A stretch of 41,560 nt of DNA from a virus, in IMG/VR virus record IMGVR_UViG_3300008952_000108, positions 1 through 41,560 of that record. One strand, written 5' to 3'. The position numbers and the translations under genes are program-made. Shown one piece after another: positions 1 to 41,560 of this stretch; position 1 is the first letter of the stretch, and every line of letters begins with the position of its first letter. The notes below the pieces were generated by a model. It was given only the letters and a program-made list of their open reading frames with translations. It searched no databases and had not been told where the DNA came from.

Positions 1-296
1 TAAAAGTTTGAACCTTTAACTTCATAATCAAACCTAGCTAATTTTCTTATACCAACACCATATCTATAATCAAATGGATGATAAACTGTTTCATCAATTA
101 CATCAGGTATTGCATATAAATCATCAGGATCTGTTCTAATAAAGAATGTGGGTCTACTAGTTATATATGAATTTCCTACATTACCAGCAGCGTAAACTGT
201 TCCGTATTTAAGAAAATCTTTATACACATCCTTAAAAAATTGTGCATTAACATTGCTAGAAATTAGCAACATTATTATTATTAATATTGTTCTCAT
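1..296 (-). CDS. Secreted protein of unknown function, N-terminal part only
   Basis: The gene starts with ATG at 296, two bases after the TAA stop of the giant upstream gene, and runs off the window at base 1 with 98 codons visible. The first 19 residues (MRTILIIIMLLISSNVNAQ) form a classic Sec signal peptide: a positive start, a hydrophobic core and an A-x-A-like cleavage end (VNA|Q). The mature part begins QFFKDVYKDFLKYGTVYAAG and is rich in aromatic and charged residues, as in outer-membrane or periplasmic proteins. I do not recognise a catalytic motif. A signal peptide in a late phage operon suggests export by the host, for example to the outer membrane, but the role is unknown. The ORF is too incomplete to classify. 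Confidence 0.75.
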   Translation of the reverse strand, partial: MRTILIIIMLLISSNVNAQFFKDVYKDFLKYGTVYAAGNVGNSYITSRPTFFIRTDPDDLYAIPDVIDETVYHPFDYRYGVGIRKLARFDYEVKGSNF

Positions 297-298
297 GG

Positions 299-3200
299 TT
301 ATCGTCTTTTTTTCTTTTTTCGTGATTTTGTTTTACTCTTTTTTACTTTAGGTAAATTTTTCTCTATACCTACATCCCAAGTATTCCAACCTAATGCAGT
401 AGCTATACGCTGCCAAGTAGCATTCTGACTATCAGAAGATGCTCTAGCGTTATTTACTATCATAACAGCTCTATCAAGTGGTATATTAGTTGTTGCAGAT
501 ATAAAGTTAGCTACACCTAAAACTCCAGGGTTATCTGGATGTAATCCCATTTGGTGGATTTCTTCTTTATTGTATTTATAAGATATAAATGAATTATACA
601 TTTTTCTAAGTTTACTTCCAATAGGTGGAGAAATATTAGCGGCTTCAAGTAATGTTCTAGCATGATCGCCTCTGTATCCCTTTTCATCTTGTTTTCTAAA
701 CTGTAATATTATATTTTTAATAGTAGCAACTGACGCACCAGCTATACCACTACCTCGTAATATTGAATCTATTGAAGTATTTAAAGCTCTAATTTTCTTC
801 TCTTCAATCATCTCATCATCATCACTGAATCCCATAGCCATAAATAAAGCACTTTGTAAACCAGAGAATATTATATTTTGTATTGTTGTGTAATAAACAA
901 TTTTGGATATATTAGTCTTTACATCTCCTCGATTATTTTTAAGATCTGAGATAGCTTTTTTTGTTAAACGCATATACTGCATCGGTGTATTTTGGAAAGC
1001 TAATATTAATCTACCTAATGGTCCAGCTTGTTGTTGACTAATCATATCAGGTCTAGCAGATTGCTGTGATTTTTCAGATATTTCTAAGAATTCAGCAAAA
1101 GCAATTTTATGAGCTTCTTTTTCAGCCATACCTTGTTTTAGATATGTATTCATTCTATTTCTATAAAATGATGCTCCACCCATTGCTATTGCAAAACTAT
1201 CTGCCATTTGAGTAGGTGTAAAACCTTTTTTAAGTATATAACTTATAGCAGCATTAACACTACCTTGACCTCTTGCAACTGCGTTAGCTAATTCAGCTTC
1301 ATTAACATCTGTTTGTAATCCAGCTCTTCTTTGTTTTAATGTATCAGAATTAAATATCATACTAAAATCTTTCCAGAATTGTGGTTGATTAGCAAATGCT
1401 GCTCCAGCTTTTAATGGATTATTATCTGTCCAATTAACAAAGTTTACCATGGAGATAGTTTGTAACATAGCTGATCTAATATTTATAAACATAATAGCAC
1501 CAACAGAGTTATTAACCCAATTTAACCATTGATTAACTAATCTATTTTTACCAAACTTCCTATTAGTACCAGTCTCCATTCTCCACAACATGTCTTCTAA
1601 AGCTTCTCTAAAATTACTACCATATAAAGCTTCGATTTTATTCATGTTCTCTGGACTAAATATTTCATTTTTATTATTAATCCATTCTTGTAAATATTGT
1701 TTTCTATTTATATTCTGTGATACATAATGTAAATCACCTACGATATTACCAGATGTCCAATATTCTGTAGGTGGTGGATAAGAATCTAATCTAGTTATGA
1801 GTTCTAAGTCATTAGCTAATGCTATTAAATCACCTTGATTTTCAGCCCAATTGTTTTCGACTAACTCTACCAATTTATTAGTATCAATTTCACTCATTCC
1901 AGGTATATTATGACCAGCTCTATTCCATAAATAAACTCTAATAGCATCACCCCAACTGAAATTTTTATAACCAGTGGTTTTATTTATAAGAGCCCAAGCA
2001 GATTTATGTTTCTGTTTTAACCCCTTAAGATCATTTGCGATAGCCTGTTTAGCATGATTTAACATTCTATAAGCTCTAGCAAAAGGTTTAACTAAAGCTT
2101 CTTCTAAAAACTTCATATGTATTTCACCTTGTTTACCTTTACCTACAAACTGATATAATAAACCTACAAAATCTTCAGCTGAAGGTGGTATAAAAAATGT
2201 CCATTTATTATTAGCAGCTCCTTGTACTCTAGCAGCAGCGGTTGAAACTTCTTCATTAGGATCAACACCTTGTGATTCTGCTAATACAACATTAAAGTTT
2301 TCATTTAATGTTTTACTAAATTGAGCTTTAGCTTGATATGTTTTACCTTTAACATCTAATATATCTAAAACTTCTTTAACAGCTTTAACATTTTTAATTT
2401 GATCATCAGCAAATAAGAAATCATTATATCCTTCTGCAGCTTTTTCTACTATAACTTCTGCTTTAGCTTCCGGTCTACCATCAGCTAAACCTATTATATT
2501 TTTTAATGGTATATTTAAACCTACACTTTTTAAGAATTTTCGTATTGCTGGAGCAGCTTCTGCTGGTCTTGCTGTTAATATGTATATATCACTAGTACCA
2601 AACTTTTCTTTTAATGCTTTTACTTTATTAAAGAAAGGACCTTTCTTTGCCCCCTTTACATCTTCAAATTGAGAGAAGTCAAACGTAGCACCCATTTCTT
2701 CTAGTTCTACAGCTTGTTCCGCAAATTTTGCTGGAGATAATCTTCTTAACGTACCATCAGGCATTTTAACTAAAACTTCTTCTGTTGTTTTAGCTATTGT
2801 GTCATCAAAATCAATGAAGCTAGCGCCTTTAATAGGAGCATCTTTTCTTTTAGCCATTTTTAAGGCTTTATCCATTGTCTTTATCTTACTTATAGATTCA
2901 TCTAAAGTTTTTGATTTTGTTTTAGTTATTCTATTATTATTCTCTAATGCTAATTTTTCAGATCTAGATGGCTTATTATCTTTAGCAAGCTTTCTAACAT
3001 GTTTTTCGTTTAACATAGTAATGTCAGACTTGGACGTTATCTCTATTATATTAGGTATAACAGACATCGTTGGTTTACGACCTTTAATAACGTTAACTCC
3101 ATCAATTTTCTTTTTACTAACGGTTTTACCAGTTCTTAAATCATAACCAACAGCTCCACTGGATCTAATTCTAAAATTTAAAGAAACCCTTGCTTTAAGT

Positions 3201-6200
3201 GGTGGTATACCAGTTAGTTTACTACCTAAACTAAATAAACCTTTTTCTAAAATCTCTAATAAATAAACTTGATTACCTTCACCAGGTTTATTATTATATA
3301 TCCATTTTATTATTTCTTGATTCGTCTCCATTTTAGACTCATTCATTATTTGAATGGCTAAATTTTCACCCTTACTACCTAATTGATCCCAAATTGGTTG
3401 AGGTATAAAACTTTTATCGTTTATAATTGGAGGAATAAAAGTATTGTTCTCTGCGTTATATTCTTTTAATAGTTCATTAGCTCTATCATAATATCTTCGT
3501 AAAGCTTCTTTAGCTTTGTCTTGTTGTTTGTTTAATATATCTACAAATTTCTTAGGAAGCTTTTTAACATATGTTATCTCACCTGTTTCATGGTTATATG
3601 AGGATATATTTATACTACTAAATTGAGCATTCTCATCTAATTTAATTTCAACATTAGCATTTTTTCCATGTATTTTTGCTACAATATCTGGTGAACCACC
3701 TTCTTCAGTTGGTTGTTCAATTCCTATTTCTAGACCATCAATATTATGACCTCTTACTGTTCTAACATACTCCCATTCTGTACCTTTACCTCTCTTCATT
3801 CCTCCTTTAAATAACTTTTCAACAGCCATTCTAGTTTTCGCTGGTATTAATTGTTCGAGTTTTTCAATAGCTGAATCTAAAAATTCCCCTACAACATTTC
3901 CATACTTTATTCTTAATTTAGCATTTCTTAATTCAAACTTATTATTAAAAATACTTGAAAAACCATTAGCTACTACATCATCTCTTAAAGCTGTTAATGA
4001 TGTAGTTGAGAATTGTATACTTGGATCTCTTGATATTCTTTTACCAACTTCTTCTATTTCTTCTTGTAACCATAACTTGTTATCTCTTATTAATGTATTA
4101 GAATCTTTAGGCATAGATTTGAGAACTGTAATAGTAGCATCAAATCCTAATTCAACAGCGCCTCTTTCAGCTAATACTCTTTTTCTCTCACCCTTAACAT
4201 TACTTCTTTTACCAGTAATTGGGTTTACTGATGGTGGATTAAAGAACTTTAACAAGTCAGCATTACTAGGAACTAACTTCCTATATAAGGTAGGTCCTTG
4301 AGTCTCACTTTCATAATACAAAGCTTCAGTATGTCCATATTTCTTTTCATGAGCTCTTATCTCACTAGGATTTAAATCTCGTTTAACTACTTTTGTAAAT
4401 ACTCTTTCACTCTCAGGGATTAATCTTTCCATTTGAACAAGGTATCGTATTGGTATTGCAGCTATAAGATCTCTACCGTGATCAAATAAAAAGCCTCCAA
4501 CTAATTTACCATTTTCATCAAGTTGAATATATTTTTTACCCTTACCCATAAGAGTAGTTAACTTATCAGTTATTTTCGATACAAAGTATCCAGCTATCGT
4601 GTCTCTTAAATTATCCCAATTTAATTCATTATCTAAATTAGCTTGTTTTTGTATTCGTGTTAAGGCAGATTTGTTAGCTTCAATAACCTCATCATATATA
4701 ACATCTCCTTCTTGTACTTTTAATTTATTTCTTAAATTATCAGCTTGTTGTTTTGCTAAAGCTTCTTGTTTAGCAATCATTGCTTCTTCTGGGTTCATTG
4801 CTGTGTCAGCTATTTGTTTAGCCATTTGAGAGCCTTCTTTACCTTCTATAGTTGTATCTAAAGATTGAGCTTTACCAAGTGGTTTATCTTTCTCTCTTTT
4901 AGCATCAAATTCGTTTGCTACATCACCTTTTACAAAGTTTAACATAGATTTTTTACCTACTAACCATCCAAATAAAGTATTTTTAGTAGGATCATATTCC
5001 CTCCACATTTTTACAGCTAACCGGGTTTTAACTTCATTTATAAAATCAGCTTTAGAAGGACCTTTACCTTTTGAGTCTTTAAATCTACTTTCACTTATAC
5101 CTTCTGCTATCATACCATTTAACATGCTATCTGGATCTAATATCATTTCTGTAGCATCAAAATGTCCGTCTCTTTGAAAAGCCTCTTTAGTAATATTTGG
5201 TTCTACTAAATCATTTATATCGGTCATTAAATCACCTGTTCGTGATTTCTGTACAACACTAGGTCTTTTAGCACCTTCTTTTAACATACCAAGTATATTC
5301 TCATCTACTTTACCAGTTTGTATACTTCTGTCATATGTTTTTAAGAAATTATAAACATCAATACCATCTTTAAATGTTTTGTTAATACCTTTACTTCTAA
5401 ATAAAGCATGAAGTATATCCATTATTTTTGTGAACAAACTTTCATTATAACGTATTTGATTCTTTTGGATAGCATCAGAGAATGCGTTTAAATATTCTTC
5501 TGCATAATCTTTAAATTCGTTCTCAACCATATTTCCTTCAGCATCCCTTACTATCTCACCTTTATTGTTTCTTTGAAATCTATAATTAGCATCTATTCTT
5601 CTTTGTACTACTCTATATTCACTTCGTGATAAACTATTTACAAACGATTGCATTAAATCAACACCTTCTTTAGTCATTTCACCTTTTGAATCTCTTAGTG
5701 TAGATTTCATAACCCCATGTAATAATTCATGAGAACCAACTGATATAGCTTCAACTTCTAAAGCTCTACTTTTATTGATATACCATTTACCTGATCCATC
5801 AAAAAATCCATCAACTAATCTTACATCATCAAATCTTCCATTATCAGATTTTGCTTGACGTTTACCTGCCTTAGTATTTTGATATGTTTTTTGAAATTCT
5901 TCTGGATTTTCTATAACAATTTGTTCTAAACCAGCTCCTTTAGCATACGCTTCAGATATATCTAAATTTCTATTTAATGATTGTTGAACATGATCTTTCC
6001 ATATTAATCCATTTTCTTCATAAGCTATCCTATTCTCTTCTTCAAGCATTGATCTAGTTTCATTCCCTATATCTTTCTTCTCTAATTGATCTTTGTTTCT
6101 ATTTATACGATCTACATTTGATGCATAATTATATAAAGATTCACCGCGTAGAGATCGAATTATTTTAGCAGATTGAGTTTGTTTGTTAACTAATTCGTTT

Positions 6201-6739
6201 GATAATACTTTTTGTTTTTCTCTAATTTTAGCAATTAAACTTTCATCATTTGTATTAGCAATTTCATGCTCTAGTTTAGTTAACTCTTTATATCTATCAC
6301 TTATATATTGTTGATCATCTTTTGTTCTTAGTAATACTTCTGCTCTTCTTTGAGCTGTGTTACCAGATAATGCATTAACACCTTGTAAACCTACATTAAC
6401 ATTACCACCCATGAAAGCACCAACAAGACCCTCATCAAATATTTGATGCCATTTTTTTCTATCCCAATCTTTCCAAGCTTTATCAAATTCTTCATTATGT
6501 CCTAAACCTACTCTAAAACCACCTATTCTATCTAAAGAATCCCATGCATCTACAGCTAAAGCTTGTGACATTTCCATTAAACCTTCTCCACCCATTGCTA
6601 ATCCAGCACTTTTAAGAAATCTAGCAGCACCATTCATTGTTGCCTCTCTAACAGCATCAACAGCCTTACCATCTCCCATACCTATTGCTTTTCTAAAATT
6701 CCCAGCAGCAGGAGCAAGTAAAAATCTTCTAGCTAACAT
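299..6739 (-). CDS. Giant multidomain internal virion / polyvalent-type protein (C-terminal part)
   Basis: A 2146-residue protein. A zincin motif HELLH sits at residues 337-341, followed by an EE pair (DYAEEYLNAF) that could supply the third zinc ligand. A PD-(D/E)xK-like pattern is at 1017-1033 (PDI...VEIK). A HAD phosphatase-like block has DFDDT at 1310-1314, ILTARP at 1387-1392 and FLFADD at 1441-1446. The C-terminal third is long, helical and lacks recognised motifs; a hydrophobic stretch lies near residue 1955. The protein ends in a very basic tail (KTKSRKKKKRR). This domain mixture is known from phage polyvalent proteins that are injected with DNA, and its place at the end of the virion module fits an ejected cargo protein. 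It is in the same frame as the preceding 229-residue ORF, separated only by a TGA and 17 sense codons, so it may be translated as part of a ~2393-residue fusion. If initiated separately, ATG 6739 has a GGAGGTGAC-ATG leader. Confidence 0.8.
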   Translation of the reverse strand: MLARRFLLAPAAGNFRKAIGMGDGKAVDAVREATMNGAARFLKSAGLAMGGEGLMEMSQALAVDAWDSLDRIGGFRVGLGHNEEFDKAWKDWDRKKWHQIFDEGLVGAFMGGNVNVGLQGVNALSGNTAQRRAEVLLRTKDDQQYISDRYKELTKLEHEIANTNDESLIAKIREKQKVLSNELVNKQTQSAKIIRSLRGESLYNYASNVDRINRNKDQLEKKDIGNETRSMLEEENRIAYEENGLIWKDHVQQSLNRNLDISEAYAKGAGLEQIVIENPEEFQKTYQNTKAGKRQAKSDNGRFDDVRLVDGFFDGSGKWYINKSRALEVEAISVGSHELLHGVMKSTLRDSKGEMTKEGVDLMQSFVNSLSRSEYRVVQRRIDANYRFQRNNKGEIVRDAEGNMVENEFKDYAEEYLNAFSDAIQKNQIRYNESLFTKIMDILHALFRSKGINKTFKDGIDVYNFLKTYDRSIQTGKVDENILGMLKEGAKRPSVVQKSRTGDLMTDINDLVEPNITKEAFQRDGHFDATEMILDPDSMLNGMIAEGISESRFKDSKGKGPSKADFINEVKTRLAVKMWREYDPTKNTLFGWLVGKKSMLNFVKGDVANEFDAKREKDKPLGKAQSLDTTIEGKEGSQMAKQIADTAMNPEEAMIAKQEALAKQQADNLRNKLKVQEGDVIYDEVIEANKSALTRIQKQANLDNELNWDNLRDTIAGYFVSKITDKLTTLMGKGKKYIQLDENGKLVGGFLFDHGRDLIAAIPIRYLVQMERLIPESERVFTKVVKRDLNPSEIRAHEKKYGHTEALYYESETQGPTLYRKLVPSNADLLKFFNPPSVNPITGKRSNVKGERKRVLAERGAVELGFDATITVLKSMPKDSNTLIRDNKLWLQEEIEEVGKRISRDPSIQFSTTSLTALRDDVVANGFSSIFNNKFELRNAKLRIKYGNVVGEFLDSAIEKLEQLIPAKTRMAVEKLFKGGMKRGKGTEWEYVRTVRGHNIDGLEIGIEQPTEEGGSPDIVAKIHGKNANVEIKLDENAQFSSINISSYNHETGEITYVKKLPKKFVDILNKQQDKAKEALRRYYDRANELLKEYNAENNTFIPPIINDKSFIPQPIWDQLGSKGENLAIQIMNESKMETNQEIIKWIYNNKPGEGNQVYLLEILEKGLFSLGSKLTGIPPLKARVSLNFRIRSSGAVGYDLRTGKTVSKKKIDGVNVIKGRKPTMSVIPNIIEITSKSDITMLNEKHVRKLAKDNKPSRSEKLALENNNRITKTKSKTLDESISKIKTMDKALKMAKRKDAPIKGASFIDFDDTIAKTTEEVLVKMPDGTLRRLSPAKFAEQAVELEEMGATFDFSQFEDVKGAKKGPFFNKVKALKEKFGTSDIYILTARPAEAAPAIRKFLKSVGLNIPLKNIIGLADGRPEAKAEVIVEKAAEGYNDFLFADDQIKNVKAVKEVLDILDVKGKTYQAKAQFSKTLNENFNVVLAESQGVDPNEEVSTAAARVQGAANNKWTFFIPPSAEDFVGLLYQFVGKGKQGEIHMKFLEEALVKPFARAYRMLNHAKQAIANDLKGLKQKHKSAWALINKTTGYKNFSWGDAIRVYLWNRAGHNIPGMSEIDTNKLVELVENNWAENQGDLIALANDLELITRLDSYPPPTEYWTSGNIVGDLHYVSQNINRKQYLQEWINNKNEIFSPENMNKIEALYGSNFREALEDMLWRMETGTNRKFGKNRLVNQWLNWVNNSVGAIMFINIRSAMLQTISMVNFVNWTDNNPLKAGAAFANQPQFWKDFSMIFNSDTLKQRRAGLQTDVNEAELANAVARGQGSVNAAISYILKKGFTPTQMADSFAIAMGGASFYRNRMNTYLKQGMAEKEAHKIAFAEFLEISEKSQQSARPDMISQQQAGPLGRLILAFQNTPMQYMRLTKKAISDLKNNRGDVKTNISKIVYYTTIQNIIFSGLQSALFMAMGFSDDDEMIEEKKIRALNTSIDSILRGSGIAGASVATIKNIILQFRKQDEKGYRGDHARTLLEAANISPPIGSKLRKMYNSFISYKYNKEEIHQMGLHPDNPGVLGVANFISATTNIPLDRAVMIVNNARASSDSQNATWQRIATALGWNTWDVGIEKNLPKVKKSKTKSRKKKKRR

Positions 6740-6790
6740 GTCACCTCCAAATTCAATAACACCAGTACCAGCAGCATTTAAAGCTAATAG

Positions 6791-6793
6791 TCA
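6791..6793 (-). other. In-frame TGA joining two ORFs of one frame; candidate readthrough stop
   Basis: The ATGs at 7480 and 6739 are 741 bases apart (247 codons), so both ORFs share a frame. Between them lie one TGA and 17 sense codons (LLALNAAGTGVIEFGGD). The base after the stop is C and the next two are TA. UGA-C is established as a weak termination signal in E. coli. TGA also works as a true stop elsewhere here (the ATGA overlap at 40130-40133), so global recoding of TGA is unlikely. Readthrough itself is inference. Confidence 0.45.
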
Positions 6794-7480
6794 ACCCGCT
6801 TCATCTGGATTTTTCTCCCATTCTTCATCCCATTTTTCTCCAGCATGTGTTACTGCTAATACTCCTATTGCATAGGGATTTAACATTGATAAATAACTAG
6901 TCCAAGAACCTAATCCCATTAAAGCTAATCTTTCTAAGCCTTGCCCGTAATCACCGTTTTTAAATAAATCATCTGTTACACTAGTATTAAAATACTCTTG
7001 TCTTTCTTGTAGTTTTTGTATTCTAGCATTAATTTCGTCACTAGTTTTAAGACGTCCAAAACCTAAGTTAAAACCAGTTTTTTCAGCTTCTAATCTATTG
7101 GCCATTTTTTCTTGAACAGTTAGTTTTTCCCAACCTTCACCATCCCACCAATTTTCAGCTTGATCTAAAAGATCTTTTATACCAGCACCACCTCGTTCTA
7201 ATGCTTTTATACCACCACCAGTCATTGTTGCTAAACCTAATTCAAGCATATCCCGCACAGGTGTATCTGTTACTTGTACGTTGGGATTCATCGCACGAGC
7301 TGTTGTTGATATGTAATTTTGTGTGTTTTCTGAGGGACCGGAACCGGTATACTTTTGATAAAAAGAGTTGACAAAGCTATCGCTATCCTGAGTAACAGCA
7401 TAGGCAACTTTATTGTTAATTTCGTCCTCACTTAAATTCGGAGCGTACTTAAGATACATTTGTTTATACAACTCTTCCAT
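6791..7480 (-). CDS. N-terminal part of the giant virion protein, ended by a single TGA
   Basis: A 229-residue ORF starting at ATG 7480, just after the previous gene (5-base gap). It begins MEELYKQMYLKYAPNLSEDE, is mostly helical, has a Gly-rich stretch (LATMTGGGIKALERGGAG) and a hydrophobic segment near its end (PYAIGVLAVTHAG). No enzyme motif is visible. It stops at TGA 6793-6791 after NPDEAG. The reading frame continues through 17 sense codons straight into the 2146-residue ORF, so this looks like the N-terminal piece of one protein. The TGA is followed by CTA, giving TGACTA, a leaky context. It could therefore be a short form made alongside a readthrough form, a nonsense mutation, or a genuine separate gene. 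A TGG-to-TGA sequencing error is also possible. Confidence 0.75.
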   Translation of the reverse strand: MEELYKQMYLKYAPNLSEDEINNKVAYAVTQDSDSFVNSFYQKYTGSGPSENTQNYISTTARAMNPNVQVTDTPVRDMLELGLATMTGGGIKALERGGAGIKDLLDQAENWWDGEGWEKLTVQEKMANRLEAEKTGFNLGFGRLKTSDEINARIQKLQERQEYFNTSVTDDLFKNGDYGQGLERLALMGLGSWTSYLSMLNPYAIGVLAVTHAGEKWDEEWEKNPDEAG

Positions 7481-7485
7481 GTGTA

Positions 7486-8640
7486 TTATATTTTATCTAA
7501 ATCTATTGTAGCGCTAACGTTTGGAGTGATACTACCTCCTGATATTCCTAATGCTTTTAAGAATAAAGGTAAAGTACTTTGATCTTCAGTATTGACATTT
7601 ATTGGCATCTTTCTACCTGGAATTGTTATATCCCACGTTCCATCGTCAACTTCTTCTATTTTTACCTTACTATCCATTGGTAATAAATTCATTAACGGCC
7701 ATAAATCACCACTTTGCCATACTTTCATAATATCATTATAGTCTAAACCTGTTTGTGGTCTTGCGCTTCGTCTACGTTGCATGTATGCTTCGTTTGCAGC
7801 TGTAGAAATACCATTCATCCAATTGTTAACAACAAAATCTCTTAATTGTTCATGATTTTCTTCTTTTAATAAACCGTAATTAGGATCATTTGGGTTATCA
7901 ATGTCAATTAATGGAGCATCTAAAAACTCATCTAAAGCTAAAGATAATAAACCTTCTCTTCCACCTTGTGTTACTAATTGTTTGATTTGTCTTCTATATA
8001 AATAATCTGATGTTTTGTCTATTGGTAAAGCGTTTTTATAAGCTTGTTGATTTAATTTTAATAAACCATCTACAGCTGTAGCATTTCTATTAAAATATTT
8101 AGGTAAATTTGAACCAGCTATTCTAGTACCATCTTCTAATTGAAATTCTAAACTACCATTTGATAAGTCAATTAAATAATCATCTGTTTTAAATAATTGT
8201 TTTAATTGAGAATCTTTACTTCCTTTTGAAATAACACCTTCATCAAAGTCAGATAAGTATTCTTGTTTTAAATTTTTAAAATTGTCTAATTGTGAACTAA
8301 GATTTTTAAATTGACCTTGTATTTTGTTCATTTCACCTCTAACTTTCATATACTGTGGACTACCAGCTGGAGCTTTAGCGGCGATTCTAGCTAATTGACC
8401 ATATCTCATGCGGTTATCATTTAAAAAATTTGTAACAGGTTCCTGCATACTTCCAGGTAATTTATCTACCTGAGCACCAGGACCTAAGTTTTCTATATAT
8501 TTTCTTACCTCTCTATCTTCATACATACGTTGCATACGCATTTGCCTAGAAAGATCGTCATCTTTTCTACCTATACGATAACTTTGAAATTTTGGAGCTG
8601 ATGAATATGCTCCTTGAATTAACGCTTTATTTGCTCTCAT
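7486..8640 (-). CDS. Virion-associated protein, probably internal or cargo
   Basis: A 384-residue soluble-looking protein with no signal peptide or membrane segment. The N-terminus (MRANKALIQGAYSSAPKFQSYR) is basic and carries KFQSYR, which recurs in the small late protein encoded at 39537-40133. The region around residues 20-150 is strongly helical and rich in Q, R and K; the C-terminus is more acidic and ends in a short beta-like stretch. It lies between an Ala/Gln-rich ejection-type protein and the giant cargo-like protein, spaced by 5 and 17 bases, so it belongs to the internal-virion module. No enzymatic motif is recognisable and the specific role is unknown. Confidence 0.7.
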   Translation of the reverse strand: MRANKALIQGAYSSAPKFQSYRIGRKDDDLSRQMRMQRMYEDREVRKYIENLGPGAQVDKLPGSMQEPVTNFLNDNRMRYGQLARIAAKAPAGSPQYMKVRGEMNKIQGQFKNLSSQLDNFKNLKQEYLSDFDEGVISKGSKDSQLKQLFKTDDYLIDLSNGSLEFQLEDGTRIAGSNLPKYFNRNATAVDGLLKLNQQAYKNALPIDKTSDYLYRRQIKQLVTQGGREGLLSLALDEFLDAPLIDIDNPNDPNYGLLKEENHEQLRDFVVNNWMNGISTAANEAYMQRRRSARPQTGLDYNDIMKVWQSGDLWPLMNLLPMDSKVKIEEVDDGTWDITIPGRKMPINVNTEDQSTLPLFLKALGISGGSITPNVSATIDLDKI

Positions 8641-8657
8641 ATTATTTATTTAATTTT

Positions 8658-9290
8658 TTAACCACCCATAAAACCTTGTAACGAATCACCCATTCCGCCA
8701 CCCATTGCCATAGACGCTGCACCACCAATTGTATCTCCAATTCCTGAAGTTATTGATTCTGTTGCCGCAGCTCTTGCTTCATCGGCAGCTGCTTTTCTTT
8801 GTTGAGACATACCTAATAATGTTTCTGTTTTAGCAGCTTCAGCTTCTCTTGATGCTTGAGCGCCTTGAATTTGAGCTGTTTGAACATTAGCTGCACCTTG
8901 TGCTGCTTTTGCTTGATTTGCTGCTTCTTGCTGACCTATACTAGCAGATGCCTGTTGTATGTTTTGGGATTGTTGTCCTGCCATAGCTTGTGCTAATGCA
9001 GCTATACCAGATCCACCAGCTGCTGAACTCATACTACCCATAGTGTTAGCTAAAGCTTGTTGTTGTTGTTGTGCTTGAAAATCAGCTTGTTGTGTATTTA
9101 CTGTAAGATCTTCAAAAGTATTTTCCATGTTTGCGGCTAGATTGGATGTATCTAGGTTTTCATATCTAGCTTTGTTTATAGCTAATTCTTTTTCTGCATC
9201 TCTTTGTTCCTTTCTTCGTTTACCTCCACCAATTATTCCACTCGCTATGCCAGTTAATCCACCAACCATACCGCTTATTGCTTGCATCAT
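8658..9290 (-). CDS. Ala/Gln/Gly-rich internal virion protein (DNA-ejection type)
   Basis: A 210-residue protein that begins with a Gly-rich hydrophobic segment (residues 1-22, GMVGGLTGIASGIIGGG). A basic patch (KRRKEQRDAEKE) follows, then a long Ala/Gln-rich helical region (about 65-165, with QAQQQQQALANTM and repeated QAA/AQG units) and a Gly/Met-rich hydrophobic tail (TIGGAASMAMGGGMG). This architecture is like the small internal core or ejection proteins of podoviruses, such as T7 gp14, which insert into the host envelope. That comparison rests on composition and position, not on a motif. The start may be either of two consecutive ATGs (9290 or 9287). The upstream region is A/T-rich with TAA/TAAT repeats and has no Shine-Dalgarno. 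Confidence 0.7.
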   Translation of the reverse strand: MMQAISGMVGGLTGIASGIIGGGKRRKEQRDAEKELAINKARYENLDTSNLAANMENTFEDLTVNTQQADFQAQQQQQALANTMGSMSSAAGGSGIAALAQAMAGQQSQNIQQASASIGQQEAANQAKAAQGAANVQTAQIQGAQASREAEAAKTETLLGMSQQRKAAADEARAAATESITSGIGDTIGGAASMAMGGGMGDSLQGFMGG

Positions 9291-9330
9291 AGTTTTTAAA
9301 TTTTTATTAAGTTATTATTATTATTACACA

Positions 9331-9651
9331 TTATTTACTAGATTCAAATATCTCACTACCAACGTCATACAGTTCACATTGCGACGCTTCATCGTTAGAC
9401 ATTTTTATTTCTGCATAATATCCTCTTAATGCAGATGTGTTACCTCTATTATCTTTACTAAATAATATAAAATCATTCGCTGTAGGTCTAGTAGTTGTAC
9501 CACCTATAAATGTTGTTATAGCTGTAGGCGTAACAGCTGATACAGCTCCCATTTCAGTTATATTTGTTGTTCCACTTGTTTGATAATATGATGTATCACC
9601 AATTTGAACTGAATCATTAACATGTGGAAAAGTCATTGTTATATAAGGCAT
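9331..9651 (-). CDS. Small beta-rich virion protein of unknown function
   Basis: A 106-residue protein starting MPYITMTFPHVNDSVQIGDT. Its second half reads as a conserved small domain (NDFILFSKDNRGNTSALRGYYAEIKM) ending near the C-terminus in ELYDVGSEIFESSK. I recognise the general pattern from small proteins that sit behind the large tail/stabilisation gene in uncultured marine phages, but no function is known to me. It follows that gene by 9 bases and precedes the ejection-type protein by 40 bases, so it is probably co-transcribed and virion-associated. There is no membrane segment or catalytic motif. Confidence 0.7.
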   Translation of the reverse strand: MPYITMTFPHVNDSVQIGDTSYYQTSGTTNITEMGAVSAVTPTAITTFIGGTTTRPTANDFILFSKDNRGNTSALRGYYAEIKMSNDEASQCELYDVGSEIFESSK

Positions 9652-9660
9652 AATTATCTA

Positions 9661-12600
9661 TTAAGGTTCATTATCTAATTCTACTTGCACATTTATCTCA
9701 GCGTTTGATGATGCTGAAACTACTTCATCAAAATCTCCAGCCCATGTATATGTTAATTCTTGACTAGCACCACTACCTGATAAAGTACCTTTAGTTATTG
9801 ATAAACCATCAACACAAGCTGTACCAGAATCTGTATTTCCAGGACCAGGAGTTATAGACAATGTTATTTGACTAGCAGTATTTCCATAGAAATTACCATA
9901 TATAGTACCTGTTCCAGTTAACGCTGTATTATTAGCAACACCAATATCAACTAATTTACTATTTGTTCTACTGTATGTACCATCATTATAAGTTCCCTTA
10001 GCTACATTAATAAATCCACCAAGAGCTCCTGTTGCTGATGCCACCCACATTATTTGTCCACCACTACTACCACCAGAAGCAAGACTTATAAAATTATCTA
10101 ATTGTAAAGAAGATGTTGTGCTTGCTGATCCATATTTATCCACATAAACGTTACCAACAATTGATATTGTTTTAGGAGATGGTGAATTATCTACGGTCAC
10201 ACTTGTAAGCTCATAATCCCAATCCATTTCATTACTATCGTAATTTGTAAAATCTTCAAGTTCTGGATCTCTATCTTTTGTTATATTACTAGTGGCTGTA
10301 CCAGTTATTGTTAAAGGTACTTTAAAGAAACTAGATGATTCTACAGGAAAACCTAAAGCTGTATAAGTAGATGTCACATTACTTGATGTAACTGTAATAC
10401 CTGTTCCAGAAGCTGTTAAGGTTAATGTAGTATCAGCATATTGATATATATAAAAAGGATTCTGTACTAAACCTGGCGTTGAATTATCATACACACTACC
10501 GGTTATAGTAACTGTATCTTTTAATCTTGTAAAGTGTGCATCTAAATTTGCTGCAGTTTTATCTTCTTCATCTATATATAAAATAGTAGCACTTTGTGGA
10601 ACCTGATTATTTGCTTTTACTATTCCTTGTGTAGGATCTGAGTCTGCTGTATTTTGGCTCCAATCATATGTTTTATCTGTAAAATCACTATAAATTACCC
10701 CATTATTATCATATAATGAAACTAATAAATCATCACCGCCTGGATATGTGCTTAATGGTGATAATCCACCAGTTGCGTTTTGAACTGTTAATTTCCAATA
10801 TCCTGTACCATCAACAACATCTGTAACTTCGTATTCCCAATACTTAGAAGTATCAGCAACTCTTGCTATTCTTATTTTACCAAGAACATCAGGGAATGTT
10901 GTTGGTGAAACAGGGGTTATTGTTATGTAATATTTTTTAGATACAGTTGTTTCATAAAATGCTAAAGGAACTGTATAAACACCTTGTGCATCAACAGTTA
11001 AGTTTGTAGCTGTGCTTGACCAAGCACTACCAGTCCAATATTCTGAGAATGTTATTGTGGTACTACTAATATTTTGAGCTGATGATAACGTTACTGTAGT
11101 TCCATCAACATTTGAAACTGTTACAGTTCCACTAACACCAGTTCCAGTAACAAGCATACCATTTCTTATATCATTGTTAGCAGCTGATAAAGTTAATGTT
11201 ACACTCGATCCAGACGTACTAGCAGTTGATGTTGTATGATTTTTAAATGTAAATGTAGACGTACTAGGTTTACCATATATTTTAACATTTTTAGTACTTT
11301 CAAATCTATTAACTGTTGTTAATCCTTCTACGTTATATCCACTTATTTTATTATCTTCCGCGTAAGCATCTGTTGTAGACTTGGCATTCCATACTATAAT
11401 ATTGTCATTTGTGTTAGTAGCAGGGAATTTATATTTTATGGTATATATTCTTTTATCAACATCACTAATTAATTTTCCACCAGATCCTATAGTCATAGTT
11501 GATCCAGAATCATCATAATCTTGAAAAGTAATAGTGTAATAACTTTCTGGATTAGTATCTTCAACTCTTATTTCTGGTTTATCAGTTATTGAAGAGAATA
11601 TATATCCAGCGTCTAGGTTAAATTCTATAGTAACAACTTGAAGATCTTGTTCATATTCTCCAGGTAAACCACTTCTATCTGAGTGTTTTTCTGCAATAGC
11701 ATTACCAGTACCTGACCAAACTTTTGTTACTGTTATATTATCATCTGTATTATATATTAAATCTAAATCATTTAATAGATATTTTTTAGTAACAGCATCT
11801 CCAGTAACAGCTAAATTAATAGTTAAATCATTATTTGGCATGTTAACACCGTCAGCGAAATTAATAGTTGCTATAACATTATCTCCACTTTGAGCAAATG
11901 CAACACTATCAACATATGTTCCAGTTGATCCAACACTTAAATCTCCTGCGGTTAATGTACTACCAGTATCTGGAGTTATAGTCATGGTTGTAGTAGATTT
12001 AGTACTATGTATCTCTGTGGTAGGTGTTACATCAAAACTGTAAGCATCAACGCTTGCTTGAGCTATACCAGTTAAATTAATCGTTACGGTTTGATCATCA
12101 GGTGTTGTATCACCTGTCATTGCTGAATACTGACCTATACCTTGCACACTAAATTCTTGACTATCTAAATTACCAAGTGTTGTAGCGTCTCCTTTAATAT
12201 GATTATAATATCTATTTTCTTTCTTTATAAACTCTTTTATAAATCCAGATTGAGCATCTGTTGTTATAGAATTACAATACCAACCTGGAGTATCAGTACT
12301 AGTAGGATTAGCGTAATCATTACCAGTATCATAATTGTTAGTGTATATTTTAGATCTAGAACCACTATAGTTTATTGTTTTAAATCCTTTTATTGTTTCT
12401 GGTATATCATTAATCAATAATATTACAGAAGATTCATAATATTTTGAAGCATCATTTTGTCCTGCAGAAATATCATAAAATCTATTTCTACTTTCATTTG
12501 TATGAACCCATAAATTACCATTTTTAAACGAATAGTATTTATTGTTTAAAGAAACAGCTGCTTCTGGTATAAATGATTTAAAGCTCGGAAAACCGTTTAC

Positions 12601-15600
12601 CTTCTCATCGTAAGACACTGTTTGATTATTTAAAGTTAAATTATATAAACCCTTACTATCATCGTAACTACCTAATATTAAAGTAGATTCAGGTAAGGTA
12701 TCTTTAAAATAATCTTTCATACCATTATCAGATATAGGAGTTAATCCATCTCTTGATAATCTTAATATTGCACCTCTATTTTTATCAGCAAAATAAACTC
12801 TAAAAGCATATGACGCAAATGATTCTGGGTTTGTACTAATACCATATTCACCAACGTAAGGAATAGCTTGTCCTAATACTCTATTTGTAGCTGTTAATTG
12901 TGGATTACCACTTGCTTCATATAAAGCATCTTTATTTGCTAATACTTTTAAACATTTATCTTCACATAATACAACTAAATCAGTGTTTCTAGCATGTAGT
13001 TTCTGAATACTACCGTAATGTGGATTAAGATCTTTCGTTATTGATTCACCTGCTATAAATTGATTTAATCTATTTACACCACTTGTAGAATTAAATAAAC
13101 CAGAATATATTAAACCATTTTTCTTTCTATCTTCTTTATACTGTTCTGCTAATACAGTAGAAACTTTAACACCTTTATCTATTCTAATAGCGTTATAATC
13201 ATCTCTTATTCTATCAGATTCTACACCATTACCAAATGAAAAGCAATTATGAAATGGTAATGTATGTAATGTACCATGCGCTGATATTGGATATGTATTA
13301 CCTGTTTCGTAATATAAATCCATGTCTATAGCTTCTTTAGGTTCTGTTTCCCAAATAGCAGGATTGTCAGATGTTATAGTTTCATTATTACTATCTATTA
13401 CTTTTTCTACTATTTGTATTTCATCAATTTTATCACTACCAAATGTAAAACTATCTTCATAAGGAGTTTTATTTAACTCATGTTCAAACTCTATTTTATA
13501 TTCTCTTCTTTTACTACTACCTAATCTTTTTCGTTTAAAGTTACCACATCTTCTATATTGATAATCTATAGTACAACCAACAACTACATAAACCTCACTA
13601 GTATTATTACTAGTTGAACCTTTAAATCTAAATTTTGTACCAGCTTGAGATAATGATTTCAACCAAGAGTTTATAGTATCTGATTTATCATGTTTTTTCT
13701 TTGGTGAACCACTTGGCGCTCCAGTCCAATATATTCTCATAAACTTACTACCCATTTTAGGGTGACCGTTGTTCGCTGATGTTATATATCTACAATCATG
13801 AGTACTACTTTGCCCAGTGTCATACCAAGAAGCTTCTTGATCACCATCACCAGGACCACTATTTTGAGAATTAGCATATACTGGTCTACTATTAGATATA
13901 CCCCATTCAGCTTGTACATCTGGATATGTTTCTATAATATTAGTATCAAAAGCAGCATCTCTATTTATTTTAACAAAAAATCTACCGTAAAACTCTGGTT
14001 TTCTTTTAAATTTTTCTTCAAAAAGTGTTATAGTTATAGGATCTCCATCAGATAATCCATCTAACATAGTTTCACCTTCTTTTAAAGGTTCATCAATACT
14101 AACCGAGTAAATATGATCATCATCGTCTTTTTCTCCAGTATAACCACCAGCTACAATATCATATTTTTCAGTTTTGTTTGCACCTACTGTTATTTGTATT
14201 AAACAATCTGATGTGAATCCAGCAGCAAATGTTGGAGTATTTAATGGATCTGGTCCAAGAAATTTAAATGTTGTACTACCTATTTGTGGTGCGTTAGAAG
14301 AATGTACTTTACAATTAGCTGCTCCTATAGATTTTTTAATTAACTTAATAAAATCTGGAGCTTCGTTTGATATATCCAAAACCTTATATCTTGCTGGAAC
14401 ACCAACAAAAACATCAGAATCATGCTGTTTCTTTAATATTAAATAAGTATCTTCTTGTACTTTATTTCTTTCTGACGAAGGAAAACTTAACCAAGCATTA
14501 CCATCTTCAGATAGATAATATCTATCCATAGCTAAATTATAATACTCATTAGAAGTTTCTTTAATATAATACTTAAAGTGTGTTGCCCAACTAGGCGGAG
14601 TATTACTTAACTGAACGCTTAAGTTATTTACTGTTTCAGCATATGTTTTACTTGTTTGTTTAGATGCTCCTGAACTAGTAAAAACTGGAGTTTGTCTATT
14701 ATATTCATCTATATAAACAACACCAGCTTGGTATGTTCTAAGAGATTTAACAGATAATTCAGGATCTTTAACTGTTGTTATAGGAGCTTGATTTACTACT
14801 AATGCAATTTCTGGTTGATTAAAGTGAGGTACGTTATAATTTTGTAAGTAATTAGCATATATCAATCTATTAGCCGTAACCTCTTGAGCTAATGCTTGTC
14901 TAGGAACATTATCCCATGGACGAAGCATTTGATTTGACTCTACAACTTTACCTATAATTTCAGATTCCAATTTGTATGTTGTAGGAACTACACCATCAGT
15001 TTCTTTTAAAGTATCAACAACGTATATTAATTGATTATTTGATTCTTTATATAGTATATCTATTTCATCAACATCTACAGGTGTTGTATCTGTTATATTA
15101 ATCTCTAAGTTTCTTAAATTATTTATCATACCAACGTTATAACCATCAGATGATAAGTATTCAAACGAGGTAGGTTTAAATGCTAATTCACTAAATGGAG
15201 AAAACGTAGAATATTCACCACTAGTATATTTCCATCTATAACCAAACCTAACCATTTTCTTTTCAAACAACACACCCTCTTCACTTAGTAAAGCCTCCCA
15301 TACTAATGGTTGATAAGGAACACTAACTGGTATACTTTGTATTATAGCCGCACACGTTGAACCACTATTTGTAACATTTGTTAACCTTACTTTTATTTCA
15401 TAATTTGTTTGTGATGCTTGTTCTTCGTAAGTCGCTGTGAGAGTTATAATATCACCAACTTGAAAATTTGGTTGAGGCACGAAGTTTAAACTAACTGCAG
15501 TTCCAGCAGCTATTCCATCTCCATCTACAGTAGCAAACATTGAAGCTATAGAGTTAGTAACCACAACTGGATTATCTCCTGTACCATTACCACCTCTAGT

Positions 15601-16248
15601 TGAGGTAGCCATATTTAATGTAGGTGCTGTGATTGGAGCTCGCTTAGCAACAGTTATATGTTTCTCTTCAAAAGCAGAGGCAGCAGCTAAATCTGGAGCT
15701 AATATTTTTTTACCAGTATATTTACTATGTGTTGTAAAGTTAGCAGCACAACCTGATTTAAAAACATCAATATCTATTTTCTTTGGTTCTGTTTTATTAT
15801 CTGTCCACAATAACATGCCTTCAACAACATTTATACCTGTGATATAATCCGTTGAAGTCCAATTTAATATATTAGCTGTATCAACTAATACTGGTGATAT
15901 AATACCTTTAATATCATCATATTCAGCAATACAATCAGATTCGTCTGATGTTATAAACCAATATATTCTATCATTTTCATTATTTAACTTTGATCCAATA
16001 CAAACAGCGTTGGTTAAACCAAAGCTATCAGTTGACCAATTAGAAGTTATTGTCTGAGTATTCGAGTTATATGTTTTACCAACTATTTGAGTTGTGCCTC
16101 TAACATTTTGAATAGTACCCACGTCATCGCCTTCAGAAGTAGAAATCTCTATATTCTGTGCGTCTCTATATTCTCCATTAGGTACTATTCTTTCATCCAG
16201 GTCTTTGTTCATTTTACCTGCACGAAAATGATGTTTTAATTCTGGCAT
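9661..16248 (-). CDS. Giant tail stabilisation / muzzle-type protein
   Basis: A 2195-residue protein. Its N-terminus (MPELKHHFRAGKMNKDLDER, then NGEYRDAQNIEISTSEGDD) is characteristic of the phage 'packaged DNA stabilisation' family (P22 gp10-like), which closes the portal channel and carries the tail tip. In crAss-like and marine phages, long relatives form the tail hub or muzzle. The first ~1300 residues are beta-propeller-like and tyrosine-rich. From about residue 1350 onward the sequence becomes a string of Ser/Thr-rich beta-sandwich-like segments (for example TMTITPDTGSTLTAGDLSVG), resembling Ig-like or BIG-type surface domains. At over four times the size of P22 gp10 (472 residues), it probably also serves as a host-contact or decoration structure. 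It follows the connector genes with 3-base spacing. The family call is firm for the N-terminus; the C-terminal role is inferred. Confidence 0.8.
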   Translation of the reverse strand: MPELKHHFRAGKMNKDLDERIVPNGEYRDAQNIEISTSEGDDVGTIQNVRGTTQIVGKTYNSNTQTITSNWSTDSFGLTNAVCIGSKLNNENDRIYWFITSDESDCIAEYDDIKGIISPVLVDTANILNWTSTDYITGINVVEGMLLWTDNKTEPKKIDIDVFKSGCAANFTTHSKYTGKKILAPDLAAASAFEEKHITVAKRAPITAPTLNMATSTRGGNGTGDNPVVVTNSIASMFATVDGDGIAAGTAVSLNFVPQPNFQVGDIITLTATYEEQASQTNYEIKVRLTNVTNSGSTCAAIIQSIPVSVPYQPLVWEALLSEEGVLFEKKMVRFGYRWKYTSGEYSTFSPFSELAFKPTSFEYLSSDGYNVGMINNLRNLEINITDTTPVDVDEIDILYKESNNQLIYVVDTLKETDGVVPTTYKLESEIIGKVVESNQMLRPWDNVPRQALAQEVTANRLIYANYLQNYNVPHFNQPEIALVVNQAPITTVKDPELSVKSLRTYQAGVVYIDEYNRQTPVFTSSGASKQTSKTYAETVNNLSVQLSNTPPSWATHFKYYIKETSNEYYNLAMDRYYLSEDGNAWLSFPSSERNKVQEDTYLILKKQHDSDVFVGVPARYKVLDISNEAPDFIKLIKKSIGAANCKVHSSNAPQIGSTTFKFLGPDPLNTPTFAAGFTSDCLIQITVGANKTEKYDIVAGGYTGEKDDDDHIYSVSIDEPLKEGETMLDGLSDGDPITITLFEEKFKRKPEFYGRFFVKINRDAAFDTNIIETYPDVQAEWGISNSRPVYANSQNSGPGDGDQEASWYDTGQSSTHDCRYITSANNGHPKMGSKFMRIYWTGAPSGSPKKKHDKSDTINSWLKSLSQAGTKFRFKGSTSNNTSEVYVVVGCTIDYQYRRCGNFKRKRLGSSKRREYKIEFEHELNKTPYEDSFTFGSDKIDEIQIVEKVIDSNNETITSDNPAIWETEPKEAIDMDLYYETGNTYPISAHGTLHTLPFHNCFSFGNGVESDRIRDDYNAIRIDKGVKVSTVLAEQYKEDRKKNGLIYSGLFNSTSGVNRLNQFIAGESITKDLNPHYGSIQKLHARNTDLVVLCEDKCLKVLANKDALYEASGNPQLTATNRVLGQAIPYVGEYGISTNPESFASYAFRVYFADKNRGAILRLSRDGLTPISDNGMKDYFKDTLPESTLILGSYDDSKGLYNLTLNNQTVSYDEKVNGFPSFKSFIPEAAVSLNNKYYSFKNGNLWVHTNESRNRFYDISAGQNDASKYYESSVILLINDIPETIKGFKTINYSGSRSKIYTNNYDTGNDYANPTSTDTPGWYCNSITTDAQSGFIKEFIKKENRYYNHIKGDATTLGNLDSQEFSVQGIGQYSAMTGDTTPDDQTVTINLTGIAQASVDAYSFDVTPTTEIHSTKSTTTMTITPDTGSTLTAGDLSVGSTGTYVDSVAFAQSGDNVIATINFADGVNMPNNDLTINLAVTGDAVTKKYLLNDLDLIYNTDDNITVTKVWSGTGNAIAEKHSDRSGLPGEYEQDLQVVTIEFNLDAGYIFSSITDKPEIRVEDTNPESYYTITFQDYDDSGSTMTIGSGGKLISDVDKRIYTIKYKFPATNTNDNIIVWNAKSTTDAYAEDNKISGYNVEGLTTVNRFESTKNVKIYGKPSTSTFTFKNHTTSTASTSGSSVTLTLSAANNDIRNGMLVTGTGVSGTVTVSNVDGTTVTLSSAQNISSTTITFSEYWTGSAWSSTATNLTVDAQGVYTVPLAFYETTVSKKYYITITPVSPTTFPDVLGKIRIARVADTSKYWEYEVTDVVDGTGYWKLTVQNATGGLSPLSTYPGGDDLLVSLYDNNGVIYSDFTDKTYDWSQNTADSDPTQGIVKANNQVPQSATILYIDEEDKTAANLDAHFTRLKDTVTITGSVYDNSTPGLVQNPFYIYQYADTTLTLTASGTGITVTSSNVTSTYTALGFPVESSSFFKVPLTITGTATSNITKDRDPELEDFTNYDSNEMDWDYELTSVTVDNSPSPKTISIVGNVYVDKYGSASTTSSLQLDNFISLASGGSSGGQIMWVASATGALGGFINVAKGTYNDGTYSRTNSKLVDIGVANNTALTGTGTIYGNFYGNTASQITLSITPGPGNTDSGTACVDGLSITKGTLSGSGASQELTYTWAGDFDEVVSASSNAEINVQVELDNEP

Positions 16249-16251
16249 ATC

Positions 16252-17433
16252 TTAGTGTTTTATGTGCTTAGATTTACCTCTCATTATTTGAGCTAGTTCT
16301 TCAGATTTATAATTACTTAATCTTAATTTAGCTTTTCTCATTTCAGCAAATCTCTCTTTTTTAAATCTTGCTACAAGATACTCTGGTGTGTTTATTCTAG
16401 TTGCTAAAATAGCATGAGCTATCCATTTATATACCGCTTCCTCAGCAAATTTATGTACTTGCATTTCAGCATCAGTACCTAGTGTATCACTTATATATTT
16501 TAAAGTTATTGTTTTACCACTTAATGATCCACTAAAGTAAATACGACCTCTAGCATCATCTATATAAAATAAACCATTAGCAGAAGCGTTTTCTGGTTCA
16601 ATACCATATCTACCACCTAACCAAAAGGTTCTATCTATATCATCATGCTCTTCATTTATATTATCATTTAAGACATTTGGATCTTCAGCGTTTTTATATT
16701 TTTCCCATGTATCTGAATCTTGTTGTGTAAGTAGACTACCATCACTATCAAATAAATAATCGTAATCATCATTTTGTAATAACGATGTAGGATTACTAGT
16801 TTTTCTTGCTGGCAATAATATTCTTTCTACACCATCACTATCCATATAAGAAATTTTTACATAGTTAACATAATCTTGTGGTAATACCATTGTTAATGAT
16901 GGTGGTATTTCTATTTCTTGTGATTTCTCAGATCTTAATGTGTCATAACTTAATTCAGCAATACATCTTTGTGCATGAAAAAATAAATCAGCTCTTTTAA
17001 CTTTATGTATTAATTTATCTAATCCTACATAAGCTATTATAAAGTTATTAATTAAATCTTGAATACCTATATATTGATAAGTACCATATTGTTCTGTTGC
17101 GTTTAATTCTACTAATGTTATAACTAAACCAACTTTAGGCGCTCCGTTTGTTTCTTGTACAGTTGTGTTTATACCTGAATTTGTAAAAACAAGATTATAA
17201 GAGTTATCAACAGTTGTATCATTAGGATCAGTACCATTATAACTATAATTACTTGTTGATATTTCTATATTATCAATAAATACTCGTATCTCAGTTTGTT
17301 GTGTAGGTCTTGTAGGAAAATCAATAGCAGCTACATTAAATGATACTGTTCCAGATCCACCTGTTCCATCTCCTGTCCAACTTTTACTTTGGTTGTAATA
17401 CGATTGTTGTGTTGTTGTTCCTAGTAATCCCAT
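16252..17433 (-). CDS. Connector / ring-like tail protein with N-terminal beta domain
   Basis: A 393-residue protein. Residues ~1-115 form a Gly/Ser/Thr-rich beta domain (SWTGDGTGGSGTVSF). Residues ~120-393 are a conserved core (YQYIGIQDLINNFIIAYVG, then RADLFFHAQRCIAELSYDTL, then LPQDYVNYVKISY) that I recognise from marine podovirus-like and crAss-like structural modules, where it sits between the portal/capsid genes and the stabilisation protein. A role as a ring or tail-hub adaptor fits this position. The C-terminus is basic (KLRLSNYKSEELAQIMRGK). It is spaced 3 bases from each neighbour, consistent with translation as one operon. I have no direct structural motif to assign it to a particular ring. 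Confidence 0.7.
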   Translation of the reverse strand: MGLLGTTTQQSYYNQSKSWTGDGTGGSGTVSFNVAAIDFPTRPTQQTEIRVFIDNIEISTSNYSYNGTDPNDTTVDNSYNLVFTNSGINTTVQETNGAPKVGLVITLVELNATEQYGTYQYIGIQDLINNFIIAYVGLDKLIHKVKRADLFFHAQRCIAELSYDTLRSEKSQEIEIPPSLTMVLPQDYVNYVKISYMDSDGVERILLPARKTSNPTSLLQNDDYDYLFDSDGSLLTQQDSDTWEKYKNAEDPNVLNDNINEEHDDIDRTFWLGGRYGIEPENASANGLFYIDDARGRIYFSGSLSGKTITLKYISDTLGTDAEMQVHKFAEEAVYKWIAHAILATRINTPEYLVARFKKERFAEMRKAKLRLSNYKSEELAQIMRGKSKHIKH

Positions 17434-17436
17434 TTA

Positions 17437-18171
17437 TTATACTTTTTCTTGTTGTTTATCTTGTACTTCTTCTTGATTAGCTATGCTATAAACATCTTGT
17501 TGTTTAATAACTACTCCAGCTAATTCTAATATCTTTACTACTAAGTTTGATTCTTCAGACATATGTAATTCAAAATTAGTACTATTATTAGCATTATATA
17601 AAGCTTCATCTAATACTGTGGTATAAGCCCACTCTACTGTACTAGGTCTAGATATAAAATTACAAACTACACCCGACGTTATAGTAGTCGGATATAACTG
17701 TACTTGTCTATCATTATCTCCTGTTAGGCCAGTAGCTCTAACGTATACAGGTCTGTTAATTGTTGGTTCGGTTAAAGGTGAGTTTAATATATGATGTATA
17801 TCGTTCTGAGGAATTTTTTCTATCTCTAAGTATTTATTATTACATAGATAATATAATTCACCCATACGATAGTAACCGTCAGGTAGCATGAATAGTCCGT
17901 TTTCGACTGTAGCATCTTGTAATGCTATTGCTATTCTATATTTTTCAAAAATATCTATTTTTTCTTCTATTAAATCTATCATGTCAGAATACGTAGTATC
18001 ATTTCCTGGTTTTGCTCTGAATTGATCTAAGTCATAAAAATATTGTTCAAATATTTCCATCTGCGCTTGATTAGCTAATAGATTAAATTCTTGAGGTGTT
18101 ATATAACCTCTTTGCTCTTTATTTGCTATTGCTAGTACTCTTTGATATACTGTGTCTACGTTAACTGCCAT
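17437..18171 (-). CDS. Head-tail connector / ring protein
   Basis: A 244-residue protein beginning MAVNVDTVYQRVLAIANKEQ, followed by RGYITPQEFNLLANQAQMEI. This N-terminus is typical of the small helical head-tail connector placed after the capsid gene in crAss-like and related marine phages. The remainder contains a mixed alpha/beta part (DGYYRMGELYYLCNNKYLEI) and a Gln/Lys-rich tail (EEVQDKQQEKV). It precedes the larger ring-like protein by 3 bases. Its job would be to dock onto the portal and extend the channel. The family resemblance is good; the exact ring position is inferred from order alone. Confidence 0.7.
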   Translation of the reverse strand: MAVNVDTVYQRVLAIANKEQRGYITPQEFNLLANQAQMEIFEQYFYDLDQFRAKPGNDTTYSDMIDLIEEKIDIFEKYRIAIALQDATVENGLFMLPDGYYRMGELYYLCNNKYLEIEKIPQNDIHHILNSPLTEPTINRPVYVRATGLTGDNDRQVQLYPTTITSGVVCNFISRPSTVEWAYTTVLDEALYNANNSTNFELHMSEESNLVVKILELAGVVIKQQDVYSIANQEEVQDKQQEKV

Positions 18172-18231
18172 ATTTTATTTATTTATAGTAAGTAACCACC
18201 TCATAGAGATGGTCACCTCTATAAGTGATTA

Positions 18232-18972
18232 TTATAATCTTTTTTCAATAGCTTTAACTACTTCTAAACCGTCATCGGTTTTAAACCAAGCAGATATAGC
18301 TGAGTATGGGTGTTCTTCAAAAGGAACTTCAAATAATTTTCTACCATTACTTGCCCATTGGAATGATCTGTTATCTGGTGCTAACTTTATAATATTTGCT
18401 TCAACAGCTTTTATTGCAAAGTTTCTTAAATGAACATCATCATCTTGCATTAATCTTAAAAATAATTCAGATCTATGTCTAGCAAATAATAAAATATCTC
18501 TTTGTATTTCTTTCGAAGTCATTTGAGATACAGCATTGCCATATTCTACCCTTAAAACAGCTTCAGCTTCTTCTACTGATAATTGTTTAGCTGCAATTAA
18601 TGCGTCAACTTCTAAGTTTATAACATCAAGTTGATCTGTTGCTATCACTTGTGCATCATGCTCATAATACATTTTATCTTTAAGCGGATGATAAAGTGAT
18701 AATAGTTTTTGTAGGTTCTGCATTCTTGAAGGAACAAATAATGATCCGTTTCTAAATACAATCCTACCAAGTGTTATTTGACCTTTTTGCTCATCAACAA
18801 ATGGTGAATTTTGATTTGTTGCATATCTTAATTCTCTTTGTTGTTGCATTTCTTCGTCCCACCAAAGCAAAGGTCTTTTCCTTGAGTGTCTCCCTGGTAC
18901 AGTAAATACCAAAGGTTGTTTAATTCCAGATAGAATATATGTTCTATCTTTAATTGTCCATGTTGTTTCCAT
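18232..18972 (-). CDS. Capsid-associated protein of unknown function
   Basis: A 246-residue protein starting at ATG 18972 (METTWTIKDRTYILSGIKQP), the first gene after the terminator that follows the major capsid gene. It has a basic N-terminal patch (GRHSRKRPLLWW) and helical, charged central and C-terminal parts; no membrane segments or catalytic motifs are seen. Related proteins occur directly after the capsid gene in marine crAss-like or podovirus-like genomes, which suggests a head-auxiliary or head-completion role, but no function is established that I know of. An alternative ORF starting a little further upstream in another frame is not supported because it crosses the terminator. Confidence 0.65.
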   Translation of the reverse strand: METTWTIKDRTYILSGIKQPLVFTVPGRHSRKRPLLWWDEEMQQQRELRYATNQNSPFVDEQKGQITLGRIVFRNGSLFVPSRMQNLQKLLSLYHPLKDKMYYEHDAQVIATDQLDVINLEVDALIAAKQLSVEEAEAVLRVEYGNAVSQMTSKEIQRDILLFARHRSELFLRLMQDDDVHLRNFAIKAVEANIIKLAPDNRSFQWASNGRKLFEVPFEEHPYSAISAWFKTDDGLEVVKAIEKRL

Positions 18973-19002
18973 AATATAATATAATTAAAAAATTTGTAAA
19001 AA

Positions 19003-19047
19003 TAAAGACCTGGAGGTACCACTTATGATACCTCCAAAATGTCTTTA
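19003..19047 (-). terminator. Intrinsic terminator after the major capsid gene
   Basis: A two-part hairpin is seen: an inner 8-bp stem (19011-19018 with 19029-19036, TGGAGGTA/TACCTCCA), a 10-base loop, and an outer 7-bp stem (19003-19009 with 19041-19047, TAAAGAC/GTCTTTA) separated by a small asymmetric bulge. On the minus strand it is followed at once by TTTTTACAAATTTTTT. This is a canonical rho-independent terminator placed between the capsid gene stop and the next start. It would let capsid mRNA be made in excess over the tail genes. Confidence 0.85.
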
Positions 19048-19064
19048 ATTATTTAGATGATTGA

Positions 19065-20576
19065 TTAGTCACCATGTACCGCGTCTGTTTTCTTCAATAA
19101 TACAAAGTTATTAGCCGCTTGAACACATAAACATCTCTCAGATAAGAAATGAACGTTCATTGCGTCTTCGTCACTTGTATAATTTCCACCAACAGATCCA
19201 GTGATCCATGATTTCATTCTTCTATCATCAGCTTCAGAAGCTCTATATCTAACGTGTAAGAAAGGTCTTTTTACGTTTTGACCAAGAATTTGATCATAAA
19301 CAGTAGAAGTACCAGCAGGTACTATAATACCTTCTACATCATCAGCATTACCTCTTGTAGTGCTATCATTTAGATATTTCCAATCAGTTTTATAGAAGTC
19401 ATAAGAACCTCTTCTAAAACCAGAGAAACCTAAATTAAGCGCCATATCCTCTTGGTTGTTGAATACACCATAAGATGTTCCACCAGATCCATAAGAATTT
19501 TGGTTTGCTAGCATCTTGTCGATAGCTAAAGCAATGTCTCTATTAGCAAAGATCATGTTTTCTTCAATAGCACCTTGCTTATCAAGCTCTTTAAGGATGT
19601 TATCAAATTCTACAATTCCTTCACCAGCAGCAGTATCACCAAAATCAGCATCGTTATAAACAATACCTCTTGATTCAACAGCAGCGAAAAGACCTTCAGA
19701 ACCAGTAGCTGTAAATCCTGTAGCTCCAAAAACGTCACCTGGAGTGATAGTCACACCAGAAGCAGCTTTTTCAGCTTCAATCATTGCCATTTCTAATTGG
19801 TCTTCAAATCTTAGTCTTGCTTCGTGCTCAGACTTTAGATACCATAAGTATCCTGAAGTTCCTAACTCAGAAGTAACTTCAACCCAACCAATCTGAGCAG
19901 TGTCAGATCCGTTTACACTATACTTGTCTCTAAGAATAATTGGCTTATTGCTATAAGAGTCAAATTTAGCGTCAATTGAATTACCTACATTTTGAGTTCC
20001 TTTTCCGTATTCAGAACCATAAACGAATAACTTAATTCCAGTTATTGCAGCAGAAGATGCGTCATACGCAGTTCCAGCTTGCGAGAAATCAGCTACACTA
20101 TAAGGTGCCGCTACGAAAGTTGCGTTACTAGCGTGAATGCTAGTGATATAAGCTTTAACAGTATTTCCACTTTTACTTACAGCGATAGTATCACCAACTT
20201 TAAGTAAAGACTTCTTTTGTGCAGCAGTCTGTCTTAAAGCAGATGGACCAGTTGCGTCAGCAATCAAAGTAAACTGAGAGCTACTGTGATCGTCTTGTGC
20301 AATCTGTACATCGTTAAAAGCTACGTGGATTCTGCCTTGCTCTGACCATACGACTTCATCAGAAGCCATAGGCATTTCAGCACCAACCATTTTCAAGAAA
20401 CCAGAGATAGTACGATTACCGTATCTTTCTACCTCTTTTTCATATACTTCTGGAAGGAACTGTTTCGCGAAATTAAAATCGTTTCCCGCGATGTTTAAAT
20501 AATTACTACCCCATAGATCTTTAGTAGGTCTAGGAGTAAGGTGCATTAATTCTGCACCAGTTCCAGCTAATGCCAT
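19065..20576 (-). CDS. Major capsid protein
   Basis: A 503-residue protein starting MALAGTGAELMHLTPRPTKD with a conserved N-terminal stretch (DFNFAKQFLPEVYEKEVERY). It lies directly after a scaffold-like gene and two genes after the portal, exactly where the HK97-fold major capsid protein is expected in terminase-portal-scaffold-capsid order. Length and sequence style match crAss-like phage capsid proteins. Codon usage looks more GC-rich and less biased to TTA/AGA than in neighbouring genes, as is common for the most highly expressed phage gene. Its mRNA ends at a strong terminator 18 bases downstream. No delta domain or cleavage site can be identified by eye. The leader is A/T-rich without Shine-Dalgarno. 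Confidence 0.85.
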   Translation of the reverse strand: MALAGTGAELMHLTPRPTKDLWGSNYLNIAGNDFNFAKQFLPEVYEKEVERYGNRTISGFLKMVGAEMPMASDEVVWSEQGRIHVAFNDVQIAQDDHSSSQFTLIADATGPSALRQTAAQKKSLLKVGDTIAVSKSGNTVKAYITSIHASNATFVAAPYSVADFSQAGTAYDASSAAITGIKLFVYGSEYGKGTQNVGNSIDAKFDSYSNKPIILRDKYSVNGSDTAQIGWVEVTSELGTSGYLWYLKSEHEARLRFEDQLEMAMIEAEKAASGVTITPGDVFGATGFTATGSEGLFAAVESRGIVYNDADFGDTAAGEGIVEFDNILKELDKQGAIEENMIFANRDIALAIDKMLANQNSYGSGGTSYGVFNNQEDMALNLGFSGFRRGSYDFYKTDWKYLNDSTTRGNADDVEGIIVPAGTSTVYDQILGQNVKRPFLHVRYRASEADDRRMKSWITGSVGGNYTSDEDAMNVHFLSERCLCVQAANNFVLLKKTDAVHGD

Positions 20577-20595
20577 AGTTTTTAAATTTTAAATG

Positions 20596-21888
20596 TTAAT
20601 TAATTTTGTTAATTTTTACTCGAAGTTTGCTAGAATCATCACCGCTTATTACTTTATACTTAGTGCCACTATGATCAATCGTATTTCCATGCGTTTGATT
20701 TGGTGTCATGTCAACATTTTTAGCTTTTGCCATACTTTCTTTCATAGCATCAGCTTTTCCTTGTTGGTAAAAGTGATTTGCGATAGCATCAGGATTATTT
20801 GCTGTAAATAAAGCTTTATGATAACCTTGGGGATCTTGTAGTTGTTTTTTCTTATCTAAGAATTTACCAACAAAATTATTAAGATCACTTTGGTTTTCTT
20901 TAAGCTTCCCAGCATCTTTTACATTGTAACGATATTTCTTCTCACCAACGTTGTATTCAAAACCTTTGAATTCAGCGTCGAACAGTTCATCTGTCTTAGA
21001 AGTAAATGTGTTTCTTTGCTCTTCTGCTAATTTGAGATTACTCTCGCTCTCTTCATTGTATCTATTAAAAAAATCAATGGCTTTTTGTTGATCAGGCGTT
21101 AACTTAACACCGGCCTTGATCTCCTCATAGTACCTGGATTTTAAGCCTTCCAAGTGGCTCTTAGCGTTTGCAACTTGCTCTTTTAACGCTAATTTCTTTC
21201 TACGAATGTCTCTTTCGTCGTCATTATCTTCATTCCACGAATAGAGATCATCCATTACAAACGAAATTTCTTCATCATTAAGATGAGGTTTTGTTTGTTT
21301 AAAATATTCTCTTAGTAAACTTGTATCATCATGTTTACTATAATCTTGATTTAATTTTACATAATCATCAAGACTTCCACCAGTGTCATTCATAAAGTCT
21401 ACAGCTTTTTGAATATTTTCCGGTAATTCTTTTCCACTTGATTCATTTTTATCAAGTGCCTCGGTTACTTTTTCTTCTAACTTCTCTACTTGTTTATCAA
21501 CTGTTTCTTTAACCTCTTTTTCAGTTTTAACTACAGGTTCTTCTTCAACAATTTCTTCTAGTATAGGAGCTTTTTCTTCTTTAACCTCTTCTTTAACTTC
21601 TTCTTTAGCAACCTCTTCTTTAGGTTCTTCTTTAACTTCTTCTTTTTTAGTTAAATCAACCTTAGTAGTATTTTCTTCTACTACTTCTTCTTTTTTCTTC
21701 CTTAAATCAACTTTTACTGGTTCATTATCTTTTTCATTAACAAACTGTTTTGGTGTTTTTGGAAGTTTAACTTTCATATCTCCACCTTCTTTTTTTACTT
21801 CTTTTGTTTCCGGTTCAGATATTTTGTTTTCATTTTTAGTTTCAGTAGGTTGAATTTCTTCAACTACCTTTTCTTCTTTTTTAGCCAT
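20596..21888 (-). CDS. Scaffolding-like protein with Lys/Glu-rich N-terminus
   Basis: A 430-residue, highly charged protein. Residues 1-150 are a low-complexity Lys/Glu/Val tract (repeats such as KEEVKEEPKEEVAKEEVKEE). Residues ~155-330 are predicted-looking coiled coil with many K, E, D and L (FNRYNEESESNLKLAEEQRN), and the C-terminus is basic (DSSKLRVKINKIN). High charge, coiled coil and placement between portal and capsid genes, 19 bases before the capsid start, are the usual marks of an assembly scaffold. No protease domain is seen. The call rests on position and composition, since scaffolds rarely share sequence. Confidence 0.7.
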   Translation of the reverse strand: MAKKEEKVVEEIQPTETKNENKISEPETKEVKKEGGDMKVKLPKTPKQFVNEKDNEPVKVDLRKKKEEVVEENTTKVDLTKKEEVKEEPKEEVAKEEVKEEVKEEKAPILEEIVEEEPVVKTEKEVKETVDKQVEKLEEKVTEALDKNESSGKELPENIQKAVDFMNDTGGSLDDYVKLNQDYSKHDDTSLLREYFKQTKPHLNDEEISFVMDDLYSWNEDNDDERDIRRKKLALKEQVANAKSHLEGLKSRYYEEIKAGVKLTPDQQKAIDFFNRYNEESESNLKLAEEQRNTFTSKTDELFDAEFKGFEYNVGEKKYRYNVKDAGKLKENQSDLNNFVGKFLDKKKQLQDPQGYHKALFTANNPDAIANHFYQQGKADAMKESMAKAKNVDMTPNQTHGNTIDHSGTKYKVISGDDSSKLRVKINKIN

Positions 21889-21914
21889 AATATAATATTA
21901 TATAATTAAACAAA

Positions 21915-24335
21915 TTATCTAGGATCAAATGATCCTAAATCTATACCACCTAATGTATCATTACCCATAGATTCAAAGTTTTTAGGTGGTTTATTATTAC
22001 TTCTTTGATCTATTAATTCAGATTGTTGAGATGCTTGAATTTTAGTTCTTTCATCTTTACGATCTTCTTTTTCAGTTTCTTTTTCTTTCACAACTTTTAA
22101 TTCCATTTCTTTTAATCTCATGTTAATTAAAAATTCGTGATTCATAAGTTCTTTTTTAATAGCAGCTTCTTTCATTAATTTACTTCCTTCTAAAAGAGCT
22201 TTACCTTCTTCTAATTGTAAACTAGTTTGAACTAAAGCTTGTTGTTTTTGAACTTCAGCTTCAGCTGCAACTTTTTGTGCCTCAGCATTAGCATCTGCTT
22301 GAGCTTTAATATTCTGCTCTTGTAATTGCTGATCTCTTTCTGCTTTTTGCTTACGTCTTACTTTAAGTAGTTCGTTAGCTAACTTAATATTTTTTATATT
22401 TCTTACATCAATAGCATCTTCAAGATCAATTAATCCTTTAGATAGAGCAACTTGAATGTTATTTTCAAGCATTTGTTTTTCTTCTTCATCTGGAGCTAAT
22501 TCAATAAATATACCAAAATCATATAAATGTAAATTAGTTAACTCATCTAATGTCCCTACATTATGATTACCAATTTTTTGAATAAATGCTTCTCTTGTTG
22601 GTGAATATTCTAATATATCAGATATTCTAAGTGATACACCTTCGCAAGTTTCAGCTGTTAAAAATAATCCAGATTGCAATATATGTCTTGTAGCGGTATT
22701 ACTATTTGCTGCAGCTAACTTTTGAATACCAACTAAAGAGTGTTCACTAGGTGTACTAGCATCTCTTGCTTCGTTTAATCCGGTTACATCTCTTATCATT
22801 TGAAGATAATAATTGTATGTACCTATTAATGATTGCATTTTTTGACCACCTGCACCACTTTGTATTTCTTGTATAGGTATTTTTCCTGGGTTCATATCAC
22901 CTTCTTGGTTTAATGACCTACCAATTACACTACCAGTTTGGAAGAACATATTTAATGCTTCCTGTGGATTGTAATTTGTACCATTACCTAAATCAATTTC
23001 AGCAAGACCATCTGCGTCTAAATAAACACCATCTGGTACCATTCTTGCCATTACTTGCTGTAGCTTTAAATGAGTTAATTGAATCATATCAGCAAAACCA
23101 GTAATTCTACTTACCAATGATTCTATTTTTCCTTTATACATTCTAGGTGCAACAATATTATAGTTTAATTTTACTTTAGTATAATCACTTTTAGGTCGCA
23201 TCATGTTTTTAGCGAGTTCCCATTTAAGTAATTTTTTACTACCAACTATTAAAGCACCCTCATATAATACTTCTAATGATCTTTGCATTTTACCAAATTG
23301 CTTCTCATAAACCTCAATAGGTGGATCAAATTGATCATCTCTTAATATTATTTTAGTAGCACCTGATGATAATTCTTTTACTTTATATACTTCATTCATA
23401 TATGTTTTATAATTAAAATATAAAACTTGAACAGTATTTTTATCTAAATCACTACTTGATTGTTGTGTTGAGAATACACCAGTATTTTGGAAACCAGATT
23501 TGGAAATCTCTTCCATTTCAGATTCATCTAAATCAGGAAATTGTTTTTTTATCTCATTTATAGGAATATTTTTAACTTCACCTATATAATATAAATCATC
23601 AAAAAATGGATCATCTGTATAAGACCATATTAAATTAGCAGGATCTACATACTCTATTTTAATTCCTTCAGTTTCTGTAAAAGTATTTTTAACAGCACCG
23701 ATACCTAAAACAGCTAAATCATAATAATATCTTTTTCTAGTGTTTTCATAACGATTACCTTCTAATACAGTATTAATGGCTTGTTCTTCCGCTAATTCAA
23801 TTTCTTGTTTATAACTTAATTGCATATGAAGTTGTAATTCTTCTTCACTATTAGGTAATCTTTCTGGATCATTTTCAGCTAAATTAATACCAAAAGCTTC
23901 ATTTGCGAATTTAGTTAACTCTCTAGTTTCTAAATCTCTTAATACTGATTCCATGTACTGTGTTCTTTTAGCAACACCATATGGATCTTGTGAATAACAT
24001 TTTACATCATAACTTCTATCAGCTATACCATTTACTACTATGTCTACAAATTTAGGTATAATAGGTACCGGCTTCCAGTCTAAATTAAGATAAGATAAAT
24101 CACCGTTTATCGATAATTCATCTTTGTATTTTTGTATTGATTGTTCTCCTCGTGCGTAAAGTCTTAGTTTATGAAATTCATTTTGATTATTATAAAATCT
24201 ATTAGTACCTGAATCTCTATTAAACCACTCGCTTTCTATAGCTTTAGCGACTTTAAGTCCATACTCTGAACTCATTTTTTCTTGATCGCTAACAACTTGA
24301 CTAGGAAAAAATCCTTTTAAAACCGAATCAGCCAT
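21915..24335 (-). CDS. Portal protein
   Basis: An 806-residue protein that starts one base after the terminase stop. The region at ~55-110 (FHKLRLYARGEQSIQKYKDE, then LNLDWKPVPIIPKFVDIVVN) is a signature of crAss-like phage portals, which form the dodecameric DNA gate at one capsid vertex. A long helical middle follows, with the stem/crown region likely at ~400-600. The C-terminal ~130 residues are a Gln/Glu/Lys-rich coiled coil (QQLQEQNIKAQADANAEAQK), matching a crown-like extension. Length is usual for this group. Operon order (terminase, portal, scaffold, capsid) supports the assignment strongly. Confidence 0.9.
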   Translation of the reverse strand: MADSVLKGFFPSQVVSDQEKMSSEYGLKVAKAIESEWFNRDSGTNRFYNNQNEFHKLRLYARGEQSIQKYKDELSINGDLSYLNLDWKPVPIIPKFVDIVVNGIADRSYDVKCYSQDPYGVAKRTQYMESVLRDLETRELTKFANEAFGINLAENDPERLPNSEEELQLHMQLSYKQEIELAEEQAINTVLEGNRYENTRKRYYYDLAVLGIGAVKNTFTETEGIKIEYVDPANLIWSYTDDPFFDDLYYIGEVKNIPINEIKKQFPDLDESEMEEISKSGFQNTGVFSTQQSSSDLDKNTVQVLYFNYKTYMNEVYKVKELSSGATKIILRDDQFDPPIEVYEKQFGKMQRSLEVLYEGALIVGSKKLLKWELAKNMMRPKSDYTKVKLNYNIVAPRMYKGKIESLVSRITGFADMIQLTHLKLQQVMARMVPDGVYLDADGLAEIDLGNGTNYNPQEALNMFFQTGSVIGRSLNQEGDMNPGKIPIQEIQSGAGGQKMQSLIGTYNYYLQMIRDVTGLNEARDASTPSEHSLVGIQKLAAANSNTATRHILQSGLFLTAETCEGVSLRISDILEYSPTREAFIQKIGNHNVGTLDELTNLHLYDFGIFIELAPDEEEKQMLENNIQVALSKGLIDLEDAIDVRNIKNIKLANELLKVRRKQKAERDQQLQEQNIKAQADANAEAQKVAAEAEVQKQQALVQTSLQLEEGKALLEGSKLMKEAAIKKELMNHEFLINMRLKEMELKVVKEKETEKEDRKDERTKIQASQQSELIDQRSNNKPPKNFESMGNDTLGGIDLGSFDPR

Positions 24336-24336
24336 A

Positions 24337-26559
24337 TTATTTTTTTATTAATTTTGAATGCATACCTTTGTTTTTATATTTAGATATACTTATATTTAAC
24401 TTTGTTTTTTGTCTATCTGCATATGGTGTATATAAATGTTTATTACAAGCCATAATAGCTAAACCAGAACTTATAGTAGCATCGTACTTTGTTCTTTTCA
24501 TTATGTCAAATCTTGCCCAATCGTTTAATGTTCTATTAAAATACATGTTACCATGTGTTCCGTCTTGTTTTATACCAACACTATTTTGTATATACATCTC
24601 AATAGCAGCAGCATGGGCCTGTTTAACATCTTCACTAGTATTTGGTATACCACCTACTTCTTTCTCAGCAACTGATAATTTATTCCAAACTTTATCAGGT
24701 CTATTCATTGAATAACCTCTATAACCTCTACGTTTTAAATAATATAAAAGTCTAGGTTTATTATTTTCACATAATAATGGCATCCCATAAAATACTAATG
24801 CCATTAAAACATCCTCAAAAAATATCTCAGCAGTTTGAGGTCTAGCTATATATTCTAAGAAAAATTGACTAGGTGGACAATCTTCCATACTAAATTTACT
24901 TAAACCATGTAAAGCACCCTTAGATCCTTTACCATCAACAGTTCCTGATATATCATAACTATCACACCCAAAAGCTCCTATATGCTCATTACCAGGTTGT
25001 TTTCTACCATTGTTGTTTACTACTTTATTTTGTAGTTCAGGTTTTGGTATCCAACTAACTTTAAACCTTCCTTTTGGATCTGGATAAAACATAACATTTG
25101 TATCTTTTATACCATTAATCCATTGAAAATTACCAGTAGATATACCATGATTCATTTCCTCATTGTAATCTATCTGTTCATATATTTTAACTAAATTAAA
25201 TATACTATTATTTGCCTCATCTCTAAAAGCATGTTCTTCAGTTCTTGGAAATTGTCTATAAAACTCATTTAAAGCATCTTGATCATTCTTCAAGCCATCT
25301 GCTTCGTTCTGCCAATGTTCTATAACACCTATATCTATTAAGTCTCCATGAGGACCATAAGTTTCTTCTTGTGGTGTATTGAATACAGGTATTCCATACA
25401 TATCAATGAATCCCTCGTAGTTCCATTCCATAGGTATGAACAAAGAATAGAGTCCTGAGCTTGTCTGTCCATTGCGGTTTCGTTTTGTAACATCTGAGTT
25501 GTTATATAGTTTTTTAAAATTATCACCACCTTTGTCTAATGCGTTTGATGTAGAACCCATCATACATTTACCAATAATTCTACTACCTAAACGTAAACAT
25601 GTTTTTGTTACCCTCCAGTTGTTTAATATATTATCAGGTCTCTCCCATTTACCACTTTCATCATGTACAAGTAAATTGAGTTTTTCCCCATCATAACTAT
25701 TATCACCAGTATTTTTCCAATCAATAGTAGTATCTAAACCTACTATTTCTTCTACTTTTTCGTTAGTAGTTATTTTTCTTCTAGTAAACTTTTGAGCAGG
25801 TACTCTAAAAGCAAGTTCACTTTTTGGTCGATCCATACCATCTTGAATCGGTTTAAAGAAGAATGGATAGTTTATGGATATAGGTACAACTTTATCAGTA
25901 AACATTTTTTTAGCATCAGCACCAGTTTTAGATAATATACCATATCTAGCATCACTTGATATTGTAGCTAAATTAACACTCTCAGCACTAGACATAAAAG
26001 AAAATCCAGAACGTCTATTTTTTAAATAACACATTCCATAACATCTTTTATCAGCTTTACAAGCTTCCCAAAATATAAAGAATAATCTATTTGCTTCTCT
26101 AAACTCTGGAGCACCTACGTCAATTTTAGACCATTGTAGATACATATAATGTGTACCAGTTAAATAAGTTGGAATTCCTTTATTATTAAACCAAAACCCA
26201 TTTTCTCTACGATTAAATTCATCGTCTATATAATCAAACCAGTTTTCTTTAAAATCATCTGGATACTGCTTCCAATCAAAAATACTTCTTATATTCTTAA
26301 ATTCTTTAGGTAAGTTAAATTGTTCCCAGTATTGTTCTTTTTTATCTTCAGATCTACTAAATATTTTCTTTGGTTCTTTTGGTAAAGCTATTTGAAAGTT
26401 TTGTATTTCATATATTTCACCTATTTGACCAGTTTTAGATATAACAACAATATCATGTTCTTTATTATATCCGTATTTCCAGGCTTTTTTCTTATTAAGC
26501 CTTTTTATAGTATTTATCTTTAAAGGTTCTACAACCTTATATAAATTTTGCTCGTACAT
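24337..26559 (-). CDS. Large terminase subunit (packaging ATPase-nuclease)
   Basis: A 740-residue protein of the crAss-like type. A conserved entry region (FWFNNKGIPTYLTGTHYMYL at ~122-141) precedes the ATPase. The P-loop position reads LKNRRSGFSF (179-188) rather than the textbook GxxxxGK[ST]. Walker B is LNLLVHDE (294-301) and the coupling motif is MMGSTSNA (333-340). The C-terminal RNase-H-like nuclease begins near GAFGCDSYDISG (528-539), with Asp533 a candidate metal ligand. It packages DNA through the portal encoded next door. The start codon shares a base with the previous stop (TAATG). No small terminase is recognised nearby; the 91-residue upstream ORF is a candidate by position only. 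Confidence 0.9.
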   Translation of the reverse strand: MYEQNLYKVVEPLKINTIKRLNKKKAWKYGYNKEHDIVVISKTGQIGEIYEIQNFQIALPKEPKKIFSRSEDKKEQYWEQFNLPKEFKNIRSIFDWKQYPDDFKENWFDYIDDEFNRRENGFWFNNKGIPTYLTGTHYMYLQWSKIDVGAPEFREANRLFFIFWEACKADKRCYGMCYLKNRRSGFSFMSSAESVNLATISSDARYGILSKTGADAKKMFTDKVVPISINYPFFFKPIQDGMDRPKSELAFRVPAQKFTRRKITTNEKVEEIVGLDTTIDWKNTGDNSYDGEKLNLLVHDESGKWERPDNILNNWRVTKTCLRLGSRIIGKCMMGSTSNALDKGGDNFKKLYNNSDVTKRNRNGQTSSGLYSLFIPMEWNYEGFIDMYGIPVFNTPQEETYGPHGDLIDIGVIEHWQNEADGLKNDQDALNEFYRQFPRTEEHAFRDEANNSIFNLVKIYEQIDYNEEMNHGISTGNFQWINGIKDTNVMFYPDPKGRFKVSWIPKPELQNKVVNNNGRKQPGNEHIGAFGCDSYDISGTVDGKGSKGALHGLSKFSMEDCPPSQFFLEYIARPQTAEIFFEDVLMALVFYGMPLLCENNKPRLLYYLKRRGYRGYSMNRPDKVWNKLSVAEKEVGGIPNTSEDVKQAHAAAIEMYIQNSVGIKQDGTHGNMYFNRTLNDWARFDIMKRTKYDATISSGLAIMACNKHLYTPYADRQKTKLNISISKYKNKGMHSKLIKK

Positions 26560-26834
26560 TATTTAGATCTTCTTTCAGCAAAACCCCCAAAAGCTTTCTT
26601 TTCTTTTTCTTCTTTAGGTTTATTTTCTAATAAATTCTCTTCTTCTTGAATTCTAGATAATATCTCAAAAGCATCAAATATAGCTAATTTTTTGGTTGCG
26701 GCTGCGTTTTTTAATCTATCAGCTGATATATCATCATCACTATCAACTATAGGTTCTTTGGCAACTTTTACTAATTCCTCAACTGCTTTATAACCAGCTT
26801 GGATTATATTCTTCTTCTTTTCCTTGATATTCAT
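26559..26834 (-). CDS. Small charged protein, possible small-terminase candidate
   Basis: A 91-residue helical protein (MNIKEKKKNIIQAGYKAVEE) with alternating acidic and basic tracts and a basic C-terminus (KEEKEKKAFGGFAERRSK). I chose ATG 26834; an in-frame TTG lies 4 codons upstream at 26846 but overlaps more of the previous gene. The gene overlaps the preceding one by 47 bases, and its stop overlaps the terminase ATG (TAATG), implying translational coupling to the packaging enzyme. Small size, charge and position just before the large terminase suggest a small terminase or accessory factor, but no helix-turn-helix is evident. The function is unproven. Confidence 0.65.
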   Translation of the reverse strand: MNIKEKKKNIIQAGYKAVEELVKVAKEPIVDSDDDISADRLKNAAATKKLAIFDAFEILSRIQEEENLLENKPKEEKEKKAFGGFAERRSK

Positions 26835-27372
26835 ATTTAATTGCAATGTCTTGTGTTCTTACTCTATATAGTCGTTCGTTATTAATAACAAACTCATATT
26901 CACTATTAGGTGTAAATCCAACTAAACTACCTGATTTAGGTAATTTTTTATTAGTATATTTCAGTATACCAATTAAAGGTTCTTCTTTATTGGTATCTAA
27001 TTTACTATAAGGTTTAATAGGTTTAACGAAACAGTACTGGTCTAAAGGTATCCAATCTTTATTTCTTTTATAAGCGTAAATTTGATCAATAAAAACAAAA
27101 TACATATTGTCTTTATAATAACTTTTACTATCTTGCTCATCACCTCTAATATCTAAATATCTTCTAAATATATTATGGTGCACTATTATTTCATCACCTA
27201 CTTTTATATCTGTTTTAATTGATTTAGGAACAGATATTACTATAGCTTCTCTACTAACATGTTGGTGTTGGAAATTATCAGTGTTAATAATTAACTCTTT
27301 ATCACCTATCTTTTTAGTATTATTGTATCTAGTATCTTTTGGTTTTACTATAAAATTATATATACCTTTCAC
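26788..27372 (-). CDS. GroES-like (Cpn10-fold) protein, tentative
   Basis: A 194-residue protein that starts with GTG at 27372; there is no in-frame ATG until about residue 90, and the GTG overlaps the previous TAG (TAGTG). The sequence is beta-rich: IKVGDEIIVHHNIFRRYLDI (~57-76), YFVFIDQIYAY, LDQYCFVKPIKP. A 'GDE-hydrophobic-VHHN' strand with a downstream D-x-[IV] element is the pattern seen in co-chaperonin-like phage proteins, which would cap host GroEL to fold phage capsid proteins. The mobile-loop region is not clearly identifiable and the protein is longer than host GroES (~97 residues). It may equally be another small beta-barrel fold. Confidence 0.6.
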   Translation of the reverse strand: MKGIYNFIVKPKDTRYNNTKKIGDKELIINTDNFQHQHVSREAIVISVPKSIKTDIKVGDEIIVHHNIFRRYLDIRGDEQDSKSYYKDNMYFVFIDQIYAYKRNKDWIPLDQYCFVKPIKPYSKLDTNKEEPLIGILKYTNKKLPKSGSLVGFTPNSEYEFVINNERLYRVRTQDIAIKYEYQGKEEEYNPSWL

Positions 27373-27593
27373 TAATACTCTAAATTGTATTCAACTGCTA
27401 TAGCCATATTTTTATTAAAATCTTTCCAAGGTAATACTTCGTCACCTTTATTAATAAAAATACTATATTTATCGTCTTCTTCAATTATATTACAAATAAT
27501 ATGCCCGCCGTAAACCTCTTGATCTACGGCATAATGCATAGCTTCGTTTTTATAATCTTTACCTATACTAATTTTTCTTATCAACTGGCTCAT
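27372..27593 (-). CDS. Conserved small phage protein, function unknown
   Basis: A 73-residue protein (MSQLIRKISIGKDYKNEAMH...) with a repeated beta-type pattern (GGHIICNIIEEDDKYSIFIN) and a C-terminal WKDFNKNMAIAVEYNLEY. I recognise this type as a small protein that recurs near packaging genes of marine Bacteroidota phages, without a known role. It overlaps the preceding gene by 26 bases, and its TAG stop shares a base with the GTG start of the next gene. No membrane segment or catalytic residues are visible. Confidence 0.7.
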   Translation of the reverse strand: MSQLIRKISIGKDYKNEAMHYAVDQEVYGGHIICNIIEEDDKYSIFINKGDEVLPWKDFNKNMAIAVEYNLEY

Positions 27594-27837
27594 CTGGTAT
27601 CTCTTTTAAAGTTCCATCATTTACGCTAACAGAAACTTTTCCATATTTTTTCTGTAAGCTAACATTAAATTCACTTAGTCTTTCTTGTAAAGTATTTATT
27701 TTTTGTACACCTACTTGTTGTTGAAAAGCTAAACCACCAATATCCATTTGTGTTCTATTGATAGCTGTAACATAATCTTGTATAGTTTTTAATTCTTCTT
27801 TTGTAACCTTTGTAGGTTTTTTCTTGTTTTTTACCAT
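27568..27837 (-). CDS. Small coiled-coil protein, function unknown
   Basis: An 89-residue protein with a Lys-rich N-terminus (MVKNKKKPTKVTKEELKTIQ), a central coiled coil with heptad-like hydrophobics (GVQKINTLQERLSEFNVSLQ) and a C-terminal GKVSVSVNDGTLK segment. The GKVSV-x(3)-DG ending recurs in small proteins of many marine phages, but I know no function for it. Its stop is TAG at 27568-27570, inside the next gene (26-base overlap). It is the first gene after the glycosyltransferase and a 61-base spacer containing an imperfect direct repeat (GCGTGACAATT then GCGTGATAAT). Confidence 0.65.
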   Translation of the reverse strand: MVKNKKKPTKVTKEELKTIQDYVTAINRTQMDIGGLAFQQQVGVQKINTLQERLSEFNVSLQKKYGKVSVSVNDGTLKEIPDEPVDKKN

Positions 27838-27898
27838 TATTTTATTATTTAATTAAACTTTATTTCACTTTTATATTATCACGCAATTGTCACGCTTT

Positions 27899-28807
27899 TT
27901 ACTTTTTAATCACTTTCTTCTTTGGTTTAGTAATAAACCAATCTTTATATACCTCTCTTTTTTCCATAATATAGTCAAAATACTTATCAACTTTAGCTCT
28001 CCAATCTTTATCTACATGGGGATTAATAATCCCTGATTTATGATTTGAGAAGGTATGATTTATAAATTCTTTTATATTATCTTGGTTTGTAAAGAGATAA
28101 CTATTTATACATGAAAATGATCCATGCATAATATTATTCCAAACATCTATTGGTTCTATTCTTTTTCCTAAAAGAGCAGCATAAATAGCACTTTCACTTA
28201 TATGTGTTGTATAAACACCTTCAGCTTTTTGCATATAGTAATACATGTCAATTGTTCTAGGTAATATACATTGTTCACCAAAAAAATCCTTTAATTCACC
28301 AATTATTTGATGAGTTGTTATTGGGTGTGGTTTAAAATATATATTATCTCCATGTTGCTTTTTAATCTCTCTTAATCTATTTAAACAGATATTAGATTTT
28401 ATTTTATTTGATCCAGGTAATACAACCAAATAATCTTTTGGTGGATACTTATCAAATTCTTCAGATCTATCTGTATATTTATTAGCAGTGTTTTTTTGAA
28501 TATTATTTATCAAATAACTAGCATAATCTTCTACAGATTCTGGTTTTGAATTCCATGCATCAGCTAATTGTTCGTTCCTTTGTTTAAGATTCAATGGTTG
28601 CATATAAAAACTTGTTGCAAACTCTGTATAACCCATTGTCTTAAAATAAGGCATTTCTTCTGCTAAAACATCATAACTTGATTCTAAACCAAGTTCACTA
28701 CATTTCCTAATAACATATCCTTCGATTGTTTCTAGTTCATATAGTCGTTTATTTTTTTTAAGGGGACCTATTCTCTTGTCTAGTTCCTTCTTATTAAACA
28801 TTTCCAT
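27899..28807 (-). CDS. GT-B-type glycosyltransferase, capsule/polysialyl-transferase-like
   Basis: A 302-residue protein. The C-terminal half has the hallmark of capsule-type GT-B enzymes: YFKPHP at 157-162 (nucleotide-sugar or acceptor phosphate handling) and, about 40 residues on, a VYTTHISESAIYAALLGKRI stretch (198-217), matching the 'TH-x-S-x(6)-LLGK' pattern of KpsC/KpsS, polysialyltransferase and CDP-glycerol transferase relatives. A Rossmann-like strand LVVLPGS is at 127-133. The N-terminal half is divergent. It lies directly downstream of a Ser/Thr/Asn-rich repeat protein, so it could add sugar to that fibre; remodelling of host surface glycans is the alternative. The start has two nearby ATGs (28807 and 28801), and the leader has no Shine-Dalgarno. 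Family membership is moderately sure; donor and acceptor are unknown. Confidence 0.7.
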   Translation of the reverse strand: MEMFNKKELDKRIGPLKKNKRLYELETIEGYVIRKCSELGLESSYDVLAEEMPYFKTMGYTEFATSFYMQPLNLKQRNEQLADAWNSKPESVEDYASYLINNIQKNTANKYTDRSEEFDKYPPKDYLVVLPGSNKIKSNICLNRLREIKKQHGDNIYFKPHPITTHQIIGELKDFFGEQCILPRTIDMYYYMQKAEGVYTTHISESAIYAALLGKRIEPIDVWNNIMHGSFSCINSYLFTNQDNIKEFINHTFSNHKSGIINPHVDKDWRAKVDKYFDYIMEKREVYKDWFITKPKKKVIKK

Positions 28808-28866
28808 ATTATTAAATTTAATTTATATTAGTATATATATTATTACACATTTTTAGTGTTTTCTAC

Positions 28867-30687
28867 CTAAGTTGTAGACCTGCTAAGTCTATCAATCTCT
28901 GTATTATAATTCTTTACATAAGTACTATACCACGACCTAGTTGTGTTTGTACTTGTATTATAAGTAGTAGTTGTACTTGTATTATAAGTAGTAGTGGTAC
29001 TAGTGTTGTAAGCAGTAGTAGTAGATTTACTAGTTGAATTAGTATATGTTGTTTGTCTTTTAACAACAGTACTAGTATTGTATACAGTTGTGGTAGTCTT
29101 ACTTGTTTCATACGTTGTAGTAGTAGACTTACTAGTTACAGTACTTGTGTTATATGTTGTTGTGGTACTTTTACTTGTCTCATACGTTGTGGTAGTAGAC
29201 TTTGAAGTATTCCACGTAGTAGTATACGTCGTAGTAGTAGAAGTACTTGTGTTATATGTTGTGGTAGTACTATGACTAGTTTCATACGTTGTTGTGGTAT
29301 TGGTACTTGTATTATACGTTGTAGTAGTAGTTGTAGACGTATTATACGTAGTAGTAGTAGATTTTGACGTTGACCAAGTTGTAGAGGTACTTTTAGAAGT
29401 TATTGATGATGTTGATCTAGTTGTAGCTGTATTAGTACTTGTATTATAAGTAGTTGTATAAAATGTAAAATCAAGTGTACTTGTATTAAATGTCGTTGTA
29501 GTACTTTTACTAGTAGACCACGTTGTAGTCGTGCTTTTACTAGTTGCCCATGTTGTAGTGGTACCTTTAGTAGTAGTATAAACTGTAGACGTTGTATACG
29601 TTGTAGTTGTAGCTTTACTAGTTATAGAAGATGTTTCATAAACTGTTGAGGTAGTATATGTAGTAGTTGTACTATGTGATGTTGCTGTACTTTTACTTGT
29701 ACTCCATGTGGTTGTAGTAGATTTACTTGTTATAGAAGATGTTGATCTACTTGTTTGTGTACTTGTACTAGTATTATAAGTTGTTAAATAAAATGTAAAA
29801 TCGAAAGTACTTGTGTTAAAAGTAGTTGTTGTAGATTTTGATGTTGACCAAGTTGTAGTTTTACTAGTTATAGAACTAGTTGCATATACTGTTGATGTTG
29901 TATAAGTAGTTGTAGTACTTCTACTTTCTGTAGTGTTTCTACTAGTACTCCATGTAGTTGTGTATGCAGTAGTTGTACTCTGACTAGTTGATCTACTTTC
30001 TGTTGTATTATGACTAGTTTCATAAGTGGTTGTTGTGTTAAATGTTGTTGTCCACGTAGTAGTAGTTGATTTACTAGTAACAGTAGATGTATTATATGTA
30101 GTTGTAGTCGAGTATGTAGTAGTTGTTGATCTACTTTCGGCTGTATTCTTACTTGTAGCCCACGTAGTAGTATAAGTAGTGGTTGTACTTTGACTTGTAC
30201 TCCTACTTTCAGTTGTATTTTTTGATGTATTATAAGTAGTAGTTGTATTAAATGTTGTAGTCCATGTTGTTGTAGTTAACCTCTTAGTTACTGTACTTGT
30301 GTTATATGCGGTTGACGTACTATATGTCGTTGTTGTACTCCTACTTTCTGTGGTACTTTTACTAGTAGCCCAAGTTGTTGTAGTACTTCTACTTGTAGCT
30401 GTACTATATGTTGTTGTAGTACTCTGACTAGTATTAAAGGTTGTTGTAGTACTAATACTTGTGTTATATGTGGTAGTGGTACTTTGACTCGTATTATATG
30501 TTGTTGTTGTACTTTGACTAGTATTAAAAGTAGTTGATGTGGTATACGTAGTTGTTGTATTCCACGTGGTAGTTGTACTTTTACTAGTATTCCAAGAAGT
30601 TGTGGTTGATCTAGTTGTTTCCCAACTTGTAGATGTACTTTTAGACGTATTCGCCTGAGTCATATAAGTTGTAGTAGTATTAGCCAT
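28867..30687 (-). CDS. Decapeptide-repeat Ser/Thr-rich protein 2, probable fibre or surface structure
   Basis: A 606-residue protein made almost wholly of a ~10-residue unit, consensus S-x-S-T-T-T-T-[YWF]-[NSE]-T, from residue ~10 to ~590. The aromatic recurs every ten residues. Position 2 varies (K, R, Q, I, H, N, D) and so does the residue after the aromatic (N, E, S, A, T). Interruptions recur: ESRSTTTTY units, STxDFTFYxTTYNTS blocks (two), and VTKR or VVKR turns. Near the end the period shortens to eight (YNTSTTTT). There is no proline or cysteine and almost no glycine. The tail (NYNTEIDRLSRSTT) is non-repetitive. It starts inside the end of the methyltransferase-Hint gene (8-base overlap) behind a perfect AAAGGAGG. 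Such periodic beta-prone sequence suggests a solenoid or trimeric fibre shaft, possibly glycosylated at the many NTS sequons. Function is inferred. Confidence 0.8.
   Translation of the reverse strand: MANTTTTYMTQANTSKSTSTSWETTRSTTTSWNTSKSTTTTWNTTTTYTTSTTFNTSQSTTTTYNTSQSTTTTYNTSISTTTTFNTSQSTTTTYSTATSRSTTTTWATSKSTTESRSTTTTYSTSTAYNTSTVTKRLTTTTWTTTFNTTTTYNTSKNTTESRSTSQSTTTTYTTTWATSKNTAESRSTTTTYSTTTTYNTSTVTSKSTTTTWTTTFNTTTTYETSHNTTESRSTSQSTTTAYTTTWSTSRNTTESRSTTTTYTTSTVYATSSITSKTTTWSTSKSTTTTFNTSTFDFTFYLTTYNTSTSTQTSRSTSSITSKSTTTTWSTSKSTATSHSTTTTYTTSTVYETSSITSKATTTTYTTSTVYTTTKGTTTTWATSKSTTTTWSTSKSTTTTFNTSTLDFTFYTTTYNTSTNTATTRSTSSITSKSTSTTWSTSKSTTTTYNTSTTTTTTYNTSTNTTTTYETSHSTTTTYNTSTSTTTTYTTTWNTSKSTTTTYETSKSTTTTYNTSTVTSKSTTTTYETSKTTTTVYNTSTVVKRQTTYTNSTSKSTTTAYNTSTTTTYNTSTTTTYNTSTNTTRSWYSTYVKNYNTEIDRLSRSTT
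28890..30670 (-). repeat. 30-base-period coding repeat (second repeat gene)
   Basis: The DNA repeats with a period near 30 bases, encoding the decapeptide units of the overlying gene. Copies differ mostly by synonymous third-base changes, so the repeat is much better conserved in protein than in DNA. That points to selection on the protein and to old rather than recent tandem expansion. Confidence 0.85.
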
Positions 30688-31729
30688 CAGATCCTCCTTT
30701 CATTAAAATATTGTTAACAAAATAATTATGATCAATTAACACTCTAGCTATAGTGTGCCTTGTATCTGAACTATCAAAATCAATACTTGTTATTTCTATT
30801 TCAGTATTATCTATTTTATAAAGTTTATCACCAACAACTAATTCATTCATATTTTTTTCTACCCACGATCCATCTCGTTTTATTATCATTGGATGATTAC
30901 CAGTTACTTTTAATAACCCATTGTTTATATCGTAAACTCCTTTACATACCATAACAAGTGTTCTACCACAAGTTTGATTAACTAAACTAGGATTACTAAC
31001 GTCAGCGCATGTTACGATACTGTGATTATGTATTGCTTCAATTTCTTTTGTAATAGAATCAGGCATATTAACAGTTACATCACTAACTATACCTCTTCCT
31101 GTTGCGGGTGGTGTTAATATTTTAAGAGGTACTTTATAAATATCTTTATTATAATATGAATTCATAGGTGGATCTACAGAAACATCAGTAAATGTTATAC
31201 CGTCTGTCCAATAAAATTTCATATATTCATCAGAATCTCCACCACTAAAATTCCACCAAGTAATCTTACCACCAGTTTTTACTATTTTTGCTGTGCAAAA
31301 CATTCTAAATTTAGCATGTAAATCATCGTCTGCATATGTATCCATTAATATAGCGTCGTATCTGCCAGTTGTACCATATAATGACCACCATTTATCTTCA
31401 TGTATTGTAACATTAGATTTTCCAACTGCCCACGCTTTAGCTTTTTCTATTACTTGTGGATGAAATTCACATATCGTATGTGATGCAGGGTTTCTAGCTT
31501 GAATAGCATTAGATAATATACCCATACCAAAACCGCATTCAAGAACATGGTCCCCTTCGGATACAGCAAGTTCTGCCATTTTTTCCATAATAGGTTGTTC
31601 CCATTCCATCATAACTTCATATACCCCAGGTCCTCCAACACTTGTTGGATGGGGACAATTCCAAGTTATCTTGTCATCTGTAAATGTTAATGTTGCATCT
31701 TTGTATGCGTTTTGTATTTGTGTTGCCAT
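30680..31729 (-). CDS. GAMT/RMT2-like N-methyltransferase with a partial C-terminal Hint domain
   Basis: A 349-residue, two-part protein. Residues ~25-205 match the guanidinoacetate/arginine N-methyltransferase family: EVMMEWEQPIMEKMAELA (38-55), SAM-binding motif I HVLECGFGMG (61-70), the acidic ribose-binding element CEFHPQV (87-93), and YDAILMDTY (124-132) followed by KTGGKITWWN. Residues ~262-349 resemble the second half of a Hint (intein/hedgehog) fold: TGNHPMII (276-283), a dGxW then ELVVGDKLY block (296-304), and DHNYFVNNIL (333-342). The nucleophile-bearing first Hint block is not evident, and the terminal His-Asn is replaced by MKGGSDG, so self-splicing looks impossible as it stands. 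It sits between the two repeat-protein genes, 12 bases after one and overlapping the other. A substrate on the fibre is inferred; a small guanidino compound is the alternative. Confidence 0.75.
   Translation of the reverse strand: MATQIQNAYKDATLTFTDDKITWNCPHPTSVGGPGVYEVMMEWEQPIMEKMAELAVSEGDHVLECGFGMGILSNAIQARNPASHTICEFHPQVIEKAKAWAVGKSNVTIHEDKWWSLYGTTGRYDAILMDTYADDDLHAKFRMFCTAKIVKTGGKITWWNFSGGDSDEYMKFYWTDGITFTDVSVDPPMNSYYNKDIYKVPLKILTPPATGRGIVSDVTVNMPDSITKEIEAIHNHSIVTCADVSNPSLVNQTCGRTLVMVCKGVYDINNGLLKVTGNHPMIIKRDGSWVEKNMNELVVGDKLYKIDNTEIEITSIDFDSSDTRHTIARVLIDHNYFVNNILMKGGSDG
30690..30698 (-). promoter_or_regulatory. Strong Shine-Dalgarno for the second repeat gene
   Basis: The minus strand reads AAAGGAGGATCTGATG, placing a near-perfect anti-16S match a few bases before ATG 30687. 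The same bases encode the last residues (MKGGSDG) of the methyltransferase-Hint protein. Nearly all other starts in the window lack any GGAGG, so this one stands out and should raise or couple translation of the repeat protein. Confidence 0.6.
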
Positions 31730-31741
31730 ATTATTTTAATT

Positions 31742-33550
31742 TTATATACATCCTCTTGCACACCCACCTGTTGAAGTTGTTCTACTTGTTTCTATATTTG
31801 TATAATAAGTGGTTGTTGTATTTTGTGATGTACTATATTGAGTATCTGTACTTTTACTAGTGGTATATGTTGTTGTTGTTGATGCAGACGTTGATGTACT
31901 TCTACTTTCAGTTGTATTTCTACTTGTAGCCCAAGAGGTCGTAGTTGATTTACTAGTGGCCCAAGTAGTTGTAGTTGATCTACTAGTTGACCATGTTGTC
32001 GTTGTAGATCTACTCGTTGACCACGTTGTTGTAGTACTTTTTGATGTTAATGTATTAAACGTAGTTGTTGTTGTAGTACTAGTATTGTACGTTGTTGTTG
32101 TTGTATACGTGGTTGTTGTACTTCTACTCTCAGTTGTTGATGTACTAGTATTATACGAAGTAGTAAAATCTGTAAATGTATTCTGACTAGTATTTCTAGA
32201 TGTAGAAGTAGCATGACTAGTTTCATAAGTTGTTGATGTTGTATATGTAGTAGTCCAACTTGTGGTTGTACTATGTTGTGTTGTGGTACTAGTGTTATAT
32301 GTTGTACTTGTTGTGTATGTTGTTGTCGTGCTTCTGCTTTCAGTAGTACTTTTACTAGTAGCCCAAGTTGTAGTATATGCAGTAGTTGTGCTTTGACTAG
32401 TACTCCTTGATGTAGATGTAGCGTGACTTGTGTTATATACTGTTGAAGTTGTATACGTGGTAGTCCAACTTGTAGTGGTAGATTTACTAGTTACAGTACT
32501 TGTATTAAACGCTGTACTTGTGGTATACGTAGTAGTAGTTGATCTACTCTCTGTCGTATTTTTACTAGTATTCCATGTTGTAGTATAAGTTGTCGTTGTA
32601 CTCGTATTATACGTAGTTGTTGTACTTTTAGAAGTTGACTGACCCATATCAGTATTTCTTTTAACAGTGGTACTAGTATTATATACGGTCGTCGTGCCAA
32701 ATGTCGTTGTCCATGTTGTAGTATAGGTAGTAGTGGTAGTTGTACTCGTGTTATACGTTGTAGTAGTATCATAAGTAGTAGTTGTACTTCTACTTTCTGT
32801 AGTATTTTTACTAGTATTCCACGTTGTCGTGTATGTTGTTGTTGTGCTTCGACTTTCTGTAGTATTATGACTAGTTTCGTATGTAGTAGTGGTAGTTGTA
32901 CTAGTATTGAATGCAGTTGTAGTGGTAGTACTTGTGTTAAAAGTAGTTGTAGTGCTTCTTGACGTTGATTGTCCAAAATCAGTTTGCAGTTTAGTTACTG
33001 TACTAGTATTGTATGTTGTAGTTGTATTAAACGTTGTCGTCCAAGTAGTTGTATATGTAGTTGTAGTATCAGTACTAGTATTATACGTTGTAGTTGTACT
33101 TTTACTAGTTTCATAGGTAGTAGTTGTACTTTTACTAGTTTCATATGCAGTTGAAGTACTTTTAGTAGTATTATAAACAGTGGTTGTACTCTTACTGGTA
33201 CTCCATGTTGTTGTAGTACTCTTACTAGTTATAGAAGACGTCTCATATGTAGTCGTTGTAGACTTACTGGTTTCGTATGTAGTTGTTGTAGATTTGCTTG
33301 TAGCCCACGTTGTTGTATAAGTTGTGGTAGTAGCTGTAGATGTGTTATAAGTAGTAGTTGTATCTGTACTAGTGTTATAAGTTGTTGCGTAAAATGTAAA
33401 ATCTGTTGTACTAGTATTGTATGTAGTAGTTGTAGACTTACTAGTCGACCAAGATGTACTTTTACTAGTTGAGTGAGATGTACTTTTTGATGTGCTCTTT
33501 GATGTAGCTGTTAGCCAAAAATCTTTTTTCGTAAATCCGAGGTTTTTCAT
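31742..33550 (-). CDS. Decapeptide-repeat Ser/Thr-rich protein 1, probable fibre or surface structure
   Basis: A 602-residue protein with a short unique head (MKNLGFTKKDFWLTATSKST) and then ~57 units of the same decapeptide as its partner gene (S-x-S-T-T-T-T-[YW]-[NE]-T). It shares the partner's special blocks: one TTDFTFYATTYNTS near the N-terminus, ESRSTTTTY units, and two hinge-like insertions (VTKLQTDFGQSTSRS and VKRNTDMGQSTSKS). The C-terminus is distinctive: NIETSRTTSTGGCARGCI, giving the only two cysteines. It starts 12 bases after the tail-fibre gene at 33563 and ends 12 bases before the methyltransferase-Hint gene. Proximity to the fibres suggests an outer tail appendage. The unique head could be the virion anchor and the Cys tail a cross-link or metal site; both are guesses. 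The long valine-rich ORFs on the other strand are artefacts of this repeat. Confidence 0.8.
   Translation of the reverse strand: MKNLGFTKKDFWLTATSKSTSKSTSHSTSKSTSWSTSKSTTTTYNTSTTDFTFYATTYNTSTDTTTTYNTSTATTTTYTTTWATSKSTTTTYETSKSTTTTYETSSITSKSTTTTWSTSKSTTTVYNTTKSTSTAYETSKSTTTTYETSKSTTTTYNTSTDTTTTYTTTWTTTFNTTTTYNTSTVTKLQTDFGQSTSRSTTTTFNTSTTTTTAFNTSTTTTTTYETSHNTTESRSTTTTYTTTWNTSKNTTESRSTTTTYDTTTTYNTSTTTTTTYTTTWTTTFGTTTVYNTSTTVKRNTDMGQSTSKSTTTTYNTSTTTTYTTTWNTSKNTTESRSTTTTYTTSTAFNTSTVTSKSTTTSWTTTYTTSTVYNTSHATSTSRSTSQSTTTAYTTTWATSKSTTESRSTTTTYTTSTTYNTSTTTQHSTTTSWTTTYTTSTTYETSHATSTSRNTSQNTFTDFTTSYNTSTSTTESRSTTTTYTTTTTYNTSTTTTTTFNTLTSKSTTTTWSTSRSTTTTWSTSRSTTTTWATSKSTTTSWATSRNTTESRSTSTSASTTTTYTTSKSTDTQYSTSQNTTTTYYTNIETSRTTSTGGCARGCI
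31770..33520 (-). repeat. 30-base-period coding repeat (first repeat gene)
   Basis: Tandem ~30-base units encode the decapeptide array of this gene. As in the partner gene, the Thr and Ser codons vary freely at synonymous positions while the aromatic position is kept. Confidence 0.85.
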
Positions 33551-33562
33551 ATGATTTCATTT

Positions 33563-34840
33563 TTACGCAAAGTTACCAACATAATTCACAAGTACTTTAT
33601 CTGTCGCATGTACATAGTATGATATAATATGAATTGCATTTGCTGTCGTTACAAAATTTATAGTAGCTCCATCTGGTGTTAACATATAACTTGGTAATGC
33701 CACAAAAGATAATGATCCTACACTTGCAGGATTTGTTAATACTATCATACCGGTTTTACCAACATCTCCACTTGCTACCGTTAAAGCTATAGTAGTTGCT
33801 TCATTCCCTACAGTTACATTATGATTATCATTATCAGCAAGAACAATCGTGTGTGTACCACTAGATTCAGATACTGCCGCTGGTGTTCCTTGTACTATAC
33901 TTCCCTTTACATATAAATCACCAGCTAAGTGAAGATCTTTCCATTGTTTTAAAGTAGAACCTAAATCTCTAGCACCATCAGTTCCTCCTACAAGAGCAGA
34001 TCCATTCCATCTAACTTCAGCACCATTAACGTTTAATGTAATCCTACCGTCAGTTGAAAAATCAATTAATTCTTGATCTGAAGAACTTGTATATTGTCTA
34101 CCAATTTTTAATGATGTATTATATAAAGTAGTAGGTGAAAATGTACCGCAGGAAAAAGTACCATCTATATCCGCGTCTCCAGATATATCTAATGAACCTG
34201 CTTCTATTTCTCCGGTTGCTATTAATTTATCAGCACTTGCATCCCAAAGTAAATATTTTGAAGCTGTATCACCAAAGAATTTAACATCATGCCCAGCATC
34301 GTCAACACCAACATTTAAAGGTACACCTATATCTATGGATTTTGTTCCACCATCTAAAGTCATATAAATTGCATCACCACCACTACCATTGTCATTCATA
34401 AATATAATATCTTGGTCAGCATCTGATTGGTGAATTAATAAATTACCTGAATCACTTGTTATCCATGATCCAACATTTATTGTACCTCCATCTGGACTAT
34501 GTGTACCAGGAGCGTGATAAATATTAAAATCACTATCAGCACCCATTTTAAGCTTAACTTCATCTGCAAGGGTTAAATGAGAACCCGTTAGTGTTACTCC
34601 ATTACTGGCTGTAATTGTACCGCAGGAAAAAGTACCATTAACATCCATGTCACCGGTTGCAAATACTTTATCACCTGTGTTACAGTATAATACTGCACCA
34701 CCACTATTATTTAATGACCAAGTGTTAGTTGAAAATGTTAAAGACGTAGATGTGGTGGCAGCATATCTAACACCATCCGCTCCAACATTTATATGTCCTA
34801 AACTACCTAAATCTAAATCACTTAAAAACTGAATCGCCAT
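33563..34840 (-). CDS. Tail-fibre-like protein with DIDGT repeats
   Basis: A 425-residue beta-rich protein (MAIQFLSDLDLGSLGHINVG). It has Gly/Asp-rich strand-turn repeats common in marine phage fibres, including two GTFSCGT units (about residues 69-77 and 230) and a SLDISGDADIDGT block shared with the neighbouring fibre gene. The middle has the 'DLGS-x-K-QWKDLHLAGDLYVKG' element that often precedes a fibre knob. The C-terminal ~100 residues (SSGTHTIVLADNDNHNVTVG onward) look like a compact receptor-facing beta domain. It follows a terminator hairpin, so it may have its own expression level. It is likely part of the adsorption apparatus together with the next genes. Confidence 0.75.
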   Translation of the reverse strand: MAIQFLSDLDLGSLGHINVGADGVRYAATTSTSLTFSTNTWSLNNSGGAVLYCNTGDKVFATGDMDVNGTFSCGTITASNGVTLTGSHLTLADEVKLKMGADSDFNIYHAPGTHSPDGGTINVGSWITSDSGNLLIHQSDADQDIIFMNDNGSGGDAIYMTLDGGTKSIDIGVPLNVGVDDAGHDVKFFGDTASKYLLWDASADKLIATGEIEAGSLDISGDADIDGTFSCGTFSPTTLYNTSLKIGRQYTSSSDQELIDFSTDGRITLNVNGAEVRWNGSALVGGTDGARDLGSTLKQWKDLHLAGDLYVKGSIVQGTPAAVSESSGTHTIVLADNDNHNVTVGNEATTIALTVASGDVGKTGMIVLTNPASVGSLSFVALPSYMLTPDGATINFVTTANAIHIISYYVHATDKVLVNYVGNFA

Positions 34841-34866
34841 ATTATACTTTTATTAAAATAATACAA

Positions 34867-34884
34867 ACGGTGCTCACGCACCGT
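34867..34884 (-). terminator. Intrinsic terminator between the two fibre genes
   Basis: A perfect 7-bp stem ACGGTGC/GCACCGT (34867-34873 with 34878-34884) with a 4-base loop, followed on the minus strand by TTTGTATTATTTTAAT. It lies in the 65-base gap between the stop of the 656-residue fibre gene and the next ATG. The GC-rich stem contrasts with the AT-rich surroundings. Its T tract is interrupted, so termination may be partial. Confidence 0.7.
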
Positions 34885-34905
34885 CTATATTTTATTGTTT
34901 ATCTA

Positions 34906-36876
34906 TTAAGAACTTGGGTAAGTAATATCACTTCCTGCTCCTATATTGTCTCCAATTATTTCCTGTATAACAACTACTATGTCGTTACTAGGTGCTGCAG
35001 AAAAGACTATTTGTATTGTGTCCGTATCTACTCTATCAACATCGGCAAATACATCTAAATATGTGGTTCCATCGTATAATTTAACAATAATGTTATTAGA
35101 TGTTAAACCGTGAGCAATATTACATTTAAGTGCTGAGCTATCTAATTCACTAACATCTATTGTTGCTGTTTTTTGTACAGCTTTAATTCTATTATCAACA
35201 ACTGTATTTAGAGCTGTACCAGCAACTGTTATTGCGTCAGCTTCTAATGTACCATCGATATCAGCATCTCCCGATATATCTAAACTAGTTGCATCAACTT
35301 CACCTGCTACAGTTAAAACACCGCTAGCAACTGTCATTAAATCTGTATCATTCGTGTGACCTATTGTTGAACCATTAACAACAACATCATCAATATCTAA
35401 AGAACCACCCGAAATTAATCCAGTTGTTGTGATTGCAGAAGAACCAGTGTCTATTGTTCCAAATCCTGATGTAATAGATCCAGAGTTTAATGCTCCTGTG
35501 GTTACTATAGAAGAACTACCAGCAATAGGTGAATATAAAGAACCTAAAGCTGTACCATTTAATGTTATAGCGTCTGCTTCTAAAGTACCATCAACGTCGA
35601 CATCACCTGATATATCAAGAGTAGCAAATACTGAAGTACCTGTAGCTGTTACTTTACCAGTTACATTTATTGGATGTGAGAAATCAAATTCATCATTTGT
35701 AGCATCCCATAATATCGTAGCATCATTTGAAGCATCTACAGCATCTTGTATTGTAATACCTGAACCGTTTGCAGTTGATGATGTATCACTACCACTTGCA
35801 TAATTTAATACTATATTTTTATCTTCAACAGTTAATGTTCCTACGTTGGCTGTTATTGTATCACCTGATACAGTTAAATCACCAGTTACAACTAAGTCAC
35901 CTGATGTTGTTACTGTAACGTCTGTTGCGTCACCAATTGTTACACTAGAAGTTACTTGTGGTAATCTTGCTGTTAAGTTAGAAACACTAACATCTACATC
36001 GGTGTTTGTAATAGCTCCACTTGCTGCACCTAAATATCCCCATTGTGTAGCTGATATTGTAGTAGAACCAATTGCTTCTAATTGTTCTCCTTCTGCTGCT
36101 GTTAAGTTTGATATTTCAGTTACTTGACTTGCAGCTATTGTTTTGTTAGTAAGAGTACTAGTACTAGAAGCAGTTATATAACCATAATCTTCAATTCTAT
36201 TCTTTATAGCAAGCGCGGTCATTAAATGATCATTTGCATCAGAAGCTTCTGAAGTAACATCTATATCATCAACTAGATGACCACCAATTGTTAAGCTACC
36301 AGTTAAAGGACCAGCGAAAGCATCTGAAGTTACAGTACCATCAAAATATGCGTCTTTAAATTCTAATGAAGATGTACCAAGATCTATATCGTTATCTGTT
36401 ATTGGAACCAAAGCTCCGTCTTGTAATTTTATTTGTTGAGTACCATCAATGTCAAATATAATTGCATTATCTGTACTAAAATCAATATTAGCATGTGATG
36501 CACCATATCCAACTGCTAGCGAAGCGTTGTATATACTTGTTATTCCTGTTTGAGCAGCGGTTACAGCGATGTCATTAGTATTAACCGTCATACCTGTTCC
36601 AGCACCTACAGCTAATGAGCCTGATGAAGTAACAGATCCAGTTAAACCATCACCACCGTCAACTTGTGTTACGGTACCGGATCCAGATCCAGTTCCCAGT
36701 GTTTGCCATGAAGAACCGTTATAGAATTTCAGGCTTCCTGAATCGTAGATCAATTTACCAGCGGTATCACCGGCATTGCCAGTCGTTGAGTGATCTACAA
36801 CAAAGTCTTGTAATTTGTTGTCATTTAAGGTTAAATTACCTTTGACGTCCAAATGATTTAAAATAGGTATTGCCAT
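34906..36876 (-). CDS. Large tail-fibre-like protein
   Basis: A 656-residue protein starting MAIPILNHLDVKGNLTLNDN, with a fibre-type head (KLIYDSGSLKFYNGSSWQTL) and a long Ser/Thr/Asp/Gly beta-repeat shaft. Three similar blocks (LDISGDVDVDGTLEADAITL and LDISGDADIDGTLEADAITV here, and a related block in the next fibre gene) show internal duplication and kinship with the downstream fibre. A 'SSTSTLTNKTI' element and the QWGYLGAASG block are typical of marine phage fibres with trimerising beta-helical shafts. The C-terminal ~80 residues (AVQKTATIDVSELDSSALKC onward) form a separate beta domain, probably receptor-facing. The receptor is unknown. Confidence 0.8.
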   Translation of the reverse strand: MAIPILNHLDVKGNLTLNDNKLQDFVVDHSTTGNAGDTAGKLIYDSGSLKFYNGSSWQTLGTGSGSGTVTQVDGGDGLTGSVTSSGSLAVGAGTGMTVNTNDIAVTAAQTGITSIYNASLAVGYGASHANIDFSTDNAIIFDIDGTQQIKLQDGALVPITDNDIDLGTSSLEFKDAYFDGTVTSDAFAGPLTGSLTIGGHLVDDIDVTSEASDANDHLMTALAIKNRIEDYGYITASSTSTLTNKTIAASQVTEISNLTAAEGEQLEAIGSTTISATQWGYLGAASGAITNTDVDVSVSNLTARLPQVTSSVTIGDATDVTVTTSGDLVVTGDLTVSGDTITANVGTLTVEDKNIVLNYASGSDTSSTANGSGITIQDAVDASNDATILWDATNDEFDFSHPINVTGKVTATGTSVFATLDISGDVDVDGTLEADAITLNGTALGSLYSPIAGSSSIVTTGALNSGSITSGFGTIDTGSSAITTTGLISGGSLDIDDVVVNGSTIGHTNDTDLMTVASGVLTVAGEVDATSLDISGDADIDGTLEADAITVAGTALNTVVDNRIKAVQKTATIDVSELDSSALKCNIAHGLTSNNIIVKLYDGTTYLDVFADVDRVDTDTIQIVFSAAPSNDIVVVIQEIIGDNIGAGSDITYPSS

Positions 36877-36908
36877 AGTTATTTTTGTTTAATGTGTTTA
36901 AGTTTTAT

Positions 36909-37259
36909 TTATTTTTTTACATACGCAAAGCCTGTTTGATCAGAGCTAAACGATATTGTTAATTCATTTTTGTTAACATAAGTTACTATTCCAGTAGCTT
37001 GTACATTTTGATATGTACCACTACCAATTGTAATACTTATATTTGGTAAATAGTTTTCTAGATTTAAATTATGAGTTATTGTCCAAGTTGATGCTGCAGC
37101 ATTTTGATGGTGTTTAAATATACCACTATTAGCTGTTTCTACATAAGCAGCTATATCACTTATTTTAAAGTTTCTAGTAACACCAGTTACGTCACTACCT
37201 AAAACTTTATCATCAGCATGTATTGTATTATCAGTCTGTATATTTTTTATTCTAGGCAT
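36909..37259 (-). CDS. Small fibre-tip-like protein
   Basis: A 116-residue protein. Residues ~1-40 (NTIHADDKVLGSDVTGVTRN) resemble the 'DKVLGSD' attachment element of fibre assembly proteins, and residues 57-116 (STWTITHNLNLENYLPNISI to SFSSDQTGFAYVKK) are the common C-terminal beta domain of phage fibre proteins, with the W-x-I-x-H-N-L strand. Its ATG at 37259 overlaps the stop of the holin-like gene (TAATG). It probably forms part of the tail-fibre complex with the two larger fibres downstream. Confidence 0.7.
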   Translation of the reverse strand: MPRIKNIQTDNTIHADDKVLGSDVTGVTRNFKISDIAAYVETANSGIFKHHQNAAASTWTITHNLNLENYLPNISITIGSGTYQNVQATGIVTYVNKNELTISFSSDQTGFAYVKK

Positions 37260-37669
37260 TACTTTCCATTTTTAAGTTTACTATATTTTTCAGCACTTCG
37301 TCCGCCGAAATAGGCACCAATAGTAGTCATTAAAACGAGTTGAAGAAGTTCGGTCCATTTTTCTTCTACAGTAAAGTTTATAGAACCACTGTCTATAAAT
37401 ACCATTAATACTGTAGAAACAATTAGAAAAACAAGGACTAATGGACGAACTGATCTTGTTAACCAATTCCCATGTTCTAAATCTGCTTTCCAACGTTCTG
37501 TAACATTCTTCTGCATAGCTGCCTCAGCATCTATGAATATTTCAGTCATTTGTTTTTCAAATTCTGCTTTTTCGTCTTTTGTTCTAATAAATCTATCAGC
37601 AACACCAGCAAGTTTATCTACTACACTACCTCCAGCATTACCAAATATCTTTGATAATAATTTGCTCAT
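37259..37669 (-). CDS. Holin, 3TM gene-transfer-agent type
   Basis: A 136-residue protein. After a charged helical N-terminus come NVTERWKADLEHGNWLTRSV (55-74), a first membrane segment at 73-93 (VRPLVLVFLIVSTVLMVFID) and a second at ~106-122, ending GAYFGGRSAEKYSKLKNGK. The V-T-x-R-W ... N/S-W-L ... R-P-L ... GAYFG-x-R pattern is characteristic of the '3TM holin for gene-transfer release' family. It would permeabilise the inner membrane at lysis. No endolysin is recognised next to it, although the HExxH protein encoded at 40130-40498 could be considered. Strong family match. Confidence 0.85.
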   Translation of the reverse strand: MSKLLSKIFGNAGGSVVDKLAGVADRFIRTKDEKAEFEKQMTEIFIDAEAAMQKNVTERWKADLEHGNWLTRSVRPLVLVFLIVSTVLMVFIDSGSINFTVEEKWTELLQLVLMTTIGAYFGGRSAEKYSKLKNGK

Positions 37670-37671
37670 TT

Positions 37672-39501
37672 TTAAACGCTATATCCAGGTCTAGTTGTTT
37701 TACCAAATTGACCTTTATTCTTTTTATCTTTTTGATTATAACCAGCAAGACCCATGTTATTTATACTTGAATCATGAACTTTGCCTCCAAATGATGAGGT
37801 TTGACCCCCAACTTTTTTAGCAGCTAATCTATTTGCTTTTCTCCTTGCCCTACCAGCTTGTCTTATATCCTTACGATCTTGTCTACCTTCAACTCTTTTC
37901 TTTTTCTTTTCTTGCCTCTCATTAAATCTTCGCATAGAACTAGAAAGTTTATCACCTGGTCCTTTAGTAGAAATATTATGTGGATGTAATTTAGAAGTAC
38001 TAGGATCTATATCTGATATTCTACCTCCAGCTGTAGTATCTGTTGTTCCAGTATCAGTAGTTGGAGTTACATCTGGTTTTGGATCAATTGGTTTTGGATC
38101 TATTTTAGTTTCCTCTGGTATTGGATCTGGTTTCTTTTGTTCATCGTCCTCAACAACCTCTGGTTTCGGAGCATCATCTTGCAATCCGTATGCAGTTACA
38201 CCTGCAACACCAGCTAAAGTAGTGTATTTACCCCAGTTTCTTCCTAAATGACCTTTTACACCACCAGTATCAGTACCTTTAATTGCGCCACCTTTTGAAG
38301 TTCCACCTGTTGGAGATTTTATATTATGTTTTTTATTGAAAGCATCAAGTTGTTTTTGTGTTTGAGCTTTTCTAGCTTTTATAAAACCTGTTCCACTTCC
38401 TGCTTCACCATAATCTATACCTTTAATTTTACCTTTCATTTTAGTATAATCTGCTTTTGAAACTAATTTAGATTTGTCTACTTTAAATTCAGGTACATCT
38501 GGTATTCCAGCACCTTGTTTATAACTTTTTTTAGCTGTTTCTTTAAGACCTCTACCATAATCAACTGCGGAATCAACACCTTCACTAATGGATTTTGATA
38601 CTTTTTTAGATCCTTTAACAGCACTTCCAAGACCATGAAATACGTGTTCCACAACTTTTTTAAATTTAACTGGAGATTCTTTCATAGTAATTACTTCCTC
38701 ACCTGGTTTTATATTAGTAGTCCTTCTATTAAGATGAGAATCATCCCCTGCTGTTGTGTAATCTTTTTTATGATCTTCACCAGTTTTACCTTGATGGAAA
38801 TTACCAGCTATTTCATAATTACCTTTTAGTAATTGTTGCCCAACTGGAGACCATCTCTTCATTTCTTTCTTATTCTTGAATTTTTTTCCAGTATCTGGAT
38901 TTATACCCGCACCAGCTCCAAAATCTGTATTTTCAAAATAACCTAGTTGTTTTAATGATCTTGTACTAGTATTTAATTGTTTTCTTCTACCTCTATGAGC
39001 TTTACCAGCTTCATATTGACTCATTCTTTCATAAGATGAAGGTTTATCTTTTACTGTAGTTTTTGTTTTTGTCACTTGTTCTGTTGCTCCAGATGGATCA
39101 TCAACCATAACTGGATTACCTTCTGAATCAAATCTTTTCACATTGTAAGTGTTATCAGTTTTACCTTCAGCTGTAGGTGTATGAGTATCATACTTTGCTA
39201 TGTTGTATGCTTTAGCATCATCCACAGATTGTCTTGCTTCTTGTTCTGATAAACCTTCAGCTATTCTATCATTATATAAATCTTCGTAAGTATATGTTTT
39301 CTTATCTGTAGCTTGGATTTTCTTTACTACGTTTTCTACAATAGGTTTCTGTGTTACGTCAACGGTAGCACCGTACTCATCAGCTGCTGTAAATGTAGTT
39401 GATTTTTTTTCTTTAGCATCTAACTCATCTGCTTGTTTAAGTGCAGATCTCATGTACAAAGCTTTTTGTATCCTATTTGTTATTGGTGAACTTTTGCTCA
39501 T
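37672..39501 (-). CDS. Lys-rich late protein of unknown function
   Basis: A 609-residue, highly basic, low-complexity protein. It starts MSKSSPITNRIQKALYMRSALKQ, sharing PIT and SALKQ elements with the two following small proteins' relatives in this cluster. It has a possible short membrane segment (GKYTTLAGVAGVTAYGL, ~430), an acidic Pro/Asp linker (DPIPEETKIDPKPIDPKPD) and a very basic C-terminal region (RQEKKKKRVEGRQDRKDIRQ). A phrase like GEEVITMKESPVKFKKVVEH recalls small late proteins of marine flavophages. The composition suggests a DNA- or membrane-associated virion protein, but no domain is recognised. It starts just before the holin gene and ends 2 bases from it. Confidence 0.65.
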   Translation of the reverse strand: MSKSSPITNRIQKALYMRSALKQADELDAKEKKSTTFTAADEYGATVDVTQKPIVENVVKKIQATDKKTYTYEDLYNDRIAEGLSEQEARQSVDDAKAYNIAKYDTHTPTAEGKTDNTYNVKRFDSEGNPVMVDDPSGATEQVTKTKTTVKDKPSSYERMSQYEAGKAHRGRRKQLNTSTRSLKQLGYFENTDFGAGAGINPDTGKKFKNKKEMKRWSPVGQQLLKGNYEIAGNFHQGKTGEDHKKDYTTAGDDSHLNRRTTNIKPGEEVITMKESPVKFKKVVEHVFHGLGSAVKGSKKVSKSISEGVDSAVDYGRGLKETAKKSYKQGAGIPDVPEFKVDKSKLVSKADYTKMKGKIKGIDYGEAGSGTGFIKARKAQTQKQLDAFNKKHNIKSPTGGTSKGGAIKGTDTGGVKGHLGRNWGKYTTLAGVAGVTAYGLQDDAPKPEVVEDDEQKKPDPIPEETKIDPKPIDPKPDVTPTTDTGTTDTTAGGRISDIDPSTSKLHPHNISTKGPGDKLSSSMRRFNERQEKKKKRVEGRQDRKDIRQAGRARRKANRLAAKKVGGQTSSFGGKVHDSSINNMGLAGYNQKDKKNKGQFGKTTRPGYSV

Positions 39502-39536
39502 AATTTTGTTGTTTAATTGTTGTATTTAAAATATTT

Positions 39537-40133
39537 TTAATTTTTAGCTTGATACACTTTTTTCTTGCCTTTAACTTGTACCACTGGTGGTTTTGGTGCA
39601 GGTGTAGACTTCCTTGTATCTCCTCCGCCGGATATTCCGGGTTGTGATTTTTGTCCTAACCAAGATGGTCGTTTAGATTGTTTAAGCGCAGATCTCATTG
39701 TTACTGGATTACTAATGCTTAATGGATCATCTTTATAAGATTGCCAAGCGTCTCTCCTATCTTTTCCAGAGACATCATCTCCTTGGGTTGCCATAAAATC
39801 TTTTCTACTTAATAATTCTTGCGTGCCTTTTCCATCTCCGCCTCCCTTTCCGCTAGCAGTACCATCAGGGGCGTTAGGATCACCATTGCCATTATCGCCA
39901 TTACCGTTACCATTTCCATTACCGTTGCCATTACCATTACCGTTTCCATTTCCATTATCTTCTGTTTCTTCTATTTCTACTTCCGGATCTGTTGTTTGTT
40001 TTTCATTTTCAGCTGTTTTATCCGCTCTATAAGACTGAAACTTTCCAGCTGATGCTTTGGCACCTGCTACTAAATCTGGGTTATATGTTTGTTTTAAAGC
40101 ACTAGCTTTTTGAGTTATCGGTGTTGCTTTCAT
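39537..40133 (-). CDS. Late protein with a Gly-Asn repeat linker
   Basis: A 198-residue protein starting MKATPITQKASALKQTYNPD. The short motifs PITQKA, SALKQ and AGKFQSYR occur in its first 35 residues, and MRSALKQ recurs near residue 145. A central stretch of ~12 alternating Asn-Gly pairs (about 62-85) acts as a flexible linker. The tail is basic and Pro-rich (KPPVVQVKGKKKVYQAKN). The start overlaps the previous stop as ATGA (40133-40130), confirming tight coupling. No enzyme motif is visible. The motif sharing across neighbouring genes suggests a common virion docking or processing signal. Confidence 0.65.
   Translation of the reverse strand: MKATPITQKASALKQTYNPDLVAGAKASAGKFQSYRADKTAENEKQTTDPEVEIEETEDNGNGNGNGNGNGNGNGNGNGDNGNGDPNAPDGTASGKGGGDGKGTQELLSRKDFMATQGDDVSGKDRRDAWQSYKDDPLSISNPVTMRSALKQSKRPSWLGQKSQPGISGGGDTRKSTPAPKPPVVQVKGKKKVYQAKN
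39883..39956 (-). repeat. 6-base-period Asn-Gly coding repeat
   Basis: About twelve tandem hexamers of the form GGNAAY encode the Asn-Gly linker of the overlapping gene. Synonymous differences between units reduce perfect identity, but the tract is still a candidate for slippage-driven length change. Confidence 0.7.
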
Positions 40134-40498
40134 TTATTATTCTTTTTAAATTCTTTATTAGCTTTCCAAGCTTCTTGTTCCCATGGTAATTTTTTATCCC
40201 CTTCTACCATCTCATCTCTAGGATAAGCTTTTCCTTTCCAATATACATTTTCATCATCGTAATTTAAATCACCACGTTCCATTTGATCCATGTGTACTTG
40301 TTCATGAGCTATAGCTTCTAATTTTTTATGTTTAGAAGCATCTTCATTAACAAATATAGTACCATCATTATTAGCTTCAGCTACAACATCATCTTCTAAT
40401 TTTTTTTCAATCACCGGATGACCTCCAGCTGCTACATTAGTCTTCACGACTTTGTTACCGAAATGTCCTTTTGCTTTTTGTGTTATAGGTATAGCCAT
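40130..40498 (-). CDS. Small HExxH metallopeptidase-like protein
   Basis: A 122-residue protein. The motif AHEQVHMDQ contains HEQVH at 65-69, the zinc-binding HExxH signature, and PWEQEA further on (106-110) gives acidic residues that could complete the site in gluzincin fashion. The N-terminal MAIPITQKAKGHFGNK shares the PITQKA motif with neighbouring genes. A strand D-G-T-I-F-V-N precedes the metal helix, as in DUF4157-type or phage-borne zincins. It could act in virion maturation or in digestion of the cell wall, but there is no signal peptide. It ends TGA within an ATGA overlap. Peptidase activity is inferred from the motif only. Confidence 0.65.
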   Translation of the reverse strand: MAIPITQKAKGHFGNKVVKTNVAAGGHPVIEKKLEDDVVAEANNDGTIFVNEDASKHKKLEAIAHEQVHMDQMERGDLNYDDENVYWKGKAYPRDEMVEGDKKLPWEQEAWKANKEFKKNNK

Positions 40499-40532
40499 GT
40501 CTATTATATAAGTTACACTATTTTCAATATTT

Positions 40533-41507
40533 TTACTTGTCTCTAAAATATCCTCTAGCTTCTTGTATTTTTCTTAATTTCTCGCTAGTAGACGCTCCAG
40601 TTCTATCGTAGTTGATGGGTTTTTCCTTTTTATTTTCTTTTTCAATAGCCTTATCTATTATATTATGCTGTTCTTCATTAGATAAATTAGAATTTGAATC
40701 TGGATTATTCTTCATATCCTCTTCAAAATCAAGTCTATCTTGATCTGGGCCTGGTTTGTTATTACCACTAACTGAATCATAAATCTTTTTCACGCCTTTA
40801 CCAAAACCCATAATTCCTTTTACTATATATTCAGGTGTGTGAAATTTACTCTCTTTATATTTCCCTAATCCCATTTGCTCAACTAAAGGATTAGCTTCAG
40901 ATGCTGTATAATCAACACCTACCGCTAATTCACCAACAGACGCGTATGGATTTGTTCTAAGTCTTCTAACAGGATTTATTGTAGTAGGTAATGCTACTTT
41001 AGTATTAGTAAATGGTATTTTTAATCCTTTCCTAATTTTATTTGCTTTAGATATTCCTTTTGTACCAAGCTTTGCACCAGCTGAAATATAATCTAAACCA
41101 GGAACTGCTGCTAAAAGACTAAAACCTGCTTTGTCATAATCTCCTCTAAGAGCCGACACACCAGCGTTTGCTAAATCTGCTACAACACCAATACCTGGAA
41201 TAAAACCACCAATATCTAAAGCATCTTGTATTCTATCCGCCCATTTACTACTTCCTGTACCATATCCACTAGTAGGATCATCATCTTTATACCAAGGTTG
41301 TTCACCTTGATTTTTATGCTCTTCATCTTGGCTATATTCAGAACCGGTTTGTTTAATTGGTGATAAACCAGCTAAACCAGTATTTCTTACATGTACATTT
41401 TTAAAGTCAATTACGGGTCCACTACCAGAGGCATCAACGGTCACCTCTTGATAGTTATTATGCCTAGGCACAATATCCCTACTATTTACTTTTTGTACAA
41501 TGTTCAC
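40533..41507 (-). CDS. Late protein with a Gly-rich hydrophobic 'pre-toxin'-like segment
   Basis: A 324-residue protein that starts with GTG at 41507, overlapping the previous stop as TAGTG; no earlier in-frame ATG is available. Residues 94-150 (ALDIGGFIPGIGVVADLANA, then GVSALRGDYDKAGFSLLAAV) match the hydrophobic Gly-rich module found before toxin domains in polymorphic toxins and in some phage virion proteins. Near residue 46 is AGLSPIKQ, like the PITQ motif of its neighbours. The C-terminus is charged (KENKKEKPINYDRTGASTSE) with no toxin domain. A membrane-interacting or channel-like role is a guess from the hydrophobic segment. Confidence 0.6.
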   Translation of the reverse strand: MNIVQKVNSRDIVPRHNNYQEVTVDASGSGPVIDFKNVHVRNTGLAGLSPIKQTGSEYSQDEEHKNQGEQPWYKDDDPTSGYGTGSSKWADRIQDALDIGGFIPGIGVVADLANAGVSALRGDYDKAGFSLLAAVPGLDYISAGAKLGTKGISKANKIRKGLKIPFTNTKVALPTTINPVRRLRTNPYASVGELAVGVDYTASEANPLVEQMGLGKYKESKFHTPEYIVKGIMGFGKGVKKIYDSVSGNNKPGPDQDRLDFEEDMKNNPDSNSNLSNEEQHNIIDKAIEKENKKEKPINYDRTGASTSEKLRKIQEARGYFRDK

Positions 41508-41560
41508 TATCCTTTTATCTTTACAGCTTTAGCTTTCTGAGCTTCTTTTGGTGGAGGTGG
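41507..41560 (-). CDS. C-terminal end of an upstream gene, partial
   Basis: Seventeen in-frame codons (PPPPKEAQKAKAVKIKG) followed by TAG at 41509-41507 form the end of a gene whose start lies outside the window. The TAG shares its G with the GTG start of the next gene, the same TAGTG junction used at 27372. Pro- and Lys-rich tail; nothing else can be said. Confidence 0.5.
   Translation of the reverse strand, partial: PPPPKEAQKAKAVKIKG

Follow-up and report, generated by a model that had tools for sequence, protein, structure and literature searches.

The closest described arrangements are the streptococcal serine-rich-repeat (SRR) adhesin loci (GspB/Fap1 with GtfA/GtfB), in which a Ser/Thr-rich adhesin of alternating repeats is encoded beside its own glycosyltransferases. 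In these bacterial loci the adhesins are anchored to the cell wall, GtfA/B belong to another glycosyltransferase (GT) family and use UDP-GlcNAc, and no GAMT, Hint or phage context is known. Among phages, mycobacteriophages (e.g., Maravista) encode GTs that are thought to glycosylate virion proteins, with the capsid as the proposed target (PMC11256854), though these lack the repeat fibres, methyltransferase and Hint domain of the locus described here. Few cases have been described of phage fibres that are decorated post-translationally by phage-encoded enzymes, and our literature searches on threonine-rich or glycosylated fibres in combination with phage glycosyltransferases returned nothing matching. 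Virion glycosylation in phages and loci pairing an adhesin with a GT are each of a known kind; neither the libraries nor the literature searched contained the present combination or its arrangement of Hint and GAMT.

The locus lies on an IMG/VR virus contig of 41,560 bp (hereafter the window, i.e., the whole stretch of DNA analyzed) and comprises four genes, all on the minus strand: REP1, a Thr-rich repeat protein of 602 aa (31742..33550); a GAMT-like SAM methyltransferase (MT; residues 1–206) fused to a Hint/BIL domain (208–347) in a protein of 349 aa (30680..31729); REP2, a second Thr-rich repeat protein of 606 aa whose C-terminus (SWYSTY...) is conserved (28867..30687); and a GT-B glycosyltransferase of 302 aa (27899..28807; phrog_26179). 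Re-reading of the open reading frames reproduced exactly the gene order and the spacings of 12, −8, and 59 bases given in a preliminary description, and with them the placement of the methyltransferase gene as embedded between REP1 and REP2. Two tail-fibre-like proteins are encoded upstream on the same strand, one of 425 aa (33563..34840), relatives of which sit before REP1 in many cassettes, and one of 656 aa (34906..36876). The cassette is unnamed in the libraries searched, as the repeats had no Pfam or PHROG match and the GT belongs to unannotated PHROG families. The window terminase shares 64% identity with its counterpart in a Manatee Spring podovirus and 44% with those of Flavobacterium elemo phages. 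Just upstream of the terminase genes, positions 26788–27372 encode a GroES-like co-chaperonin (phrog_13932, E 1.2e-20); elemo phages have a similarly placed GroES-like gene, and some relatives have GroEL too. Elsewhere, a 2146-aa open reading frame (299–6739) has as its sole patch a weak polynucleotide-kinase-like match (phrog_415, 1.8e-4). An anti-phage defence system was considered and rejected, as PADLOC gave generic methyltransferase-type and weak hits alone.

Threonine makes up 48% and serine 18–19% of the two repeat proteins. Their aromatic residues fall mainly at even distances from one another (lag 10 at 3.3–3.5 times background, odd lags at 0–0.7), and Thr occupies the positions two before and two after an aromatic residue in 86–92% of cases, such that the REP1 shaft follows the pattern T-x-aromatic-x-T. 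The “decapeptide” repeats of the preliminary description capture the main period of 10, but the finer rule is one of even spacing (4, 6, 10, 14, 16). Such alternation of Thr and aromatic residues is the pattern that would be expected of an extended beta strand. Because Thr is encoded by a mixture of ACA, ACT, ACG, and ACC and dN/dS relative to a related cassette (L006) lies well below 1 (REP 0.24, GT 0.09, MT 0.09, Hint 0.16), indicating purifying selection on all four cassette genes, we consider these to be real, selected proteins. The NxS/T sequons in the two repeat proteins (25 and 32) are inevitable at 66% Ser/Thr and so provide no evidence for N-glycosylation.

With the low-complexity filter on, tblastn of REP1 against phages returned no match, and repeat proteins in relatives were instead recognized by composition and spacing. 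The N-terminus of REP1 is conserved (MKNLGFTKKDFWLTAT in the window protein; M[KR]WLWNRIDFWNT or KNLGFxKKDFWLT across the clade), its shaft ranges in length from a few hundred residues to more than 1900, and its C-terminal tips have been exchanged among orthologues, which end in GGCxRGC tails, Gly-rich tails, a Peptidase_S74 (endosialidase-type) chaperone, an intact Hint domain, or Cys-rich ends. The S74 tips of two orthologues exceed the Pfam cut-off of 22 bits (L034, 25.6; L155, 24.5) and that of a third (L046) is just under it; the tip of the window's own REP1 is different from S74. In Stenotrophomonas phage DLP_6, the repeat is the C-terminal part of gp265, a protein annotated as a baseplate wedge. 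Given its composition and the swapped tips of its orthologues, REP1 is very probably a tail fibre, and we infer that both REP1 and REP2 are part of the window phage's virion. Mucin-like decoys, shed or secreted, would share the extreme Thr/Ser content of mucins and bacterial SRR adhesins, and the highly variable length of the repeat proteins (about 170 to 1937 aa) would suit such a role; yet the S74 chaperone tips, the baseplate wedge fusion, the conserved N-termini, and the place among tail-fibre genes make decoys that are not virion fibres very improbable. Two further features of these fibres were seen in relatives. A globular domain of one and the same type (MLWRYPDN / ILWRYPH...) is inserted in the REP1 of one cassette (L007:3819-4289) and in the REP2 of another (L009), which suggests a swap between fibres, and in a third (L010:6900-7245) REP1 is frameshifted near its end, with a GGCARGCQ tail readable in another frame.

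An MT scan of IMG/VR found six contigs with the order REP1–MT–REP2–GT wherever the contig was long enough, and locus scans yielded 80 loci with the GT as query and 36 with the MT. In the window clade, a Ser/Thr-rich open reading frame lies upstream at nearly every GT locus with enough upstream sequence. Among 103 distinct GTs, the main lineage has 80 testable loci, and at 79 of these a repeat protein is encoded at most six genes upstream of the GT, the lone exception (L163) being at a contig edge. At 20–45% identity, the GT has relatives in the Caulobacter phages Lullwater and Cr30, in Stenotrophomonas phage DLP_6, and in several uncultivated phages. In Lullwater, gp41 is the repeat protein and gp42 the GT. 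When GTs were grouped into lineages at 60% identity, a local search found a repeat protein near the GT in seven of the 10 testable lineages, while none of 339 control open reading frames scored as one. As for the others, L134 has no local repeat protein but one of 814 aa elsewhere in the record, DLP_6 likewise encodes its repeat elsewhere in the genome (the wedge C-terminus noted above), and in Cr30 just a short Thr/Tyr-rich protein, counted as borderline, lies directly upstream of the GT. The preliminary description had named independent occurrence of the genes as evidence against its reading; for the GT we found the reverse, GT and repeat protein occurring together, adjacent or elsewhere, in nine of the 10 testable lineages, with Cr30 as the borderline tenth. 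Searched from the other direction, a Hint-tailed repeat fibre led to 11 loci, and in every one REP2 and GT follow the fibre.

The slot between the repeat genes, on the other hand, varies: it holds GAMT-Hint (~350 aa), GAMT plus a SAM-fold protein (171–185 aa, spermidine-synthase-like), the SAM-fold protein alone, or nothing. For this reason we take the repeat protein and the GT to be the fixed core. Likewise, a GAMT profile found none in seven distant GT genomes, so that the MT is a non-constant part of the cassette. Of the four-gene unit originally proposed, the GT/repeat pair is constant, but the methyltransferase is no fixed member. A search of genome contigs also found the spermidine-synthase-like form of the cassette on one Flavobacteriales MAG contig.

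The GT-B-like assignment made at the outset was borne out by a confident AlphaFold2 model of GT-B fold (34-sequence alignment; pLDDT 91, pTM 0.86) and by a KxHP motif present in all 34 GT sequences. Among the matches listed, the nearest folds are KpsC (Z 10.8 over 228 residues), WbbB (9.8), and GT38 polysialyltransferase (9.5), all of them enzymes that use CMP-activated acid sugars. The GT resembles the Kdo transferases KpsC, WbbB, and KrkA and the GT38 enzyme in GT-B fold and HP motif (Z 9–11), but shares only about 10–16% identity with them. A QxxxD nucleophile motif marks retaining Kdo transferases (GT99/GT107/GT140), of which KpsC and WbbB use a CMP-activated sugar (PMC12887879). This motif has no conserved column in the 34 GT sequences, and the window GT is accordingly a GT-B member that forms a family by itself. 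Judging from the model, the donor is probably a CMP-sugar, with a Z of about 10 leaving room for other GT-B donors. Profile searches of the PDB with the GT alignments gave nothing relevant, and GtfA (4pqg) appeared in the Foldseek list as a weak match alone (E 0.01).

Such HMM and fold matches inform on family and not on substrate; from its genomic company, we consider it likely that the GT acts on the repeat proteins. The GT and MT might instead modify the host surface (LPS, superinfection exclusion) or another phage component such as DNA, and have nothing but a late operon in common with the fibres; phage GT-B enzymes that glucosylate DNA exist, and KpsC and WbbB, the GT's neighbours in fold, work on glycans of the bacterial surface. 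However, the repeat protein accompanies the GT in those nine lineages despite their differing genome architecture, even where the two are not adjacent, and no repeat proteins turned up in the stretches read of terminase (terL) relatives that have no GT (an elemo phage, MW202828). Modification of the host surface or of another phage component is thus improbable, and action on the fibres is preferred.

The methyltransferase is the second enzyme of the cassette, and profile and fold matches to both of its parts upheld the earlier assignment of a GAMT-like methyltransferase with a Hint part. Residues 1–206 match human GAMT (3orh) with a profile E of 1.5e-15; in an AlphaFold2 model of the fusion (pLDDT 89), the methyltransferase fold matches GAMT 1xcj (Z 22.1, rmsd 2.3 over 194 residues) and the Hint part (208–347) matches BIL2 6y75 (Z 18.9, rmsd 2.1 over 137 residues). 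In rat GAMT, Glu45 and Asp134 form a guanidine-binding acidic pair. E44, D130, and the SAM motif GFGMG are invariant in 31 MT sequences, down to 34% identity, and D130 corresponds to GAMT Asp134, whose role has been described (PMC12471008). The window enzyme thus resembles GAMT in fold, profile, and Glu/Asp pair, but differs in being part of a phage fibre cassette and in its frequent fusion to a dead Hint domain. It would methylate a guanidine, with peptidyl Arg as the proposed substrate.

The Hint domain fused to the MT retains the BIL2-like fold without Cys1 or the terminal His-Asn: intein residue 1 (Cys1) aligns with Gly213 and the His-Asn is replaced by Lys-Gly, with the terminal His-Asn absent from every MT-fused Hint copy in the alignment. 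As the catalytic residues are lost, the window Hint is not expected to carry out ordinary splicing or cleavage, and active self-splicing in the window was rejected. In cassettes without GAMT, on the contrary, an intact Hint sits on the fibre C-terminus, with Cys1, TxxH, and His-Asn invariant in eight, and this fibre-fused Hint is related to that of the window (pairwise BLAST 7e-7). We propose that Hint moved from the fibre onto the methyltransferase of the next gene and became inactive in the process, and that the dead domain probably docks the methyltransferase on the fibre tail. Matches in the literature on Hint in phages concerned terminase inteins. Separately, an unrelated phage protein of 617 aa (L227:5242-7095) apparently has two tandem Hint-like regions.

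The REP1 tail itself offers a candidate target for methylation. In the window, REP1 ends in GGCARGCI followed by the stop (31742..31768), and a Gly-rich Arg-Gly or Arg-Asn tail of this kind (GGCxR[GN]C or GGGRGG) is found in all 18 scorable cassettes with GAMT and in none of the 32 without (Fisher 5.5e-14 over the 50 cassettes, a value that ignores kinship); a 19th cassette with GAMT has the tail in another frame owing to a frameshift. On the GT tree, tail and GAMT change five times, always jointly, and three of these changes are forced by supported branches, too few for significance in a sign test (p 0.25). As GAMT presence tracks this tail, the single Arg of the tail is a more likely methyl target than the Arg of the ESRS/SRS units favoured in the preliminary description, and from the sequence coupling we tentatively suggest, at somewhat below even confidence, that it is methylated. 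Because the 3′ end of REP1 adjoins the MT gene, tip and MT could also be swapped together on a single piece of DNA, with neither acting on the other. Outside the cassettes, four phages (L106, L107, L110, L124) have a GAMT gene followed by a protein with a Gly-rich Arg-Gly tail and no repeat fibres or GT in the stretch read; about a dozen GAMT-like MTs after fibre genes in other phages have no Arg-Gly tail in their neighbours. GAMT-like methyltransferases after tail-fibre genes, with no repeat proteins or GT nearby, were observed in unrelated phages (L109-L125).

The same coupling could arise if the methyltransferase and its SAM-fold replacements did not act on the fibre as enzymes at all, but were tip-specific assembly chaperones or adhesin partners that swap along with the tip, as T4 gp38 does with gp37. 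Tail-fibre chaperone genes occupy a position resembling the MT slot, the slot gene and the class of tip switch jointly, the genes are neighbours, and S74-tipped fibres, which bring their own chaperone, occur in cassettes without the GAMT gene. Yet a pure chaperone would have no need of the invariant GFGMG and E44/D130 across 31 sequences, radical SAM and other transferase genes are present in related cassettes, and we regard the chaperone role as unlikely.

These additional genes are diverse, and several of the enzymes that they encode score above Pfam cut-offs. Beside the repeat protein and GT, relatives encode GT29 sialyltransferase-like and GT8 enzymes, further methyltransferases, radical SAM proteins, GT4, and a GT25 with an OGFOD2-like 2OG oxygenase. 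The addition of GT29, GT8, GT4, GT25, radical SAM, and MT genes fits stepwise decoration of one fibre. Individual layouts include an operon of a repeat fibre, two methyltransferases, GT29-like, GT8-like, and GT (L133:1317-6873), i.e., five enzymes behind one fibre; a GT25 fused to the OGFOD2-like oxygenase beside a cassette (L137:7972-9303), recalling the collagen lysyl hydroxylase/glycosyltransferase layout; and a radical SAM protein, possibly peptide-modifying, between REP2 and GT in the Hint-tailed-fibre clade (L176:4805-5833).

Taken together, a self-decorating tail-fibre module with its own tailoring enzymes is the best explanation of this locus, and we hold it to be reasonably probable, with the enzyme activities inferred. 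The earlier view that the enzymes modify the repeat fibres stands insofar as GT and repeat protein form a dedicated module, but the Arg target and the role of Hint have been revised. In the proposed mechanism, REP1 and REP2 would be long virion fibres with shafts of extended Thr/aromatic beta-type repeats, and the GT would place a sugar on Ser/Thr of these shafts in the infected cell, ahead of assembly. The sugar would probably be acidic and CMP-activated, i.e., Kdo or a sialic/nonulosonic-type acid. The GAMT-like enzyme would methylate the single Arg of the Gly-rich REP1 tail (GGCxRGC or GGGRGG), docked there by the inactive Hint, kin of the self-processing Hint of fibre tips. The literature searched contained no biochemistry or virion proteomics for the cassette proteins. 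In its full form (methylation of a fibre-tip Arg steered by an inactive intein-like Hint that moved from tip to enzyme, and CMP-sugar coating of the shafts, in a widespread modular system with exchangeable enzymes), the model is possible but rather doubtful.

Fibres of this family and their tailoring enzymes are found together across marine podovirus-like, Caulobacter, Stenotrophomonas, and larger uncultivated phages, with the GT constant and the other enzymes differing. This makes it testable whether sugars or Arg methylation on fibres set host range, shield the fibres, or evade host recognition, and the cassettes would offer naturally matched enzymes and simple repeat substrates that could be used for peptide glycosylation.
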